Assembly: GCF_900102815.1 (NCBI RefSeq)
Contig: NZ_FNGF01000005.1
Location: forward strand, 124,001 to 188,000
Length of the DNA: 64,000 nt
Origin: Glycomyces sambucus
Lineage (GTDB): Bacteria > Actinomycetota > Actinomycetes > Mycobacteriales > Micromonosporaceae
Direction: 5' to 3'
In this document: piece after piece, positions 1 through 64,000 of the stretch
Position numbering within the stretch: position 1 is the stretch's first letter
How the letters are laid out: each line of letters opens with the position of its first letter
The notes under the pieces: model-generated
Told to the model about the DNA's origin: nothing
What the model saw: the letters and a program-made list of their open reading frames with translations, nothing else
The model's database searches: none
Made by a program: the position numbers and the translations under genes

Positions 1-1
1 G

Positions 2-304
2 CCGGACACGCTGCGGTCGGTGCGGGTGCACGGCACGGTCTGCTTCACCGGGATGCTCTCCGACCAGTGGATCGTCAAGGACTTCTACCCGATCGGCTAC
101 CTGCCCACCGGGGTCCGCCTGACCGCGTACACCGGCGGCGCGAAGGACCTGCCCGGCGAAGTGCTCCAGGCGTTCCTGGACGACGTGACCGCCGGTCGCG
201 CGGTGGTGCCGCTGGACCGGGTCTTCGGGATCGACGACATCCGGGAGGCCCACGCGCTCATGGAGTCCGGCGGCGCGAAGGGGAAGCTGGTCGTCGTCCT
301 GTAG
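2..304 (+). CDS. Zinc-type alcohol dehydrogenase / quinone oxidoreductase, C-terminal part (5' truncated by window)
   Basis: Reading frame open from the first base of the window to a TAG at 302-304, so only the last ~100 residues are present. The C-terminal pattern (a hydrophobic strand, then a helix rich in Asp/Val, then VPLDRVFGIDDIREAHALME and a GGAKGKLVVVL ending) is typical of the medium-chain dehydrogenase/reductase superfamily, quinone oxidoreductase branch, where this end completes the catalytic domain. Family members reduce quinones or enones with NADPH. The cofactor-binding Rossmann fold and any zinc ligands lie outside the window, so substrate and metal dependence cannot be judged. 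Confidence 0.75.
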   Translation, partial: PDTLRSVRVHGTVCFTGMLSDQWIVKDFYPIGYLPTGVRLTAYTGGAKDLPGEVLQAFLDDVTAGRAVVPLDRVFGIDDIREAHALMESGGAKGKLVVVL

Positions 305-365
305 GCCCCGGATGGGACGGCGCTTGACTCGACGGCAAAGCATTGGCAAACTTCGATGTAACGAT

Positions 366-385
366 TGGGAGCGCTTCCGCTCCCA
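366..385. promoter_or_regulatory. CebR-like operator upstream of the cellulase
   Basis: Inverted repeat TGGGAGC-N6-GCTCCCA lies 21 bp before the cellulase ATG. The left side, TGGGAGCGCTTCC, closely matches the TGGGAGCGCTCCCA box recognised in Streptomyces by the LacI-family cellobiose repressor CebR. It overlaps the expected promoter/5' leader of a cellulase gene, which supports catabolite-type induction by cello-oligosaccharides. No CebR gene is in the window, so the regulator is inferred. Confidence 0.7.
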
Positions 386-406
386 TGTGGCCATCGAGGA
401 GCTGCC

Positions 407-1789
407 ATGCAGGTACGAAGACGAAGAAGGCTGGCCGCCGTCGGCGCGATCGCCGCGGCGCTCGGCGCGAGCGCGCTGACCATCGCGACCGCCCAGAACG
501 CCAGCGCCGCAACGGGCTGCGAGGTCGACTACACCGTGGTGAGCAGCTGGGGCTCGGGCTTCCAGGCCAACATCAGCATCACCGCCGACGAGCCGATCGA
601 CGGCTGGACCGTGGAATGGGACTTCACCGGCGCTGTCTCCGGCATCAGCGCCTGGAACGTCACCGCCCAGTCCCTCAGCGGGAACCACTTCACCGCCTCC
701 GACGCGGGGTGGAACGGCACGATCGCCTCCGGGCAGACCAGGGAGGTCTTCGGCTTCACCGCCAGCGGCAGCCCGGGCGCCATCGAGCACACCGAGGTCA
801 ACGGCGTCGCGTGCGACGGCGGCGGCAGCCAGGAACCGACCACCGAGCCCGAGCCCACCGACCCCGATCCGACCGACCCGGCACCTGACGGCACCCCGGT
901 CGAGCGGCACGGCCGGCTGAGCGTGTGCGGCAACAACATGTGCAACGAGGACGGCCAGGAGATCCAGCTCCGCGGCGTCTCCAGCATGTGGCTGCACTGG
1001 CAGACCCAGCCGTACGCCCAGAACCTCGCGGCACTGGAGTGGATGCGCGACGAGTGGGGCATCGAGGTCTTCCGCGTCGCGATGGGCGTCGAGCCCGAGG
1101 GCGCCTACCTCGACGACCCGAACGGCTGGAAGGCCGAGGTCGAGCAGGTCATCCGGAACGCCGAGGAGGCCGGGGTCTACGTGATCGTCGACTTCCATGC
1201 GCACCAGGCGCATCAGCACCGGGCGGCGGCGGTCGCGTTCTTCACCGACCTCGCCGACCGGTACGGCCACCTCCCGAACGTCATCTGGGAGCCGTACAAC
1301 GAGCCCGAGCAGGTGGACTGGGCGAGCACGGTGAAGCCGTACCACGAGGCCGTGGTCGCGGCGATCCGCGCGCAGGACCCTGACAACATCGTCGTGCTCG
1401 GCACCCCGACCTGGTCGCAGGACGTCGACGTGGCCGCCGCGAACCCGGTGTCCGGCACGAACCTCATGTACACGCTGCACTTCTACTCGTGCACCCACGC
1501 CCAGTGGAACCGCGACAAGGCGAACACCGCCCTGAACGCGGGGCTCGCCCTGTTCGTCACGGAATGGGGCGCGAGCGCCGCCGACGGCGGCCTCGACGGG
1601 CGGGTGTGCCTGGACGAGGCGCAGCGCTGGATCGACTGGATGGGGGCGAACAAGATCTCCTGGACCGCATGGAAACTGGACGTCGGCAACGACTCCACGA
1701 ACCTGCTGTCCGCGGGGGCGCCCGTGACCGGAGGCTGGAACAACTACCTCCACGGGCACGCGCCCTTCGTGATCGCCAACCTGCCGTGA
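407..1789 (+). CDS. Secreted cellulase, CBM2 plus glycoside hydrolase family 5 (endo-beta-1,4-glucanase)
   Basis: 460 residues. A signal peptide with an n-region RRRRR and a likely cut after NASA (about residue 34) is followed by a family 2 cellulose-binding module (about 37-136, bounded by Cys38 and Cys136, with several exposed Trp residues). A Pro/Thr/Glu/Asp linker (about 140-165) leads to a GH5 catalytic domain. The acid/base is Glu299 in the NEP motif and the nucleophile is Glu386 in VTEWGAS. It should hydrolyse internal beta-1,4 bonds of cellulose outside the cell. ATG 407 was chosen because GAGGA sits 7 bp upstream. The CebR-like box at 366-385 suggests cellobiose induction. A strong terminator follows at 1796-1828. 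Confident at family level; xyloglucanase or mannanase side activity cannot be excluded. Confidence 0.92.
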   Translation: MQVRRRRRLAAVGAIAAALGASALTIATAQNASAATGCEVDYTVVSSWGSGFQANISITADEPIDGWTVEWDFTGAVSGISAWNVTAQSLSGNHFTASDAGWNGTIASGQTREVFGFTASGSPGAIEHTEVNGVACDGGGSQEPTTEPEPTDPDPTDPAPDGTPVERHGRLSVCGNNMCNEDGQEIQLRGVSSMWLHWQTQPYAQNLAALEWMRDEWGIEVFRVAMGVEPEGAYLDDPNGWKAEVEQVIRNAEEAGVYVIVDFHAHQAHQHRAAAVAFFTDLADRYGHLPNVIWEPYNEPEQVDWASTVKPYHEAVVAAIRAQDPDNIVVLGTPTWSQDVDVAAANPVSGTNLMYTLHFYSCTHAQWNRDKANTALNAGLALFVTEWGASAADGGLDGRVCLDEAQRWIDWMGANKISWTAWKLDVGNDSTNLLSAGAPVTGGWNNYLHGHAPFVIANLP

Positions 1790-1795
1790 CCGGCC

Positions 1796-1828
1796 GGGAC
1801 GGGGCCGCCCGCGCGGCGGCCCCGTCCC
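1796..1828 (+). terminator. Intrinsic-type terminator after the cellulase gene
   Basis: Perfect 14-bp inverted repeat (1796-1809 and 1815-1828) with a 5-nt loop, starting 6 bp after the cellulase stop. There is no T-run, which is usual for terminators in this GC class. Confidence 0.8.
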
Positions 1829-1860
1829 AGTGCAGTCCTATCGCCCTGCCGCCCAACCGA

Positions 1861-1910
1861 TCTCAGCGCCGTGTCAGCGGCGTGTCAGCGCGCCCCCGCA
1901 CCGTTGGGGC
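1861..1910 (+). promoter_or_regulatory. Promoter with three 11-bp TGTCAGC direct repeats (copy A), upstream of ABC transporter
   Basis: Units TCTCAGC (1861), TGTCAGC (1872) and TGTCAGC (1883) are spaced exactly 11 bp apart. Seventeen bp after the start of unit 3 is ACCGTTG, the position occupied by ATAGTTG in the two sister promoters at 30373 and 35732. The ATG of the ATPase gene lies 28 bp after the start of unit 3, about where transcription should begin, so the mRNA is probably leaderless. Helically phased direct repeats over the -35 zone are typical of activation by OmpR/PhoB-family response regulators. The regulator is unknown. Confidence 0.75.
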
Positions 1911-2648
1911 ATGAACGAATCCCCGCCCGCCCCGGTCGAGCTCGCCGGCGTCACCCGCGTCTACGGCTCCCGCGGCACCGCCGTGCGCGCGCTCGACGAC
2001 GTCCACATCGCGTTCCCCGCCGGCTCCTGGACCGCCGTCATGGGCCCCTCCGGCTCCGGCAAGTCCACGCTCCTGCACTGCGCCGCCGGCCTCGAACGGG
2101 TCACCTCCGGGAGCGTCCGGATCGCCGGGAACGACATCACCGGCGCCTCCGACGCCGAACTCACCCGGCTGCGCCGCACCGAGATCGGCTTCGCGTTCCA
2201 GACCTTCAACCTCATCGGCTCGCTCACCGCCGAGCAGAACGTCGCCATGCCCCTGCGCCTGGCCGGGCGCCGCCCCGAGCGCGCCGACGTGCACGAGGTC
2301 CTGGCCGCCGTGGGCCTCGCCGACCGCCGCCGCCACCGCCCCCGCGAGCTCTCCGGCGGCCAGCAGCAGCGCGTCGCCATCGCCCGCGCCATGGTCACCC
2401 GCCCCGCCGTCCTCTTCGCCGACGAGCCCACCGGCGCCCTCGACACCAAGGCCGCCCGCGACGTCCTGCACCTCATGCGCCGCATGGTGGACGAGCGCGG
2501 CCAGACCACGATCATGGTCACCCACGACCCCGCCGCCGCGGCCAGCGCCGACCGGGTCGTGTTCCTGCGCGACGGCCGGATCACCGACCGCCTCGACCGC
2601 CCCTCGACCCGCGAGGTCGCCGCGCGCCTCGCCGACCTGGAGGCGTGA
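1911..2648 (+). CDS. ABC transporter ATP-binding protein (LolD/MacB type)
   Basis: 245 residues, the usual length of the stand-alone ATPase of FtsX-type exporters. It has Walker A GPSGSGKST (45-53), a Q-loop near FAFQTFNL, signature LSGGQ (147-151), Walker B ending at Asp171-Glu172 and the switch His in VTHD. It powers the permease encoded next, whose ATG overlaps this stop codon by one base (TGATG). The start at 1911 fits a leaderless transcript from the repeat-type promoter at 1861-1910, and no Shine-Dalgarno sequence is visible. Family members export lipoproteins or antimicrobial peptides, or act as mechanical or sensor modules. The substrate here is unknown. Confidence 0.93.
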   Translation: MNESPPAPVELAGVTRVYGSRGTAVRALDDVHIAFPAGSWTAVMGPSGSGKSTLLHCAAGLERVTSGSVRIAGNDITGASDAELTRLRRTEIGFAFQTFNLIGSLTAEQNVAMPLRLAGRRPERADVHEVLAAVGLADRRRHRPRELSGGQQQRVAIARAMVTRPAVLFADEPTGALDTKAARDVLHLMRRMVDERGQTTIMVTHDPAAAASADRVVFLRDGRITDRLDRPSTREVAARLADLEA

Positions 2649-4570
2649 TGCTCCTGCTGGCCTGGAACACCTTCCGCGAGCGTTGGCAGGTCTTCGCGGG
2701 GGCGATCCTCACCGTGTGCCTCGGCGTGGCGCTCGTCCAGTCGTCGCTCCTGGCGCTCGTCGCCGCCGCGACCGCGCCGATCCCCGCGGGCCTCGCCCCC
2801 GAGGCGGCCCTGGCGCTCCAGGGGGCGTACGACGGGGCGCTGACGCTCCTGTCGATGGTGCTCGCGCTCGCGGCCTTCGTGGCCGTGTTCATCGTCGCCT
2901 CCACCTTCGGGTTCACGGTGGCCCAGCGCCGCCGGGAGCTCGCGCTCCTGCGTCTGACGGGCGCGAGCCGCGGCCAGGTCCGGTCGCTCCTCACCGGCGA
3001 GGCCGTGCTCCTGGGCCTGGCCGGCTCGGTGCTCGGGATCGCGCTCGGGCTGCCGCTGGCGCGGTTCCAGACGTGGCTGCTGGTGCGGCTCGACTTCGCG
3101 CCCGCAGGGTTCGCGGCCCCTTGGCGCCCTTGGGTGGTCGCGGTGTCGCTCGGGACGGGCGTGCTCATCGCGGTGCTCGGGGTCCTCGCGGCGTCGCGGC
3201 GGGCCGCGGCGATCCGCCCGCAGGAGGCGCTGCGGGAGGACGCGGGGGCCGCGCAGGTCATGACGGTCTCGCGGTGGGTCCTCGGGCTGGTGTTCACCGC
3301 GGGCGCGGTGGTGCTGTTCGTGCTGTTCCCGGCCGGCGACGCGGCGATGCCGGTGTGGTTCGTGCAGCTCACGCCGTTCCTGGTGACGGTGCCGCTGGTG
3401 GTCGGGTTCGCGGCGCTGGCGCCGCTCATCGTGCCGCTGGCGGCCGGGCTGCTGGGCCTGGTGTGCCGCGGGGCGCTGGGGGAGCTGGCGCTGGCGAACC
3501 TGCGTTCGGACGCGCGGCGCAGTGCGGCGACGGCGGCGCCGGTGATGGTGCTGTTCGCGTTCACGGCGGGCATCGGCGGGACCCTGGCGACGGTGGGGGA
3601 GGCCGGCCGGCAGGAGCTGCACGCCACTGTGGACGGCGACTTCGCGGTGGCCGCGGATCGCGATGCCACCGCTGCGATCGCGGGGATCGACGGGGTCGCG
3701 GCGGTGTCCGCCGAGACCGAGGCCATGTTCGAGCTGGCGTTCGCCGAGGCGGGCGCGAGCTGGTACGTCGCGGGCCTGGGGACCGTGGTCGACCCGGACG
3801 CTTACGTGGCGACGCATGACATCGCGCCGGTAGCGGGCGACCTGGCCGACCTCTCCGGCGCCTCGGTCGCGGTGAGCCCGTCCGAGGACTACGAGCGCGA
3901 CTGGCGCGTGGGCGACACGCTGCGGATGCGCCTGGGCGGCGAGGAGTTCGACGTGCGGGTGGCGGCCCTGCTGCCGCCGACCGTGGCCGGACCGCACTAC
4001 CTGCTCTCGCCGGACCTGCTGCCCGAAGGGGCCGCCTCGTGGAACCACGTGGTGCGCCTCGCGGACGGCGCGGACCGGGACGCGGTCGCCGCGAGCCTCA
4101 ACGAGATCGGCACCGTGTCCACCGTAGACGGCTGGATCGCCGCGAGCGCCGCCGCGGACGAGCGGCTGACCCGCGACATCATGATCGTGCTCCTGGGCAT
4201 GACCATGCTGTACACGGCGATCGCGATCGTGAACGCGGTGGTCATCGCGGCCTCGAACCGCCGCCGCGAGTTCGCCGCCGCCCGCGTGACCGGGCTCGGC
4301 CGCGGCCAGGTGGTGTGGCTCGCGTTCCTGGAGTCCCAGGCCGTGGTCGCGATCGGGCTGGTCCTCGGCGCGCTCGCGGCGGCCGGCTCGGTGCTCGGCG
4401 CCGCGGTGGCCCTGCGGCACCTCGTGGGGATCACCGCGGTGAGCGTCCAGTGGTCGCTGCTGGTCGGCCTCGCGGTCGGCGCGGCCGTCATCGTGGGGGC
4501 GACGAGCCTGGTCACGGCCTTGTCGGCGACCCGCACGCCGCCGATCCGCCTGGTCGCGTCCCGCGAGTGA
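2648..4570 (+). CDS. FtsX-like ABC transporter permease
   Basis: 640 residues with the duplicated FtsX architecture. TM1 is near residues 17-38 and is followed by an FtsX block with the cytoplasmic RRREL-LRLTGASRGQV loop (about 93-112) and three more helices. Additional helices then lead to an extracytoplasmic domain (about 325-500), and a second FtsX block carries the matching NRRREFAAARVTGLGRGQV loop (about 535-555). The ATG overlaps the ATPase stop, so the pair is translationally coupled. Together they form a MacB/BceAB-like assembly in the cell membrane. The extracytoplasmic insert is only moderately long, and no peptide-sensor kinase is nearby. Confidence 0.9.
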   Translation: MLLLAWNTFRERWQVFAGAILTVCLGVALVQSSLLALVAAATAPIPAGLAPEAALALQGAYDGALTLLSMVLALAAFVAVFIVASTFGFTVAQRRRELALLRLTGASRGQVRSLLTGEAVLLGLAGSVLGIALGLPLARFQTWLLVRLDFAPAGFAAPWRPWVVAVSLGTGVLIAVLGVLAASRRAAAIRPQEALREDAGAAQVMTVSRWVLGLVFTAGAVVLFVLFPAGDAAMPVWFVQLTPFLVTVPLVVGFAALAPLIVPLAAGLLGLVCRGALGELALANLRSDARRSAATAAPVMVLFAFTAGIGGTLATVGEAGRQELHATVDGDFAVAADRDATAAIAGIDGVAAVSAETEAMFELAFAEAGASWYVAGLGTVVDPDAYVATHDIAPVAGDLADLSGASVAVSPSEDYERDWRVGDTLRMRLGGEEFDVRVAALLPPTVAGPHYLLSPDLLPEGAASWNHVVRLADGADRDAVAASLNEIGTVSTVDGWIAASAAADERLTRDIMIVLLGMTMLYTAIAIVNAVVIAASNRRREFAAARVTGLGRGQVVWLAFLESQAVVAIGLVLGALAAAGSVLGAAVALRHLVGITAVSVQWSLLVGLAVGAAVIVGATSLVTALSATRTPPIRLVASRE

Positions 4571-4580
4571 CCGGATCCGC

Positions 4581-4608
4581 TTGACATATTCCGTTATGGG
4601 TATATGAT
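4581..4608 (+). promoter_or_regulatory. Sigma-70-type promoter with internal operator for the ArsR operon
   Basis: Consensus -35 TTGACA (4581-4586) and -10 TATGAT (4603-4608) are separated by 16 bp. An imperfect inverted repeat (ATATTCC ... GGGTATAT, about 4586-4605) fills the spacer and is a plausible self-operator for the ArsR protein. The -10 ends 6 bp before the ATG at 4615, so the transcript should be leaderless. Confidence 0.75.
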
Positions 4609-4614
4609 CGTGGC

Positions 4615-4956
4615 ATGGCACGAGCCGCGACCACCTCCGACGCGTTCAACGCGATCGCCGAGCCCCAGCGCCGGCGCATCCTCGACCTGCTGCGGGGGCG
4701 GGAACTGGCCGTGTCCGAGCTCGCGAGCGAGCTCGACCTCCCCCAGCCCGGGGTCTCCAAGCACCTCCGGGTCCTGCGGGAGGTCGAGCTGGTCCGCGTG
4801 CGCAGCGACGGCAAGCAGCGCCTCTACTGCCTGAACGCCACGGCCCTGCGACCGGTCCAGGAGTGGATCGGCGGGTTCGAGCGGTTCTGGGAGGCGAGCT
4901 TCGACCGGCTCGACGACTACGTGCAGGAACTCAAGGAGGCGGAAGATGACCACTGA
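4615..4956 (+). CDS. ArsR-family winged-helix transcriptional regulator
   Basis: 113 residues, typical for the family. The winged helix-turn-helix spans about residues 8-80, with recognition helix QPGVSKHLRVLREVELV and wing VRVRSDGKQRLYCLN. The C-terminal helix contains an acidic/aromatic stretch. No metal-binding Cys pair is present, so it belongs to the subgroup paired with SRPBCC-domain (AHSA1) genes rather than to arsenic sensors. The next gene, an SRPBCC protein, overlaps its end by 11 bp, the usual arrangement. It probably represses its own operon from the operator at 4586-4605. Confidence 0.92.
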   Translation: MARAATTSDAFNAIAEPQRRRILDLLRGRELAVSELASELDLPQPGVSKHLRVLREVELVRVRSDGKQRLYCLNATALRPVQEWIGGFERFWEASFDRLDDYVQELKEAEDDH

Positions 4957-5431
4957 GCAGGGGAGGGCCGACCGGGAGATCGTGCTCTCGCGGCTCGTCA
5001 ACGGCCCGCGCGACCTGGTGTTCAAGGCGTTCACCGAGGTCCGGCACCTCTCGCGCTGGTGGGGCCCGGACGGGTTCACCACCACCACGCGGGCCTTCGC
5101 GTTCCGCGAGGGCGGCGAGTGGGAGTTCACGATGCACGGCCCCGACGGGACCGACTACCCGAACTCGATCATCTGGCGCGAGATCACCGCGCCGGAGCGG
5201 ATCGAACTCGTCCACGGCGCCTTCGCGGGCGACCCGGACTCGTTCGAGCAGGTGCTCCGCTTCACCGATCAGGGCGGGAAGACCGAACTCGAGATGCGGA
5301 CCCTGTTCCCCACCAAGGCGCTGCGGGACCGGGCCGTGGAGCGCTTCGGCGCGGTCGAGGGCGGCAGGCAGACACTGGGCCGGCTCGCGGCCTACATCGA
5401 CGACACGATCGAACGGGAAGGCGGCATCTGA
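4946..5431 (+). CDS. SRPBCC / AHSA1-domain protein
   Basis: 161 residues. The N-terminal LVNGPRDLVFKAFTEVRHLSRWWGPDGFT segment and the later hydrophobic strands match the Aha1-C/AHSA1 branch of the START-like helix-grip fold, which binds hydrophobic ligands in a central cavity. It overlaps the ArsR gene by 11 bp and its stop overlaps the next ATG (TGATG), so translation is coupled across the three genes. Its biochemical function in ArsR-linked operons is not established. Confidence 0.88.
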   Translation: MTTEQGRADREIVLSRLVNGPRDLVFKAFTEVRHLSRWWGPDGFTTTTRAFAFREGGEWEFTMHGPDGTDYPNSIIWREITAPERIELVHGAFAGDPDSFEQVLRFTDQGGKTELEMRTLFPTKALRDRAVERFGAVEGGRQTLGRLAAYIDDTIEREGGI

Positions 5432-6096
5432 TGGCCGGCAAGGTGTTCTTCAGCGTGACCATGAGCCTCGACGGGTGCATCGCGCCCCGCGACGGCGGCG
5501 CCACCGAGGCGATGCTGCAGGGCTGGAACGAGTCCGACGCCCTCAAGCGGTGGATGGACCAGTGGTCCGAACTCCAGGGCTGGGCCCTCGCGCAGCGGTT
5601 CATGCGCGAGAACCTGCACTTCGGCGAGGGCGGCGAGACCGGCCCCGACGACGACTTCCTCCGGGCCGTGTTCGACCGCACCGGCGCCACCGTCCTCGGC
5701 AAGCGCATGTTCGACGCCGGGGAGCACAGCTGGCCCGAGGACCCGCCCTTCCACTCGCAGGTGTACGTGCTCACCCACGAGGTCCGCGAGCCGTGGAAGC
5801 GACTGGGCGGCACCACGTTCCATTTCGTGAACGACGGCATCGAGAGCGCCCTCGCGCAGGCCCGCGAGGCCGCGGGCGACCGGGACGTGCGCATCGGCGG
5901 CGGCGCCGAGACCATCGTCCAGTTCCTCAACGCCGGGCTCGTCGACGAGGCCCTGATCGCCCTGCGCCCGGTCCTGTTCGGCGACGGCGTGCGCCTGTTC
6001 GACGGCGTCGACACGAGCAGGGTCGCGCTCGACATCGAGTCGTCCACGGCCTCGCCGTCGGTGACGCACCTGAAGTACCGGGTGCGGCGCCGCTAA
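5431..6096 (+). CDS. Dihydrofolate-reductase-like / RibD C-terminal domain protein
   Basis: 221 residues. The opening VFFSVTMSLDGCIAP, the central TVLGKRMFD and the late DVRIGGGAETIVQFLNAGLVDEALIALRPVLFGDGVRLF are hallmarks of the RibD_C family, a DHFR fold that uses NADPH. The usual role is an unspecific or unknown reductase rather than folate or riboflavin synthesis. It is the third gene of the ArsR operon, and its TAA overlaps the TAG of the convergent FAD monooxygenase gene by two bases. Confidence 0.88.
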   Translation: MAGKVFFSVTMSLDGCIAPRDGGATEAMLQGWNESDALKRWMDQWSELQGWALAQRFMRENLHFGEGGETGPDDDFLRAVFDRTGATVLGKRMFDAGEHSWPEDPPFHSQVYVLTHEVREPWKRLGGTTFHFVNDGIESALAQAREAAGDRDVRIGGGAETIVQFLNAGLVDEALIALRPVLFGDGVRLFDGVDTSRVALDIESSTASPSVTHLKYRVRRR

Positions 6097-7283
6097 GCCC
6101 GGCCCCGATCCAGATCGATCGCCTCCGCGGCCTTACCGAGCCGGGAGTCGAAGCGGCTGAGCAGCCGCAGCACCGGGCCCGAGCGCAGCAGTGCGTTGCG
6201 GGCCCCGATCCCCATGGCGCTCTTGGGAGCGATGAAGTCGAGGCCCGGCGCCGCGATGCCCTGGTTCGCTGCGACGAACGGCCGCATGCGCCGCTCGTAC
6301 GCCGCCAGCGCGGGCTCGGGCGCGTCGCGGGCCGCCAGCTCCGCGGCGAGCACGTACGCGCCGACGAGCGCGAGGCTCGTGCCCTGGCCGGACATCGGCG
6401 AGGGGCAGTACCCGGCGTCGCCGAGGAGCACTGTGCGGCCTTTCGACCACGCGCCCATGCTGATCTGCGTCACCGAGTCGAAGTAGAAGTCCGGCGCCCG
6501 GTCCAGGTCGGCGAGGATGCGGTCGGTCTCCCAGCCCATCCCCGCGAACACCTCGCGCAGGTGCTCGCGCTGCGCCGCGGGCGCAGCGCGGTCGACGTCG
6601 GACTCGACCGCGGTCCGGTGCAGCAGGAGCGCCTTCGCCCCTGCGGCCCTGGGGGTGTTGTAGAGGGCGGCGACGCGGCTCGGGGTGTTGAACAGCCGCG
6701 CCTCGCCGTCGAGCCCGAGGTGGTTCGGCACGGTCGCGATGCTCACATAGGACTCGAGGAACCGCCGGTACGGCCGCTCGGGCCCGAAGGCGAGGCCGCG
6801 CGTGTTCGAGTGGAGCCCGTCGGCGCCCACGACCAGGTCGAAGGACTCGGTCCCGCCCGACGCGAACACCGCCTCCACGCGGTCGCCGCGGTCCTCCAGC
6901 GCCGAGATCGAGGTCCCGTACCGGTACTCGGCCTCGGGCGCCGCCTCGTGCAGGAGGGCCACGAGGTCGCCGCGCAGGATCTCCAGCGAGCGCTCCTCCG
7001 GCGCGACCAGGCCCGAGGCGAGGCGCGCGCGGACGCGGCCGTCGGCGTCGACCATGGCGGCCCCGCCGATTCCGGTCTCGGCGGCGCGCACGCCGTCGAG
7101 CACGCCCATGCGCATCGCCACGTCGATCGCCTTGCCGCGGATGTCGATCGCGTAGCCGCCGGTGCGGCGGGACGGGGCCTTCTCGATGACGACGGCGCGG
7201 ATGCCGTTGCGCCCGAACCAGTGCGCGAGCGCGGGGCCCGCGATGCTCGCGCCGGAGATGAGGACGTTCCTGACTGCGGCCAT
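6093..7283 (-). CDS. FAD-dependent monooxygenase (PHBH/aromatic hydroxylase type)
   Basis: 396 residues. N-terminal dinucleotide-binding motif VLISGASIAGPALAHWFGRNG with the following acidic strand end VVIEKAP; middle GADGLHSNTR (DG motif, FAD/NADPH); late GDAGYCPSPMSGQGTSLAL (GD motif). This order defines the class A flavin monooxygenases that hydroxylate aromatic or polyketide substrates or inactivate drugs such as tetracycline or rifampicin. The ATG at 7283 is preferred over an upstream in-frame start at 7352 because it has an upstream GGAAG and directly precedes the FAD motif, while the longer start would run through the operator. It is divergent from a TetR gene. Confidence 0.9.
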   Translation of the reverse strand: MAAVRNVLISGASIAGPALAHWFGRNGIRAVVIEKAPSRRTGGYAIDIRGKAIDVAMRMGVLDGVRAAETGIGGAAMVDADGRVRARLASGLVAPEERSLEILRGDLVALLHEAAPEAEYRYGTSISALEDRGDRVEAVFASGGTESFDLVVGADGLHSNTRGLAFGPERPYRRFLESYVSIATVPNHLGLDGEARLFNTPSRVAALYNTPRAAGAKALLLHRTAVESDVDRAAPAAQREHLREVFAGMGWETDRILADLDRAPDFYFDSVTQISMGAWSKGRTVLLGDAGYCPSPMSGQGTSLALVGAYVLAAELAARDAPEPALAAYERRMRPFVAANQGIAAPGLDFIAPKSAMGIGARNALLRSGPVLRLLSRFDSRLGKAAEAIDLDRGRA

Positions 7284-7330
7284 GGGTCGCTCGCTTCCTG
7301 TCGGGGGCCGGGGGTGCGGCCCGTGGCACC

Positions 7331-7367
7331 AGTATAAGGCAGTCACTGCCATGTGGCAGTGACTGCC
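7331..7367. promoter_or_regulatory. Twin-palindrome operator over the FAD monooxygenase promoter
   Basis: Two 13-bp palindromes, GGCAGTCACTGCC (7338-7350) and GGCAGTGACTGCC (7355-7367), together form a perfect 30-bp inverted repeat. They abut a -10-like TATACT on the minus strand (7331-7336), so a bound repressor would block transcription of the monooxygenase gene. The neighbouring TetR protein is the obvious candidate, but the second, different palindrome at 7393-7412 could be its real site. Confidence 0.75.
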
Positions 7368-7392
7368 ACTCTATCAACCGTGAAGATAATCC

Positions 7393-7412
7393 AATCAACC
7401 GTTCGTTTGATT
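7393..7412. promoter_or_regulatory. Second palindrome, upstream of the TetR gene
   Basis: A 20-bp imperfect palindrome with outer arms AATCAA / TTGATT (16 of 20 positions symmetric), sitting just before a -10-like TAGGGT (7419-7424) that leads to the GTG start at 7431. It is unrelated in sequence to the 7338-7367 operator. Likely an autoregulatory TetR site. Confidence 0.6.
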
Positions 7413-7430
7413 GCGTGCTAGGGTTCGGGC

Positions 7431-8063
7431 GTGGAACCGAAGACGACCCGGCAGCGGGCCAAGCCCGCCGAGCGCGTCCGCGACGCCGAGCGCACCAAGG
7501 CGAAGCTCCTCGACGCGGCCCTCACCGAGTTCGCCGAGCACGGCTACCGCGGCGCCCGCGTCGGCGCCATCGCCGAGCGCGCCGGCGTCAACAAGCAGCT
7601 CGTCAGCTACTACTTCGGCGGCAAGGAGGGCCTGTACCGGGCGCTCCAGCGCGCATGGCTCGACACCGAGCGCCGCAGCGCCGGCGCCGACGTGCCGCCC
7701 GGCGAGCTGGTGCGCTGGTACCTCCACCAGAACCTCGCCGACCCGCGCGTGGCCCGGCTCGCCCTCTGGGCGGCCCTGTCGGGGGACGTGCCGGGGGAGG
7801 AGACCGCGGCCGACGTCGCGGCCGAGCAGGAGGCCATGCGCGAGCGCCGCGACCACGGCGAGTTCGCCCCCGACCTCGACACCGCGGCCGTGCAGCTCGC
7901 CCTCATGGGCATGGTCTTCGCCCCCGCGGTCTTCCGCGACACCGCCCGGCGCCTCTTCGGCGTAGGCATCGACGACCCCGAGTTCGAGACCCGCTACGGC
8001 GACACCCTGTCGCGCATCCTCGCGCGACTCGCCGCGGCACCCGAGAAAGGAAACCACCCATGA
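7431..8063 (+). CDS. TetR-family transcriptional regulator
   Basis: 210 residues. The N-terminal helix-turn-helix (about 22-68) contains ALTEFAEHGYRGARVGAIAERAG and the recognition helix NKQLVSYYFGGKEGLY. The C-terminal ligand domain is of TetR_C_33-like type. The GTG start lies 6 bp after a TAGGGT box and lacks a Shine-Dalgarno sequence, so it is probably leaderless. It overlaps the NmrA-like gene by 4 bp (ATGA), so it is co-transcribed with it and divergent from the FAD monooxygenase. It probably controls both transcripts through the palindromes at 7338-7367 and 7393-7412. Confidence 0.92.
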   Translation: MEPKTTRQRAKPAERVRDAERTKAKLLDAALTEFAEHGYRGARVGAIAERAGVNKQLVSYYFGGKEGLYRALQRAWLDTERRSAGADVPPGELVRWYLHQNLADPRVARLALWAALSGDVPGEETAADVAAEQEAMRERRDHGEFAPDLDTAAVQLALMGMVFAPAVFRDTARRLFGVGIDDPEFETRYGDTLSRILARLAAAPEKGNHP

Positions 8064-8860
8064 CCGTCCTGGTCACCGGTGCGCGAGGCTCCATCGCGCG
8101 CAACGTCATCGCGCAGCTCATCCTCGCGGGCACCCCCGTCCGCGCCGCCTCGCGCAACCCCGTCGCCGTCGAGCTGCCGGGCGGCGCGCTGCCCGCCCTG
8201 GTCGACTTCACCGCCCCCGAGACCCTCGCCCCCGCACTGGAAGGGATCGAGAAGGTCTTCCTGTACGCGGCCCACGAGGGCATCGAGCACTTCACGGCCG
8301 CGGCGGTGGCGAGCGGCGTCAAGCACGTGGTCCTGCTGTCCTCGGCCGCCGCGCAGGGCACCGACGACAACCCGATCGCCAAGATGCACCGCGATGTGGA
8401 ACGGCCCCTTGAAGCCTCGGGCCTGCCGTTCACGTTCGTGCGCCCGGCCATGTTCGCCACCAACGCCCTGTGGTGGGCCGAGTCGATCAGAAGCGAGCAC
8501 CTGGTCCGCCTGCCCTACCCCGAGTCCCCGGTCAACCCGATCCACGAGCGCGACATCGCCGAAGTCGCGGTGACCGCGCTCCTCGGCTCCGGCCACGAGG
8601 GCAAAAAATACCTTGTGGACGGTCCCGGGCACCTCACCCAGCGGGAGCAGGTAGCCCTCATCGGCAAGGCGCTCGGCCGTGAGATCGCGGTCGAGGAGCT
8701 GCCGCGCGCGGCCGCCGAGCGGGTCATGCCGAGCCCGCTGCTCGACATGCTCGCGGAGGCGAAGGCGGAGGCGCCCGGCCCCACCGCGGAGGCCGTGACC
8801 GGCCGCCCGGCCCGCACCTTCGCGCAGTGGGCCGTCGACCACGCCGCCGACTTCCGCTGA
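8060..8860 (+). CDS. NmrA-like NAD(P)-binding reductase (atypical SDR)
   Basis: 266 residues. The Rossmann motif VTGARGSIARNVIAQL starts at residue 4, with a basic NADP-type strand end AASRNP. HVVLLSSAAAQG and SGLPFTFVRPAMFATN follow the NmrA/HSCARG and NADP-quinone oxidoreductase pattern. No Tyr-x3-Lys catalytic pair is obvious. A GAGAAAGGA ribosome site precedes the ATG, which overlaps the TetR stop. Proteins of this kind reduce quinones or sense the NADPH/NADP ratio. Together with the divergent flavin monooxygenase this looks like a xenobiotic or quinone-response locus. Confidence 0.87.
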   Translation: MTVLVTGARGSIARNVIAQLILAGTPVRAASRNPVAVELPGGALPALVDFTAPETLAPALEGIEKVFLYAAHEGIEHFTAAAVASGVKHVVLLSSAAAQGTDDNPIAKMHRDVERPLEASGLPFTFVRPAMFATNALWWAESIRSEHLVRLPYPESPVNPIHERDIAEVAVTALLGSGHEGKKYLVDGPGHLTQREQVALIGKALGREIAVEELPRAAAERVMPSPLLDMLAEAKAEAPGPTAEAVTGRPARTFAQWAVDHAADFR

Positions 8861-8886
8861 GCCTCAGGCCGAGTCGGGGCGCGACC

Positions 8887-8998
8887 GGTTCAGCTGGGCT
8901 GGTTCAACCGAGCCGCTTCAGCCGGGCCTCTTCAACCCTGCCTCTTCAACCCTGCCTCTTCAGCCCAGCCGCTTCAGCCCAGCCGCTTCAACCGGGCC
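8887..8998. repeat. Eight tandem 14-bp repeats
   Basis: Eight consecutive 14-bp units of consensus KCTTCARCCSRGCC start at 8887, 8901, 8915, 8929, 8943, 8957, 8971 and 8985. Two neighbouring units (8929 and 8943) are identical. The array fills the gap after the NmrA-like gene and enters the 3' end of the convergent sigma factor gene, supplying its last codons and stop. As 14 is not a multiple of three, copy-number change would alter the protein's tail. Confidence 0.85.
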
Positions 8999-10200
8999 GC
9001 CTGCCTGAGCAGGTGGCCCATCTCGGCGGCGCTGGGCGCGCTCCGCGAGGCGGCCGCGTACAGGCGTGCCGCCTCGGCCGTGTTCCCCGCCCGCTCATGG
9101 AGGTACGCGGCCACGGCGTCGCGCCGCGGCAGGGCCGGGTCGAGCGCTTCGACCAGGCGCAGCCCGGCGAGCGGGCCGTCCACGTGGCCGACCGCGACCG
9201 CCCGGTTCAGGGCCACCACGGGATGGTCCGGGTCCGCTCGCACGAGTTCGTCGTACCACTCCAGGATCTGCGTCCAGTCGGTCTCCTCGGCGCACGCCGC
9301 GTCGTCGTGGAGCGCGGCGATGGCGGCCTGGATCTGGTACTCGCCCAGGCGGTCGCGTGCGAGCGCGTTCTGGAGCAGGTCCACGCCCTCACCGATCATC
9401 GCGGTGTCCCACCGGGACCGGTCCTGGAGCGCCAGCGGCACGAGGTCTCCGGCCGCGTCGGTGCGGGCGGCGCGGCGCGCGTGGTGCAGGAGCATGAGCG
9501 CGAGCAGGCCCGCGGCCTCCGCGTCGGCGGGTACGGACGCGACGAGCTGGCGGGCCAGGCGGATCGCCTCCTCGGCCAGGTCGGCGTCGCCGGTCCGCCC
9601 GCCCGCGGAGCCCCGCTCTCCCGCGCAGCCCCGGGCGTTCATGGAGCCGCCGATCGTGAAGCCGCCGATCATGAAGCCCTGATCGAACATCAGGTAGAGC
9701 ACCCGCAGCACGGCCCGCACCTCGCCGGGTCGCTCGAAGCGCGCGCCCGCGAGGGTCCGCTTGGCGCGCGAGATGCGCTGCGCCATCGTCGCCTCCGGCA
9801 CCAGGAACGCCCGCGCGATCTGCGCGGTCGTGAGGCCGCCGACGGCGCGGAGCGTCAGCGCGACGGCCGAGGCCGGCGTGAGCGCGGGGTGGCAGCAGCG
9901 GCTGAGCAGGAGCAGCGTGTCGTCGGTCTGCTCCGCCGGGCCGGGGGCGGGCTCGCGGTGGACGACCACCTCGCGCAGCGCCCGCGCTGAGGCCGAGCGC
10001 CGCGCGTCGAGGAACCGGCGCCACGCGACGGTGACCAGCCAGCCCTTGGGGTCGTCGGGGGCGTCCCCGTCCCAGCGGCGCACCGCCTCCACGAGGGCGT
10101 CCTGGACGGCGTCCTCGGCCGCCGCGAAGTCGGCTCCGCGGCGGACGAGGACGCTCAGCACCTGCGGAGTGAGGTCCCGCAGCAGGTGGTCGTCGAACAT
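8974..10200 (-). CDS. ECF sigma factor with C-terminal TPR-like domain (ECF42 type)
   Basis: 408 residues. Sigma region 2 is about residues 5-72 (AAEDAVQDALVEAVRRW, WLVTVAWRRFLDARR). Sigma region 4 is about 92-152, with the helix-turn-helix LTTAQIARAFLVPEATMAQRISRAKRTL. A long helical domain (about 160-400) contains HARRAARTD, LLQNALARDRLGEYQIQAAIAALH and ALNRAVAVG, characteristic of the ECF42 group. This C-terminal domain replaces an anti-sigma factor in known members. The DGPF gene just upstream is the conserved partner of ECF42. The 3' end lies inside a 14-bp repeat array. Start chosen at the ATG before the region 2 homology. Confidence 0.92.
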   Translation of the reverse strand: MFDDHLLRDLTPQVLSVLVRRGADFAAAEDAVQDALVEAVRRWDGDAPDDPKGWLVTVAWRRFLDARRSASARALREVVVHREPAPGPAEQTDDTLLLLSRCCHPALTPASAVALTLRAVGGLTTAQIARAFLVPEATMAQRISRAKRTLAGARFERPGEVRAVLRVLYLMFDQGFMIGGFTIGGSMNARGCAGERGSAGGRTGDADLAEEAIRLARQLVASVPADAEAAGLLALMLLHHARRAARTDAAGDLVPLALQDRSRWDTAMIGEGVDLLQNALARDRLGEYQIQAAIAALHDDAACAEETDWTQILEWYDELVRADPDHPVVALNRAVAVGHVDGPLAGLRLVEALDPALPRRDAVAAYLHERAGNTAEAARLYAAASRSAPSAAEMGHLLRQAARLKRLG

Positions 10201-10217
10201 CGGACCGCCGGCCCGGC

Positions 10218-10628
10218 CTACTCCACCACCGGCGGGTGGGACAGGAACGGCCGGACCTCGATCCACTCGTGCAGGGGCCTGCCGTCCTTGCCGGGGGCCG
10301 CGGAGAGGTGCGCGGCGGCCTCGTGGGCGCGCTCCTTGGACTCGACGTCGATGATCATCCACCCGGCGATGACGTCCTTGGTCTCGGCGAACGGCCCGTC
10401 GGTGACCGGGGCCGCGCCCTCGCCGCCGTATCGCACGAACTCGCCCTCGAAGGCGAGCGCCTGGGCGTCGACGAACTCGCCGCGCTCGCGCAGGTCGTCG
10501 GCGACCTTCCCCATGAACGCGATGTGCTCGGAGATCTCCTCCGGCGTCCAGTCGTCCATCGGAGCGACCGCGTTGGGGTGCTGGACCGGTCCGCCGCGGT
10601 AGTGCTTGAGCAGCAGGTACTTGGCCAT
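10218..10628 (-). CDS. DGPF-domain (YCII-related) protein, ECF42 partner
   Basis: 136 residues. It begins MAKYLLLKHYRGG and contains the family's signature TDGPFAETKDVIAGW (about residues 75-89) and an EVRPF ending. The GAGGACG ribosome site lies 5-11 bp before the ATG. YCII-fold proteins are small ferredoxin-like dimers. DGPF proteins are regular genomic partners and targets of ECF42 sigma factors, but their reaction is unknown. Transcription order is this gene then the sigma factor, 17 bp apart. Confidence 0.9.
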   Translation of the reverse strand: MAKYLLLKHYRGGPVQHPNAVAPMDDWTPEEISEHIAFMGKVADDLRERGEFVDAQALAFEGEFVRYGGEGAAPVTDGPFAETKDVIAGWMIIDVESKERAHEAAAHLSAAPGKDGRPLHEWIEVRPFLSHPPVVE

Positions 10629-10773
10629 GTCTTCGTCCTCCGTCTCGGGCGGCGTCCGTCGCCGCCGACACCCCTGGGACGGAGCCCGCGGCGGGTTCTC
10701 GACATCCCGCGGGAAATTATCCTGGAGTTCTCTCCCCGGACGCCTCGCGCCCTGGTGGAAGCCGGGTACGAGA

Positions 10774-10811
10774 AAGGCCCGCCCTCCGCGCCAGGCGCGG
10801 CGGCGAGCCTT
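10774..10811. terminator. Hairpin downstream of the cold-shock gene
   Basis: Inverted repeat of 10 bp with one mismatch (10774-10783 and 10802-10811), located between the DGPF gene and cspA. It probably reinforces termination of the cspA transcript together with the hairpin at 10827-10856. Confidence 0.45.
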
Positions 10812-10826
10812 GTGAAGTGCGGGGTC

Positions 10827-10856
10827 GGGACGGCGGCGCCTGGGCACCGCCGTCCC
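10827..10856 (-). terminator. Terminator of the cold-shock gene
   Basis: Perfect 10-bp stem (10827-10836 with 10847-10856) and a 10-nt loop, beginning 8 bp beyond the cold-shock stop codon. Confidence 0.75.
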
Positions 10857-10864
10857 GGTTCGCT

Positions 10865-11068
10865 TTAGAGCACGCGGATGTTCGCGGCCTGCGGGCCCTT
10901 CTGGCCCTGCTCGACGTCGAACTCGACGTGCTGGTTTTCTTCAAGGTCACGGCGACCAGTTCCCTGGATCGCGGAGAAGTGCGCGAACACGTCCGCGGAG
11001 CCGTCGTCGGGAGCGATGAAGCCGAAGCCCTTGTCGCCGTTGAACCATTTCACAGTGCCAGTGGCCAT
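10865..11068 (-). CDS. cspA: Cold-shock protein (CspA family)
   Basis: 67 residues, the standard single cold-shock domain. RNP1 KGFGFI and RNP2 VFAHFSAI are both intact after [11 protein letters not shown]. It binds single-stranded nucleic acid as an RNA chaperone in the cytoplasm. An AGGAGG ribosome site lies 6 bp upstream. The long leader before it contains two consecutive hairpins (11087-11110 and 11118-11139), a common place for post-transcriptional control in csp genes. Orthology to a particular Csp paralogue cannot be settled. Confidence 0.96.
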
Positions 11069-11086
11069 GTGTTCCTCCTGTTGTGC

Positions 11087-11139
11087 GTCGGACCGTCGAG
11101 ACGGCCCGACTTCTTCATTGGACCGCCGGAGCGGTCCAA
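11087..11139 (-). promoter_or_regulatory. Two-hairpin leader of the cold-shock mRNA
   Basis: Two stem-loops stand 19-71 bp upstream of the cspA start: 11087-11097/11100-11110 (11 bp, one mismatch, 2-nt loop) and 11118-11126/11131-11139 (perfect 9 bp, tetraloop). Their position in the probable 5' untranslated region suggests a temperature-responsive or stabilising leader. The promoter itself was not located. Confidence 0.45.
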
Positions 11140-11300
11140 ATCCCGCGCCGATGAATCCGGCGCGGAAGTCTGGTGCGGGGTGTCGGGGCATGCGGCGACC
11201 GGCCGCGGATGCGATACCGCGTGCCTCAGGGTGATCCGAGTTGTCTGGACGTCGGACCGCTGGATCGATGAGATGGTTCGCCTGATTCGTTGAAGGTAAG

Positions 11301-11332
11301 AAACGCCGCTCTGCCAACTTGCCGGCGGCGTT
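11301..11332 (-). terminator. Terminator of the 11360-11734 gene
   Basis: Stem AACGCCGC/GCGGCGTT (8 bp) on the minus strand, about 27 bp after the stop codon, followed by TCTTACC. Confidence 0.55.
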
Positions 11333-11359
11333 GAGAAGCTTGCCCGACCCTACACCAAC

Positions 11360-11734
11360 TCAGCGGCGCGTGACCCTGTGCAGCGCCTCTCGGCCCCGCT
11401 CGGGCAGATCCGAGGCCGCCGACAGGAGCGCGTCGCGGGCGTCCTCGAGTTGCTCCAGGGCCTTGCGGTACCCGTGGGACCGGTGCTTGCGGTCATACGC
11501 GATCTTCAATGCCACGACCGCGGCGGCCGCGACCCCCACGGCCGCGACGGCGAGCACCACCGGGCGCACGCCGCGTCGCGGCTCGGGCGCCCAGACATCC
11601 TCGTCGAGCAGCTCTTTTCCATGCAGCTCACCGATATCGGCACCTTCACCACCGGTGATGTCGGACATCCGAATCGCGTCGGACTCCGCCCCCGGCTCGG
11701 CGATCTCGTCGCTCAGATCCTTCTGTTTCGCCAT
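11360..11734 (-). CDS. Predicted single-pass membrane protein, unknown function
   Basis: 124 residues. The N-terminal half is acidic and polar (EIAEPGAESDAIRMSD, GEGADIGELHGKELLDEDVW). One transmembrane helix is predicted at about 58-78 (VVLAVAAVGVAAAAVVALKIA), followed by a basic, helical tail (YDRKHRSHGYRKALEQLEDARDALLSAA). It resembles small actinobacterial envelope proteins, but I do not recognise a family. A GAGGAGGAGG ribosome site precedes the ATG. It is monocistronic with its own terminator and divergent from a TetR gene. Confidence 0.8.
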   Translation of the reverse strand: MAKQKDLSDEIAEPGAESDAIRMSDITGGEGADIGELHGKELLDEDVWAPEPRRGVRPVVLAVAAVGVAAAAVVALKIAYDRKHRSHGYRKALEQLEDARDALLSAASDLPERGREALHRVTRR

Positions 11735-11863
11735 GTTTCGCCTCCTCCTCGATCACCGAGGATTCCCCGCCCCGGGCCCGGGGAAACCTCCGCCGGACCG
11801 GTTCGGATGGCATCATCATCGGAATGCCCGCGTCATCTGAACGCGAAGGACGAAAGGGAGAAC

Positions 11864-12913
11864 ATGGCGAGGCTCACACGAATCGAGCGGCAGGAGCGGA
11901 CCAGAAACGCGATTCTGGCCGCCGCGCGCGAGGAGTTCGCCGAGCACGGGTACGCGGATACGAGCGTGGACCGGATCGCCGATCGCGCCGACCTGACGCG
12001 CGGCGCCGTCTACTCCAACTTCCCGGGCAAGCGCGCCCTCTACCTGGCCGTCCTCGTCGCGATGACCGAGCGCGCCCCCGCCGCCGGGCCCGCCTGGGCG
12101 CCGGCGACCGCCGAGGACGCCCTGATCCGCTTCGCCCGCGCCTGGCTCGACCGGCTCCCGTCCGCCGGGGGCGCCGACCGGCTGCGGCTCCGCTCCCTGG
12201 CCGGGGTGCTCGACGAGCACGGCCGGGACGTCCTGGCGCAGCTCGCCCGGCTGGAGGCGCTGCTCCTGGCCGTGGGACTGGAGTCGTGCGCGCCCGGGCG
12301 GCGGGTCCGCCTCGCCGAGCTCGCGCTCACCCTCCTCTCCGGCGCCGGGCACCTCGCCGAGCAGGCGCCCGGGTTCGGCAGCGCCGCCGACCGCGTGCGC
12401 GCCTGCGGCCACCTCGCCGCCCTCGACCTCCGCGACGCCTGGGCGCCCCGCCCGCCCGAGGCCACCGCCGAGGCCGTCCACGAGCCCCTGGCGGCGCCCG
12501 CGCTCCGGGACCTCGTCGGCGGCGGACCGGTCGACCTCGGCACCGACGGCCTCGTGGCGGTCCTCGGGACGGGCCGCCTCGCCGCGGCCGAGGACGCCCT
12601 CCGCGCCGCCGCTCCCGGCGAGACGGTCACCCTCCTCGCCGCGGTGCCCGATCCGGCCGAGACCGGGGGCCTGGTGCGGCTCAGGGTGGGCGACCTCACA
12701 TCGTGCCTGCGGGCGGTGTTCCCGGCCGGGACGTGGCGGCGGCTGCGGGTCGCCGTGGCCGACCCGGCGGCGACCGCCGCGCTCGGCCTCCCGGACCCCG
12801 CCGCCGACACCGAGGCGGCGCTGCGGGTGCGCGGCGGCATGATCGCGGCGCGGGCTTCGGGTCCGGGCGCCGCCCGCGCCGCGGCCCGGGCCCGGCGGAG
12901 CGCCGGCGCTTGA
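11864..12913 (+). CDS. TetR-family regulator with unusually long C-terminal region
   Basis: 349 residues against about 190-220 for a normal TetR. The helix-turn-helix is at about 12-58 (AAREEFAEHGYADTSVDRIADRAD, TRGAVYSNFPGKRALYL). A standard all-helical ligand domain runs to about 200. A further ~150 residues (from about HEPLAAPALRDLVGGGPVDLGTDG) contain Gly/Ala/Asp-rich alternating strands such as TVTLLAAVPDPAETGGLVRLRVGDL. I do not recognise this extra domain. GGGAG lies before the ATG. The neighbour upstream is the divergent membrane protein gene. Confidence 0.85.
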   Translation: MARLTRIERQERTRNAILAAAREEFAEHGYADTSVDRIADRADLTRGAVYSNFPGKRALYLAVLVAMTERAPAAGPAWAPATAEDALIRFARAWLDRLPSAGGADRLRLRSLAGVLDEHGRDVLAQLARLEALLLAVGLESCAPGRRVRLAELALTLLSGAGHLAEQAPGFGSAADRVRACGHLAALDLRDAWAPRPPEATAEAVHEPLAAPALRDLVGGGPVDLGTDGLVAVLGTGRLAAAEDALRAAAPGETVTLLAAVPDPAETGGLVRLRVGDLTSCLRAVFPAGTWRRLRVAVADPAATAALGLPDPAADTEAALRVRGGMIAARASGPGAARAAARARRSAGA

Positions 12914-13316
12914 CCGTCCTCATGCGAACGGTCACTTCGGCCGGTCGCGCCGCACCCGCTCCGGTCGCCTACCCGTGAGTCGGTTCACGCTGGGGTGGAA
13001 CGGATGTCGGACGCCCCGCCGCCCGGTACTCTTGACGCGTCTTGACGTTCCCTTGACGCGAATCAACGGAATCCAGGCACGACTCAACATCATTCTGGCG
13101 ATAGTTGTGAATCCAGCCACCCAAGGTGTCGAAACGGTCCGCAACGGGCGTCTGTACACGGGGGACGGGCGGCGATGTGAAACCGGAACGCAGCGGAGGG
13201 AAGACCGTCATGCGGCATACCACTCTTGTTAACCCACAACGCAATAGCATTGTCCAACTACCTCGCGGGGGAGCGGGTTCCACTCCCAGAGGGCCGCGCG
13301 AGCAAGAGGAGAGCAA
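12914..13316. other. Intergenic region with promoter signals; no convincing gene
   Basis: About 400 bp. It contains three phased TTGACG copies (see 13031-13058) and a lower-GC stretch around 13215-13260 (with GTTAAC, CAATAGCATTG) likely to carry the promoter of the next gene. A 36-codon frame from ATG 13210 has a good GGAGGG site and ends with a GTGA overlap on the next start, so a short leader peptide is possible but unproven. Confidence 0.5.
13031..13058 (+). promoter_or_regulatory. Three phased CTTGACG direct repeats
   Basis: CTTGACG occurs at 13031, 13041 and 13052, spaced 10 and 11 bp, i.e. on one face of the helix. It is 260 bp before the YbaB-like gene and about 120 bp after the TetR gene. 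It could be overlapping -35 elements or a tandem activator site; no regulator is apparent. Confidence 0.4.
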
Positions 13317-13724
13317 GTGAGCGAGACCCCCGAGCACTCTGAGCCGGCCGAGGAGTTCGACCTCGCGGCCTTCATGGCGGACTTCGAGAAGCGCATGTCC
13401 TCGCTCCGCGGCGAGGCGCTCCCGGTCCGGCACCTGGTCGACGCCACCAGCGTCCGGATCGTCTCGGAGGGTGGGGAAGTGGCGGTGACCGCCAACATCG
13501 CGGGCGCGCTCGTCGACGTCGAGTTCCTGCCCCCGGCGGCCTCCAAGGCGCCGCTCGAGCAGGCCGCCCTGGTCATCGACACCTACGAGCGGGCGGCCGA
13601 GGCCGCCCGCGATCGCACCCACGACATCGTCGCGGGCTTCGTGGACCAGTCGGCCCGCACGCGCGAGCTCGCGCGCCGGCTCGTCGAAGAGGCCCGCGAG
13701 CGCAAGACCGACCCCGAGCAGTAG
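13317..13724 (+). CDS. YbaB/EbfC-like protein
   Basis: 135 residues. A coiled N-terminal helix (FMADFEKRMSSLRGEA), a short beta region (SVRIVSEGGEVAVTANIAGALVDVEF) and a long C-terminal helix match the YbaB/EbfC nucleoid-associated fold found in many actinobacterial copies. The GTG start at 13317 has AGAGGAG 6 bp upstream. Such proteins are DNA-binding dimers, but many actinobacterial divergent copies sit next to secretion genes and their role is unclear. Here it stands alone with its own terminator. Confidence 0.7.
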   Translation: MSETPEHSEPAEEFDLAAFMADFEKRMSSLRGEALPVRHLVDATSVRIVSEGGEVAVTANIAGALVDVEFLPPAASKAPLEQAALVIDTYERAAEAARDRTHDIVAGFVDQSARTRELARRLVEEARERKTDPEQ

Positions 13725-13737
13725 CCCCGGACAGCCA

Positions 13738-13769
13738 AGGCCGCCAGGTGCATTCGCGCCCGGCGGCCT
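13738..13769 (+). terminator. Terminator of the YbaB-like gene
   Basis: Perfect 8-bp stem AGGCCGCC / GGCGGCCT (13738-13745 with 13762-13769) with a 16-nt loop, 14 bp after the stop codon. It could also serve the convergent SsuD-like gene. Confidence 0.65.
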
Positions 13770-13842
13770 CGCATGTGCTCGGACCTGGTCCGCGTCTCGG
13801 CACGGTGCGGGCCCCGGGCCCGCTGCGGCGCTTCGGTTCCGC

Positions 13843-14907
13843 TCAGTCCCGCAGCAGCGGCAGCAGCTGGTCGCCCTGGCGTTCGATCTCCCGCAGGTAC
13901 GGGGTGTCGGAGAGGACGAAGTGCGTGATGCCCAGCTCTTGGTACTTGCGCAGCGACCGCGCCACGTCGGCGGGGGAGCCGACGAGCCACGTGGTGCCCG
14001 CGCCGCCGCCCCCGTACCGGCCGGGCGCCGTGTACAGGTTCTCGTCGAGGACGTCGCCGCGCTCGGCGAGGTCGAGGAGGCGCTGCTGCCCCACCGCGGT
14101 GCGGCGGTGGGCGTCCCGCAGGTACTCCTGGTTCCCGGCGGCCATGGTCGCGACCTTCGCCTCGGCCTCGGCCCACGCCTCCTCGGTCGTGTCGCGCACG
14201 AACGTGGTGATGCGGAGCCCGAACTCGAGGGGCGCGTGCTCGCGGCCGACCTCCTCGCTGAGCTTCTTGAGCCGCTCGATGCGCTCGCGCACGCCGTCCA
14301 GGGGCTCGCCCCAGAACAGCTGCACGTCCGCCTCCGCGGCCGCGACCCGTTCGGCCGCTTCGGAGGCGCCGCCGAAGTACAGCCGCGGGTGCCGCCGCCC
14401 GCCGTCCGCGACGGGCTTGAGCTCCAGGGACGAGTCCTTCACGGAGAAGTGCTCGCCCTCGTAGGTCACGGACTCCTCGGTCCAGAGCCGGCGCACGACC
14501 TGGATGAACTCCTTGGTGCGGGCGTAGCGGTGCGCCTGGTCGCCCTCGCTGTCGCCGTACGCGGCGAGGTTGTCCTGGCCGGAGACGATGTTCACCAGGA
14601 CCCGGCCGCCGGTGAGGTGGTCGAGGGTGGCCGAGGCGGCGGCGAAGTTCGCGGGGCGCCAGTAGCCGGGCCGGATCGCGATGAGGGGCTTGAACGTCGT
14701 GGTGCGCGCGGCGAGGGCGGTGGCGACGGTGAACGTGTCGGGGCGCCCCCAGCTCGTGCCGAGGAGCGCGCCGCCCCAGCCGTGGTCCTCCAGGGCCTTC
14801 GCGTGGCCGGTGAGGGTGTCGAGGCTGTTGTGGCCCTCGACGGCGTCGTCGCCGCGGTGGCCGGGGCGGGCCTGGTTGGGGATGTACCAGAGGAATTCGG
14901 CGCTCAT
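13843..14907 (-). CDS. LLM-class FMNH2-dependent monooxygenase, SsuD-like
   Basis: 354 residues, close to the ~360-380 of alkanesulfonate monooxygenases. It starts with FLWYIPNQARPGHRG and keeps the family segments RPGYWRPANFAAASATLDHLTGGRVLVNIVSGQ, RYARTKEFIQVVRRLW and LYFGGASEAAERVAAAEADVQLFWGEP (TIM-barrel flavin site). It probably uses reduced FMN and oxygen to cleave C-S bonds of sulfonates or a related substrate. The nitroreductase at 16076 could supply FMNH2. A GGAGAGAC site precedes the ATG. Divergent from the aldo/keto reductase across a shared AT-rich promoter region. Confidence 0.88.
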   Translation of the reverse strand: MSAEFLWYIPNQARPGHRGDDAVEGHNSLDTLTGHAKALEDHGWGGALLGTSWGRPDTFTVATALAARTTTFKPLIAIRPGYWRPANFAAASATLDHLTGGRVLVNIVSGQDNLAAYGDSEGDQAHRYARTKEFIQVVRRLWTEESVTYEGEHFSVKDSSLELKPVADGGRRHPRLYFGGASEAAERVAAAEADVQLFWGEPLDGVRERIERLKKLSEEVGREHAPLEFGLRITTFVRDTTEEAWAEAEAKVATMAAGNQEYLRDAHRRTAVGQQRLLDLAERGDVLDENLYTAPGRYGGGGAGTTWLVGSPADVARSLRKYQELGITHFVLSDTPYLREIERQGDQLLPLLRD

Positions 14908-15042
14908 GTCTCTCCTTGGTCAGTGCATCGGCGCGATCTTTACTCTATTTCTCCTATCGATGTAGTATAGATTTGATCGCGGCTACCATCCACCCCATCG
15001 GCGGGCCCAGGTCCGCGAACCCGTCACGGAAAGGCGTTCCCC
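14908..15042. promoter_or_regulatory. Divergent promoter region between SsuD-like and aldo/keto reductase genes
   Basis: A 135-bp gap with a distinct AT-rich centre (14938-14975) containing TAGTATAGAT and CTATCGATGTAG, the only such low-GC stretch for several kb. It probably holds both promoters and a common operator. GGAAAGG just before 15043 is the ribosome site of the rightward gene. Confidence 0.55.
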
Positions 15043-16074
15043 ATGACCTACGGCGCTTTCGAGAAGACTCACGCCGCCGCCGACGACCGCTACGAGCGCC
15101 TGGCCTACCGGCGCGCGGGGCGCTCCGGCCTCGACCTGCCCGCGCTCTCCCTCGGCCTGTGGCAGAAGTTCGGCACCGACTACCCGCCCGAGACCCAGCG
15201 CGAGATCATCCTCCACGCGTTCGACCTCGGGATCACCCACTTCGACAACGCCGACCGCTACGGTCCGCCGCACCGCGCCGCGCAGAAGGTCTTCGGCCGC
15301 GTCCTCGCCCGCGACCTCGCCCCGTACCGCGACGAACTGGTCCTCTCCACCAAGGCCGGCAACGCGATCAGCCCCAGCCCCTACCACCGGGGCGGCTCGC
15401 GCAAGTCCCTCCTCAACTCCCTGGAGCACAGCCTCCGCGACCTCGGCACCGACTACGTCGACGTCTTCTACCACCACCGGCCCGACCCGACCACGCCGCT
15501 CGAGGAGACCACCGGGGCCCTCGCCGACGCCGTCCGCCAGGGCAAGACCCTGTACGTCGGCGTCTCCAACTACACCCCCGAGCAGGCCCACGAGGCCGCC
15601 GAACTCCTTCGCGCCCAGGGCATCCAGCTCCTGGTCCACCAGCCGCGCTACTCGATCTTCGACCGCACGCCCGAGCGCAGCGGCCTCATCGACACCGCAG
15701 CGGCCGACGGCTTCGGCCTCGTCGTCTACTCCCCGCTCGCGCAGGGCCTCCTCACCGACAAGTACCTCCAGGACATCCCGGAGGGCGCGCGGGCGACGAA
15801 CAGCGCGTTCCTCAAGCCCGACGTCATCGACGCGACCTACCGCGAGCGCGCCGCCGCCCTCAACGCGCTCGCGAAGGAGCGCGGCCAGTCACTCGCCCAG
15901 CTCGCGATCCAGTGGGTGCTGCGCCGCCCCGAGGTCACCTCCGCGCTCATCGGCGCCAGCTCCACGTGGCAGCTCGACCACAACGTCCAGGCGCTCGACT
16001 TCCCCGAGCTCACCGACGAGGAGCTGAAGGCGATCGACGAGCACGGCGTCCACGGCACGGGCCTGGGGCTCTGA
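15043..16074 (+). CDS. Aldo/keto reductase (YghZ / potassium-channel beta-subunit-like)
   Basis: 343 residues. It has the catalytic tetrad context ITHFDNADRYGPPHRAAQ (Asp, Tyr), LSTKAGN (Lys) and VFYHHRPDPTTPLEETTGAL (His), and ends with NADPH-binding ALIGASSTWQLDHNV. The subgroup includes L-glyceraldehyde-3-phosphate reductase YghZ. Its substrate is presumably a toxic aldehyde or methylglyoxal-like compound. The stop is followed after one base by the nitroreductase ATG, so the two are an operon. Confidence 0.92.
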   Translation: MTYGAFEKTHAAADDRYERLAYRRAGRSGLDLPALSLGLWQKFGTDYPPETQREIILHAFDLGITHFDNADRYGPPHRAAQKVFGRVLARDLAPYRDELVLSTKAGNAISPSPYHRGGSRKSLLNSLEHSLRDLGTDYVDVFYHHRPDPTTPLEETTGALADAVRQGKTLYVGVSNYTPEQAHEAAELLRAQGIQLLVHQPRYSIFDRTPERSGLIDTAAADGFGLVVYSPLAQGLLTDKYLQDIPEGARATNSAFLKPDVIDATYRERAAALNALAKERGQSLAQLAIQWVLRRPEVTSALIGASSTWQLDHNVQALDFPELTDEELKAIDEHGVHGTGLGL

Positions 16075-16075
16075 C

Positions 16076-16909
16076 ATGCCCGCCGCCGCACCACCCGCCG
16101 AACCGCCCCGAGACGCCTCCGCCGCCGCGCGGTACGGCGACCCGGAGGCGCGGCTGGGCGCCGTCAACGACATCGTCCGCGTCCAGCTCGCCCACCGCTC
16201 CGTGCGCCGGTTCGGCCCGCGCGACGTCACCGAGGAGGAGCTGACCACGCTCGTCGCCGCCGCCCAGTCGGCGCCGACCTCCTCGAACCTCCAGCCGTGG
16301 AGCGTCATCGCCGTGCGCGACCCCGAGCGCAAGGCCCGCCTCGCGCGCCTCTCGGGGCGCCAGGACTTCATCGCGCAGGCGCCGCTGTTCCTGGTCTGGG
16401 TCGCCGACCTCGGCCGCGCCCGGCGCCTGGCCGCCCGCCGCGGCACCGAGGTGCACGCCGCGGACTACCTGGAGACCACACTCATCGGCTTCATCGACAC
16501 CGCCCTCGCCGCGCAGAACGCGGTGACGGCCGCCGAGTCGCTGGGGCTCGGCTCGGTGTTCGTGGGCGCGATCCGCAACAGCACCGAGGAGGTCGCCGCG
16601 GAGCTGAAACTGCCGCCGCACACGGTGGCCGCCTTCGGGTTGGCCGTGGGCGAACCCGACCCGGCCGAGGCCGCCGACGTGAAGCCGCGCCTGCCGCAGG
16701 CCGCGGTGCTCCACCGCGAGCGGTACAGCGAGGCCGCCGACGATCACCTCGACGTCTACGACGAGCGCCTGAGCGCCTACAACGCCCGCTTCGGGCTGGC
16801 CGGGAACTGGACCGACCGGGTCCTGGCGCGCCTGCGCGGGCCCGAGTCCATGGGCGGCCGGCACCGGCTGCGGCCGATCCTGGAGTCGCTCGGTTTCCCT
16901 TCGCGCTGA
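16076..16909 (+). CDS. Nitroreductase-family flavin reductase (NfsA-like)
   Basis: 277 residues. RSVRRFGPRDVTEEEL (about 41-56) and SAPTSSNLQPWSVIAVRD give the FMN phosphate and ring contacts of the NfsA/FRP branch. FVGAIRNSTEEVAAELKLPPHTVAAFGLAVGEP is the dimer and C-terminal core. It uses NADPH to reduce FMN or nitro compounds. It directly follows the aldo/keto reductase and could provide reduced FMN for the divergent SsuD-like enzyme, although that is an inference from context. Confidence 0.9.
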   Translation: MPAAAPPAEPPRDASAAARYGDPEARLGAVNDIVRVQLAHRSVRRFGPRDVTEEELTTLVAAAQSAPTSSNLQPWSVIAVRDPERKARLARLSGRQDFIAQAPLFLVWVADLGRARRLAARRGTEVHAADYLETTLIGFIDTALAAQNAVTAAESLGLGSVFVGAIRNSTEEVAAELKLPPHTVAAFGLAVGEPDPAEAADVKPRLPQAAVLHRERYSEAADDHLDVYDERLSAYNARFGLAGNWTDRVLARLRGPESMGGRHRLRPILESLGFPSR

Positions 16910-16916
16910 AGGGGGA

Positions 16917-16949
16917 GGGGCCGCTTCCGCGAGTGGCGGGAGCGGCCCC
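16917..16949 (+). terminator. Terminator of the reductase operon
   Basis: Stem of about 14 bp with one mismatch (GGGGCCGCT... paired with ...AGCGGCCCC, 16917-16930 and 16936-16949), starting 7 bp past the nitroreductase stop. Confidence 0.75.
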
Positions 16950-17037
16950 AGTGGAGTCTCGGCCTTGATCGACTTCGGCGCGCGTGCGAGGATGCGACAG
17001 CGAGACCCTGTTCCCCCTCCCCGGAAGGACTCGTCCC

Positions 17038-18240
17038 TTGCGACGCGTATCCCGCCTGGTCGTCCCGATCAACGCCGCCATGCAGTCCTCGATGCGGCGC
17101 CAGACCGCCGACGTCGACGGCTACTTCGAGAAGATGGTCCGCCAGGCGGAGGCCGCCTCGGGCGGCAGCGCCCGCGGCGACGAGGAGTTCCTGGAGGGCT
17201 ACCGCCACCTGCTGCGCCAGGTCGCGAAAGTCCGCACCATGTCCGCGCTCGGCTGGACCGGTTTCACCGCGGACATGAAGGGCCGCATGACGAACCGGTT
17301 CCGCGTGCACCGCCTCGTCGCCGACCACCCCGAGATCCTGGACGAGCCGATCGAGCGGCCCATCATCGTCACGGGCATGCCCCGCACCGCCACCACGCTG
17401 GCGCACAAGATCCTCGCCTACCCCGAGGGCAACCGGGCGCCGCTCATGTGGGAGCTCCAGGCGACCGACCGCGCCGACATCGACCCGAAGATCCGCAAGC
17501 GCCGCATCGCGGTCGCGCGCGCCTCGGCCCGCTTCGGGCACTTCTTCTCGCCGGTGCTCCCCGACATCCACGCGATGGAGCCCGAGTCGCCCGAGGAGTG
17601 CGTGTTCGCGCTTCCCCACGGCCGCAACATGCTCGTGACGTTCCGGATGCCCGGGTACCGCAACTGGCTCGACGAGCACGACTTCCTGCCCGACTACGAG
17701 TACTACCGGAAGGTGCTCCAGGTCCTCCAGTTCGGGGCGCAGCGGCGCCGCTGGGTCCTCAAGTCCCCGTACCACCTCGAGCACCTCGGCGTCCTCATGA
17801 AGGTCTTCCCGGACGCGCAGATCGTGTGGACCCACCGCGACCCGAACACGGTGATGGGCTCGTGGTGCTCGCTCATGGAGACCGGCGTGGCCATCTGCAA
17901 CCGCGAGTACGACCCGCACCAGATCGGCCAGGACTGGCTGGAGATGCTCTCGCGCGTGGTCGAGATCGGCCGCGACGTACGCACCACGCTCGCCCGCGAC
18001 CGCGTCGTGGACGTCTCGTACCACCAGCTCACCGCGAACCCGTACGAGGAGCTGCCGGGGATCTTCCGGCGCCTCGGCATGGAGTTCACGCCGCGCGACG
18101 AGCAGAACCTGCACGACGTCCTCGCCCGCCCCGGCATGAAGCGCGGCCACGAGTACAGCCTCCGCCACTACGGCCTCGACCCGGACCTGGTCGACAAGGC
18201 GTTCGGCGACTACACGCGCATGGTCCACGCCATGCGCTGA
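17038..18240 (+). CDS. Sulfotransferase-family protein
   Basis: 400 residues from a TTG start with GGAAGGA about 8 bp upstream; an in-frame ATG at 16984 has no such site. The 5'-phosphosulfate loop PIIVTGMPRTATTLAHKIL is at about 108-126, and the 3'-phosphate-binding segment IVWTHRDPNTVMGSWCS at about 262-278 has the conserved Arg and Ser. It should transfer sulfate from PAPS to a hydroxyl group of a small molecule or glycan. The family (Sulfotransfer_3) is widespread in actinobacteria with unknown acceptors. It is followed by the sulfite-oxidase-like gene after a 50-bp gap. Confidence 0.85.
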   Translation: MRRVSRLVVPINAAMQSSMRRQTADVDGYFEKMVRQAEAASGGSARGDEEFLEGYRHLLRQVAKVRTMSALGWTGFTADMKGRMTNRFRVHRLVADHPEILDEPIERPIIVTGMPRTATTLAHKILAYPEGNRAPLMWELQATDRADIDPKIRKRRIAVARASARFGHFFSPVLPDIHAMEPESPEECVFALPHGRNMLVTFRMPGYRNWLDEHDFLPDYEYYRKVLQVLQFGAQRRRWVLKSPYHLEHLGVLMKVFPDAQIVWTHRDPNTVMGSWCSLMETGVAICNREYDPHQIGQDWLEMLSRVVEIGRDVRTTLARDRVVDVSYHQLTANPYEELPGIFRRLGMEFTPRDEQNLHDVLARPGMKRGHEYSLRHYGLDPDLVDKAFGDYTRMVHAMR

Positions 18241-18290
18241 TCGCATGCCGCCGCCCCCGCCGCGGCCTACGATTGCGGCGGGAGGCGGCC

Positions 18291-18893
18291 ATGACCGATC
18301 TGACACCTGGCTTCCAGGGGCGCCGGCGCGCGGTGGACGACCGCGTGCCGCCCGGCCAGTACCTGACCGACGACTTCCCGGTGCTCTCCGCCGGGCCCAC
18401 GCCCTCGGTGAAGACCGACCGGTGGACGTTCACGGTGACCTCGGAGACCGGCGAGCGCCGGGTCTGGACGTGGGACGAGTTCGCGGCCCTGCCGCACGAG
18501 ACCCCCACGGTCGACATCCACTGCGTCACGAGGTGGTCGAAGCTCGACACGACCTGGCGCGGCGTCTCCGCGGACACGCTCCTGGCCGGGCTGGAGACGC
18601 AGGCCGACTACGTGGTGGTCCACTCCTTCGACGGGTACACGACGAATCTCCCTTTCCGGGACATCACGGACGGCCGCGCGTGGGTCGCCACGGGCTACGA
18701 CGGCCGGCCGCTCCACGCCGAGCACGGCGGGCCCGCGCGGTTCCTCGTCCCGCACCTGTACTTCTGGAAATCCGCGAAGTGGGTCTCGGGGATCACGCTG
18801 CACACCGAGGACCGGCCCGGCTTCTGGGAGCGCGCGGGCTACCACGACTACGGCGACCCGTGGCTGGAGCAGCGCTACCAGGCGGGGTTCTGA
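18291..18893 (+). CDS. Sulfite-oxidase-like molybdopterin protein
   Basis: 200 residues, one oxidoreductase molybdopterin-binding domain. The Mo-ligating Cys is Cys78 in VDIHCVTRWSKLDTTWRGV, followed by YVVVHSFDGYTTNLPF, RPLHAEHGGPARFLVPHLYFWKSAKWV and a FWERAGYHDYGDPWLEQRY ending, the standard pattern of cytoplasmic YedY/SUOX-like proteins. No signal peptide. GGGAGG lies before the ATG. It is paired with a ferredoxin reductase gene 2 bp downstream, a recurrent actinobacterial pair in which the flavoprotein should pass electrons to or from the Mo site. Substrate unknown. Confidence 0.9.
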   Translation: MTDLTPGFQGRRRAVDDRVPPGQYLTDDFPVLSAGPTPSVKTDRWTFTVTSETGERRVWTWDEFAALPHETPTVDIHCVTRWSKLDTTWRGVSADTLLAGLETQADYVVVHSFDGYTTNLPFRDITDGRAWVATGYDGRPLHAEHGGPARFLVPHLYFWKSAKWVSGITLHTEDRPGFWERAGYHDYGDPWLEQRYQAGF

Positions 18894-18895
18894 GC

Positions 18896-19615
18896 GTGGC
18901 CGCCGACGGCGATTGGCAGAAGGCGCGCCTGGTCGAGCGCCGGGAGGAGACGGCCACGGCGGTGACGCTCGTCTTCGAGCCCGAGGACTGGCCCGGCCAT
19001 CTCGCCGGGCAGCACGCGGACCTGCGGCTCACCGCGGCCGACGGCTACACGGCGGTGCGCTCGTACTCGATGGCCGCGCCCGCGCGGGACGGCCTGGTCG
19101 AGTTCACGATCCAGCGCGTGAACGACGGCGAGGTCTCGACCTACTTGTGCGACGACCTCCCGATCGGCGCGTACGCGGAGGTGAAGGGCCCCATCGGTGG
19201 GTGGTTCGTGTGGCGGCCGACCGACACGGCCCCGGTGCTGCTGGTGGCGGGCGGTTCGGGGATCGTCCCGCTCCAGGCGATGATCCGCGAGCGCCGCGCC
19301 GCGGGCTCGCGGACGCCGTTCCGGCTGGTCTACTCGGTGCGCACGCCCGCGGACGTCATCTACGCGGACGAACTCGCGCGGCCCGACGCCACGGGCCTGG
19401 AGACCGCGATCCTCTACACGCGCCGGGCCCCCGAAGGGGCGCTGCGTCCACCGGCGCGGATCGGCCTCGCCGACCTCAACACGCACGGCTGGCCGCCGGA
19501 CTTCCAGCCCGTGTGCTTCGTGTGCGGCCCCAACGGTTTCGTGGAGACGGCCGCGAGGGCGCTGGTCGCCCTCGGGCACGACTCGCACCGGATCAAGACC
19601 GAGCGCTTCGGCTGA
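18896..19615 (+). CDS. Ferredoxin-NADP reductase-like flavoprotein
   Basis: 239 residues from a GTG start 2 bp after the previous stop. FAD-binding RSYSMAAPA, flavin phosphate segment VSTYLCDDLPIGAYAEVKGPIGGWF, NAD(P) motif LLVAGGSGIVPLQAM and the C-terminal FVCGPNGFVETAARALVALG are all present. It lacks an iron-sulfur domain. It most likely supplies electrons to the adjacent molybdopterin protein; the two overlap in function as an oxidoreductase pair. Confidence 0.9.
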   Translation: MAADGDWQKARLVERREETATAVTLVFEPEDWPGHLAGQHADLRLTAADGYTAVRSYSMAAPARDGLVEFTIQRVNDGEVSTYLCDDLPIGAYAEVKGPIGGWFVWRPTDTAPVLLVAGGSGIVPLQAMIRERRAAGSRTPFRLVYSVRTPADVIYADELARPDATGLETAILYTRRAPEGALRPPARIGLADLNTHGWPPDFQPVCFVCGPNGFVETAARALVALGHDSHRIKTERFG

Positions 19616-19639
19616 GGCCGGAGCGCCCGGTCTTCATCC

Positions 19640-20290
19640 CTATTTGGCGCGGATCGCCTGGAGGCACACGGCCGAGGCCCACAGCCAGATGACGGCCCCG
19701 CCCGCGAGCATCCACCGGTAGTCGGCCGCCGCGAACGAGACCGCGGTGAGCCCGAGGTACAGCGCGGGCACCGCGTAGCAGGTTGCGCGCCAAGCGGTCC
19801 GGCCCTCGCGGGCGAACCGGCGGGCTAGGACGAAGCACGCGACGAGCAGCGTCAGGCCCGCGCCCGGGGCCGCGAACGCGTGCAGGATGCTGTGCCAGCT
19901 CTGCGAAGCGGGCGCGCCTTCGGCCGTCCCGGCCGGGAACCCGAACGCCGGATCGGACACGAACACGCCGCCCCACACGAGCGCGATCCCGTAGAGCCCG
20001 AACAGCCTCGGGCCCCACTTCGACCCGGGCCCGTCGGCAAGCGCGCGGCGCAGCCCGACCGCGCCGAGGATCGCGAGGAGCCCGGACACGATGAAGTTGG
20101 TGATCTGCAGCCAGCCGTGCTCGCCGACGCTGAGCAGGCTCAGCGGGTGCACGACGGGGTCGAACCCGTCGCGGGTCGCGGCGAGCACGAGCGTGGCCCC
20201 GACGAACAGCGGCGCGGCGGCGACCCCGCAGGCCAGCAGGCCGCGGGTCGAGGCGGTGAGCGGGGTGGGGGGTGCGGTGGTCGTGGGCAT
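19640..20290 (-). CDS. DUF998-family integral membrane protein
   Basis: 216 residues with about six predicted transmembrane helices (ACGVAAAPLFVGATLVLAA, ITNFIVSGLLAILGAVGL, LFGLYGIALVWGGVFV, APGAGLTLLVACFVLA, CYAVPALYLGLTAVSFA and the last WMLAGGAVIWLWASAVCL). HPLSLLSVGEHGWLQ between helices 1 and 2 is the DUF998 signature. Function unknown. GAGGAGC before the ATG supports this start. Convergent with the flavoprotein gene. Confidence 0.82.
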   Translation of the reverse strand: MPTTTAPPTPLTASTRGLLACGVAAAPLFVGATLVLAATRDGFDPVVHPLSLLSVGEHGWLQITNFIVSGLLAILGAVGLRRALADGPGSKWGPRLFGLYGIALVWGGVFVSDPAFGFPAGTAEGAPASQSWHSILHAFAAPGAGLTLLVACFVLARRFAREGRTAWRATCYAVPALYLGLTAVSFAAADYRWMLAGGAVIWLWASAVCLQAIRAK

Positions 20291-20529
20291 CGAGGGCTCC
20301 TCGGGACGGTGAAGGGGGTGGTGAACGGGTGTTGCCGGTGTTGACGACGCGACAGCGATGAATTCATCGGGCGTGAGCGCCTTCACTCCTGTGGCGCCAG
20401 AACCGTTGCGCCGCTGCGGCCCGCGCTGGGCCCGGCGGGCACCGACGAGACGACCCACTCGCACCTTGAACGCCGCCGGTCCGCCGCTGGGTCTCAGGCA
20501 GACGCCTTATGCCCCTGACCAGGGAAATG

Positions 20530-20559
20530 TTGAAATCCCCCGCAAAATGTCGCTAGTCT
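20530..20559 (+). promoter_or_regulatory. Promoter of the transglutaminase-like gene
   Basis: -35 TTGAAA (20530-20535) and -10 TAGTCT (20554-20559) with an 18-bp spacer, 29 bp before the ATG; GGAG precedes the start. It lies in an otherwise featureless ~300 bp gap. Confidence 0.6.
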
Positions 20560-20587
20560 CCGATCCACCTTCAGAACGGAGCCAGCG

Positions 20588-21469
20588 ATGACCACACAGG
20601 ACGAACTCGCCTATTACGCGGCACCCGGCCCCCTCACCACCGCCGAACCCGCGCTCACGAGCCTCCCCGCCGAGGTCCTGGCGCTCCTGGAAGCCGTCCA
20701 GGGCCTCCTCGTTCACGAACCGGGCCACCCCGACCGCCCCACCGGGCACCTCCGCAGCACCGCCGAGATCCTCGACCACCTCGCCCCGACCGGCCCGCTC
20801 ACCCAAGCGCGCCAACCGGATCAGCGCCTCATCGGCTGCTGCCGGCACTTCACGCTCCTCCCGGTCGCGGCCCTCCGCGCCCACGGCATTCCGGCCCGCG
20901 CCCGCTGCGGCTTCGCCACCTACTTCATGCCCGGCTGGCACATCGACCACTGGGTGGTCGAGTGCTGGAGCGCCGGGCGCTGGCACCTCGCCGACGCCCA
21001 ACTCGACCCGGCCCTGCGTGAACGCCTCGGCATCGCCTTCGGCTCCGCCTTCAACCCCGCCGACGTCCCCCGCGGCAGCACCACCGCTCCGAATGCCGAT
21101 CCACGTGCCTTCGCCGTGGCAGGCGAGACCTGGCTCCGCTGCCGCGCAGGCAATCTCGACCCGGCCCGCTGCGGCTTCCCCGGCGACGGCACCCACGGCC
21201 TCTGGTGGATCGCGGGCAACCTCATCCGCGACGTGGCCGCGCTCGCCAAGATGGAACTCCTGCCATGGGACCTCTGGGGCGCCATGCCCGGCCCCGCCGA
21301 CCCCATCACCGACGACCTCGCCACCCTCCTCGACCACCTCGCCACCATCACCGCAGACCCCGAAACAGCCGCCAAGTCCCGCGACACCTACCCCGACGCG
21401 GCCCTGAAGGTCCCCGCAAAAGTCTTCAACCACCTCCGCCAAGCAGAGGAACCGGTCTTCACGAGCTGA
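20588..21469 (+). CDS. Transglutaminase-like superfamily protein
   Basis: 293 residues. A possible Cys-His-Asp triad is visible: GCCRHFTLLPVAALRAHGIPARARCG (Cys84/85), HIDHWVVECW (about 118-127) and WHLADAQLD (about 132-140), the order found in transglutaminase-like cysteine proteases and amidases. No signal peptide or membrane helix, so it is probably cytoplasmic. The cleaved or linked substrate is unknown. Unlike many bacterial members it has no neighbouring DUF58 or AAA gene. Confidence 0.8.
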   Translation: MTTQDELAYYAAPGPLTTAEPALTSLPAEVLALLEAVQGLLVHEPGHPDRPTGHLRSTAEILDHLAPTGPLTQARQPDQRLIGCCRHFTLLPVAALRAHGIPARARCGFATYFMPGWHIDHWVVECWSAGRWHLADAQLDPALRERLGIAFGSAFNPADVPRGSTTAPNADPRAFAVAGETWLRCRAGNLDPARCGFPGDGTHGLWWIAGNLIRDVAALAKMELLPWDLWGAMPGPADPITDDLATLLDHLATITADPETAAKSRDTYPDAALKVPAKVFNHLRQAEEPVFTS

Positions 21470-21487
21470 CCGCCTTAGTCGGCATCC

Positions 21488-21772
21488 TCATACCGCCCAG
21501 GGATCGGGGCCCTCCCAGGTCGAGTCGTCGCCGGTGTCGTCGGACTCGATGTCGCCGAGGTCAGGGCCGGGTTCCCACATCGGGTAGCGCCGGCCCGCGG
21601 CGGTCTCGTAGATGAAGATCGAGTCCCGCTGACCCCGGGACGGGTCCGGCGCAAGGCCGAGTTCGCGGGCCTTCGCTTCGAGGGGCAGGCGCCCGGTGTC
21701 CCACGCCTCCAGAAGCTTCGCCAGCTTCTCGGGGTCATCGGTGACCGCCCAGGCCGCAATCTCATCGCTCAC
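21488..21772 (-). CDS. Small acidic protein, unknown function
   Basis: 94 residues from GTG 21772, chosen because GGGGAGG lies 8 bp upstream; longer in-frame starts lack a site. The N-terminal helix (EIAAWAVTDDPEKLAKLLEAWDTGRLPLEAKARELG) resembles small actinobacterial regulatory or immunity-type proteins. The C-terminal half is rich in Asp, Gly, Trp and Pro. I do not recognise a family. Confidence 0.6.
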   Translation of the reverse strand: MSDEIAAWAVTDDPEKLAKLLEAWDTGRLPLEAKARELGLAPDPSRGQRDSIFIYETAAGRRYPMWEPGPDLGDIESDDTGDDSTWEGPDPWAV

Positions 21773-21873
21773 GCCAATGCCTCCCCTGTGCCTTGGTACG
21801 CCTTGCTCGCCATCCGACCCACCTGATGGCATTCTCCGCCTCCGAACGAGTGCTGTGGCGGGATACTAGGGGC

Positions 21874-22713
21874 ATGGAGTACGTGTCGCGGGTGCCGCGG
21901 CCGCCGTTGGACGGGTTTGTCGACGACCTCTACTACCTGGAGGGCGCGTCGCCGTATTCAATGCTCACGCTGCCGGCGAACCCTTCGGCGCTGCTCATCG
22001 TCAATCTGGGGCCACCGTTTCGAATTCGGGGCGGGACCGATGCCGCGACGGCTGAGTATGCCGACGGGTGCGTGTTCACCATGCCTACCCGCGCGGTCGC
22101 GTTCGGGTACCCGCCGCGGACCAGGTCGGTCGGGGTGCACTTCAAACCGTGGGGGCTGGCGCCGTTCGTGTCGATGCCCGCGGCCGAGTTGTGCGACAGG
22201 CCGGTGACCTTGGAGCAGGTGTGGGGCCGGGCCGCGGTTGACGAGTTGCGGGACCGGTTGCACTCCGCAGCGGGGCCGCAGGAGATGCTGACGATCCTTG
22301 AGGGCGAGCTGATGCGGCGGTTGCGCGAGACGGCAGGGGTGGGTTTGGTCCGCCATGCGAGCAGCGTTATCGCGAGGGCAAGAGGGGCGGTGTCGATCGG
22401 AGACCTGAACACGGCGGCCGGGGTCAGCAGTACCCATCTCGCGCAACGGTTCAAGGAACTCATCGGCGTCACGCCCAAGCGGCTCGCCCGCAGCTACCGG
22501 TTCACCGTCACCGTGCTCGGGATCGACCCCGCCGAGCCGGTCGACTGGGCCGCGCTCGCCGGTCGCGCTGGCTACTTCGACCAGGCCCACTTCGGACATG
22601 AGTTCCGGGAGTTCACCGGATTCACGCCGACCCGTTACCTGGAACTCCGACGCCAGTTCATGCACGAACATCCAGGTCACGTGCTCGACAGTTGGCCCCT
22701 CCCGGCCGATTGA
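21874..22713 (+). CDS. AraC-family transcriptional regulator
   Basis: 279 residues. The C-terminal double helix-turn-helix (about 185-270) includes SIGDLNTAAGVSSTHLAQRFKELIGVTPKRLARSYR and AGRAGYFDQAHFGHEFREFTGFTPTRYLELR. The N-terminal half has an AraC-ligand/DUF6597-like beta domain. The ATG lies 6 bp after GATACT (21862-21867) and has no ribosome site, so it appears leaderless. It is 65 bp upstream of a RibD-like reductase gene and may control it. Confidence 0.9.
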   Translation: MEYVSRVPRPPLDGFVDDLYYLEGASPYSMLTLPANPSALLIVNLGPPFRIRGGTDAATAEYADGCVFTMPTRAVAFGYPPRTRSVGVHFKPWGLAPFVSMPAAELCDRPVTLEQVWGRAAVDELRDRLHSAAGPQEMLTILEGELMRRLRETAGVGLVRHASSVIARARGAVSIGDLNTAAGVSSTHLAQRFKELIGVTPKRLARSYRFTVTVLGIDPAEPVDWAALAGRAGYFDQAHFGHEFREFTGFTPTRYLELRRQFMHEHPGHVLDSWPLPAD

Positions 22714-22778
22714 TTTCTTACAAGACCTGCGGCCCGCGAGGCGTTAGCTTGAGACTTTCAGCGATAGAGGAGAGTCCC

Positions 22779-23360
22779 GTGGGAAAAGTGGTCATGTACG
22801 CATCGGTGTCGGTCGACGGGTTCATCGCGGACGCGGGCGACCAGCCCGGTCCGCTGTTCGACTGGCTGCTCAGTGGTGATGTGCCGCTTGACGAGAGCGG
22901 CTTCGTGAAGGTCTCGCAGACCTCGTACGACTACATCAAGCCGTACTGGGACGCCATCGGGGTGACCATCGCCGGCCGCCACGTCTTCGACCTCACGAAC
23001 GGCTGGGACGGCGTGCCCCCGGCCGGGATCGACCATGTCGTGGTCGTGTCCCACCGAGGCAGGCCCGAGGGCTGGTTCCCCGAGGCGCCCTTCCACTTCA
23101 TCGACGGCATCGAGGCCGCGATGGCCAAGGCGCAGGAACTCGCAGGTGATCGGATTGTCGAGGTCGCCGCAGGCGACGTCGGCGGCCAGATGCTCGCTGC
23201 GGGGCTCGTGGACGAGGTGCGCATGGACGTCGCGCCCGCCGTGCTCGGCTCCGGAAAGCGCTACTTCGGGTCGGTCGACGCGCAGCACCTGCTGGAGGAC
23301 CCCGCCGAGGTGATCCAGGGCAGCCGCATCCTCCACCTGCGCTACCCGGTCCGCCGCTGA
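22779..23360 (+). CDS. Dihydrofolate-reductase-like / RibD C-terminal domain protein
   Basis: 193 residues from a GTG with GAGGAG 6 bp upstream. VVMYASVSVDGFIAD, VTIAGRHVFDLTNGW and the late IVEVAAGDVGGQMLAAGLVDEVRMDVAPAVLGSGKRYF give the RibD_C/DHFR fold with its NADPH site. It is a distant paralogue of the gene at 5431-6096. The natural substrate is unknown. Confidence 0.87.
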   Translation: MGKVVMYASVSVDGFIADAGDQPGPLFDWLLSGDVPLDESGFVKVSQTSYDYIKPYWDAIGVTIAGRHVFDLTNGWDGVPPAGIDHVVVVSHRGRPEGWFPEAPFHFIDGIEAAMAKAQELAGDRIVEVAAGDVGGQMLAAGLVDEVRMDVAPAVLGSGKRYFGSVDAQHLLEDPAEVIQGSRILHLRYPVRR

Positions 23361-23365
23361 CCGGA

Positions 23366-23737
23366 TCAGTCGGTCTTGCGGAATCTGGTGAGCCAGAGGA
23401 GGTCTATCGGGAGGTTGAGCAGGAGGGCGGTGGCGACTCCTGGGGCGTAGCCGTTGTTGATGACGGCGAGGGGGAGGTGGGGGAGGGCGACGTTGATCAG
23501 CATGATCGTGGCGAGGACTGTTATCGGCCAGGTTTTTCCGGTGCGAGTTGCGAAGAGCACCAGGGCGAGGCCGATGAGTGTGACTGCGGCTGTGGCGATT
23601 TGGAAGGCACCCGGTGAGGGCCATGGGATGGGGAGGTCGGGCGGGAGGTCTTCGAGGAATGCGGGTGCGGTCAGGGCCTCTTCGAGGTTGTGCACCGCGA
23701 ACGCTCCGAACACCGCCCACGCCCAGCCTTTTCGCAT
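23366..23737 (-). CDS. HXXEE-domain integral membrane protein
   Basis: 123 residues, four predicted transmembrane helices. The family signature His-x-x-Glu-Glu appears as HNLEE in helix 1 (about 16-20), and a second His/Asn motif (ALPHLPLAVINNGYAPG) in the third helix fits the same family. The charged residues inside the membrane suggest a metal- or lipid-linked enzyme, but no function is established. Convergent with the RibD-like gene, 5 bp between stops. Confidence 0.8.
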   Translation of the reverse strand: MRKGWAWAVFGAFAVHNLEEALTAPAFLEDLPPDLPIPWPSPGAFQIATAAVTLIGLALVLFATRTGKTWPITVLATIMLINVALPHLPLAVINNGYAPGVATALLLNLPIDLLWLTRFRKTD

Positions 23738-23746
23738 GTACCAAGG

Positions 23747-24352
23747 CTATTGGAACCCCGGCACGGGGACCGATCGCCTCTGGGAGGGAGAGGTTCGGCC
23801 GCTGAGGAGGGCGATGAGGTTCCGGAACTTCCTGGTCAGACGGGTTCGGAGCGACGCGGGACGGGTCGCACAATGGGCTTGTGCGAGACATTCCGAGGAC
23901 GCCAGGAAGCGGGACCACGCCTGTTCGCGCAGCTTCCCGAAGTCGATGTTGAGGTCGGGGGCGCGGTCGGGGTCGGGGTTGAAGGCGGAATCGGAGAAGG
24001 GGGCGGGGACAAAAGTGGGGGCGGAGGTAGAGATGGATTTGCGGTGGTGGTTGGTTGCTGGAGCCGGGGTGGTGGGGGTGTGGCCCGGGGTTGAGGTGGC
24101 TCGGGTCGGTCGCGGACTCGGGCGCCGGGGGCGGGTGTTTGGCGAGGTCGGGCAGGGGTCGGGGGCTTCGCCTCGGCGGTGGCGGCCGGTTCTGCTGTCG
24201 GGCCGGTAGCCGGGGGAAGTACGCCAGAGCCAGGGGCCGGGGTCGTGCAGGTCGTAGGGCGCGGTGCGGAATACGTACCCCGAAAGGTTCCCCTGGGCGG
24301 GTGTCAGACGGTTTTCGGGCAGCGTCGGCCACGGTATCGTCGTCGATGACAT
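23747..24352 (-). CDS. Proline/arginine-rich hypothetical protein
   Basis: 201 residues from the ATG at 24352. The N-terminus (MSSTTIPWPTLPENRLTPAQ, GYVFRTAPYDLHDPGPWLWRTSPGYRPDSRTG) looks like a real protein start. The middle (about 80-130) is low-complexity Pro/Thr/Arg, and the C-terminus is basic. The ribosome site is poor (AGAAAGAAGAA). Other strands are open here too, so the coding assignment is tentative. No family recognised. Confidence 0.4.
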   Translation of the reverse strand: MSSTTIPWPTLPENRLTPAQGNLSGYVFRTAPYDLHDPGPWLWRTSPGYRPDSRTGRHRRGEAPDPCPTSPNTRPRRPSPRPTRATSTPGHTPTTPAPATNHHRKSISTSAPTFVPAPFSDSAFNPDPDRAPDLNIDFGKLREQAWSRFLASSECLAQAHCATRPASLRTRLTRKFRNLIALLSGRTSPSQRRSVPVPGFQ

Positions 24353-24570
24353 CAGAATTCTTCTTTCTGTGTTATGCCGCCCGGTGGACAAAGTTGGTAG
24401 CTGTAGGCCACTGGGCGGCGCTTCATCTGAGCGCCTGTGCGGTTGACACGACCGTGACATGGTCACCGAACGTGTTGATGCCAGCATGATGAGCGATCTG
24501 TGGGTTTGTCAACCCCCGTGTGCGGTGTGTCGCCGAGTCTCATATGGACTCAGGCGTGAAATTTGCAAAA

Positions 24571-24605
24571 GTAAGGGGCCCATCCGGAACGGACGGGCCC
24601 CTTAC
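24571..24605. terminator. Strong hairpin after the DUF397 gene
   Basis: Perfect 11-bp outer stem (24571-24581 with 24595-24605) plus an inner CCG-GAA-CGG hairpin. It begins about 20 bp beyond the DUF397 stop on the minus strand. Confidence 0.75.
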
Positions 24606-24624
24606 TCGTGGGCTTGGTGCGGGC

Positions 24625-24873
24625 CTAGCGACCGGCAGCGGTCAGCAGGCTTGCGAAGTCGCCAGCGGCGAGGTCGAAGATGGGGGAGGCTTCACCCAGT
24701 TTCGAGTCCCTGACCTGGAAGGCTCCGGGAGTGTGCCGTGCCTCAACGCAGTTGGAGTTGCTGGTGCCACTGCTCCGACTGCTCTTGCGCCAGGTCTGAC
24801 GGCACTCCACGCAGTTTGAGTTATTGGTGCCTGTGCTGCGGGTGCTCTTACGCCAAGCGGTCGCGCTTTGCAT
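24625..24873 (-). CDS. DUF397 protein with duplicated core motif
   Basis: 82 residues. DUF397 proteins normally carry one WRKSSRSG-NCVE core followed by VRDSK-P and a C-terminal hydrophobic tail. Here the 21-residue core occurs twice in tandem (Trp7 to Thr27 and Trp28 to about Thr48), then QVRDSKLGEASPIFDLAAGDFASLL. The start overlaps the end of the upstream XRE gene by 26 bp, the classical pairing of WhiJ-type regulators. DUF397 partners modulate the XRE protein in development or antibiotic control in Streptomyces. The duplication is unusual. Confidence 0.85.
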   Translation of the reverse strand: MQSATAWRKSTRSTGTNNSNCVECRQTWRKSSRSSGTSNSNCVEARHTPGAFQVRDSKLGEASPIFDLAAGDFASLLTAAGR

Positions 24874-25681
24874 CGAGGTACTCCTCCAGTGGTGTTGCAC
24901 GATGCCAGTTCGGCTCGATTGGCTCATGGTACAACTTCACGCGCTTCAACTCCTCGATGCATGAGGTTCGATCACGGATCTCCGTGAAGACGAAACTCGG
25001 GCCCGCGCTTGCACTTCCCTTGGGTAGGAAGAGCACAAAGTGTCCTCGGAGAGTGTGCGGTCTGGCCATCACGCGGAACTCGAAGTTTCGGAGGGCGTTC
25101 CATTCCCGCAGTAGGTCTAGTTGCTCGCGCCTGTCTCCCTGATCGAGTTCTCGAAGCCAAATGAGGGCGGCTTCTCCGATCACCACCTGCGACTTGAAGG
25201 GGTCAATTCGCTGGCGAAGTGCCTCTGCTCGCCGAACTTTGAAGTCCCTGCCGAAACGTGCTCCCTCATCGCTGCTTCCATCCAAGGGTTGGAGGACCTT
25301 GAAGTGAAAGGCGTCGGTTTGAAACGGGCCCGGGATCGTGTCCGGCTCCCACATGAAGGTGTAGTTGTAGTGTCGCTCTCCCTTCGATAGCAAAATCACG
25401 TTGAACCGTGGATCGAACTCCAGCCCAGGCCGGTCAGCCTTCTTGGTGCGGACCACCTCCTGGACATACTGAATCCGCTCTTCATCGGCCCCACCGAACT
25501 GGGTGATGATCTCGCGGACATCCCCGACCGAAGGCTGGCCCTTGCCCATCTTCCAGTTGGTGATGGTCTGCGGGTTGACATCCAACGCCCGAGCGACCTC
25601 GGACTCAGATGCGCCGCTGTCGTTGATGCAGTCGGTGAGGTCCTGAATGCCATACCAGTTGGCGAGTGAAAGCCTGGTCAT
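24848..25681 (-). CDS. XRE-family regulator with DUF5753 domain (WhiJ/Scr1 type)
   Basis: 277 residues. The helix-turn-helix is at about 22-55 (ASESEVARALDVNPQTITNWKMGKGQPSVGDV), and the DUF5753 sensor domain (about 90-270) contains FMWEPDTIPGPFQTDAF, RQRIDPFKSQVVIGEAALIW and the EYLDAKRD ending. Codon use is more relaxed and A/T-richer than in its neighbours. It overlaps its DUF397 partner. Such pairs repress developmental or secondary-metabolism genes until relieved. The AT-rich repeats in the 25.7-25.85 kb upstream gap are candidate binding sites. Confidence 0.9.
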   Translation of the reverse strand: MTRLSLANWYGIQDLTDCINDSGASESEVARALDVNPQTITNWKMGKGQPSVGDVREIITQFGGADEERIQYVQEVVRTKKADRPGLEFDPRFNVILLSKGERHYNYTFMWEPDTIPGPFQTDAFHFKVLQPLDGSSDEGARFGRDFKVRRAEALRQRIDPFKSQVVIGEAALIWLRELDQGDRREQLDLLREWNALRNFEFRVMARPHTLRGHFVLFLPKGSASAGPSFVFTEIRDRTSCIEELKRVKLYHEPIEPNWHRATPLEEYLDAKRDRLA

Positions 25682-26036
25682 GAGATGTACCCCGCATTCG
25701 GTGGGAAGTGCGTTGCTGGCTGATCATGATTGCATATGAGGCCCAATTGCGAAACCGGCGCCTTTGCGCTAAGTCGCTGCGCCCCAAAATATTTGAGGTC
25801 GCTTGATGCCTAAAAATTTTGGGCAAAAATTTTGAGAGTGAAGTCTTCGGGAAGAACTAAGCGGCCGTGTCTTGTTGCTACCAGCGGAAACGTCGCCTAA
25901 CTTGGAGTCACGGGAGTCGCCGGATGTGGCTCTCGATTGGTGGGTAACGCCGGAAGGCCGAGTCGACACCCGTGCGGGTGACGGCCTTCCGGTACCGCTC
26001 GATCGGATATCCGACACTCCCGAATGGAGTACGAGC
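25682..26036. other. AT-rich intergenic region between the XRE pair and small genes
   Basis: About 355 bp without a supported gene. It carries the low-GC repeat cluster at 25786-25836. The segment 25875-26036 is GC-rich and open in frame with the next gene, so a longer start for that gene cannot be excluded. Confidence 0.6.
25786..25836. repeat. AAAAATTTTGRG repeats in promoter gap
   Basis: Three related A/T-tract units: AAAATATTTGAG (25786-25797), AAAAATTTTGGG (25812-25823) and AAAAATTTTGAG (25825-25836), spaced 26 and 13 bp. Such A-tracts are rare in this genome. Likely an operator for the XRE protein or a nucleoid-protein site. Confidence 0.6.
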
Positions 26037-26339
26037 ATGACGGCTGACACGACCGAATTGGTCCGGGGCTCATTCCGCGACGACTATCGGACCTACACCG
26101 TCCGCGCCTCAAGCGCGCACGCCCCGGACTCGTTCCAGGTGATCGCCGGGGGCCGCGACGACATCGTCCTCATCATCACCGGCCTCAACTCCGGCGACCT
26201 CAAAGCCACCTGGGGCCAGTACTGGGCCCGCCTCAAACCGCAGGACAAGATCTGGCTCGAAGAGCAGGCGTTCCGGGTCTTCTACCGCGGCAGGCGCGTC
26301 GTCGACACCGCCGCCCCGACCCGCTTCTGCAATGGGTGA
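26037..26339 (+). CDS. Small hypothetical protein
   Basis: 100 residues from ATG 26037 (GGAG 8 bp upstream). A mixed alpha/beta sequence with a central hydrophobic strand (FQVIAGGRDDIVLIITGL) and an aromatic/basic C-terminal half (GQYWARLKPQDKIWLEEQAFRVFYRGRRV). No known motif. The stop overlaps the next start by 8 bp, so the two small genes form a bicistron. Confidence 0.6.
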   Translation: MTADTTELVRGSFRDDYRTYTVRASSAHAPDSFQVIAGGRDDIVLIITGLNSGDLKATWGQYWARLKPQDKIWLEEQAFRVFYRGRRVVDTAAPTRFCNG

Positions 26340-26658
26340 GCCGGCCGCCCCAGACGGGGAACCGTACAACCTGCGCTCAGACGGCAAGCCCGGGATCGAC
26401 GGCTACCTCGGCGACTTCCGGAGGGGCCCAGCGGTCTTCACGCTCTACCACCTCGGCGCCGACCATCCGGGCCGCGCCGAGCGGATCAACGCGTACCTCC
26501 TCGACGTCGATGACGGCGCCGGCCCGCGCGAGTGCTGCCGGTTCACCGACGACGCGGACGACGTGCCGGAATGGTCGAGCACCTGGCTCGGCGACGAATG
26601 GTGCCCGTGGCTCGCAGAACAGTGCCGGGTCCTCATCGAGGACCCCGACACCTCATGA
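26332..26658 (+). CDS. Small acidic hypothetical protein
   Basis: 108 residues, rich in Asp, Trp and Cys (four Cys including ECCRF and WCPWLAEQC). It overlaps the preceding small gene by 8 bp. No family recognised; the Cys spacing could bind a metal. The gene is followed by a strong terminator. Confidence 0.55.
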   Translation: MGEPAAPDGEPYNLRSDGKPGIDGYLGDFRRGPAVFTLYHLGADHPGRAERINAYLLDVDDGAGPRECCRFTDDADDVPEWSSTWLGDEWCPWLAEQCRVLIEDPDTS

Positions 26659-26674
26659 CCTGACCCTCCCCAAG

Positions 26675-26708
26675 GCCCGGTCGGGGGCAGGTGGGCCCCC
26701 GACCGGGC
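26675..26708 (+). terminator. Terminator of the two-gene small-protein operon
   Basis: Perfect 13-bp stem (26675-26687 with 26696-26708) and an 8-nt loop, 16 bp after the stop. Confidence 0.8.
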
Positions 26709-26865
26709 ACCCTCAGACGGGGCCGGGCGATCCGTGGTGGGAGACGCCCGGCCCCTCTTCATCGGGGCGGTCCGCGAGCAGTCCACACAGGGGAGACGGT
26801 CCTCCGGGGCGACACGCCGCGAATATCGGGCACGCGCGGCCGCTACGGCTCTAAAGTTCCAGCTC

Positions 26866-29800
26866 GTGACAGGTTTCATCAACCGCCTGGTCGAGCGGTC
26901 GCTGGGAACGGCAGGGGTCGTCAGCGTCGCGGACGTCCACGAGTGGGGGCAGTTCCACAACTCGCGCCTGGCCCCGCACGTCCTCGCGCGCCTCGCCTAC
27001 CCGGACGACCCGGATGCGCTGCTCAACCCGGTCGACCACCTCGCCCGGCTCGACCGCGCGGCGCTGAACCTCGAAGCCGTCTGCGCGCTCGGCGCCACCA
27101 TCGGCCTCAAGGCCCGCACCGCTGAAGACCGGGCGCGTGCGCTCGCCCTCTTCGACCTCGCCGAACGCCGCCTCGGCGCCCGCATGCCCATCGAGTACCG
27201 CGAGCTGCACGTGATGACCGCGTACCTGAGCGGGCAGCGGGCGCGTGTACGAGCCCTGATCCGTACCTACCCCGACCTCCCCGCGAACCTCACCGGCGCC
27301 CTCCACTGCCACGCCGCCCACCCCCGCAGCGGCGGCAGCACCCGCGCGTACATGAAGCGGCTCAAGGCGTTCGCGAACTGGCCCGAGCTCGAACTCGACG
27401 GCTCGGAACCGAGCATCGACCGGCTCCGCACCGCCCCTGTGCGCGCCGTCGAGGGCGGGCCGCTCATCTCGGTCGTCATGACCTGCTTCGAACCCGACGC
27501 GCGGCTGCTGAGCGCGGTGCGTTCGGTCGTGGCCCAGTCCTGGCAGCGCTGGGAGCTGCTGCTCGTGGACGACGGCTCCGGGCCCGACTTCGCGGAGGTG
27601 CTGCGGGAGGCCGCCGGGCTCGATCCGCGCGTCAAGCTCCTCATCCAGCCCGAGAACGCCGGGACCTATCAGGCCCGCAACCGCGCCATGGCCGTCGCCG
27701 CGGGCGAGTTCATCACCGGCCTCGACTCCGACGACTGGGCGCACCCGCGGCGCCTCGAACGGCAGGTGGCGCCGTTCCTCCAGCAGCACCGCGTGGTCAT
27801 GGTCGAGTCGCTGAGCATCGCCGTGCGCGAGGACCTGTCGCTCGTGATCGACCCGCAGACCGCGGTGGTCGCCGCGCGCTCGACGCCGATCATGATCCGC
27901 GCCAAGGAGGTCCTGGAACGCGTCGGGTTCTACGACGAGGTCCGGCGCACCGCCGACTCCGAGTACCGGTTCCGGATCAAGGCCGTGTTCGGCCGCAAGG
28001 GCGTCGCGCGCGTGAAGGGCGGGCCGTGCACGCTCGTGCGGCACGCCGACGGGACGCTCTCGGCGGGGGAGGTGTCGCGGCACTGGATGTCCGCCAGCCG
28101 GTTCGCGTACCACTCCGGGTTCACCCGCTGGCACCGCCGGCTCGCCGCGGGGGAGGCGTCCCCGCACCTCGCGTCGCGGGCCCGGCCGCGCCCGTTCCCC
28201 ATCAGCGCCGACATCACGCGCGGCAGGACCCAGAACCTCGCGATCGACTACGGCCGCATCTACGCCGCCGACTGGAGCGCCCTGGACGAGCCCCGGCGCC
28301 GGATGCTCGGCGACGCCACCCGGCGGGCCGCGCGCGGCGCCGCGATCGGGCTCGTGCACTGCCCCGACTGGGTGCGCTTGGACGGGGACCGGTCGCTCAT
28401 CCACGAGACCGTCCTGACCGCCGCCGCCGAACACGGCTTCGACTTCATCGACCTGGACGCACGGCACACCGCGCCCGTGGCCGTGCCGACCGCGGCGTAC
28501 GCGGAGCTGCTGCGGTTCGAACACCCTGGGCTGGAAGAGGACCGGGTGCGGGTGCAATCTCCTGGGCCGGTGCCCGATGCGCCGTCGTTCCCTGAGATCG
28601 AACGGCATTCGGTGAGCCGGAGGCGGCAGGTGCGCGCCGTGGTCGGGCGGCTGCGGCAGGCCGCGCGGCGGCCGGTGAACGTCGCGGCAGGGGCCGCCGG
28701 GCTGGTCGCGATCGGCTCGGCCGCCGGCGTGTCCGTGCCGGCGGCGATCGCCACGGCCGGCGCCCTGCTCGCCGGGGCCGCGTATCTCAAGCTCCGCCGC
28801 GCGCTCGAACGGACCCGCATCGAGGCCGCGAAGACCAAGCAGGCCAAGGTCTCCGGTGCCGTCTCGGAAAGAGCGCTCCGCAAGGCGGCTCAGCTCGAGG
28901 CGCGGCTGCACCACGGCTGGTCGGGGTCCGCCGCGGTCGAACTGGCCGAACTCGCCGCGTCGAGTGAGGAGCAGTACGAGGCCCGGGCCCGCGCGCTCGC
29001 CGTCCTGGCCGAACACCGGTCCATCCGCTCGGAACGGGTTCCCCGCGAACTGGACTGCGACATCGTCATCGTGTCCACATTGAACCTCCGCGGCGGCACC
29101 TCCTCCGCGAACGAGGCCGAGATCCTCGCGTACCGGGCCGCCGGGCTCAAGGTCGGGCTCGTGCACCACCCCGTCAAGGACCGGGCCCTCGACCGCGCGA
29201 TCGACCCGCGCATCCAGCGGCTCGTCGACGGCGAGCACGTGGTGCTCGTCCACCACGCGGACACCGTGCGCTGCGACCTCGCGATCGTCCGGTTCCCGGT
29301 GGCCCTGGCCGAACTCATGGAGGACCGGCCGCAGGTGGACGCGGCGCGGACGGTGCTGCTGGTGAACCAGACCCCGTTCGAGGAGTACGGGATCGCGGGC
29401 GGGTACGGCACGGCGTGGAGCGTGGAGGCCGTGCACCGCAACGTGACCGACTGGCTCGGCCCGCACACCTGGTACGCGATCGGCCCGGCCGTGCGCGACA
29501 CGCTGCGCACGCACCACGCCGCCGAGATCGCGGACATCGATGTGGCCCAGGACTTCTGGTACGAGACCATCGACGTCGCCGACTGGACCCCCGCGCGGCC
29601 CCGGGTCCGCGCGGACGGCGCGCCGTTCCGGCTCGGGCGGCACAGCCGCGACCATGTGACGAAGTTCCCCAACATGGCCGCGCGGCTGCGCGCCGCCTAC
29701 CCGGATTCGGACGAGGTCGAGGTGCACCTGCTCGGTGGGCAGGCGTCGATCACGCGGCTCCTCGGGGCGGTCCCGCCGCGCTGGACCTCGCACCCGTTCG

Positions 29801-30189
29801 GGTCGATGGGCGCGGCCGAGTTCCTGGCCGGGGTCGACGCGTACTCGTACTTCGTGGACGAGCAGTACATCGAGGCGTTCGGGCGGGCGCCGCTGGAGGC
29901 CATGGCGACCGGCGTGCCGTGCATCCTGGCCCCGAGCTTCGCCGAGCTGTTCGGCGACGGCGCGCTCTACTGCGAGCCCGCCGGGGTCGCGGCCCTGGTG
30001 CGGCGCTTGGCGGCCGACCCCGACTTCCACGCCGAGCGCGCTGCGGCGGGCCTGCGGGTGATCGCGGAGCGGTTCTCCCCGGAGGCGCTGGTGGCGCGGG
30101 TGCGGGGGCTGGGAGTCGGGGCCCGGCCCGCGATCCCGGCGCCTTCGGTGCCGGTCTCGGTTCCGGCGCAGAGTGTCGGGGGCGCCTGA
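26866..30189 (+). CDS. Double-headed glycosyltransferase (GT2-like plus GT4-like)
   Basis: 1107 residues from GTG 26866, which lies 8 bp after TAAAGT (26852-26857) and so looks leaderless; an in-frame GTG at 26734 is the alternative. Residues 1-190 are a helical domain. A GT2-type domain starts near 200 (ISVVMTCFEPDARLLSAVRSV, LLLVDDGSG, and the metal-site motif FITGLDSDDWAHPRRL). A hydrophobic stretch near 608-650 may be membrane-embedded. The C-terminal GT4/GT-B domain (about 730-1095) begins DIVIVSTLNLRGGTSSANE and has the E-x7-E motif in EQYIEAFGRAPLEAMATGVPC. It probably builds a surface polysaccharide or teichoic-acid-like polymer using two sugar donors. Confidence 0.85.
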   Translation: MTGFINRLVERSLGTAGVVSVADVHEWGQFHNSRLAPHVLARLAYPDDPDALLNPVDHLARLDRAALNLEAVCALGATIGLKARTAEDRARALALFDLAERRLGARMPIEYRELHVMTAYLSGQRARVRALIRTYPDLPANLTGALHCHAAHPRSGGSTRAYMKRLKAFANWPELELDGSEPSIDRLRTAPVRAVEGGPLISVVMTCFEPDARLLSAVRSVVAQSWQRWELLLVDDGSGPDFAEVLREAAGLDPRVKLLIQPENAGTYQARNRAMAVAAGEFITGLDSDDWAHPRRLERQVAPFLQQHRVVMVESLSIAVREDLSLVIDPQTAVVAARSTPIMIRAKEVLERVGFYDEVRRTADSEYRFRIKAVFGRKGVARVKGGPCTLVRHADGTLSAGEVSRHWMSASRFAYHSGFTRWHRRLAAGEASPHLASRARPRPFPISADITRGRTQNLAIDYGRIYAADWSALDEPRRRMLGDATRRAARGAAIGLVHCPDWVRLDGDRSLIHETVLTAAAEHGFDFIDLDARHTAPVAVPTAAYAELLRFEHPGLEEDRVRVQSPGPVPDAPSFPEIERHSVSRRRQVRAVVGRLRQAARRPVNVAAGAAGLVAIGSAAGVSVPAAIATAGALLAGAAYLKLRRALERTRIEAAKTKQAKVSGAVSERALRKAAQLEARLHHGWSGSAAVELAELAASSEEQYEARARALAVLAEHRSIRSERVPRELDCDIVIVSTLNLRGGTSSANEAEILAYRAAGLKVGLVHHPVKDRALDRAIDPRIQRLVDGEHVVLVHHADTVRCDLAIVRFPVALAELMEDRPQVDAARTVLLVNQTPFEEYGIAGGYGTAWSVEAVHRNVTDWLGPHTWYAIGPAVRDTLRTHHAAEIADIDVAQDFWYETIDVADWTPARPRVRADGAPFRLGRHSRDHVTKFPNMAARLRAAYPDSDEVEVHLLGGQASITRLLGAVPPRWTSHPFGSMGAAEFLAGVDAYSYFVDEQYIEAFGRAPLEAMATGVPCILAPSFAELFGDGALYCEPAGVAALVRRLAADPDFHAERAAAGLRVIAERFSPEALVARVRGLGVGARPAIPAPSVPVSVPAQSVGGA

Positions 30190-30356
30190 TGATCGGTGTG
30201 TTCGCGACCGAGGTCGCGGTGCTGGCGCTGCTGGTGCTGTCGGGGCTCGCGTGCGGGACGGCGTTCGAGCTGCGGCGGATGCGGCGGGACGTCGCCGCCA
30301 AGGAGGGGACGGTGGCGCTCTTGAAGCGTCTCGCGAGGAGCCCGGAGGGGGACTGA
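30189..30356 (+). CDS. Very small membrane protein
   Basis: 55 residues. Its ATG overlaps the glycosyltransferase stop (TGATG), so it is translationally coupled. One transmembrane helix (VAVLALLVLSGLACGTAF, about 9-26) is followed by a basic cytoplasmic tail (ELRRMRRDVAAKEGTVALLKRLARS). It may anchor or regulate the glycosyltransferase. No family known. Confidence 0.6.
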   Translation: MIGVFATEVAVLALLVLSGLACGTAFELRRMRRDVAAKEGTVALLKRLARSPEGD

Positions 30357-30372
30357 CCTGGGTGTAAGGGCG

Positions 30373-30416
30373 CGTCAGCGCGGTGTCAGCGGCGTGTCAG
30401 GGCGGCCGCCGATAGT
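30373..30416 (+). promoter_or_regulatory. Promoter with three 11-bp TGTCAGC direct repeats (copy B)
   Basis: Units CGTCAGC (30373), TGTCAGC (30384) and TGTCAGG (30395), period 11 bp, then the -10-like GATAGT (30411-30416). ATAGTTG begins 17 bp after unit 3 starts, as in copy C. The expected transcript start is near 30423, giving a ~48-nt leader with GAAGGAG before the ATG at 30471. Confidence 0.78.
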
Positions 30417-30470
30417 TGCTTCATCAAGGCGAACCGCCGAGAAACAAGAACCGCTTGAAGGAGCACCGAA

Positions 30471-30875
30471 ATGTCGAACACCCTCTCCGCCGCCGACCAG
30501 ACCGTCGTCGCCACCGCCGCCTGGGGCACCGTCACCCTCCTCTCGTTCGCCGGCATCGCCGGCTCGGGCCACAAGGTCGCCACGGACGCTTCGCTGGCCC
30601 TGAACGCCACCACCGGCGCGGTCGGGCACGCGATCGCCGACAACCCCAAGGCCGCCAACATCAAGGGCAAGAGCGCCGCCGCCATCGCCGACCAGGTCCT
30701 GCCCGCGCTGTCCGAAGCGGTGAAGGTCCTCGAAGCCCACGACCCGGCCGAGGCGGAGAACTTCCGCAACACGATCACCGTGGTGATCGAGGCCGCGAAC
30801 CGGGCGCACAAGGGCGAGCCGTCCCCGACGCTGGCCGACATGGCCCGCAAGATCCAGGACGCCGTCAACGCGTAA
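30471..30875 (+). CDS. Conserved small protein, paralogue 1 of the TGTCAGC regulon
   Basis: 134 residues. The N-terminal third is weakly hydrophobic (AAWGTVTLLSFAGIAGSGHKVATDASLAL), followed by amphipathic helices (AAIADQVLPALSEAVKVLEAHDPAEAENFRNTI, IEAANRAHKGEPSPTLADMARKI). About two-thirds of positions match the protein at 36013-36420, with identical HKVAT, ADQVLPAL, DPAEAENFR and EAANRAHKGEPSPT. No known domain recognised; there is no signal peptide. It is driven by the repeat promoter and has a GAAGGAG site and its own terminator, so it is a single-gene unit probably under stress control. Confidence 0.85.
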   Translation: MSNTLSAADQTVVATAAWGTVTLLSFAGIAGSGHKVATDASLALNATTGAVGHAIADNPKAANIKGKSAAAIADQVLPALSEAVKVLEAHDPAEAENFRNTITVVIEAANRAHKGEPSPTLADMARKIQDAVNA

Positions 30876-30894
30876 CCACTCCCCAGCACGACAC

Positions 30895-30929
30895 CGAGGG
30901 GGCCGACCACGCCAGTGGCCGGCCCCTCG
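30895..30929. terminator. Terminator after paralogue 1
   Basis: Stem-loop with arms CGAGGGGGCCG (30895-30905) and CGGCCCCTCG (30920-30929), 20 bp after the stop. It may act on both convergent transcripts. Confidence 0.65.
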
Positions 30930-30945
30930 ATGCGTCGTCTGGCGT

Positions 30946-31869
30946 TCAGAGCCAGTTCCAGCACACCGTGTAGGCGTGCTCGGGGAAGGGATCGCTCTGC
31001 CAGTAGGCCGATCCGTGCGAGCCGCAGAACGCGGTGTCGTACTCGCCGGTGCGGCCGGTGACGTAGGCGTTGGCCTGGGAGCAGTCGGCGAACGCGAACG
31101 TCCTGCCGTTCCCCTCCCCGCTGGTGTAGAGGCAGTTGTCGAGTTGCGCGTACCCCATGTCGTCGGGGTACACGATCCGCATGCACAGCAGCAGGTCCTG
31201 CTCGCCGATGTAGCCGGGGAAGTCGAGCGAGCCGTTGTAGTACTCCCACTCGGAGCAGCTGTTCGCGTCCTCGCCGCCCCAGAGCCGTTCGAGCACTTGG
31301 TAGTTGCCGACGTCGCAGCTCGCGATCACGTACGAGTCGCCGCCGCGCCCGACGCACTCGCCCGACTCGGCGTAGTACGCGTCGCCCCACGGGTGCAGGT
31401 AGCTCAGGCACAGCACCCGGCCGGAGCCGGGATCGAAGCCGAACATCGACCGGTCGACGGAGTCGCAGTCCCCGGTGCTCCCGCCGTCGTACACGTCGAC
31501 CACCTCGAACGCGCCGGGGTCGCAGTAGGAGTCGACCAGGTCGAAGGCGTCCTCAGAGCCCTGGTTCAGGAAGCAGTCGCCCACGGCCGCATCGAAGGCG
31601 GGCTCGTCGGGCTCCTCCTCCACCACTTCCTCGTCCTGGTCCTGCTCGTCCTCGATCGGATCGACCGGTTCCGGGTCGACGTCCTCCACCGGCTCGTAGT
31701 CAGGGAGGGAGGTCGTCTCGTCGGGCGGGCCGTCGTCGAACTCGATCTGGAGGCCGAGAAAGGCGATCACCAGGCCGGCGAGGACTTCGATGACCACGGC
31801 CATGCCGACCTTGCCGAACAGGCGCTCGCCGAGGTCGGAGGGCTTGTCGTCGGTCGAGGGGTTCGACAT
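30946..31869 (-). CDS. Membrane-anchored protein with three Cys-rich repeats (LppU-like)
   Basis: 307 residues. One transmembrane helix (GMAVVIEVLAGLVIAFLGLQI, about 22-42) is followed by an acidic Pro/Glu/Asp spacer (about 45-92) and a ~215-residue extracytoplasmic part. This part has three similar units of about 70 residues, each opening with a GDC/GEC/DNC motif, then an ASC/SYC/ADC strand and a closing C near a hydrophobic strand (LCLSYL, LLCMRIV, TVCWNWL). The layout resembles the LppU/SCO3897 and septum-formation (DUF4190-linked) families of actinobacteria. Function unknown; disulfides are likely outside the cell. The start has a weak ribosome site. Confidence 0.78.
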   Translation of the reverse strand: MSNPSTDDKPSDLGERLFGKVGMAVVIEVLAGLVIAFLGLQIEFDDGPPDETTSLPDYEPVEDVDPEPVDPIEDEQDQDEEVVEEEPDEPAFDAAVGDCFLNQGSEDAFDLVDSYCDPGAFEVVDVYDGGSTGDCDSVDRSMFGFDPGSGRVLCLSYLHPWGDAYYAESGECVGRGGDSYVIASCDVGNYQVLERLWGGEDANSCSEWEYYNGSLDFPGYIGEQDLLLCMRIVYPDDMGYAQLDNCLYTSGEGNGRTFAFADCSQANAYVTGRTGEYDTAFCGSHGSAYWQSDPFPEHAYTVCWNWL

Positions 31870-32136
31870 GGGGCCTCGCTTTCGGTGGGCGGATCGGACG
31901 ATCGTGTCCGCGCCGGTCCCACACCCGTCACCGATCGGTCATCTCTGCTCCCTCGGTACCGTTCAGCGCTAGATATCGGTTTCTAATTCTGTGATGATGG
32001 GACGGCTCGGCAAGCCTGTGGTGAGTCTTGCGGTCTTCATATTGTGTAGAGACCGTTATCTGTCACGGTCTTGATTCAGGCTGCCGCAAGCGCTATCGTC
32101 CGCATTGGTAGATGTCGATATCCGGAGGGCAGTGCA
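31870..32136. other. Divergent intergenic region
   Basis: About 270 bp between the LppU-like and lyase-like genes with a lower-GC centre (around 31975-32100, including TAGATATCGGTTTCTAATTC). It probably holds both promoters. No gene is supported. Confidence 0.5.
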
Positions 32137-35100
32137 TTGGAACGACGTGCATCGAGGCGCGGCGCGGGCGGGCTTGTTCCGCATCGGAAGGGCTTGGAGC
32201 TCATGGCGATCGGGGCCGCTCTGGCGACCGGGCTGGGGCTGGTGGTGCTGCCGGTCCCGGTGCAGGCGGCCGGGTACGACGGGCTGCTGACCGACCACGT
32301 GGTGGAGGTCAACGAGACCGTGAGCGACGCCGGGTTCACTCACCCCGGGGTGGGGCTGACGGCCGCGGATCTGCGCAACGCGCAGGAGATGGCCCGCGCG
32401 GGCGAGGAGCCGTGGGCGTCGTACTTCGCGGCGATGAGCGTGACCTCGTTCGCGGCCACCACCTACCGGGCCTCGAACTCGAAGTCCGCCGCGCAGCCCG
32501 ATGTGCCGCTCGACCCCACGTTCACGCAGGTGGGGATGCGCAACCGCGAGACCAACGACTCGTTCGGCGCGCTCACGCAGGCGCTCATGTGGACGGTCAC
32601 GGGTGACGAGGTGTACCGCCGCAACGCGATCCAGGCGCTGCGGACCTGGGGCGGGATGGACCCGGACCGGTACGCGTACTTCGCCGACGCGCACATCCAC
32701 ACCGGGCATCCGCTGTACCAGTTCCTCATGGCCGCCGAGATCATCCGCGCCACCGACCCCGTGGACGACGACACCCCCGGCACCTACAACGGCTACGACG
32801 TGGCCTGGTCGGCCGAGGACGACGCGAACCTGCTCACCAACTTCGCGAACCCGGTGGTGGAGACGTTCCTGTTCTCCAACGAGCGCTGGATGAACCAGCA
32901 CAACTTCGGCCTGTTCGGGCGCATCGCGACCGCGATCTACGCCGACGACGCCGAGGGCTACGCCACGGGCGTGGAGTGGTTCACCGTCAACTCCGGCGAC
33001 ACCGCGTACGACAACGGCGCGATGGCGCCGCTCATGCCGCACATCGCGGCCGACGACCCGGCGAACCCGTACGGCGAGTCGTTCGTGCAGGTCCGCGAGA
33101 TGGGCCGCGACCAGGCCCACGGCGAGTGCAACATCGACAACTTCACCGGCCTCGCGAGGATGCTCGAAGTGCAGGGCACGAAGGTCGACCCGGTGGCCGG
33201 CACCGTCTCGGGCGCCTCGGACGCCGTCTCGGCCTACGACTTCCTCGACCGGCGCCTGCTCGACGGCGCGAACGTGTTCTGGGGCTTCATGATGGGCGCC
33301 GAGACGCCGTGGATCGACGAGACCGGCGAGGGCGTCACGATCTCGCAGGCGTACCGCGGGCGCCTGTTCAACCCGGTGAACGAGCTGTACTACGAGTACG
33401 CGCTCGAACGCGGCGTCGACGTGGCGGCCGAGGCGCCGCACGTCGCCGAGCTCGCCGACCGCATGACCGGCCCCTATTACTGGTACGGGACCGGGGTCGC
33501 GAACTTCTGGGCGCCGGGGGACAAGAACCCCGAGTACTGGGTGGCGTTCCCCGAGGAGCTGGCCGGCACCGCGCCCGCGCCGCTCCCCGAGACCCCCGCA
33601 TTGTCGTTCGCCGACGCCGGGCTGATCCTCGACGACGGCACCACGCTCGTGACCGAGGACGGCGCGGCGTTCGCGCGGGCCTCGCTCTCCGAGGACGGCA
33701 CCACGAGCGTCGTCTCCCGCATGATGTACGGCACCAACGCCCGCATCGGCCTGCGGTTCCGCAGCGACGGGCCCGCGGACCTCGAAGTGCTCTACAAGGA
33801 GGAGGCCACGGGCTTGAACCCGGACGAGGCGCCGACCCGCACGCTCGCCTCGCTCGAACTGCCCGACACCGCGGGCGAATGGCGGTACGTGACCTACCCG
33901 GCGGGCGGCCAGAACGTCAACTTCTACCGCCTCACCGGCGAGGACGGCACCACCGTCGACCTGGACTCGGTGACCCTTTCGGGCGCGACCGACCTCACCG
34001 CCCCCGTCTTCGAATCCACTGAGGACGCCTACTACCTGACGGCCCGCGACGAGGCGGTCATCGACCTCGCCGCCACCGACACCGAAGGGACCGTGACGTA
34101 CTCGGCGGACGGGCTGCCGCGCGGCGCCGAGTTCGACACCGCGACCGGGGTCCTCACCTGGGAGCCGGCCAAGCGCGACAACGGCCGCCACGAGGTGCAG
34201 ATCGTCGCCGACGACGGCGAGTCCGTGGCCGCGCGCACCGTCGAACTCGTGGTCTCCCCCAACCGGAAGCGGACCGTGGACACCGCCGTCCGCGACGGGG
34301 TCGACCGCCGCGCCGACTACACCTCGGTGACCCGCGACCCGTACGAGACCGCGCTCGACGCGGCGAGGGACGCCGCCCGGCACGGCTCCGAGTCCGCGTT
34401 CGAGACGGCCCTGGCCGACCTGCGCGCCGCGATCGACGCGCTCGAACTCCTGAACCCGGCGCTCCCGGACGGGACGTTCGACTACGCGGGCGCCGTGGCC
34501 CCCAACGGGATCACCGCGGCGGCGGTGGCGGCGCTCGCCGACGGCGACAACACCACGCACTCCGGGGACCTGCGCTCTGGCTCGTTCACGCTCGACTTCG
34601 GCACGCGGTACCGGGTCGCGGTGGACGCGTTCGCGTTCCAGGCCCGCTCGCTGTTCCCGAACCGCTCGCAGGGCACCAACGTGTACGGCTCGAACGACGG
34701 TGTGGCCTGGGACCTCCTCACCGAGCACGCGACCACCGAGACGAGCCGCACGGAGACCATCGACGTGGTCGCCGAGCACGCGGGGGAGGCGTACCGGTAC
34801 CTGAAGGTCCAGCTCGACGAGCCGGGCGTCCCGACCGACCCGGCCTATCCGGGCATCTGGTCGATCGGCGAGTTCCGCATCGACGGCGAGCGCACCGAGG
34901 TCCCCGGCACGGTCGACACCGTCACGGTGTCCTCCCCGGACGCCTTGGCGGGCAGGGTGACCGCGGGCGACACGGTGCACGTGTCCTTCGCGAGCGCGAC
35001 CCCGATCACCGACGTGGCGGTCACGATCGGCGGCCAGGCCCTCGACGCGGTCTCCGCGGACGGCCTGGCGTGGAACGCGACCGGTGTCCTCGGCGACCTC

Positions 35101-35637
35101 GACGGCGGCGGCCGGCTCGACCTCGCGATCGACCACACCACAGTGGACGGCGAGGAGGCGGCGACGATCCACGGCGCCACCGGCGGCACCGCGCTCTACG
35201 GCTCCGACGAACGCGACCTCATCGACCTCGCCGCGGCCGAGGTCGTCACCGCCGCGGGCGACCCCGACCCCGCGAAGGCCCCGCACGCCGCCGCGATGCT
35301 CGACGGGAACGCCGCCACGTTCAGCGACGTGCCCGCCATCGACGGCCGGTTCCATCTGACCTGGGACTTCGGCGACGGCGCCCACGTGGTCCTCGACCGC
35401 GCCGACCTCCTCGCCCGCCAGGACAACAACGGCATGATCCGCATGGCCGACCTCGTCCTCGAAGGCTCGAACGACCTCCAGGACTGGACCCGGCTCACCG
35501 ACCCGGCCGTGAAGAACCTCGACTGGCAGGGCCTCGACGCGGACGGCGGCGACGGCTACCGGTACCTGCGGATCGCCAACGGCGCGCTCATCGACATCGC
35601 CGAACTGCGCGTCTTCGGCAACCTCGACCAGGCATAA
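32137..35637 (+). CDS. Large secreted alginate-lyase-like protein with discoidin and Ig-like domains
   Basis: 1166 residues from a TTG with GGAGGG 7 bp upstream. Signal peptide 1-44 (cut after VQA). An alpha/alpha-toroid domain of the alginate lyase family spans about 60-460 and includes NERWMNQHNFGLFGRIATAIY, YDNGAMAPLMPHI and REMGRDQAHGECNIDNFTGLA with the expected catalytic-type His, Asn and Tyr. Then follow a CBM6-like beta domain (about 500-625), an Ig-like domain (about 630-710), a FIVAR-like helical segment (about 725-780), and two discoidin-like (F5/8 C) domains (about 790-925 and 1030-1165). It should bind and cleave a uronate-containing polysaccharide. No sorting signal. Confidence 0.8.
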   Translation: MERRASRRGAGGLVPHRKGLELMAIGAALATGLGLVVLPVPVQAAGYDGLLTDHVVEVNETVSDAGFTHPGVGLTAADLRNAQEMARAGEEPWASYFAAMSVTSFAATTYRASNSKSAAQPDVPLDPTFTQVGMRNRETNDSFGALTQALMWTVTGDEVYRRNAIQALRTWGGMDPDRYAYFADAHIHTGHPLYQFLMAAEIIRATDPVDDDTPGTYNGYDVAWSAEDDANLLTNFANPVVETFLFSNERWMNQHNFGLFGRIATAIYADDAEGYATGVEWFTVNSGDTAYDNGAMAPLMPHIAADDPANPYGESFVQVREMGRDQAHGECNIDNFTGLARMLEVQGTKVDPVAGTVSGASDAVSAYDFLDRRLLDGANVFWGFMMGAETPWIDETGEGVTISQAYRGRLFNPVNELYYEYALERGVDVAAEAPHVAELADRMTGPYYWYGTGVANFWAPGDKNPEYWVAFPEELAGTAPAPLPETPALSFADAGLILDDGTTLVTEDGAAFARASLSEDGTTSVVSRMMYGTNARIGLRFRSDGPADLEVLYKEEATGLNPDEAPTRTLASLELPDTAGEWRYVTYPAGGQNVNFYRLTGEDGTTVDLDSVTLSGATDLTAPVFESTEDAYYLTARDEAVIDLAATDTEGTVTYSADGLPRGAEFDTATGVLTWEPAKRDNGRHEVQIVADDGESVAARTVELVVSPNRKRTVDTAVRDGVDRRADYTSVTRDPYETALDAARDAARHGSESAFETALADLRAAIDALELLNPALPDGTFDYAGAVAPNGITAAAVAALADGDNTTHSGDLRSGSFTLDFGTRYRVAVDAFAFQARSLFPNRSQGTNVYGSNDGVAWDLLTEHATTETSRTETIDVVAEHAGEAYRYLKVQLDEPGVPTDPAYPGIWSIGEFRIDGERTEVPGTVDTVTVSSPDALAGRVTAGDTVHVSFASATPITDVAVTIGGQALDAVSADGLAWNATGVLGDLDGGGRLDLAIDHTTVDGEEAATIHGATGGTALYGSDERDLIDLAAAEVVTAAGDPDPAKAPHAAAMLDGNAATFSDVPAIDGRFHLTWDFGDGAHVVLDRADLLARQDNNGMIRMADLVLEGSNDLQDWTRLTDPAVKNLDWQGLDADGGDGYRYLRIANGALIDIAELRVFGNLDQA

Positions 35638-35660
35638 CGAGCAGGCGTCACACCGCAATA

Positions 35661-35702
35661 GGCGCGGGGCCCCGGCCGGAACACCGGCCGGGGCCCCGCG
35701 CC
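35661..35702 (+). terminator. Very strong terminator after the lyase-like gene
   Basis: Perfect 19-bp stem (35661-35679 with 35684-35702) and a 4-nt loop, 24 bp after the stop. Confidence 0.88.
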
Positions 35703-35731
35703 GCTCCGCCCGTCAGGCACCACCGCCGCCC

Positions 35732-35781
35732 GGTCAGCCCCGTGTCAGCGGCCTGTCAGCGCACCCGCCGATAGTTGCGGC
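35732..35781 (+). promoter_or_regulatory. Promoter with three 11-bp TGTCAGC direct repeats (copy C)
   Basis: Units GGTCAGC (35732), TGTCAGC (35743) and TGTCAGC (35754), period 11 bp, then -10-like GATAGT (35770-35775). ATAGTTG starts 17 bp after unit 3. An ATG lies 28 bp after the start of unit 3, exactly as in copy A, so transcription should start at or next to that ATG (35782). Confidence 0.78.
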
Positions 35782-36012
35782 ATGAACGAGCACCACGCGG
35801 CCCGGACCGCCCCGCCCGTCACCGGCGCCGGGACCCCGACCGCCGTGGGCGAAACGCGAATCCCCGCCGGCACCCGCCGGCCCCGGCCTATCGTCGAGAC
35901 GACGCGGCCGACCGGCCGGCCCGGGACGGCGTCGACCGCACCCGCCACCGCAACCGCTACTGCACGACCGCACACCGCCGAACGAGACCGCAACCCGCGC
36001 AAGGAGCCCATC

Positions 36013-36420
36013 ATGTCCGTCGAACTCACCGCCGCCGACAAGTCCACCATCCGCACCGCCGCCTACGGGGCCGTCACCCTCATGTCCTACGCGGGCATCG
36101 CCGGCTCGGCCCACAAGGTCGCCACCGGCGGCAGCCTCGCCCTCACCGCCGCCACCGGCGCGGTCGGCCACGTCCTCGCCGAGAAGAAGCGCGACTTCAA
36201 ACTCCAGGCGAAGTCCTCCGCCGCCCTCGCCGACCAGGTCCTGCCCGCCCTCACCGCCTCCGTGAAACTCCTCCAGGAGCAGGACCCGGCCGAGGCCGAG
36301 AACTTCCGCCGCACCGTCGCCGTCGCCGTCGAGGCCGCCAACCGCGCCCACAAGGGCGAACCCAGCCCCACCATGGCCGAGATGACCCGCAAGATCACCG
36401 AGGCCCTGGACGCCGCCTGA
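36013..36420 (+). CDS. Conserved small protein, paralogue 2 of the TGTCAGC regulon
   Basis: 135 residues from ATG 36013, which has AAGGAG 7 bp upstream and aligns with the start of the paralogue at 30471 (LTAADKSTIRTAAYGAV against LSAADQTVVATAAWGTV). An in-frame ATG at 35782 would add 77 residues rich in Thr, Pro and Arg. That ATG coincides with the predicted transcript start of promoter copy C, so a leaderless long form is possible. The body has the same weakly hydrophobic N-terminal region and amphipathic helices (ALADQVLPALTASVKLLQEQ, EAANRAHKGEPSPTMAEM). Function unknown. Confidence 0.82.
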   Translation: MSVELTAADKSTIRTAAYGAVTLMSYAGIAGSAHKVATGGSLALTAATGAVGHVLAEKKRDFKLQAKSSAALADQVLPALTASVKLLQEQDPAEAENFRRTVAVAVEAANRAHKGEPSPTMAEMTRKITEALDAA

Positions 36421-36478
36421 CACGCCGCCGGGGGCCCGAACGCGTTTGCGCCGGCGCCCCCGGGCCTACCCTCACCCC

Positions 36479-36871
36479 ATGACCGGTACGCGACTGTCCC
36501 TGACCTCGATCACCGTCACCGCGCCCGACCCGCGGGCGCTCGCCGACTTCTACGCGCGGCTCCTCGGCACCGAGGTCGCCGTCAGCGAGCCCCCAGGCAC
36601 CAACGAGCCCCCCGAGGCCGGGTGGGCCCAGGTCCGCACCGACGGCCCCACCCTCAACTTCGAGTACGAGCGCAACTGGCAGGCCCCCGTCTGGCCCGCC
36701 GCGCCCGGCCGCCCCCACGCCACCCAGCACCTCGACGTCCACGTCGACGACCTCGGCCTCGCGGTGGCCCACGCCGTCGAACAGGGCGCCCGCCTCGCCG
36801 ACTTCCAGCCGCAAGAAGACGTGCGCGTCCTCTTCGACCCGGCCGGACACCCCTTCTGCCTGTTCCTTTAG
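36479..36871 (+). CDS. VOC-family (glyoxalase/dioxygenase superfamily) protein
   Basis: 130 residues, a single vicinal-oxygen-chelate module. LTSITVTAPDPRALADFYARLLGTEV opens the first beta-alpha-beta unit, HLDVHVDDLGLAVAHAVEQGARLADF the second, and VLFDPAGHPFCLFL ends it. The family's usual first metal-site His is replaced (ITVTAPD) while His and Glu of the second half are partly kept, so enzymatic activity is uncertain. The ATG lies 6 bp after TACCCT and lacks a ribosome site, suggesting a leaderless transcript. Confidence 0.85.
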   Translation: MTGTRLSLTSITVTAPDPRALADFYARLLGTEVAVSEPPGTNEPPEAGWAQVRTDGPTLNFEYERNWQAPVWPAAPGRPHATQHLDVHVDDLGLAVAHAVEQGARLADFQPQEDVRVLFDPAGHPFCLFL

Positions 36872-36908
36872 CGCCCGCCGCGCGGCCTCCCCGCGATAGC
36901 ATCGGCCG

Positions 36909-37451
36909 ATGGACGCGGCGACCGGCACCGGAGACGGCTTCGGGCTGCCCGGCGTCGCCGCCGCGGCGCTCGGGATCGCCACCGTCGCCGTCCTGTGGCG
37001 CCTCTACCTCCGTGCGGCCCAAGCCGACACAGCACGGGACGGCACCGCACTCGACGGCACCACATCCGACAGCACTGCACCCGGCGGCACGGTCGGCACC
37101 ACCGGCGACCGCACCGGCCGCGCCCTCACCGTCGCCGGTGCCGCGCTCGCCGCGATCGGCGGCGTCCTGGTCCTCCTCGACCCGCTCGGGACCGCCGGAC
37201 CCGCGGTGATCGGCACCGTCGCGGGCGGGCCAGCGCTCGCCCTCGCCGGGGACCTCGTTCGCCGCCGCTCCGCCACCGGCCGCACCCCGTTCTCCCGGGT
37301 CGCCGCGATCGTTGCGCTCGCCGTCACGGCCCTCATCGGATACGCCCTGCCGCCGCTGGTGCTCGCCGCGCTGGCGTTCGCCGTGACGCTCCTGCTCGCG
37401 CTCGGCGCCTCCGGCTGGTTCCGGCTGCCGTCCCTGAGCGTGCGGGACTGA
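36909..37451 (+). CDS. Integral membrane protein, unknown function
   Basis: 180 residues with about five hydrophobic helices separated by a Thr/Gly/Asp-rich loop (about 38-68). No recognised domain. The ATG lies 6 bp after TAGCAT (36897-36902) without a ribosome site, so it is probably leaderless. Followed after 5 bp by another small membrane protein gene. Confidence 0.65.
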   Translation: MDAATGTGDGFGLPGVAAAALGIATVAVLWRLYLRAAQADTARDGTALDGTTSDSTAPGGTVGTTGDRTGRALTVAGAALAAIGGVLVLLDPLGTAGPAVIGTVAGGPALALAGDLVRRRSATGRTPFSRVAAIVALAVTALIGYALPPLVLAALAFAVTLLLALGASGWFRLPSLSVRD

Positions 37452-37456
37452 GGCCC

Positions 37457-37765
37457 GTGCGCGTCCTCGTCCTCGCCGGACTGCTCCTGGCGGTCCTCGC
37501 CTACGGGATCATCGCGAACGTGGGTGCCGGTGCGCCCCAGGGCTTCACCGGGGCCGACTGCTTCCACGTCGACGCCACCGGCGACCCCGGCCCGTGCGCG
37601 GACGCCCCCGAACCGGAGCCGCACGCGGCCGTCGCCGCCGCGAACTGGGAGTGGTGGGGCCCGGCCGCCGCGCCCGTCCTCCTGGCCGCGATCGTTCTCG
37701 CGGTGTGGCTGCGCATCCGGCGAGTCGGCTGCAGGCGCGCCGCAAAGGCCGTCCGAGCTACCTGA
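37457..37765 (+). CDS. Small two-helix membrane protein
   Basis: 102 residues from GTG 37457. Helix 1 (VLVLAGLLLAVLAYGIIANVG) and helix 2 (WWGPAAAPVLLAAIVLAVWLRI) flank a ~45-residue extracytoplasmic loop with two Cys (DCFHV and GPCADA) that could form a disulfide. The tail is basic. Co-transcribed with the preceding membrane protein. No family recognised. Confidence 0.6.
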   Translation: MRVLVLAGLLLAVLAYGIIANVGAGAPQGFTGADCFHVDATGDPGPCADAPEPEPHAAVAAANWEWWGPAAAPVLLAAIVLAVWLRIRRVGCRRAAKAVRAT

Positions 37766-37888
37766 GCCCGGACGCTTGGACCCCGCCGCCCGAGCCCGGC
37801 CGCTCGAACTCTGGCTCCCGAACTGTCCCGCACCGTTCACCGCCCCCAGGCGCGCCACGGGTTCCGTTGGCTCCCAAACCGTGCCATC

Positions 37889-39577
37889 ATGGGCATCATG
37901 TCCCGCCGCCCCAAGGACCTCACGCCCGAGCAGCTCCGCTTCGTCCCGCAGTCGCCCGTGCGCTGGCTGTCGCCGCGCACGCTCATCGACACGAGCATGC
38001 GGTTCGGCCTGGCCCGCGTGTTCGGCGGCTACGTCGACAAGCGGGAGATCATCGGCGGCCGGCAGCAGCCGGTCTACGACCACTCCGGCGCCGAGGAGCT
38101 GTGGTTCGACTACGTGGCCGACATCGGCGACGGCTTCAACGCGACCTACTCGATCGCGTACCTGATGGCGCAGGAGGAGCTGGTGGTCGGCGGCGAGCGC
38201 CTGCCGCGCGGCTCGATGCTCGTCATGGGCGGCGACGAGGTGTACCCGGCGGGGGACTGGCTGGAGTACGAGCAGCGCATGAAGGGCCCGTACGAGGCCG
38301 CGAACCCGGCGAGCCCGGTGGCGCTGTATGCGATCCCGGGCAACCACGACTGGTTCGACGGGCTGACGGCGTTCTCGCGGCAGTTCACCGAGGGCCGCAC
38401 GATCGGCGGCTACCGGACGTTCCAGAAGCGCTCGTACTTCGCGCTGAACCTGCCGCACCGGTGGTGGCTGTTCGCGCTCGACGCGCAGTTCGACACGCAC
38501 CTGGACCAGAACCAGTCCGACTACTTCCGCCGCGCCGCCGAGCAGCTCGCGCCGGGCGACCAGGTGATCCTGTGCGTGGCGCAGCCGTCGTGGCTGTGGA
38601 CGTCGGAGGACCCGCGCTCGTTCGACCGGATCGACCACTTCATCCGCGACGTGATCGCCGCGCGGGGCGCGAGCGTGCCGCTCATCCTCACCGGGGACCG
38701 CCACCACTACTCGCACTACGCCGAAGTGGACGGTGTGCGGCACCTGGTGGGCGCGGGCGGCGGCGGGGCGTACCTCTCGCCGACCCACACGCTGCCCGAC
38801 GAGATCACGGCGCCGCGCCGCTCGGTGCCCGAACCCGATGCGCCCGAACGGGAGTACCGGCTCGCGCAGACGTACCCGTCGAAGGCGAAGTCGCTGTCGT
38901 ACGCGTTCGGGATCTTCGCGCGGCTGCCGTGGCTGAACAAGGGCTTCGTGGCGCTCATGGCCGTGGTGGGCCTGGTCGCGACGGTGTCCATCCTGGAGGG
39001 CACGGGCACGTTCGTGGCCGCGACCGCGGTCCTCATCGCCGCGGGGATCGCCTTCGCGCACCCGGGCGAGGGCCGCCGCGCCACCAGGCACTACATCCTC
39101 GGCGCGATCCACGGGATCGCGCAGGCCGCGCTCGCGTGGGGCGGTTCGCTCCTCATCAAGCAGGCCGACGACGTCGCCTGGATCACCTACCTGCTGTACC
39201 TGCCGATCGTCGGCCTCGCCGGGACGTGGCTCGTGGGCCTGTACCTGGTGGTCGCGAACCGGTTGGGCGTCAACGCGAACGAGCTGTTCGCGGGCATGTC
39301 GGTGATCGACCAGAAGTGCTTCCTGCGCATCCGCATCGACCGGAACGGCGCCACGGTCTACCCGATCGGCCTCGACCGGGCCGGGCGCCGGTGGGCCGCG
39401 AACCCCGAAGGGGCCGAGACCGATTCGTGGATCGTCCCGGTGGACCCGTTGGAGCCGCGGCTCATCGAACCGGGGTTCGCCGCGTCGCACCCGGCGCCGC
39501 CGGAGCAGATCCTGCCCCGCCAGAACCCGGTGCGGCGCCTCATGTCCCAGGCCGGGAGCTGGCTCGCCGGGCGCTGA
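37889..39577 (+). CDS. Metallophosphoesterase-fold membrane protein
   Basis: 562 residues (ATG 37898 is an alternative start; neither has a ribosome site). The calcineurin-like motifs appear as ADIGDGFNATYS, MGGDEVYP, GNHDW (Gly151 to Trp155) and TGDRHHYSHY, in family order. After about residue 340 come four or five transmembrane helices (FVALMAVVGLVATVSIL, FVAATAVLIAAGIAF, ITYLLYLPIVGLAGTWLVGLYLVV) and a C-terminal beta-rich tail. This enzyme-plus-membrane layout is uncommon. It could dephosphorylate a lipid or cyclic nucleotide. Confidence 0.82.
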   Translation: MGIMSRRPKDLTPEQLRFVPQSPVRWLSPRTLIDTSMRFGLARVFGGYVDKREIIGGRQQPVYDHSGAEELWFDYVADIGDGFNATYSIAYLMAQEELVVGGERLPRGSMLVMGGDEVYPAGDWLEYEQRMKGPYEAANPASPVALYAIPGNHDWFDGLTAFSRQFTEGRTIGGYRTFQKRSYFALNLPHRWWLFALDAQFDTHLDQNQSDYFRRAAEQLAPGDQVILCVAQPSWLWTSEDPRSFDRIDHFIRDVIAARGASVPLILTGDRHHYSHYAEVDGVRHLVGAGGGGAYLSPTHTLPDEITAPRRSVPEPDAPEREYRLAQTYPSKAKSLSYAFGIFARLPWLNKGFVALMAVVGLVATVSILEGTGTFVAATAVLIAAGIAFAHPGEGRRATRHYILGAIHGIAQAALAWGGSLLIKQADDVAWITYLLYLPIVGLAGTWLVGLYLVVANRLGVNANELFAGMSVIDQKCFLRIRIDRNGATVYPIGLDRAGRRWAANPEGAETDSWIVPVDPLEPRLIEPGFAASHPAPPEQILPRQNPVRRLMSQAGSWLAGR

Positions 39578-39625
39578 CCGCTCGCGGCCCTGGTACTGTC
39601 CGCTGTCCCGGCACCGTCTGCGGCC

Positions 39626-41164
39626 CTAGCGCGGCCGGGGCTCCGGCGGGGTCTCCATGACCGCGTCGGGGCCGTGCCCGCCCTGGCCCATGAGCCGGTG
39701 CAGGGCCGGGCTGAACAGCGCGAGCACGACGGCGGTGAGGATCGCCAGGCCCGCGAGGATGTAGAAGAACGCCTGCTCGCCGACGCGCGGCACCAGGAAC
39801 GCGTACGCCTGCCCGCCCAGGGGCGTGCCGACGGCCGGGCCGAGGAACCACACGCCCATCAGCTGGCCCTTCAAGGTGGAGGGCGCGAGCTGCGTCGTCA
39901 CCGACAGGCCCACGGGCGAGACGCACAGTTCGCCCCACGTCAGCAGCAGGTACACGACGACCATCCAGCCGAGGGCGACGAGGACGCCGCCGTCGGCGCG
40001 GCCCTGGAGCCAGCCGAGGAATACCCACGACAGGCCGGTCAGGCCCACGCCGAGCGCGAACTTGTAGGCCGTCCCGAAGCCGGTGCCGGTCTTGAGCCAG
40101 ATCGCGCCGAAGATCGGGGAGAAGATCAGGATGAAGATCGAGTTGAAGTTCTGGACGCCGCCCGCGGGCAGGTGGAAGCCCCACGAGTCGAGGTCGACGG
40201 AGTTCGACGCGAACGCGGTGAGGATCGACCCCATCTGGAGGTACAGCATCCAGAACACGACCGAGGCGATGAACAGGCCCACGTAGGCGCGCAGGCCCGA
40301 CTTCTCGGCGGGCGTGACGTCCTTGGCCTGCCCGAAGATGTACACGAAGTACCAGACGGCGGCGACGATCGACAGGACCGTGACGACCGTGGGCACGGTC
40401 GAGAGCGTCAGGGTGCCCGTGGCGGCCCAGATCGCGACCGCCACCGCGGTGGCGACGAGCGCGATGACGACGACCCGCACGACCTTGCCGCGCTCGGCGC
40501 CTTCGAGGGGCCGGGAGGGGCCGATGCCGGTGTTCGTCAGGCGCGACCAGCCGCGCACGTACCACAGCAGGCCCAGCGCCATGCCGACCGCGGCGGCGCC
40601 GAAGCCCAGGTGCCAGCGGTCGTCCCCGGCGAGGTAGGGCGTGACGAGGATGCCGAGGAACCCGCCGAGGTTGATGCCCATGTAGAACACGGAGAACCCG
40701 GAGTCGCGGCGCGCGTCCGAGTCGCCGTCGTAGAGGCGCCCGACCATCACCGAGATGTTCGGTTTCAGCAGGCCCGAGCCGAGGACCACGAGGAACAGGC
40801 CGAAGAACACCAGGCCCGGTCCCTCCACGGGGATCGCCATGGAGATGTGGCCGCACATGATGATCACGCCGCCGATGAGGACCGCGCGGCGGGCGCCGAG
40901 CACCCGGTCGGCGAGCCACCCGCCCGGCAGCGACGTCAGGTACACCGCGCCCGAGTACAGCGAGGCGATCGGCACCGCGACCGTGTCGCTGAGCCCGAGC
41001 CCGTTCTGGAGGACGCTCGCGGTGAGGAACGTGAGCAGGATGCCCTGGAGGCCGTAGAAGCTGAACCGCTCCCACATCTCGGTGCCGAACAGGACGGCGA
41101 GCCCGCGCGGATGCCCGAAGAACGTCTTCTCCCGGCCGGCTGCGGGGTATTCGCGATGGGACAT
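39626..41164 (-). CDS. POT/PTR-family proton-dependent oligopeptide transporter
   Basis: 512 residues, about 14 predicted transmembrane helices. It has the signature FGTEMWERFSFYGLQGILLTFL (E-x-x-E-R-F type motif in helix 1), GGWLADRVLGARRAVLIGG (cytoplasmic loop 2-3) and FSVFYMGINLGGFLG, with GELCVSPVGLSVTTQLAP late, all PTR hallmarks. It imports di- and tripeptides with protons. Monocistronic and convergent with the phosphoesterase gene. Confidence 0.93.
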   Translation of the reverse strand: MSHREYPAAGREKTFFGHPRGLAVLFGTEMWERFSFYGLQGILLTFLTASVLQNGLGLSDTVAVPIASLYSGAVYLTSLPGGWLADRVLGARRAVLIGGVIIMCGHISMAIPVEGPGLVFFGLFLVVLGSGLLKPNISVMVGRLYDGDSDARRDSGFSVFYMGINLGGFLGILVTPYLAGDDRWHLGFGAAAVGMALGLLWYVRGWSRLTNTGIGPSRPLEGAERGKVVRVVVIALVATAVAVAIWAATGTLTLSTVPTVVTVLSIVAAVWYFVYIFGQAKDVTPAEKSGLRAYVGLFIASVVFWMLYLQMGSILTAFASNSVDLDSWGFHLPAGGVQNFNSIFILIFSPIFGAIWLKTGTGFGTAYKFALGVGLTGLSWVFLGWLQGRADGGVLVALGWMVVVYLLLTWGELCVSPVGLSVTTQLAPSTLKGQLMGVWFLGPAVGTPLGGQAYAFLVPRVGEQAFFYILAGLAILTAVVLALFSPALHRLMGQGGHGPDAVMETPPEPRPR

Positions 41165-41349
41165 CTCCGGCCCTCCCGTGTCGATCGGCGGCGTGCTCGC
41201 CTGTACCCGGCGCGGCGCGCGCCGACACCTGCCGACGCTAACCGCTCGCGCGACCCCGGGCGGGCGAATCGGACAACCCGGCCTCCACGCACGAATGCGC
41301 TGCGGCCGTTTGTCTGATATGCACCGTTACCTGGTCTACGATCCGGCCT

Positions 41350-42303
41350 ATGAGCGACGATCCTTACTGGAACTCCGGGCAGACCGAGGAGCCCTCCGGC
41401 CGCTTCTCCGGCGGCGACCCCCTCGTCACCGACACCTTCGAAGGCTGGTGGCACGCCTCCTTCGACACCGTCCAGCGCTCCTGGCGCACCGTCGGCCTCA
41501 TCCTCCTCATCGGGGTCGTCCTGCCCCGCTGGGTCCTCGGCGCCTACAACAACAACGTGCGCGCCCCCGAGCAGGACATCGTCGTCACCGACTGGGGGAC
41601 CTTCGTCCGCGAGTACACCCCCGGCGCCCTCGCCGGGCTCATCGGGCTCGTCCTCACCCTCGCGGTCCTGTACGTCTCCGGCGCGGCCGTCCTCGCCGCC
41701 GTCCGCACCGCCGCCGCCGAGGCCGCCGGCGGCTTCCTCAGCCTCGGCGAGGCGTTCCGCTTCGGCTTCAAGCGCGGCGGCAGGTTCTTCCTGTGGCTGC
41801 TCCTCGCCTGGGTCACCGTCGCCGCCGGCCTCGTCCTGTGCGTCCTGCCCGGCCTGTGGGCGATCTTCGCCCTCAGCCTCATGGCCCCCGCCGCCGTCTT
41901 CGAAGCCCACCGCAGCCCCTACGCGCGCTCGATCCAGCTCACCCACTCCGCGTTCTGGCCCGCCCTCGGACGCCTGTGCATCGTCGTCCTCGTCGCCATC
42001 GCCGCGAACGTCATCATCGCCCTCGTCGGCCTCCTCCTCGCCGGCCTCTGGCACGCGGTCTTCGCCGGCTGGCTCGCCGCCGTCCTCACCGTCGTCACCG
42101 AAGCGGTCATGGCGCTCCTGCTCCTGGCCCCCATGATCTGGATCGCCTCCGCCGCGCTCTGCACCTACGCGTGGCTGCGCGGCCGCGCCGAATCGGTCTC
42201 CGCCACGTCCCTCTCCGCCGAAGCCTCCGGCGCCGCCGCCCCCGGCGGCTACACCGGCCCCGGTGAACCCGGCCACCCCGGATCCCCCTCGCCCACCCCC
42301 TGA
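41350..42303 (+). CDS. Multi-pass membrane protein (glycerophosphodiester-phosphodiesterase membrane-domain-like)
   Basis: 317 residues. A 48-residue cytoplasmic head is followed by about six long hydrophobic helices with loops containing SLGEAFRFGFKRGGRFFLWLLL and LMAPAAVFEAHRSPYARSIQLTHSAFW, which match the DUF7544/YesL-like or GPDP membrane-domain group. The C-terminus is a Pro/Gly/Ser-rich tail. The ATG lies 7 bp after TACGAT (41337-41342) without a ribosome site, so it is probably leaderless. Function unknown. Confidence 0.72.
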   Translation: MSDDPYWNSGQTEEPSGRFSGGDPLVTDTFEGWWHASFDTVQRSWRTVGLILLIGVVLPRWVLGAYNNNVRAPEQDIVVTDWGTFVREYTPGALAGLIGLVLTLAVLYVSGAAVLAAVRTAAAEAAGGFLSLGEAFRFGFKRGGRFFLWLLLAWVTVAAGLVLCVLPGLWAIFALSLMAPAAVFEAHRSPYARSIQLTHSAFWPALGRLCIVVLVAIAANVIIALVGLLLAGLWHAVFAGWLAAVLTVVTEAVMALLLLAPMIWIASAALCTYAWLRGRAESVSATSLSAEASGAAAPGGYTGPGEPGHPGSPSPTP

Positions 42304-42332
42304 ACGGGACGCGCACCACCGCCACACGCACC

Positions 42333-42359
42333 GGACGCCGGGGCCCCGCCCCGGCGTCC
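42333..42359 (+). terminator. Terminator before the groEL promoter
   Basis: Perfect 11-bp stem (42333-42343 with 42349-42359), 30 bp after the membrane-protein stop. Confidence 0.78.
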
Positions 42360-42390
42360 GCGCCCCCCACCACTGATTCCGCGCCCCGGA

Positions 42391-42416
42391 TTGGCACTCT
42401 CAAGGCGAGAGTGCTA
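42391..42416. promoter_or_regulatory. CIRCE element 1 (HrcA operator)
   Basis: TTGGCACTC-N9-GAGTGCTA, the HrcA consensus arms, 144 bp before groEL. Confidence 0.93.
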
Positions 42417-42425
42417 TACCTGGAC

Positions 42426-42452
42426 CTGGCACTCGCCGCTGGGGAGTGCTAA
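42426..42452. promoter_or_regulatory. CIRCE element 2 (HrcA operator)
   Basis: CTGGCACTC-N9-GAGTGCTAA, 35 bp downstream of CIRCE 1. Two CIRCE copies over one promoter give tight HrcA repression relieved on heat shock. Confidence 0.93.
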
Positions 42453-42463
42453 ACACGCGATGA

Positions 42464-44187
<1,724 letters not shown>

Positions 44188-44188
<1 letters not shown>

Positions 44189-44210
44189 AGCAGCCCTTCA
44201 GGGTTGCTTA
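44188..44210 (+). terminator. First hairpin after groEL
   Basis: AAGCAGCCC-TTCA-GGGTTGCTT, 9-bp stem with one mismatch, overlapping the last base of the stop codon. Confidence 0.5.
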
Positions 44211-44233
44211 CTCGGGCCGACTGAGTACCGCGA

Positions 44234-44277
44234 GGGAGGACCGCTCACTGTAAAGTGAGTGGTTCTCCCTTTCTCTG
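44234..44277 (+). terminator. Intrinsic terminator of groEL
   Basis: 16-bp stem (44234-44249 with 44254-44269, a few mismatches, GTAA loop) followed by a T-rich tail (TTTCTCTGT). This is the clearest Rho-independent terminator in the window. Confidence 0.88.
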
Positions 44278-44303
44278 TACTGGCTGCCAGTGCAGACGGC
44301 GCA

Positions 44304-44350
44304 GCCGCTGCGCAAGCGGCATACCGCCCCAACCACGGGCGGTATGCCGC
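44304..44350 (+). promoter_or_regulatory. Alternative stem-loops upstream of the beta-helix gene
   Basis: GCCGCT (44304-44309) can pair with AGCGGC (44315-44320), while GCGGCATACCGCCC (44316-44329) pairs perfectly with 44337-44350. The two stems share 44316-44320 and exclude each other. This resembles an attenuator, or a bidirectional terminator. It lies about 95 bp before the next start, but that gene's own -10 (TAACCT, 44433-44438) is downstream of it. Confidence 0.4.
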
Positions 44351-44444
44351 GACGGCGCCCCCACGCGAACAACGCCCGAAATGTTTGCGCACCAGCCGAT
44401 TCGGGCCCCTTCACACCGTGTGCGGCAACAGCTAACCTGTCCAC

Positions 44445-46343
44445 GTGCCCCCCACACGCCTCACCGCCCCCGGCGCCGACCGCCGCCTCGCCGCACTCGC
44501 CCTCATGACCGGCGTCCTCGCCGTCCTCGTCTTCACCTGCTACGTCGGCGGCACCGCCACCGAGAGCCGCATCGCCGAACCCGACCCCTTCCCCGCCCTC
44601 CCCGCCACCGCCGCACCCCCCGCGTTCCGCGACGACGGCGACCTCCTCCTCGTCTGCACCGCCGACCACGAGGACTTCACCGAACGCAACGCCGGCGTCA
44701 ACTACAACGAGCGCATCGGCAACGAACGCCTCCAAGAGGACTGCCTCGCCGACGGCCACCGCGACCTCGCCGCCGCCATCGCCGCCGCACAGCCCGGCAC
44801 CCGCATCCAAGTCCTCCCCGGCCACTACACCACCGACACCGCCATCGTCGTCGAGACCACCGACCTCCAGATCGAAGGACTCGGCGACACCCCCGACGAC
44901 GTCCAGATCGCCGCCCGCTTCAGCGCCGACACCGTCCTCACCGCCCACGCCGCCTCCGGCCTCTACCTCCAAGGCATCGCCTTCGGCCAGGCCCGCGGCG
45001 CCGCCCTCCGCCTCACCGCCGTCGAAAGCGCCGCCCTCGTCGAAGTCGGCGCCTTCCAGAGCGACGGCGCCGGCCTCCACATCGCCGACTCCACCGGCGT
45101 CGCCCTCACCGACTGCCGCGCCGACACCGCCGACACCGCCGGCATCCTCATCGAGAACTCCGGCGTCGCCGTCACCGGCTGCGAAGCCACCGGCAACGGC
45201 GCCGGCATCGAGATCCGCGGCACCGCCACCACCGCCACCGCCACCGCGAACCGCCTGCACGACAACACCACCGGCCTCGTCATCACCGACACCGGCCCCA
45301 CCGCCGAAGTCACCGCCGACGACAACGTCGTCTACGGCAACAACACCGACGACTACCACCGCCTCGGCACCAGCGCCTGCGACCCCGCCGAACGCGACTG
45401 GACCGACCCCGCCCTCTGCCCCGACCGCACCTACCCCAGCGGCGTCGGCATCCTCGTCGCCGACGGCACCGGCACCACCGTCACCGGCAACCGCATCTGG
45501 AACCAGCAGACCGCCGCCGTCGCCGCCTGGGGCACCCCCGGCCAGGAGACCGGCCTCGGCGGCGACCGCAACACCTTCAGCGACAACACCTACGGCGAAC
45601 GCGAAGACGGCGCCCGCCACCGCAACCGCCTCGACCTCTGGTGGGACGGCACCGGCGTCGGCAACTGCTTCGACGAACCCCGCACCCACCGCACCACCCC
45701 CGCCGTCCTCCCGCCCTGCGGCACCGACACCGCCCGCGTCATCGGCGACCCCCTCCGCACCCTCAAAGCCGCCGAATGCGGCCTCCAGAGCACCGACGAC
45801 CTCTCCCGCACCTGCGACTGGCTCGGCGCCCGCTTCACCGACCGCCTCGAATTCCAGGCCGCCGTCGCCTTCGCCGCCGTCCTCCTCTTCCTCGCCGGCG
45901 CCGGCTGGCTCGGCGCCGCACGCTCCCCCAACCCGCCCCGCGCCGGAGCGATGACCTTCTCCGCCATCGCCACCGGATGCGGCGCCCTCCTCTTCGTCCT
46001 CGCCGTCTGGTCCGGCCGCGCCGACTACGAAGCCCTCGCCGTCGCCCTCTGGGGCTTCGGCTGGCTCCTCGCCGGACGCTCCTGGTACGGCTCCGGCGTC
46101 CGCTTCCTCGGCGCCTTCACCCTCCTCATCGGCGCCCTCGCCGTCCTCGACGCCGTCGACCGCGGCATCGCCACCCTCTCCCCGATGCCCGTCGCCCCCG
46201 CCTGGCTCTGGATCGCCCTCCTCCCCTTGTGGACGCTCTTCGCCCTCGGCGCCGCCTTCGGCCCCCGCCGCGTCCACGACACCCCCGCCCCGATCGAACG
46301 CACCCCCGTCACCGCCCCCGCCAGCGACCGCTGGGACTACTGA
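44445..46343 (+). CDS. Right-handed beta-helix repeat protein with C-terminal transmembrane helices
   Basis: 632 residues. An N-terminal membrane helix (LAALALMTGVLAVLVFTCYVGG, about 16-37) precedes a pectin-lyase-like beta-helix (about 105-400) with short repeats such as TTDLQIEGLGDTP, SGVAVTGCEATGNGAGIEIRG and DNTTGLVITDTG. Four or five further helices follow from about 470 (AAVAFAAVLLFLAGAGWLG and later). The tail is polar. It could bind or cleave a cell-surface polysaccharide. Codon use is extremely GC-biased (nearly every third base C). The GTG lies 6 bp after TAACCT without a ribosome site (leaderless). Confidence 0.78.
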   Translation: MPPTRLTAPGADRRLAALALMTGVLAVLVFTCYVGGTATESRIAEPDPFPALPATAAPPAFRDDGDLLLVCTADHEDFTERNAGVNYNERIGNERLQEDCLADGHRDLAAAIAAAQPGTRIQVLPGHYTTDTAIVVETTDLQIEGLGDTPDDVQIAARFSADTVLTAHAASGLYLQGIAFGQARGAALRLTAVESAALVEVGAFQSDGAGLHIADSTGVALTDCRADTADTAGILIENSGVAVTGCEATGNGAGIEIRGTATTATATANRLHDNTTGLVITDTGPTAEVTADDNVVYGNNTDDYHRLGTSACDPAERDWTDPALCPDRTYPSGVGILVADGTGTTVTGNRIWNQQTAAVAAWGTPGQETGLGGDRNTFSDNTYGEREDGARHRNRLDLWWDGTGVGNCFDEPRTHRTTPAVLPPCGTDTARVIGDPLRTLKAAECGLQSTDDLSRTCDWLGARFTDRLEFQAAVAFAAVLLFLAGAGWLGAARSPNPPRAGAMTFSAIATGCGALLFVLAVWSGRADYEALAVALWGFGWLLAGRSWYGSGVRFLGAFTLLIGALAVLDAVDRGIATLSPMPVAPAWLWIALLPLWTLFALGAAFGPRRVHDTPAPIERTPVTAPASDRWDY

Positions 46344-46444
46344 CCGCCCCTCCACCGCACCACCACTCAAGCCCGGCCCCGGGCCCGGCCGCCCGAAACG
46401 CTCTGCGAAAGCGGGGTACCGCCCGATCGCGTACTGTTGCCCCC

Positions 46445-46645
46445 ATGACTTGGACCTGGAAGCTCGAAGACGCCGAAGGCAACACGCTCGACACCCCCGA
46501 CAGCGACCTGGGCAGCCAGGGCGACGCCGAATCATGGCTCGGCGAGCGCTGGCGCGAATTCGCCGAGCAGGGCGCCTCGACCGCGGTCCTCCAGGAGGAC
46601 GGCAAGACCGTCTACCGCATGGACCTCACCCCCGCCGAGGAGTAG
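46445..46645 (+). CDS. Small conserved actinobacterial protein
   Basis: 66 residues, TWTWKLEDAEGNTLDTPDSDLGSQGDAESWLGERWREFAEQGASTAVLQEDGKTVYRMDL. Short proteins of this pattern are widespread in actinobacteria and have no known role. TACTGT (46432-46437) ends 7 bp before the ATG, and there is no ribosome site, so it is probably leaderless. Beta-hairpin plus helix predicted; no motif. Confidence 0.75.
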   Translation: MTWTWKLEDAEGNTLDTPDSDLGSQGDAESWLGERWREFAEQGASTAVLQEDGKTVYRMDLTPAEE

Positions 46646-47105
46646 CCGGAGGGCCCAGAAGGCGAACGGTCCGGCCGCCGCGGCGGCCCGCCGCACACGC
46701 CCGCCGGCGAGGCAGGGCGGTGCGCCGCACCCGATCCGTCCGCGACATGGCACGGCACGCGCTCGCGCAGCCGCCGCGCTCGCCCACCGCCGCGAAACAG
46801 CGGGTTCACCGCGCTCGCCGCGGGGCCGCCGCACGCCGATGTCGCACCCCGCGGGCACGCTTGTGAACGGGGGCGACCGAGCACCGACACCCCCGACCTC
46901 GGGGGCCGGAGCGCGTCCAGGACACCGGTCCGCCCTGCCGGGCCCGTCTCAGCACTACCCCGCCCCACAAGACGGACGCCGGGGGCGGAGCGCCGCCGGG
47001 CCCGACCCGGCACCGTAAGCCCCTCGTCCATGCACCGTCCCCGCCCCATGAGACCGGGACCATGAGCGTCGCCGATCGGCCCCGGCCCGTAATAGGCTGG
47101 GCCGT
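46646..47105. other. Intergenic region, no supported gene
   Basis: 460 bp between the 66-residue protein and the AAA ATPase. Several frames are open by GC bias only. TAGGCT at 47093-47098 is the likely -10 of the next gene, 7 bp before its GTG. Nothing else recognised. Confidence 0.6.
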
Positions 47106-49397
47106 GTGACCGACACAGGCACCCTCACACTGACCGCCACGCGCGCCCGCGCCGCCCTCGACGCGCGCCGCGGGATCGTCCGCCTCCACCCCGAAGCCCT
47201 CACCGCGCTGGGCCTGCGGCCCGGCGACGCCGTCGGGATCACGGGGCGGCGCACGACCGCCGCGATCGCGCTCGAAGCCGACCGGTACGCCTCCCGCCGC
47301 GCCCTCTACGCCGACGACCTCACCCTCGGCAACATCGGCGCCCGCGACGGCGACCCGGTGCGGCTCGCGCCCGTCGACCTGGCCGCCGCCGACCGGGTGG
47401 TCCTGTCCGGCCCGGCCACCGCCGTCGCCGTGATCGACCCGGACACGCTCCGGCTCGCGCTCCTGTCGAAGGTCGTGTGCGAAGGCGACGACGTCTCCCT
47501 CCTGCCGATCGAACTCGGCTCCGCCCGCGACGCCGTCACCGCCACCCGCCGGACCCTCAACAACACCCTCGGCATGGGCTGGACCACCATGGTGCTCAAC
47601 GTGGTCGAGTCCAACCCGCCCCGCGGCGCCATGATCACCTCAGACACCCGCGTCGAATGGCAGCACGAGATCCGCGGCAGCGTCGACCTCCCCGCCGACC
47701 TCCCGCTCCCCGCCGGACGCGCCGCCGGCACCCGCATGCCGGCCTCCTACGGCGGCAACGCCAGCGCCTCCCGTCCACGCCCCGAGAGCCGCGCCCCGCT
47801 CGCCGACTCCCGTGCGCCCGAAGCGGTCCCGGGCGTCGCGACCATCCCCTACGACGAACTCGCGGGCGCGAAGATCCCCGCCGAAGAACTCCGCGAACTC
47901 CTCGACCTCGGCTTCAACCACCGCGAAGTCCTCAAGGTCGTCGGCACCGACATGGCCCTCGGCGTGCTCGTCTCAGGCCCCTCGGGAGCCGGGAAGGCCA
48001 CGATCGTCCGCTCCGTCGCCGAAGCGGTCGGCGCCGGCGTCAGCGAGATCTCCGGCTCCGACCTCGCCGCCCTGGAGGCGAACGCCGCCGCCGACCGGCT
48101 CCGCTCGGCCGTCGCCGCGCTCACCGTCCCCGGGGTGCTCCTGGTCCGCGGGGTCGAGCACCTGGCCCCGGCCGCGCGCCGCACCCCGTTGGGCACCATG
48201 TTCTCCCGCCTCGTCGAGGAGATCCTGGCCGAGCCCGGCGAGCACGCGGTGGTGTGCACGACCGCGCAGGTCGAGGACGTCGACGCGGGGCTCCGCTCCC
48301 GCCTCGAACACGAGGTCGTCGTCCCGATGCCCGACTCCGAGGCCCGCCGCGACCTGCTCGTCTACTTCACCCGCTCGATGAAAGTCGCCGAGGACGTGAA
48401 ACTGGAATCCGTGGCCCACCGGGCCCCCGGCTACGTCGCCTCCGACCTCGCCGTGATGGTCCGCGAGGCCGGCGTCCGGGCCGCCCTGCGAGCCAAGGAA
48501 GGCGGCGCGACGGCCCTCCAGAACACGGACTTCGACGGGGCCCTGGAGTCGGTGCGCCCCACCAGCCTCGCCGGGGACTCGGTCGAACTCGGCGGGCTCA
48601 CGCTCGCCGACGTCGGCGGCATGGAGGCCCTGAAGCAGACGCTCACAGAGACCGTGCTGTGGCCGCTCACGTACCCGGACGCGTTCACCCGCCTGGGGAT
48701 CGAGGCCCCGCGCGGGATCCTCCTCTACGGGCCCCCCGGGTGCGGGAAGACGTACATCGTGCGCGCGGTCGCGGGGGAGGGCCACGCGAACGTCATGAGC
48801 GTCAAGGGTTCCGAGCTGCTGAACAAATGGGTCGGCGAGTCGGAGAAGAACGTGCGCGAACTCTTCCGGCGCGCCCGCCAGGCCAGCCCCACCCTGATGT
48901 TCTTCGACGAACTCGACGCGCTGGCCCCCGTGCGCGGGGGCGGCACCGACGGCGGCACCGCCGACCGGGTCGTGGCGGCCCTGCTCACCGAACTCGACGG
49001 GGCCGAGGCCCTGCGCGACGTCGTGGTCGTCGGCGCCACCAACCGCCCCGACATGATCGACCCCGCGCTGCTGCGCCCGGGACGCCTCGAACGCCTCGTC
49101 TACGTCCCGCCGCCGGACGCCCACGGCCGCGCGGACATCCTGCGGGCCAACGCGAAGAACGTCCCGTTCGCCGACGACGTCGACCTCGACGCGGTCGCCG
49201 ACGAGCTGTGGCTCTACTCGGCCGCCGACTGCGCGGCCCTGGTCCGCGAGGCCGCCCTGACGGCCATGCGGGAATCCCTCGACGCCAGCATCGTCACGGC
49301 CTCCCACGTCGAGCAGGCGATGGAACGCGTCCGCCCGAGCCTGGACCCCGAGCAGCTCGAATACCTGGAGAACTACGCCCAGACCCGCGAGGGCTAG
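47106..49397 (+). CDS. CDC48-like AAA ATPase with two ATPase modules
   Basis: 763 residues. An N-domain with a double-psi-beta-barrel pattern (about 8-95: ARGIVRLHPEALTALGLRPGDAVGITGRR) leads to D1 and D2. D1 (about 250-450) has an intact Walker A GPSGAGKAT, but the Walker B is VLLVRGVEHL instead of hhhhDE, so it probably cannot hydrolyse ATP. D2 (about 500-750) is complete, with GPPGCGKT, LMFFDELDAL, sensor NRPDMIDPALLRPGRLERL (Arg finger) and pore motif near KWVGESEKNV. It should unfold or remodel protein complexes. GTG start 7 bp after TAGGCT, no ribosome site (leaderless). Confidence 0.9.
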   Translation: MTDTGTLTLTATRARAALDARRGIVRLHPEALTALGLRPGDAVGITGRRTTAAIALEADRYASRRALYADDLTLGNIGARDGDPVRLAPVDLAAADRVVLSGPATAVAVIDPDTLRLALLSKVVCEGDDVSLLPIELGSARDAVTATRRTLNNTLGMGWTTMVLNVVESNPPRGAMITSDTRVEWQHEIRGSVDLPADLPLPAGRAAGTRMPASYGGNASASRPRPESRAPLADSRAPEAVPGVATIPYDELAGAKIPAEELRELLDLGFNHREVLKVVGTDMALGVLVSGPSGAGKATIVRSVAEAVGAGVSEISGSDLAALEANAAADRLRSAVAALTVPGVLLVRGVEHLAPAARRTPLGTMFSRLVEEILAEPGEHAVVCTTAQVEDVDAGLRSRLEHEVVVPMPDSEARRDLLVYFTRSMKVAEDVKLESVAHRAPGYVASDLAVMVREAGVRAALRAKEGGATALQNTDFDGALESVRPTSLAGDSVELGGLTLADVGGMEALKQTLTETVLWPLTYPDAFTRLGIEAPRGILLYGPPGCGKTYIVRAVAGEGHANVMSVKGSELLNKWVGESEKNVRELFRRARQASPTLMFFDELDALAPVRGGGTDGGTADRVVAALLTELDGAEALRDVVVVGATNRPDMIDPALLRPGRLERLVYVPPPDAHGRADILRANAKNVPFADDVDLDAVADELWLYSAADCAALVREAALTAMRESLDASIVTASHVEQAMERVRPSLDPEQLEYLENYAQTREG

Positions 49398-49429
49398 AGC
49401 GGGGAGCCGCAGGGCCCGTCGGCGTCCCC

Positions 49430-49690
49430 GGGCCCGGATCCGGATACGGACCCGGGGCCGGACCCGGGCCCGAGTTCGGGCCTGGGCCCCGAGTGCGGGC
49501 CTGGGCCCAGGGACGGGCCCGAGTTCGGGCCTGGGCCGGAGTTCGGGCCTGGGCCCCCGTCCGATTCTGGGCCTGGCCCCGAGTTGAGCATGGGCCCGAT
49601 TCTGGGCCAGGGCCAGGGCCTGAGCTTGGGGCCGAGTGCGAGTTCGAGTTCGCGAGTTCGAGTTCGGGTTCGGGTTTTTGGGTTGCTCGG
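49430..49690. repeat. Degenerate G-rich tandem repeats
   Basis: Many copies of an 18-19 bp unit containing GAGTTCGGGCCTGGGCC variants (around 49472, 49491, 49521, 49539), decaying downstream into GAGTTC/GGGTTC hexamers (49640-49690). Frames through it encode Gly-Pro-rich low-complexity peptide only, so I treat it as non-coding. Confidence 0.75.
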
Positions 49691-49885
49691 GTTCGGTTTG
49701 GTTGTGGTGCGGGCGGTCGGCCTCGTCAGGTCGGCCGCCCGCGGTGCTCCGCGCGGAGCGGGTGTGTCGACGGGGACCCGGGCGCGGGTGGCTTCCCGCG
49801 CTGTTCGGGCCTCGGTATGGAGCGACGTTTCGCGAATCCCCTTGTGTCGCCGCCATCCCGCCGACAGCGGATGACGTTTTTGCTA

Positions 49886-49911
49886 TCCACTACAACAGAA
49901 CGGGTAGTGGA
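49886..49911. repeat. 26-bp dyad TCCACTAC...GTAGTGGA
   Basis: Perfect 8-bp arms (49886-49893 and 49904-49911) separated by 10 bp, 24 bp before the DnaA boxes. Confidence 0.6.
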
Positions 49912-49934
49912 ATGGCGAATGCGAAGTTCCTACT

Positions 49935-49964
49935 TGTGGATAACTTTTGACCAAGTGTGGATAA
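49935..49964 (+). promoter_or_regulatory. Two DnaA boxes in direct orientation
   Basis: TGTGGATAA (reverse of consensus TTATCCACA) occurs at 49935-49943 and 49956-49964, start-to-start 21 bp (two helical turns). No dnaA or dnaN gene is near, so this is not oriC. It may titrate DnaA or link the neighbouring promoter to replication. Confidence 0.65.
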
Positions 49965-50102
49965 CGGTGGCCTGTGGGGTGGTTTCTTCGGGGTGGAGGG
50001 GTCGGCGGGTGGGGCTTACCGGGGGTGGGTGGTTGCTGATCGGGTGAGCCGCGTGGTGTTTTTCCTGGTGATGGGGCCAGTGGAGATATGGTGCTCAAAA
50101 TC

Positions 50103-50170
50103 GAGAGCGGTGCTCTTGTTTTTCTCTCGGATGTGTGCGATCGTTGTTCTCAACAGAGAGCGGTGCTCTC
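50103..50170. promoter_or_regulatory. Twin palindromic operator upstream of the epimerase gene
   Basis: GAGAGCGGTGCTCTt (50103-50117) and GAGAGCGGTGCTCTC (50156-50170) are 53 bp apart. Each is a palindrome with arms AGAGC / GCTCT, typical of TetR- or MarR-family sites. The second ends 19 bp before the ATG. No regulator is adjacent. Confidence 0.75.
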
Positions 50171-50189
50171 GTTTATGAAGGGAACCCCC

Positions 50190-51128
50190 ATGACCGACCA
50201 CGTCATCCTCGGCAAAGGCCAGATCGGCTCCACTGTCGCCTCGATCCTCGCCTCGCGCGGTGAGCGGGTCCGGGTGCTCAGCCGGTCCGGCGGCCCCGAG
50301 CAGGCCGGGATCGAGCACGTCAAGGTCGACGCCCGCGACGCCGCGGCGCTCACCGCCGCCACCAAGGGCGCCGACGTCATCTACAACTGCGCCAACCCCG
50401 CCGGCTACCACCAGTGGGCCGACGAGTGGCCGCCCATGTTCGCCGCCATCCTCGCCGCCGCCAAGGCCCACGGCGCCGGCCTGGTGAACACCGGGAACCT
50501 CTACGTCTACGGCCCCGTCACCGCCCCCATGACCGAGCGCACCCCGCTCAACTCCCCGGGTCACAAGGGGCAGATCCGCATCAAGATGTGGAACGACGCC
50601 ATGGCCCTCCACGCCGCCGGCGACCTCCGCTTCACCGAGGCCCGCGGCTCCGACTACTTCGGCCCCGGCGCCCTCGCCGACGCCATGCTCGGCGAGCGCG
50701 TCATGCGCCCCGTCATCGAAGGCAAGGGCGTCACCGTCTTCGGCGACCTCGACGCGCCCCACACCTTCACCTACATCCCCGACGTCGCCCGCGCCCTCAT
50801 CCGCCTCGGCGGCGACGACCGCGCCTGGGGCCGCCCCTGGCACGTGCCCTCCGCGCCCGCGCGCTCCCAGCGCGAGATGATCCAGGAGGCGGCCCGCCTC
50901 CTCGGCCGCGGCCCCGTGCGCGTCTCGCGCCTCCCCTGGTGGGTCCTCATCAACGTCGTCGGCGCCTTCGCCCCCGCGATGAAAGGCATGGCCGAGACCC
51001 GCCACCAGTGGGACGGCCCGTACCTCATGGAGTCGCACGACTTCACGGACACGTTCGGGGACAAGGCGACCGACACCGCGACCGCGCTCGGCGAGACCCT
51101 GGACTGGTGGCGCGCACGCCTCGCCTGA
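50190..51128 (+). CDS. NAD-dependent epimerase/dehydratase-family protein
   Basis: 312 residues. Rossmann motif ILGKGQIGSTVASILASRG with SRSGG; the middle VNTGNLYVYGPVTAPMTERTPLNSPGHKG contains a Tyr-x-Tyr-x-x-x motif at the active-site position, and the C-terminal half is short-chain-like. It is an atypical extended SDR, related to nucleoside-diphosphate-sugar epimerases but without a clear sugar-binding motif. AAGGGA is the ribosome site. It is probably repressed via the twin palindromes upstream. Confidence 0.87.
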   Translation: MTDHVILGKGQIGSTVASILASRGERVRVLSRSGGPEQAGIEHVKVDARDAAALTAATKGADVIYNCANPAGYHQWADEWPPMFAAILAAAKAHGAGLVNTGNLYVYGPVTAPMTERTPLNSPGHKGQIRIKMWNDAMALHAAGDLRFTEARGSDYFGPGALADAMLGERVMRPVIEGKGVTVFGDLDAPHTFTYIPDVARALIRLGGDDRAWGRPWHVPSAPARSQREMIQEAARLLGRGPVRVSRLPWWVLINVVGAFAPAMKGMAETRHQWDGPYLMESHDFTDTFGDKATDTATALGETLDWWRARLA

Positions 51129-51230
51129 CACGGAGTGTTGGCGGACCGTTCACTCAGGAGCAGGCAACCGTCCACATGGTCCGGGCGTTGTCCTTTCAGA
51201 GCCCCGCCCGCGCCCACAGGAAGTGATCCC

Positions 51231-52238
51231 ATGCGCCCGAGACTCCCCGCCGCCCTGCGCCGCCTGCGCGCCGCCGCCCCCCGGTCCACGGACTTCCTGC
51301 ACGTGATCGCGACCCGCCACGGGATCGGCGTCTTCGACGAGCAGTGGTTCGCCTACCGCCAGCTCATGATGGAGCACCTGACGCTCGCCTCGCTCGACGC
51401 CCAGGTCGAGCGGGACTTCACCTGGGTCGTCGCCGTCGACCGGGACATGCCCCCGCAGGCGCGCAAGCGCCTCGACGCCCTCGCCGAGGGCCGCCCCTAC
51501 CTCCGCCTCGCCGAGACCGAGCTCAAGCGCGACTTCGTCCCCGACCTGACCGCCTGGGTCCGCCGGGAAGCGAAGGCCCGCAAGCGGAACTGGGTCCTCA
51601 CCACCCGCCTGGACGACGACGACGCGATCCACCGCGGCCTGGCCGCGAGGCTCCACGAGGAGGCCGCGGCCTACCTCGCCGCCGGGCACCGCTCGTCCGT
51701 GATCCTCTCGCCCGTCCTGGGCTGCAACTGGGTCCCGTCGAAGGCGACGGGCCACCGCGCCTACCACCACAGCCCCTCGATCGGCCTCAGCCTGCTCGAA
51801 CCCGCCCCGAACGCGGGCACCGTCTACCGCAGCAACCACCGCACCATCGCCCAGTCGCTCGTGCCCTGGGACTACAACGTGCGCCATCTCGACGGCGAGA
51901 CCCCGTGGTGGCTCTACGCCCACACCGGCCTCTCCCACATGCAGAGCGAGGGCAGCGACCGCATGGACAAGGTCACCGGCCACCGCCGCGCCTTCACCCT
52001 CGACGCGAAGCGCCTGGCCCCCTTCGGCGTCACCGCCGCGGGGGCCAGGCTCATCCGCGAGACGCCCGAGCCCGCGACGACCGGGAGCCTGTTCGAACTC
52101 AACCGCCGCGGCCTCGACCTGGAGGTCGAGATCCACGGCCTCCGCGCCGCCGCCCGCGACGGGGACCTGTCTGCACAGGAACGCATCGCCGAGCTCCACG
52201 CCGAGCGCCGCCGCATCCACGAGCGGCTGGTCGAGTAG
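51231..52238 (+). CDS. Putative rhamnosyltransferase-family glycosyltransferase
   Basis: 335 residues. HVIATRHGIGVFDEQWFAYRQLMMEHLTLASLDAQ, DFTWVVAVDRDMP, VLTTRLDDDDAIHRGLA (acidic metal/nucleotide site) and SMQSEGSDR-like late residues match the Rhamno_transf family, GT-A fold. It would transfer a sugar in surface-polysaccharide synthesis. AGGAAG precedes the ATG. It is 102 bp downstream of the epimerase gene, which may supply a related sugar. Confidence 0.82.
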   Translation: MRPRLPAALRRLRAAAPRSTDFLHVIATRHGIGVFDEQWFAYRQLMMEHLTLASLDAQVERDFTWVVAVDRDMPPQARKRLDALAEGRPYLRLAETELKRDFVPDLTAWVRREAKARKRNWVLTTRLDDDDAIHRGLAARLHEEAAAYLAAGHRSSVILSPVLGCNWVPSKATGHRAYHHSPSIGLSLLEPAPNAGTVYRSNHRTIAQSLVPWDYNVRHLDGETPWWLYAHTGLSHMQSEGSDRMDKVTGHRRAFTLDAKRLAPFGVTAAGARLIRETPEPATTGSLFELNRRGLDLEVEIHGLRAAARDGDLSAQERIAELHAERRRIHERLVE

Positions 52239-52275
52239 CGAGTGAACGCCGCCCGGTTCACGGCAGCATGAACGG

Positions 52276-52297
52276 GGACGGCCCGGCCGGGCCGTCC
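52276..52297. terminator. Bidirectional terminator between convergent genes
   Basis: Perfect 9-bp stem GGACGGCCC / GGGCCGTCC with a GGCC loop, placed in the 59-bp gap between the rhamnosyltransferase and GNAT stops. Confidence 0.8.
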
Positions 52298-53323
52298 TCA
52301 GCCGATCTTCTTCTGGAACACCGTCTCGTGGCCCGCCAGGCGGTAGCCGACCGCCTCGTTGATCGCGATCATCTGCGTGTTCGACTCCGCGTTCCCCGTC
52401 CACACGTACCGCATGAACGGCCGCATCCGCTCCAGCCGCCGCTGGTTCGCGATCTTGAGGAGCGTGCCGAGCTTGTGCCCGCGGAAGCGCGGGTCCACGA
52501 TCGTGTTGCCCTGCCAGGCGTGCCGCTCCTCCGCGGCGTGGACCTGGATCTCGGTGAACCCGGCGACGTCGCCGCTCTCCTTGTGCACCACCGCGGTCTG
52601 GATGTTGAGCTGGCCGCGCAGGAGGCGCTGGCGCTCCCACTGCCGCACCGTGTCGGCGGTGATGCGCCCCTCCTGGAGGTCCCACTCGCCCAGCGGCATG
52701 TCGGTGTACATCCGCTGGTGGAGGTACGCCATGCCGTCGATGAGCCGGTCGTCGGGGACGCCGTGGAACGTCGTGAGCTCGAACTCGCGGGACTTCTCCC
52801 CGCACTCGTCCCACAGCCGGTCCAGGGCCTCCTCGTCGACCGCCGCGAGTTCGCAGACCCGCACGGCCGCTTCGAGGGAGCGCTGGTAGCCGTTGCCGAT
52901 CAGGAACGGCCCGCCGTCGCCGCGGACGTCGGGGGAGTCCTCGTGCGGGACGGCGAGCCAGGTGCAGATCGCGGTGCGGCCCTCCTCGGCGGCGCGCTCC
53001 TCGGCGTGGCGGAGCAGGGCCGAGCCGATGCCGTGGCGGCGCGAGTCGGGCCTGACGCCGGCCTCGAAGCCGACGAGGTGCGTGTTGTCGCGGTCGGAGA
53101 GGTTCAGGTTGAGGTAGCCGAGGACCTCGCCGTCGCAGACGGCCGCCCACTTCTCGCGGCGGCTGTCGGGGTCGTGGACGACCAGGCCGGTGAGGGCGCC
53201 GAGCGGGTGCCACGGGCTCAGGCCCCGGAAGTCGTGCTCTTGGACCGATTCCTGTGCGGCGAGCCAGGACCGGACGAGCAGGTGGTCGGCCGGGTCCACC
53301 CGGACGATGTCGAAATGCGTCAT
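52298..53323 (-). CDS. Double-GNAT acetyltransferase
   Basis: 341 residues with two acetyltransferase modules. The first carries the acetyl-CoA loop VGFEAGVRPDSRRHGIGSALLRHAEERA (about 90-117), the second has EIQVHAAEERHAWQGNTIVDPRFRGHKLGTLLKIAN (about 265-300). Tandem GNATs are often mycothiol synthase relatives or antibiotic/polyamine acetyltransferases, but the mycothiol-synthase signature is not clear. Substrate unknown. The promoter region holds a 16-bp palindrome (53598-53613). Confidence 0.85.
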   Translation of the reverse strand: MTHFDIVRVDPADHLLVRSWLAAQESVQEHDFRGLSPWHPLGALTGLVVHDPDSRREKWAAVCDGEVLGYLNLNLSDRDNTHLVGFEAGVRPDSRRHGIGSALLRHAEERAAEEGRTAICTWLAVPHEDSPDVRGDGGPFLIGNGYQRSLEAAVRVCELAAVDEEALDRLWDECGEKSREFELTTFHGVPDDRLIDGMAYLHQRMYTDMPLGEWDLQEGRITADTVRQWERQRLLRGQLNIQTAVVHKESGDVAGFTEIQVHAAEERHAWQGNTIVDPRFRGHKLGTLLKIANQRRLERMRPFMRYVWTGNAESNTQMIAINEAVGYRLAGHETVFQKKIG

Positions 53324-53597
53324 GGCCCGAGCCTGGCAGAGCGCGCGGGCGCGGGCAAGCCGATAGCGCTCGTCGCGCTGGGAAGGTTTGGGGGAGCGGG
53401 CCTCCGGTAATACACTGACCGGGGACGGCATGGTCGGGAGACCGCAGTTCCTGACACCGGCTGGCGCTGCTCGACACGTTCTAGCCCCAGGACTCGCAGT
53501 CAACCGGGTGAGTGGCGACAGGACGTCTGCGGCCTCCCGCAAGAAGAATTCTTGCTCATTCAGTGAATACGGTCAAGACCCGAAGTTCTCTTCTTTT

Positions 53598-53613
53598 TGT
53601 CGGGTACCCGACA
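53598..53613. promoter_or_regulatory. 16-bp perfect palindrome (copy 1)
   Basis: TGTCGGGTACCCGACA, 275 bp upstream of the GNAT start. A near-copy, TGTCGGGTTCCCGACG, occurs at 59782-59797. The lack of a loop favours a protein-binding site over a terminator. Confidence 0.6.
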
Positions 53614-53650
53614 CAACCCTTCACATCGGTCACTGTGAGTGATAATTTCA

Positions 53651-53691
53651 GGAGTTCGGAAAGCGTTTGACGAGCACGGATTCCGAACTCC
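53651..53691 (-). terminator. Terminator of thrC
   Basis: Perfect 10-bp arms GGAGTTCGGA / TCCGAACTCC, 10 bp after the thrC stop on the minus strand, then TGAAATTAT. Confidence 0.7.
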
Positions 53692-53700
53692 CGACTCCAC

Positions 53701-54963
53701 TCAGGATTGCAGGAATCCCGCTTCCTTGGCCGCTTTCAGCGACGGTTTCACCGTATGCGTCGGCCCCACCAGGGACGACACGGCGTCCAACGTCTTCAGG
53801 CCCTCACCGGTGTTGTAGATGACCGTCTCGGCGTCCGGATCGAGCTGCCCCGCCTCCAAGAGCTTACGGAGCGTAGCGACGACGACCCCGCCGGCCGTTT
53901 CAGCGAACACGCCCGTGGTCGCGGCGAGGAGCTTCACGCCGTCCCGGATCTCGTCGTCGGAGACCTTCGCCATCCCGCCGCCCGTAGAGCGGCACGCCTC
54001 GATCGCGTACGGCCCGGCCGCCGGGTCGCCGATGTTCAGGCTCTTGGCGATCCCCGTGGGCTTCACCGGCGTGATCACGTCGGTGCCCGCGGAGAACGCG
54101 TCGGCGATCGGGCTGCACCCGGCCGACTGGGCGCCGAACACGCGCACCTTCCCCGGCTCGGTCAGGCCGATCTCCGCGGCCTCCTCGAACGCCTTGTGGA
54201 TCTTGGTGAGCAGCTCGCCCGAGGCCATCGGCACCACGACCTGCTCCGGCAGCCGCCACCCCAGCTGCTCGGCCACCTCGTACCCGAGGGTCTTCGACCC
54301 CTCCGCGTAGTACGGGCGGATGTTCACGTTGACGAACGCGGTCTTCTCGAAGTCGTCGGTCTCCGTCAGCTCCGAGCACAGCCGGTTCACGTCGTCGTAC
54401 GAGCCCTCGACCGCGACCAGCGTGCCGCCGTAGATCGCCGACTGCACCACCTTGCCCGGCTCCAGGTCCGAGGGGATGAACACGATCGACGGCAGGCCCG
54501 CGCGGGCGGCGTGCGCCGCGACCGAGTTCGCGAGGTTCCCCGTCGACGCGCACGCGAGCCGCTCGAAGCCGAGCTTCACGGCCGCCGACACCGCGGTCGA
54601 CACGACCCGGTCCTTGAACGAGTGGGTCGGGTTCGCGCTGTCGTCCTTGACCCACAGCTTCCGCATGCCGAGGGCCTTCGCGAGGTGGACGGCGTCGATG
54701 AGCGGGGTCAGGCCGGGGTTCAGGCTCACCCGGTCCTCGAGGTGGACGCCGACCGGCAGCAGCGGCGCGTACCGCCAGATGTTCTGCGGCCCGGCCTCGA
54801 TCCGCTCCCGCGTCACCTTCGCGAGCTCGTCCAGGTCGTAGTCGACCTCCAGGGGTCCGAAGCACTGCCAACAGGCGTGCTGGGCGACCAGGTCGTAGGT
54901 GGCGTTGCAGTTGCGGCAGACGAGTCCCTTGGCAGGGCTGTCGGCGAACAGGGCATTGGACAT
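53701..54963 (-). CDS. thrC: Threonine synthase
   Basis: 420 residues. The N-terminal zinc-ribbon-like CRNCNATYDLVAQHACWQCFGPLEVD (four Cys) is typical of actinobacterial class II enzymes. The PLP lysine is Lys117 in ANPTHSFKDRVV, with glycine-rich ASTGNLANSVAAHAA (phosphate binding) and FGAQSAGCSPIADAF. It converts O-phosphohomoserine to threonine. GGAGGAG is the ribosome site; longer in-frame starts are not supported. No riboswitch or T-box leader was recognised. Confidence 0.95.
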   Translation of the reverse strand: MSNALFADSPAKGLVCRNCNATYDLVAQHACWQCFGPLEVDYDLDELAKVTRERIEAGPQNIWRYAPLLPVGVHLEDRVSLNPGLTPLIDAVHLAKALGMRKLWVKDDSANPTHSFKDRVVSTAVSAAVKLGFERLACASTGNLANSVAAHAARAGLPSIVFIPSDLEPGKVVQSAIYGGTLVAVEGSYDDVNRLCSELTETDDFEKTAFVNVNIRPYYAEGSKTLGYEVAEQLGWRLPEQVVVPMASGELLTKIHKAFEEAAEIGLTEPGKVRVFGAQSAGCSPIADAFSAGTDVITPVKPTGIAKSLNIGDPAAGPYAIEACRSTGGGMAKVSDDEIRDGVKLLAATTGVFAETAGGVVVATLRKLLEAGQLDPDAETVIYNTGEGLKTLDAVSSLVGPTHTVKPSLKAAKEAGFLQS

Positions 54964-55258
54964 GCGAGAAGGCTCCTCCCTCATCTTCCCCGCTCGTGGC
55001 GGGCCGGATTTGGCACCTGCCGCGGCGCCGTGGAAGGCGCGTCGGTGGTTGCCGCAGCGTCGCAGGGCCGGACCCCTCGGCTGCTCTGGATGAAGTACGA
55101 GGCGAATGCTACGGGTGTGTTGCACGAATCGGCAACATCCGTTCCAATTTCCGAGACGGCACGAAAATCCGACCGATCCGATGGGAGCGGTGTGAACGCG
55201 CAGTCCAGCACCGGTTTCCGGGCCCGGACCCGACCGGGTGCTGTCGCCGATCCGTCAG

Positions 55259-56149
55259 CTAGCGCCCCGCGCGGGTCGCCGCCCACACCGCGCGCGCGTC
55301 GGCCGTCCCGGCCACGTCGTGCACCCGCACGCCCCACACGCCCGCCTCGAACGCCAGCACCGACGTCGCCAGCGTCGCCGCCTCCCGCTGCCCCACCGGG
55401 CGCGGCTTCCCGCTCTCGTCGCCCAGCAGCCGCCCCAGGTACGACTTGCGGGAGGACCCGAACAGCACCGGGTACCCCAGCGCCACGAACTCGTCCAGGT
55501 GCGCCGACAGCCGCCAGTTGTGCTCCGCCGACTTCGCGAACCCCAGGCCCGGGTCCAGGATCAGGTTGTCCCGGTCGACGCCGGCGTCCAGCGCCGCCTC
55601 GACCCGGTCCTCCAGCTCCGCCTTCACGTCGGCGACCACGTTCTCGTACGCCGCCAGCCGCTGCATGTCCGAGGAGTGCCCCCGCCAGTGCATGAGCACC
55701 CACCGCACGCCCGCGTCCGCCACGACCCCCGCCATGTCCGGGTCGGCCAGGCCGCCCGAGACGTCGTTGACGACGCTCGCGCCCGCCCCGATCGCCGCCG
55801 CCGCCACCGCGGCCCGGGTCGTGTCGATCGAGACCGCAAGGCCCCGTTCGGTGAGCGCCGCGATCACGTCCACCACGCGGGACGTCTCCGTCGCCGCGTC
55901 CACCCGCTCGGCGCCCGGCCGGGTCGACTCGCCGCCCACGTCGATGAGGTCGGCGCCCTCGGCGCCCATCTGCTCGCCGTGCGCGACCGCGTCGCCGAAG
56001 TCCAGGTAGCGCCCGCCGTCGGAGAACGAGTCCGGGGTGATGTTCAGGACCCCCATGATCTGCGGGCGGGCCGGGCCCGCCCCCGGGGCGCTGTGCGGTG
56101 TGGTCACGGCATCGACGTTACCCGCGCCGGGCGCGCGAACGCTTCGCAT
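55259..56149 (-). CDS. folP: Dihydropteroate synthase
   Basis: 296 residues from an ATG that overlaps the upstream stop (TAATG); GTG 56107 would give 282 residues and is equally possible. IMGVLNITPDSFSDGGRY, IDVGGESTRPGAE, VSIDTTRAAVAAAA, VNDVSGGLADPDM, LILDPGLGFAKSAEHNWRLSAHL, VLFGSSRKSYLGRLLG and VRVHDVAGT are the complete set of active-site loops. It condenses p-aminobenzoate with the pterin pyrophosphate and is the sulfonamide target. It lacks neighbouring folB/folK genes. Confidence 0.94.
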   Translation of the reverse strand: MRSVRAPGAGNVDAVTTPHSAPGAGPARPQIMGVLNITPDSFSDGGRYLDFGDAVAHGEQMGAEGADLIDVGGESTRPGAERVDAATETSRVVDVIAALTERGLAVSIDTTRAAVAAAAIGAGASVVNDVSGGLADPDMAGVVADAGVRWVLMHWRGHSSDMQRLAAYENVVADVKAELEDRVEAALDAGVDRDNLILDPGLGFAKSAEHNWRLSAHLDEFVALGYPVLFGSSRKSYLGRLLGDESGKPRPVGQREAATLATSVLAFEAGVWGVRVHDVAGTADARAVWAATRAGR

Positions 56150-57225
56150 TACGCCAGGTCCGTGAGGTCGAGCACGTGCCACACCAGGAGTTCGTCCGTC
56201 CCCGTGGACCACCACAGGCGCCGTGCGTCCGCGCCCGTCGCGCCCGCACCGGACGCGACCAGGTACGCCTCTCCCGCTTGGAGGTCGAACAGCGTCAGCT
56301 CCGTCGCGTCGCCCGTCCCGACGCCGCGCGCGGCGAGCGGCTCGAACCGGTCGATCAGTCCCACATCGGGGGACACCGCGGAGGTGAACCCCTCGGCCAC
56401 GGTCACCCGCTCGGTCCCGTCTGGACGGACGAGGTCCACTCTCGCGCCGTCGTCGGCGTTGACCACGAGCCGGCACCACGTCGCCGAGCACAGCGTCAGC
56501 TCCTCCGACCCCGAGAACACCCGCACGCCCGCGCCGGTGTCGGTGCGCACCAGGCGCGCCCCGCCCAGCGAGTCCGACCCCGCGCTCGCCAGCCACGGCC
56601 ACGCCGCGGCCTGCCACGCCCCCAGGTGCCCGGTGACCGCCACCTCGCCGCCGCCGACCGGGACCGAGCGGTGCTCGGTCACCAGCTCCGCGCCGCGGGC
56701 CGTTGCCAGCCAGTGCAGCCCTTCGGCCGCGAACTGGAGGTCGTACGCCGAACCGGACGCGATCACGTCCCCGGTGTCGGCCGTCAGCAGCACCGGCTCC
56801 CCGGGCCGCCCGTCGGCGCCGCGCGGGGCCGTCCACAACTCCGAGACCACCCGGCCGCGCTCGTCGGGGACCGAACTGATCCAGGCGATCCGCTCGTCCG
56901 TGGCCGCCGCGGCGACCACCCCCGGGACCCCGCCCGGCTCCGCGACCACCGTCAGATCCGCTTCAGGCGCACCGAGTTCGACGTACAGGAGGCTCCCGGA
57001 CTCGTCCGTGCCGAGCGCTGCGCCGTCGTCGAGGACCTTCACCGGCGTCCACGCCCGGCCTCCGACCACGCCAGGCCAGTCGACCGGCTCGGCGTCCCAC
57101 GTCGCCCACACCGTCGGTACCGCCACGGGCACCGCGGCCTCGGGACGCTCGGGCGAGGGCCACGCGAGCCACGCGAGGGCGAGCACCGCCGCCCCGGCGA
57201 GGGTGAGCCGCTGCGCGGTGTCCAA
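56149..57225 (-). CDS. Membrane-anchored beta-propeller-like protein
   Basis: 358 residues from a TTG (no good ribosome site). An N-terminal transmembrane helix (LTLAGAAVLALAWLAWP, about 6-22) is followed by ~320 residues of repeated beta-strands (for example VYVELGAPEADLTVVAEPGG, RIAWISSVPDERGRVVSELWTAP, ARLVRTDTGAGVRVFSGSEEL) resembling a beta-propeller. Three genes share one strand (HAD, this gene, folP) with 1-6 bp gaps or overlaps, so it belongs to their operon. No specific family recognised. Confidence 0.72.
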   Translation of the reverse strand: MDTAQRLTLAGAAVLALAWLAWPSPERPEAAVPVAVPTVWATWDAEPVDWPGVVGGRAWTPVKVLDDGAALGTDESGSLLYVELGAPEADLTVVAEPGGVPGVVAAAATDERIAWISSVPDERGRVVSELWTAPRGADGRPGEPVLLTADTGDVIASGSAYDLQFAAEGLHWLATARGAELVTEHRSVPVGGGEVAVTGHLGAWQAAAWPWLASAGSDSLGGARLVRTDTGAGVRVFSGSEELTLCSATWCRLVVNADDGARVDLVRPDGTERVTVAEGFTSAVSPDVGLIDRFEPLAARGVGTGDATELTLFDLQAGEAYLVASGAGATGADARRLWWSTGTDELLVWHVLDLTDLA

Positions 57226-57231
57226 GGACGG

Positions 57232-58137
57232 CTAGTCGCGCTCGCGCGACTTGTACAGGTACAGCAGGCCCGCGCCCACGCCCGCGGCGGTCGCCGCGGG
57301 CAGCGCGAGCTTCGCGGCGCGGCGCCCGCGCCGGTAGTCCAGGACCGGCCACCCGTGGTGGCGGGCCTGGCGCGCCAGGCGCGTATCGGGGTTGACCGCG
57401 ATCGCGCGGCCGACCTTCCGCAGCATCGGCAGGTCGTTCGCCGAATCGGAGTACGCCGTGCACAGCTCCAGGTCCAGGCCGCGCTCGGCCGCGAGCTGCG
57501 CGATGCCGTCGGCCTTCGCGGGGCCGTGCATGAGGTCCCCGACCAGCCGGCCGGTGTAGCAGCCGTTCTCGATCTCCGCGATCGTCCCGAGCGCGCCGGT
57601 CAGGCCCAGGCGCGTGGCGAGGACCCCCGCCAGCTCGACCGGGCTCGCGGTCACCAGCCACACCTCCTGGCCCGTCTCCAGGTGCCGCTCGGCGAGCCTG
57701 CGGACGGGCGCGAGGATGCGCGGGGAGATGTCGCGGTCGACGACCTCCTCGCACAGGGCGCGCATCTCGTCCACCGGGTACCCGGCGACCAGTTCGAGCG
57801 CCGACGACTTGATCGACGAGATGTGGCCGTGGTGCTCGACGCCCTGGAACTTGAACCGGGCCTGCTTCCACGCGAAGCCGAGGATGTCGCGCCCCGAGAG
57901 GACGCCGTGCCGGGCCAGCGCGCGGGCGAGGTAGTACGTGGAGGCGCCGTGCATGAGGGTGTTGTCGACGTCGAAGAACGCCGCGGAGGGACTGTGGGCG
58001 AGTTCGTCTTCGCCGGGAGCCGCGGGCTCCACGACGACGGAGTGGGCGTTGGATTGCGTGCGAGCGACGCCGCCGCCCCGCGCGGCCGAAGGGCGGGGTG
58101 TGGCGGAGGCGCTGGAGGAAGCCTCGATCTCAGACAC
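57232..58137 (-). CDS. HAD-IB-family phosphatase (SerB-like)
   Basis: 301 residues from a GTG. An acidic, disordered-looking 50-residue N-terminus precedes the HAD motifs: AFFDVDNTLMHG (nucleophile Asp), WLVTASPVELAG (motif II), and AYSDSANDLPMLRKVGRAIAVNPD (motif IV). The C-terminus has a basic stretch and a hydrophobic helix (ALPAATAAGVGAGLLYLYKS) that may anchor it to the membrane. Its Streptomyces counterparts lie in the bldN/rex/hem neighbourhood. Substrate unknown; a phosphoserine- or lipid-phosphate type is plausible. Confidence 0.87.
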   Translation of the reverse strand: MSEIEASSSASATPRPSAARGGGVARTQSNAHSVVVEPAAPGEDELAHSPSAAFFDVDNTLMHGASTYYLARALARHGVLSGRDILGFAWKQARFKFQGVEHHGHISSIKSSALELVAGYPVDEMRALCEEVVDRDISPRILAPVRRLAERHLETGQEVWLVTASPVELAGVLATRLGLTGALGTIAEIENGCYTGRLVGDLMHGPAKADGIAQLAAERGLDLELCTAYSDSANDLPMLRKVGRAIAVNPDTRLARQARHHGWPVLDYRRGRRAAKLALPAATAAGVGAGLLYLYKSRERD

Positions 58138-58292
58138 CTTGAAAGCCTACAAGCCCAAGGCAGACGCCCTGTAACGCGAGGACGCGAGCCCGGTGAATTT
58201 CCAGTGTGGGCTTGTTCATGTATCGTCCCGAGCGTGCTCCGTGCCCGGTCGTGGCCGGATATGCGGCCTTCGCTCCGACCTGCGCGCACAAG

Positions 58293-58324
58293 GGGACCGG
58301 GACGCCGTGCGGTGTCCCGGTCCC
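58293..58324. terminator. Hairpin between HAD and DUF5667 genes
   Basis: Perfect 11-bp stem GGGACCGGGAC / GTCCCGGTCCC with a 10-nt loop, 49 bp after the DUF5667 stop on the minus strand. Confidence 0.75.
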
Positions 58325-58372
58325 GTGCCGCACCTTGCCGTGCGCTTCAGCCGCCCTTGCCGCGGGCGGTGA

Positions 58373-59542
58373 TCAATTGAACAGGTCGGAGATGATCCCG
58401 GTGAGTTCGCCGAGGACGTCGTCGTCGGCCGCGGGGGTCGTCTCGCCGTCGGTGACGGCGGGGCTGCCGGCCCCGCCGCTGGTCGGGTCGGACGCGGGCG
58501 TGCCCTCGTCCTCGGCCGCCGGGCCGGCGGTGGTGGCCGCGTCCGGGTCGGTGCCGCCGGTCGTCTCGCCGCCGCCGGGTTCGGCGCCCTGCTCCTCGGC
58601 GGTGGCGCCGCTGGCGCCCTCGGTGGCGGGCACGGTGGCGTCGACGGCGTTCTGCGCGCACGATCCGGGGACCGGGCCGAGCTCGTCGGCCTCGCCGCCG
58701 GGGTCGGTGCAGTCGAGGGAGCCGCGCAGCTCCACGGAGCGGAGCGCGGCGGCCTCCAGGACCGACGCGAGTTCCTCGCCGGCGTCCTGCGCCTCGCCGT
58801 CGAGCCCGCTCACCAGGTCGTCGAGCACCCAGCGGTGCTCGTTGGCGAACAGGTCGAGGTAGTCGAGCGGGGCGGGGTCGTCGCCTGCGACGGCCAGTTC
58901 GCCGAGGAGCGCGCTGGCGCTCTTCAGCTCCGAGGCGGCGTCCTCCAGGGCGTCGGCCGCGGCACGGTCGTCGTCGGCGACGAGGGCCGCCTCCTGGATC
59001 CGCGTGCGGGCGAACTCCAGGTAGAGCTGGGCCCGGCCGAGGTCGTTGCCGGCGAGGGCGAGCTGCGCGCGCTCGGTGGAGCGCTTGACGTTGTACAGCG
59101 TCTCGCCGGGCAGGGCGTCGCCGGAGGCCGCGGAGACCCCGGAGATGGCGACGGTGCCGGTGAGCAGTGCCGCGATGATGGCGATGCGCCGGCCGCCGCG
59201 GGGGCGGCGGGGGAACATCTCGTCGAGGACGGGTGCGCGCGTCGTCTCGGGCACGGCCGCGCTGGCGCGGGCCCTGGCGGTGACGCCGATGCCTTCTTCG
59301 GCGGCGACCGCCATGAGGCGCCTGCGGGTGGCGTCCTGCCAGTCCCGCGAGGGCCTGCTCGCGTTGATGAGCTGGTCGCCCAGCCCGCCGAGCCGTTCGG
59401 TGACGCCGACGAGTTCGGCGTACGCTTCGGCCGACGCGCCCGATGCGTCGCTGCGGCGCGTGTTAGTGAGGGGGGAACCTCCTGAGTCAAGCAGCCGCGC
59501 GAATTCCTCCGCGCGTCGGCGCTCCATCGGGTTCAATGTCAC
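58373..59542 (-). CDS. DUF5667 membrane protein, candidate anti-sigma factor of the BldN-type sigma (RsbN-like)
   Basis: 389 residues from GTG 59542 (GAGGGGG about 9 bp upstream). A cytoplasmic helical N-terminus (about 1-117, starting NPMERRRAEEFARLLDSG) is followed by one transmembrane helix (RIAIIAALLTGTVAISGVSAA, 119-139). An extracytoplasmic coiled domain follows, with GDALPGETLYNVKRSTERAQLAL and the DUF5667 core, then a Thr/Pro/Gly/Asp-rich tail. Location directly downstream of a BldN-type sigma factor and the helical cytoplasmic region match the RsbN anti-sigma of Streptomyces, which binds BldN. That equivalence is inferred from position and layout. Confidence 0.8.
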   Translation of the reverse strand: MTLNPMERRRAEEFARLLDSGGSPLTNTRRSDASGASAEAYAELVGVTERLGGLGDQLINASRPSRDWQDATRRRLMAVAAEEGIGVTARARASAAVPETTRAPVLDEMFPRRPRGGRRIAIIAALLTGTVAISGVSAASGDALPGETLYNVKRSTERAQLALAGNDLGRAQLYLEFARTRIQEAALVADDDRAAADALEDAASELKSASALLGELAVAGDDPAPLDYLDLFANEHRWVLDDLVSGLDGEAQDAGEELASVLEAAALRSVELRGSLDCTDPGGEADELGPVPGSCAQNAVDATVPATEGASGATAEEQGAEPGGGETTGGTDPDAATTAGPAAEDEGTPASDPTSGGAGSPAVTDGETTPAADDDVLGELTGIISDLFN

Positions 59543-59781
59543 CGGGCACACCCCCTCTCACTGCATGGATCCTGCTCCTGTACTGAGAACAACGCACGAG
59601 TAGCCCCTGAGGTTACGGTTCGCCGCGAACCTTGCGTTTCGGACCACATCGTCCTCGTCGCGGTGGGGTTTCGCGGCGGTATCGGGCCGGTAGAGCGCCC
59701 TGACCTGGCAGTTGCGGTCCGCCGTGAGGAGGCGGGCCGTCGGTTACGGGTTAGCGGGCCGAAGCCCTCGGGAACGGGTTC

Positions 59782-59797
59782 TGTCGGGTTCCCGACG
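59782..59797. promoter_or_regulatory. 16-bp palindrome (copy 2)
   Basis: TGTCGGGTTCCCGACG, one internal and one terminal base different from the palindrome at 53598-53613. It lies between the sigma gene and the DUF5667 gene, 240 bp upstream of the latter's start. Confidence 0.5.
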
Positions 59798-59837
59798 CAC
59801 GCGGCCGGGACGGGTTCGTGGGGGATCGGTCGGCCTC

Positions 59838-60692
59838 TCAGCCTCGGAAGCCGTCGGGCAGCAGCCGGGCGAGCGTGCGCACGGCCCGGTACTGGAGCGC
59901 CTTGACCGCGCCCTCGTTCTTGCCCATGGTGCGGGCGGTCTCGGCGACGGTGAAGCCCTGGAGGAAGCGCAGCACGATGCACTCCTGCTGGTCGGGGTTC
60001 AGCTTCTTGACCGCCGTCAGGAGCGTCGCGTTCGTCAGCTTCTCCAGTGCGGCGGTCTCGGGGGAGGTGCTGGGGTCGGAGTCCTTCTCGTCGGCGCCGA
60101 GCACGTCGGGCTTGACGATCTCCAGCCGGTACCGGCCGGACTTGAAGTGGTCGACCACGAGGTTCCGCGCGATGGTCACCAGCCACGCGCCGAACGCCCT
60201 GCCCTGCCAGCTGAAGCTGGAGATGCGCCGCAGCGCGCGCAGGAACGTCTCGGACGCGAGGTCCTCGGCGAGCTGCGCGTTGTTGACGCGGAAGTAGATG
60301 TAGCGGTAGACCGTGTCGCTGTAGCGGTCGTAGATCTCGCCGAAGGCGCCCGGGTCGCCGTCCTGGGCGCGCGCGACGAGGTCGGCGACCTCGTCGCCGT
60401 CGACCTGGTCCTCGTGGTTCTCGGTGCCGCGCGGTTCGGCGGCGCCTCCGGGCGCGCCGCCGGCGGCGCCCGGGCCGGTGCCGCGTCCGGGCCGCACCTG
60501 GTGCTGCTCGGCGGTACCGGTGTCCAGGCTCAGGACCGTCCACACGGCCTGCTTGAGGCGCTCGAAGGTCGGACCGGGGAGCCGTGTCAGGGCGTCGGCG
60601 ATCGAACCGGAGCGGAGTAGGGGGGCGATGTCTGTCGTGAGCACTGCCGAGTCGTGGCTGATGGCAGCCAGGGTCGGTGCAATACCGGGCAC
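59838..60692 (-). CDS. bldN: ECF sigma factor of the BldN type, with N-terminal pro-region
   Basis: 284 residues from GTG 60692, backed by a GAGGAGG site 6 bp upstream. Sigma 2 starts near residue 103 (DLVARAQDGDPGAFGEIYDRYSDTVYRYIYFRV, SETFLRALRRISSFSWQGRAFGAWLVTIARNLVVDHFKS). Sigma 4 has LNPDQQECIVLRFLQGFTVAETARTMGKNEGAVKALQYRAVRTLARLLP. An ~100-residue N-terminal extension precedes sigma 2; in Streptomyces BldN a similar pro-sequence is removed to activate the sigma. The neighbourhood (DUF5667 gene, rex, hem genes) matches bldN loci and predicts a role in aerial growth or sporulation genes. Confidence 0.88.
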   Translation of the reverse strand: MPGIAPTLAAISHDSAVLTTDIAPLLRSGSIADALTRLPGPTFERLKQAVWTVLSLDTGTAEQHQVRPGRGTGPGAAGGAPGGAAEPRGTENHEDQVDGDEVADLVARAQDGDPGAFGEIYDRYSDTVYRYIYFRVNNAQLAEDLASETFLRALRRISSFSWQGRAFGAWLVTIARNLVVDHFKSGRYRLEIVKPDVLGADEKDSDPSTSPETAALEKLTNATLLTAVKKLNPDQQECIVLRFLQGFTVAETARTMGKNEGAVKALQYRAVRTLARLLPDGFRG

Positions 60693-60915
60693 TAGTGGCC
60701 TCCTCGTGTGAGGGGTCGTCGGGCCGAGTAACGGGTCCCGCAGGGACTGACCCGCCTGAGTCTAGAAATCCGCGGGGTCGGCGACGCGTATTTGCGATCG
60801 GCGTGTCGCACTCGGTGACGGGTGTGGAAGGGTCGATGTCGGCGCGCGCCCGATGCGCCGGCGTACCCTTCGTTGCGGGGGCGGAATCCCACCATTACCT
60901 CCCCAAACGTTCGGT

Positions 60916-60933
60916 GGTCCGCGGCCGCGGACC
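60916..60933. promoter_or_regulatory. 18-bp perfect palindrome
   Basis: GGTCCGCGGCCGCGGACC upstream of both bldN and the glutaredoxin-like gene. High GC makes chance symmetry more likely, but 18 bp perfect is uncommon. Confidence 0.35.
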
Positions 60934-60972
60934 GGTTGTGCCTCAATAGTGAGCGAGGAATGACGGAGGGTG

Positions 60973-60989
60973 TCGCACAAGCTGTGCGA
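60973..60989. promoter_or_regulatory. Inverted repeat TCGCACA-N3-TGTGCGA
   Basis: Perfect 7-bp arms 37 bp before the glutaredoxin-like start. It is not the Rex consensus; regulator unknown. Confidence 0.45.
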
Positions 60990-61025
60990 TCCCGTCCGGC
61001 TTTTCATTTCGACGGAGGGAGCAGG

Positions 61026-61271
61026 GTGAACAGGCTGGTGCTGCTGACTACAAGGGATTGCCACCTGTGCGGTGCGGCGCGCGAGGCGCTCGACCGGGTG
61101 CGGGCCGCGACCGGCGAGGCGTGGACCGAGACCGACGTCGCCGGTGACGCCGCGTTGGCGCGCGACTACGGGGACCGGCTCCCGGTGCTCCTGCTCGACG
61201 GGCGCGAGCACGGCTACTGGGACGTCGACGTCCCGCGCCTGCTCCGGGACCTCGAGTCCCCGCCCTCCTGA
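61026..61271 (+). CDS. Glutaredoxin-like thioredoxin-fold protein
   Basis: 81 residues from GTG 61026 (GGAGGGAGCAGG upstream). The redox motif Cys-His-Leu-Cys is in LTTRDCHLCGAAREALDRV, followed by the short thioredoxin-type strands DRLPVLLLDGREHGYWDVDV, the DUF836/glutaredoxin-like pattern. It lies directly upstream of rex in the bldN/hem neighbourhood, as in Streptomyces. A disulfide reductase or carrier role is likely. Confidence 0.88.
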   Translation: MNRLVLLTTRDCHLCGAAREALDRVRAATGEAWTETDVAGDAALARDYGDRLPVLLLDGREHGYWDVDVPRLLRDLESPPS

Positions 61272-61581
61272 GGCGACACACCGGAGAATCCTTGAAATAC
61301 CGCCCGAGATCGGTCTTTTAGGGCAAAATTCTGTCGGACGGCGGCTCGCCGGGACGTTCGCACATTCGGTACAGCCGGGCTCCGCCCGGTGTTACGGGGG
61401 TGTACCGCGCGGCGCCCGCGAGCCGCCGAGTCCCGTTCACCCCGCCGCCTTCCCCGCGACACCCGCCCCCGCCCGAGCGACCGCGGCGTGAGCGCTGCCT
61501 GTGCGACCTCCCGTCCGCGGCGCGTCCTAAGCTGAGTGGCGCGCCGGTGAACGGCGCGGGATCGGACCTGGAGCTCCAGCA
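61272..61581. other. Intergenic region upstream of rex
   Basis: 310 bp. Contains a nested hairpin (61367-61373 with 61401-61407, enclosing CCGGGC-TCCG-like stem 61375-61389) that may terminate the glutaredoxin-like transcript. No match to the Rex operator TGTGAA-N4-TTCACA was found, so autoregulation by the usual site is not visible here. Confidence 0.5.
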
Positions 61582-62304
61582 TTGACGACCACCGGTGAAG
61601 GCACTGACCAGCGGGCCGCCGGCGCCCCGCCGGCCACCGCCGCCGACCTGCCGGCCGCCGTGGTCCGGCGCCTGCCCGAGTACCTCCGCGCCCTCGGCAC
61701 CCTCTCCGAGTCCGGCGTCGACACCGTCTCCTCCGAGACCCTGGCCGCCTCCACGGGCGTGAACTCGGCCATGCTCCGCAAGGACCTGTCCCAGCTCGGC
61801 GCGTCCGGGATGCGCGGCGTCGGCTACAGCGTCGCCGCCCTCGCCACCCACATCGCCGGTGTGCTCGGACTCACGAAGGACTCCCGCGTCGCCATCATCG
61901 GCCTCGGCCACCTGGGGCAGGCCCTGGCCAGGTACCCCGGGTTCTCCGAGCGGGGCTTCGACATCGTTGGCCTCTTCGACGCCGACCCGGGCATCATAGG
62001 GAGGGATCTCGACGGCCTCCCGGTGCGCGACGTGGCGCTCCTCGCCCGCGCCGTCCGTGACGAAGGCATCAACATAGGGGTGATCGCCACACCCGGCGCG
62101 GCCGCCCAACACGTGGCCGACCTCCTCGTAGATGCTGGTGTCACAAGCATTCTCAACTTCGCGCCGTGCGTGCTCGCCGTCCCGCAGGGGGTGGCGGTCC
62201 GCAAGGTGGACCTGGCCGTCGAGCTGCAGATCCTCTCGTTCCATGAGCACCACAAGTCGCTCGGCAGTTCGCACACCCAGATCAACAAGAGACGGGAACG
62301 GTGA
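61582..62304 (+). CDS. rex: Redox-sensing transcriptional repressor Rex
   Basis: 240 residues from a TTG start (GGAG 8 bp upstream). The N-terminal winged helix (about 22-80: LPEYLRALGTLSESGVDTVSSETLAASTGVNSAMLRKDLSQLG) is followed by the NADH-binding domain with AIIGLGHLGQALARYPGF and FDADPGIIG. It senses the NADH/NAD ratio and represses respiratory and heme genes when NADH is high. It directly precedes hemA with 1 bp between stop and start, the same order as in Streptomyces. Confidence 0.96.
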   Translation: MTTTGEGTDQRAAGAPPATAADLPAAVVRRLPEYLRALGTLSESGVDTVSSETLAASTGVNSAMLRKDLSQLGASGMRGVGYSVAALATHIAGVLGLTKDSRVAIIGLGHLGQALARYPGFSERGFDIVGLFDADPGIIGRDLDGLPVRDVALLARAVRDEGINIGVIATPGAAAQHVADLLVDAGVTSILNFAPCVLAVPQGVAVRKVDLAVELQILSFHEHHKSLGSSHTQINKRRER

Positions 62305-62305
62305 A

Positions 62306-63700
62306 GTGAACCTCCTGGTTGTCGGCATCTCGCACCGCAGCGCAGCGGTCGAGACCCTGGAACGCCTCGCGGTCGGCCCCGAGGCCGCCGCCGACCTCGC
62401 CCGCGCCCTCCTCCGCGGCGGCGAGATCCGCGAGGCCGTCGTCCTCTCCACCTGCAATCGGGTCGAGGTCTACGCCGTCGCCGCCAGCTTCCACGGCGGG
62501 CTCGCCGCCGTCGTCGACGAGCTCCACCGCATCTGGGGCCTCACCGAGATGGAGGCCGACCTCGACTTCGCCTCCTGCGGGTACGTGCGCCACGGCGCCG
62601 ACGCCGTCGCCCACGCCTTCCGCGTCGCCGCCGGCCTCGACTCCATGGTCGCCGGCGAGCCGCAGATCCTCGGCCAGCTCCGCGACGCCTACGACACCGC
62701 GCGCGAGGCCGACCAGGTCGGGCGCCACCTCCACGAGCTGTTCCAGCAGGCCCTGCGGGTCGGGAAGCGCATCCACGCCGAGACCGACGTCGACGCCGCC
62801 GCCCCCTCCATCGTCACCGCCGCCCTCGACCTCGCCGAGCGCGAGCTCGCCCGCGCCGGGTTCCGCAACGGCCTCACCGAGACCCGCGCCGCCGTCGTCG
62901 GCGCCGGCTCCATGGGCTCGCTCGCCACCGCCACCCTCGCCCGCGCCGGCGTCGCCTCCCTCGCCGTCGCCAACCGCGACCGAGCCAAGGCCGAGCGCCT
63001 CGCCGCCGTCTGGGACGCCCAGGCCGCCCCCTACGACGACCTCGCCTCCCTCGCCGCCGGCGCCGACCTGCTCGTGTGCGCGACCGCCTCCCCCGAGCCG
63101 GTCCTGCGCGCCGCCCACCTGGCCGGGCGCACCCGCCCCCTCGTCGTCTGCGACCTCGCGCTCCCCAAGGACGTCGCCGAGGAGGTCGCCCTCCTGCCCG
63201 GCGTCACCGTCGTCGACATCGCCCGGATCCAGCGCGCCGACGCCGCCGGGGCCGCCGCCGACACCCTCGCCGAGGTCGAGCGCCTGCTCGACGAGGAGAT
63301 CGCCGCCTACAACGAGAGCCTGCGCGCCGCCGCCGTCACCCCCACCGTCGCCGCCCTGAGGGCCGCCGCCGCGGACATCGTCGACGCCGAGCTCTCCCGC
63401 GTCGCCCGCCGCGGCGACTTCACCGACGACCAGCGCGCCGAGGTCGCCCGCACCGTCCACCGGGTCGTGCAGCGCCTGCTCCACGAGCCCACCGTGCGCG
63501 TGCGCGAGCTCGCCGGCCAGCCCGGCGCGCCCGACTACGCCCGCGCCCTGCGCGACCTGTTCGCCCTCGACACCGCGGCGCTGGCCGCCGCCGAGGGCGA
63601 CCACCTCGCCGAGGCCCTGAAGATCAGCCCCGCGACGGCCCCCGTGGCCGACGTCCTCGCCCCGTCCGCATCAGGAACGACTGCGCCCGCGCAGCCTTGA
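62306..63700 (+). CDS. hemA: Glutamyl-tRNA reductase
   Basis: 464 residues from GTG 62306, 1 bp after the rex stop. The nucleophile is Cys50 in STCNRVEVYA. GLDSMVAGEPQILGQLRDAY, the NADPH motif VVGAGSMGSLATATLARAG, and the C-terminal dimerisation helices all fit. It makes glutamate-1-semialdehyde, the first committed step of C5-pathway tetrapyrrole synthesis. Member of the rex-hemA-hemC operon, so Rex may control heme supply. Confidence 0.97.
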   Translation: MNLLVVGISHRSAAVETLERLAVGPEAAADLARALLRGGEIREAVVLSTCNRVEVYAVAASFHGGLAAVVDELHRIWGLTEMEADLDFASCGYVRHGADAVAHAFRVAAGLDSMVAGEPQILGQLRDAYDTAREADQVGRHLHELFQQALRVGKRIHAETDVDAAAPSIVTAALDLAERELARAGFRNGLTETRAAVVGAGSMGSLATATLARAGVASLAVANRDRAKAERLAAVWDAQAAPYDDLASLAAGADLLVCATASPEPVLRAAHLAGRTRPLVVCDLALPKDVAEEVALLPGVTVVDIARIQRADAAGAAADTLAEVERLLDEEIAAYNESLRAAAVTPTVAALRAAAADIVDAELSRVARRGDFTDDQRAEVARTVHRVVQRLLHEPTVRVRELAGQPGAPDYARALRDLFALDTAALAAAEGDHLAEALKISPATAPVADVLAPSASGTTAPAQP

Positions 63701-63716
63701 GAAGGGAACGAAGCCC

Positions 63717-64000
63717 GTGATCCGAGTCGGGACCAGGGGATCGAAGCTCGCCCTCGCGCAGAGCGGCATGATCGCGGACGCGATCGCACGCCTGACGGGG
63801 GAGCACGTCGAACTCGTGGAGATCAAGACCACAGGGGACGGGACCACCGTCCCGGTCGCGGAGCTCGGGGTCGGCGTCTTCGTCAACCAGCTCCGCGAAG
63901 CCCTCGACCGCGAGGAGATCGACATCGCGGTCCACTCGTACAAGGACCTGCCCACGGCCCAGCCCGAGCACCTCGTCATCGGCGTCCCGCCGCGCGAGGA
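63717..64000 (+). CDS. hemC: Porphobilinogen deaminase, N-terminal part (cut by window end)
   Basis: First 94 codons from GTG 63717 (AAGGGAACG upstream), 16 bp after hemA. IRVGTRGSKLALAQS and IKTTGDGTTVPVAELGVGVFVNQLREALDREEIDIAVHSYKDLPT are the conserved domain 1 segments, including the catalytic Asp region (HSYKDLPT). It polymerises four porphobilinogens to hydroxymethylbilane. Confidence 0.96.
   Translation, partial: MIRVGTRGSKLALAQSGMIADAIARLTGEHVELVEIKTTGDGTTVPVAELGVGVFVNQLREALDREEIDIAVHSYKDLPTAQPEHLVIGVPPRE

Follow-up and report, generated by a model that had tools for sequence, protein, structure and literature searches.

The window analysed here, a 64-kb stretch of the Glycomyces sambucus genome, contains three short arrays, A, B and C, each made up of three TGTCAGC-type units with a spacing of 11 bp (Table 1). 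The arrays were present as the first-pass annotation had claimed. The targets that it had named were recovered as well: array A precedes the genes of a MacB-type ATPase and an FtsX permease, and arrays B and C precede the genes of two paralogous small proteins, of which a third copy follows a site elsewhere in the genome (C12:222655). A GH5 cellulase with a CBM2 domain is encoded immediately upstream of array A, at positions 365-1789 of the window.

Table 1. Features in the window and elsewhere in the genome. Positions with a prefix lie outside the window; all others are window positions.
Feature	Position	Strand	Remark
Array A: TCTCAGC, TGTCAGC, TGTCAGC	1861..1889	+	7-bp units 11 bp apart; sequence, shuffles
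Predicted -10 of A: CACCGT	1899..1904	+	predicted +1 = 1911, A of ATG
MacB/LolD-like ABC ATPase, 245 aa, predicted leaderless	1911..2648	+	downstream of A
FtsX-type permease	2855..4570	+	FtsX match starts at 2855 within ORF 1871-4570
Array B: CGTCAGC, TGTCAGC, TGTCAGG	30373..30401	+	sequence, shuffles
Predicted -10 of B: GATAGT	30411..30416	+	predicted +1 = 30423
Small helical protein, 134 aa	30471..30875	+	downstream of array B
Array C: GGTCAGC, TGTCAGC, TGTCAGC	35732..35760	+	sequence, shuffles
Predicted -10 of C: GATAGT	35770..35775	+	predicted +1 = 35782, A of an ATG
Small helical protein, 135 aa	36013..36420	+	downstream of array C; 63% identical to B paralogue
Site before beta-lactamase-fold hydrolase, 364 aa (hydrolase-364)	C5:7090		
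Site before DrrA-type ABC ATPase	C13:309024		
Site before third small protein	C12:222655		
Site before second beta-lactamase-fold hydrolase, 455 aa (hydrolase-455)	C12:410487		
Site before CPBP/Rce1-like protease	C15:110820		
S45, AfsR-like large SARP, 1012 aa	C14:265996-269031	-	outside window

The pattern TGTCAGCNNNNTGTCAGC, with up to two mismatches, matched six times in the window, every time inside array A, B or C. In 100 shuffled versions of the window, the two-unit pattern gave a mean of only 0.32 matches and a maximum of two. The set extends beyond the window, as had been anticipated: the genome (5.6 Mb, 16 contigs) holds eight triple TGTCAGC-type arrays at 11-bp spacing, three inside the window and five outside. 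A search of the whole genome at up to three mismatches returned these eight and five other matches. The latter have two or three mismatches, do not exceed the six matches of the reversed control pattern, and include a shifted register of the array at C12:410487. A two-unit match at C11:38103 was dropped, because it was absent as a triple site from this search. Shuffles, reversed-pattern controls and conservation upstream of small-protein relatives agree in ruling out a chance origin of the arrays, which had been called implausible from the outset.

All eight sites share three heptamer units with 4-bp spacers, and GTCAG is present in units 2 and 3 of every site, mostly followed by C or G. In arrays A, B and C, the element ATAGTTG (B, C) or ACCGTTG (A) indeed starts 17 nt past the start of unit 3 (3/3). 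Yet, the -10 element is better read one base earlier, at an offset of 16 nt, because a NANNNT hexamer then appears in all eight sites, with A at position 2 and T at position 6 (CACCGT, GATAGT, GATAGT, CACTCT, CACAGT, CATAGT, GATGGT and GAGCAT). With the transcription start predicted at seven bases after the T at -7, the sites have A at -11 (8/8), T at -7 (8/8), T at -6 (7/8), C at -1 (8/8) and A at +1 (6/8). In this numbering unit 2 spans -39 to -33 and unit 3 spans -28 to -22, so that unit 3 falls within the -35/-10 spacer. At the 33 small-protein loci of relatives, where arrays were sought without requiring a -10 element, 29 had an array with three mismatches or fewer; A and T stood at the expected offset in 28 of these 29 cases, and no other offset tested exceeded three.

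At sites A, C, C5 and C13 the predicted transcript would begin with the A of an ATG, and at C15 one base before an ATG. The same pattern recurs throughout the genus. Among 74 scored sites (out of 75; one was lost, being either a duplicate or too close to the edge of its locus), an ATG occurs at +1 in 26 and at +2 in 19, while any other offset from -8 to +39 occurs at most once. Since 45 of the 74 sites have an ATG exactly at predicted +1 or +2, the sequence points to leaderless mRNAs for many of these transcripts. In 15 of 18 DrrA loci of the genus (L017:9074-9136 and 14 Glycomyces relatives) the ATG at predicted +1 is in frame with a DrrA start preceded by an RBS, at nine different distances of 57-114 nt that are all multiples of three, and in the remaining three the gene start itself lies at +2. 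This suggests that DrrA may be made in a leaderless, N-terminally extended form alongside the form from the internal start. At site C, translation from the ATG at 35782 would give a 212-aa product in frame with the 135-aa protein. In three relatives (L263, L278 and L289), however, the frame of the small protein differs from that of the ATG at +1 or +2; we rejected the longer reading, and the 135-aa form is taken as the probable product.

Neither Pfam nor NCBIfam yielded a family for the small proteins at E 0.001, and the best PHROGs match reached only E 0.03. The AlphaFold model consists of six helices (mean pLDDT 88), and its best match in the PDB had an E of 0.34, with none at 0.001. Relatives with at least 60% identity are all from Glycomyces. 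The first-pass annotation had proposed a comparison of the regions upstream of orthologues, and conservation was found there: 29 of 33 small-protein relatives carry the array within 400 nt upstream, with 0-3 mismatches (an absent -10 being scored as two), whereas shuffling each locus 50 times gave 4-6 mismatches at best. The array was found in 18 of 19 Glycomyces loci and in 11 of 14 others (Nonomuraea, Phytomonospora, Nocardia and Actinorhabdospora), and it persists in other genera where the identity of the small protein is 43-57%. No array was found upstream of the small protein in L177 (Glycomyces amatae), L178 (Actinopolymorpha), L186 (Streptomyces) and L189 (Nocardia). Clustering of the neighbouring genes showed that few are common to these loci except among close relatives. 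A SARP recurs at one Glycomyces, one Nonomuraea and two Nocardia loci, one of these being a partial frame.

On a wider scale, the array with its -10 element (at most one mismatch) matched in 26 of 61 genomes of the family, with control matches in two. It matched in 19 of 22 genomes of the genus (control 0) and, with no mismatch, in 30 of 296 genomes across the class (control 0). The putative targets in G. sambucus are two exporters, one of the MacB/FtsX type and one of the DrrA type, along with three small helical proteins, a CPBP/Rce1-like protease and the two beta-lactamase-fold hydrolases. Similar genes follow 58 of the 75 genus sites, including the eight of G. sambucus: the small protein (24), the DrrA-type ATPase (18), hydrolase-455 (6), the CPBP-type protease (5), the MacB-type ATPase (3) and hydrolase-364 (2). 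The other 17 sites precede other genes or no called gene; individual representatives of these genes proved to be an alpha/beta hydrolase and a DUF4097 protein.

SARPs, which combine an OmpR-type winged helix with a BTAD domain, are known chiefly as cluster-bound switches of antibiotic synthesis. Around the sites of relatives in the family, a BTAD protein was found in 17 of 40 stretches of 15-20 kb, and 14 of these 17 proteins are 850-1075 aa long. The 40 loci take in 47 of the 62 family sites from genomes other than our own, with ORFs called by a simple composition score. Among the matches listed, 16 of 70 sites in the family have an S45-like SARP within 5 kb, against 0.39 expected under uniform placement, as do 15 of 75 in the genus, against 0.57; at most 13 candidates per family genome were scored, and related genomes were counted as independent here as in all counts. 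Nine of these 15 genus sites adjoin the S45 orthologue itself. Sites flank it on both sides in G068, G069 and G071 and on one side in G049, G062 and G070, preceding a hydrolase-455 orthologue and a 188-216-aa protein without Pfam match.

Outside the family, a SARP was found in 15 of 28 site stretches of 14 kb (10 large and 5 small SARPs), and in none of 11 control stretches from the same genomes. The 28 loci take in 33 of 43 out-of-family sites; eight of the 15 SARP loci come from one family, and L339 and L346, which look like simple tandem repeats, were kept as misses. In one family outside that of the window, a site-bearing DrrA-type ATPase, 48-49% identical to the Glycomyces one, adjoins a SARP of ~1067 aa at seven of seven loci (L321, L324, L326, L327 and L342-L344). 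Triple GTCAG sites in other genera also occur near small SARPs of ~206-274 aa (L107-L110, L112, L319, L330 and L333-L335), with several such sites per region at L107-L110 and L330. These small SARPs would be compatible with SARPs of the PapR2 type, situated within clusters.

The regulator had been thought to lie outside the window, and our candidate S45 is indeed encoded elsewhere. S45 has a BTAD domain (104 bits), an NB-ARC domain (32.3 bits, cut-off 23.5) and a Trans_reg_C domain that scored above the cut-off in the genome search (30.1 bits) and just below it in the protein scan (25.3 bits). No TPR family matched its C-terminal region at E 0.001; full-length relatives show conservation of this region. 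S45 can be aligned with AfsR over residues 22-577 (E 1.1e-33), but it is not an AfsR equivalog, as it reached 147 of the 1430 bits required by NCBIfam NF053617.

Among the 11 BTAD proteins of G. sambucus, the recognition helix NALQxxVSR (NALQALVSRVR) occurs in S45 alone; S41 has GALHTQLSRLR and the others diverge further. For the large SARPs, which are homologous, this reasoning is in part circular; the small SARPs near sites offer a small independent check: NALQ...SR occurs at L108, L109, L112, L334 and L335, NALQ...AR at L330, and neither form at L319 and L333. Together with L095 and L115, the latter two are the loci where the SARP beside the site deviates from the NALQ helix.

Site number also varies with the presence of S45. 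The 13 of 22 genus genomes with an S45 orthologue (at least 63% identity) have a mean of 4.8 sites (8, 6, 7, 6, 7, 3, 5, 4, 4, 4, 3, 3, 3), whereas the nine without have a mean of 1.3 (2, 1, 1, 1, 4, 0, 0, 3, 0; Mann-Whitney P 0.0003, with genomes treated as independent of kinship). Each of the six genomes that have 1-4 sites without an S45 orthologue has another SARP with a NALQ helix, which presumably reads these sites. The site-less genomes G075, G076 and G079, compared over matches at E 1e-60, have one S45-like SARP each, with GALQ, no recognised helix and GALH, respectively. Hence, within the genus the sites track NALQ-type SARPs, and S45 is favoured since it is the only such SARP found in G. 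sambucus. In the wider family this pairing does not hold one to one. Among the matches listed, an S45-like SARP occurs in 56 of 61 genomes but sites occur in only 26, which leaves about 31 SARP-bearing genomes without a triple site.

No site was found in the 20 kb around S45 of G. sambucus, nor in 12-kb stretches around its orthologues in G061, G063, G065, G066, G067 and G078, so that the link between S45 and the sites in this genome is by orthology only. Hydrolase-455 of G. sambucus does carry a site but sits on a different contig from S45. Near S45 lies a conserved set of a sensor kinase, a NarL-type response regulator and a DUF4097 (toastrack) protein (L124:3219-9032), which we take to resemble a LiaSR-type envelope-stress system. 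The set also occurs at L103, L290, L292, L298 and L313-L317, the DUF4097 assignment having been made on the L290 copy.

On this evidence, we consider the arrays to be three-unit activator sites of a SARP, with S45 as the most likely reader in G. sambucus, switching on eight dispersed transcripts (probability roughly 0.78). An alternative explanation might be that another SARP reads the sites here, or that several SARPs share them. S41 (C15:224951-227680) is the next most similar large SARP among the matches listed, and other large SARPs adjoin sites in Glycomyces genomes without an S45 orthologue (G073, G077). However, the S41 type occurs in the site-less G075 and G079 and has GALH instead of NALQ, and S38, located 9 kb from the site of the third small protein, has an unlike helix. 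We therefore regard this alternative as unlikely.

The cores of the DnrI and ActII-ORF4 sites differ from the GTCAG-type core described here. The arrays resemble known SARP sites in several respects. SARP sites consist of heptamer repeats with 4-bp spacers, located 8 bp upstream of the -10 element in the case of AfsR (PMC7040171). The consensus of PapR2 is GTCAGSS, identical to the motif of our arrays, and the sites of PapR2 and RedD are direct repeats of this heptamer with the same 4-bp spacers (PMC7040171). Three-unit sites were already known for DnrI, ActII-ORF4, FdmR1 and PimR, the last also with four-nucleotide spacers (PMC10972967). In the afsS promoter of Streptomyces coelicolor, the afs box (-40 to -19, centre -29.5) has two 11-bp repeats, with TTCAGC at -38 to -33, and its TCAGC at -37 to -33 is in the register of our unit 2 (PMC10936776). 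Accordingly, TCAG lies at -37 to -34 in 8/8 of our sites, and units 2 and 3 are in the afs-box register. The afsS -10 element, CACTGT (PMC10936776), is close to CACAGT, CACCGT and CACTCT of our sites, and S45 shares the BTAD and NB-ARC domains with AfsR.

There are differences as well. The arrays have three units instead of the two of the afs box, the T at -38 that is contacted by AfsR (PMC10936776) is a G in 8/8 of our sites, and the putative targets of S45 are not afsS-like. PapR2 and RedD, the latter a small SARP, activate the pristinamycin and undecylprodigiosin biosynthetic clusters (PMC7040171), and the sites of DnrI, ActII-ORF4, FdmR1 and PimR also lie in biosynthetic clusters (PMC10972967). 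In contrast, the candidate here is a large SARP with dispersed targets that lack a biosynthetic look. No announcement of such a regulon was found in the literature searched, as judged mainly by titles and abstract openings.

The first-pass annotation had instead assigned the arrays to an OmpR/PhoB-type response regulator, to be sought beside further copies. PHO boxes and other PhoB-PhoP boxes are 11-bp direct repeats close to the -10 element, at almost the same distance as our arrays, and the TGTCA core resembles the Pho box of E. coli. Geometry alone thus cannot separate the SARP from the PhoB class. Furthermore, OmpR-type DNA-binding domains of the response-regulator kind occur in 15 proteins of the genome, and Glycomyces has a NarL-type two-component pair in the vicinity of S45. 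Yet, OmpR-type response regulators with a receiver domain were not enriched: they were found in 3 of the 40 family stretches, where about two are expected from their density in the G. sambucus genome, and in 0 of 28 stretches outside the family (controls 1/11), whereas SARPs are strongly over-represented in these stretches. Our sites are not linked to response regulators. The core in A, B and C is TGTCAGC and differs, as had been pointed out, from the actinobacterial Pho box core GTTCACC (as quoted in PMC7040171). Gene linkage and the GTCAGSS motif therefore argue for a SARP, and make a two-component response regulator an improbable reader. The architectural intuition behind that proposal was nevertheless close, because SARPs share the OmpR-type winged helix with response regulators. 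CutR of CutRS, which was weighed for secretion stress, was rejected; its published motif TAWATAAA (PMC12802291) is absent from the arrays.

It is hardly credible that the arrays arose by duplication of a single promoter along with its genes and answer to no shared regulator. The small-protein promoters are indeed paralogous and similar beyond the array (leaders of B and C12:222655), but the genes downstream of five of the eight sites are unrelated, and these sites have little in common except the repeats, the -10 and the start region. Moreover, the array is kept in other genera at 43-57% protein identity.

If S45 reads the arrays, its mechanism may resemble that of AfsR, in which the NTPase and TPR parts are inhibitory until ATP relieves the inhibition, and two SARP protomers bind side by side with sigma region 4 resting on both (PMC10936776). 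By analogy, the NTPase and C-terminal parts of S45 would block its activity as long as no signal permits ATP binding. Its SARP domains would then bind side by side on the 11-bp repeats, the register of which is observed. Units 2 and 3 would substitute for a -35 element, and the bound SARPs may recruit RNA polymerase to an otherwise weak -10. The eight dispersed transcripts would start together, several of them leaderless by prediction.

The presence of exporters and hydrolases among the targets suggests that the regulon may serve in defence against noxious molecules, and its likely role, the weakest step of the proposal, would be to export or detoxify harmful small molecules or peptides. STAND proteins are the class to which NLR sensors belong. 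Tentatively, a stand-alone AfsR-like STAND regulator might sense toxic small molecules or peptides inside the cell and drive a chemical-defence regulon scattered over the genome, with exporters and hydrolases, the CPBP-type protease and a new family of small proteins. This regulon would lie outside antibiotic clusters and act largely through leaderless mRNAs, whose start would be set by an array one promoter length before the ATG.

Our results tie one group of large SARPs, by sequence alone, to about eight scattered promoters in one genome. They provide exact predictions for the box, the -10 element, the start site and leaderless translation, together with a small-protein family that bears the box at 29 of 33 loci. 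A job for large SARPs outside antibiotic clusters thereby becomes directly testable.
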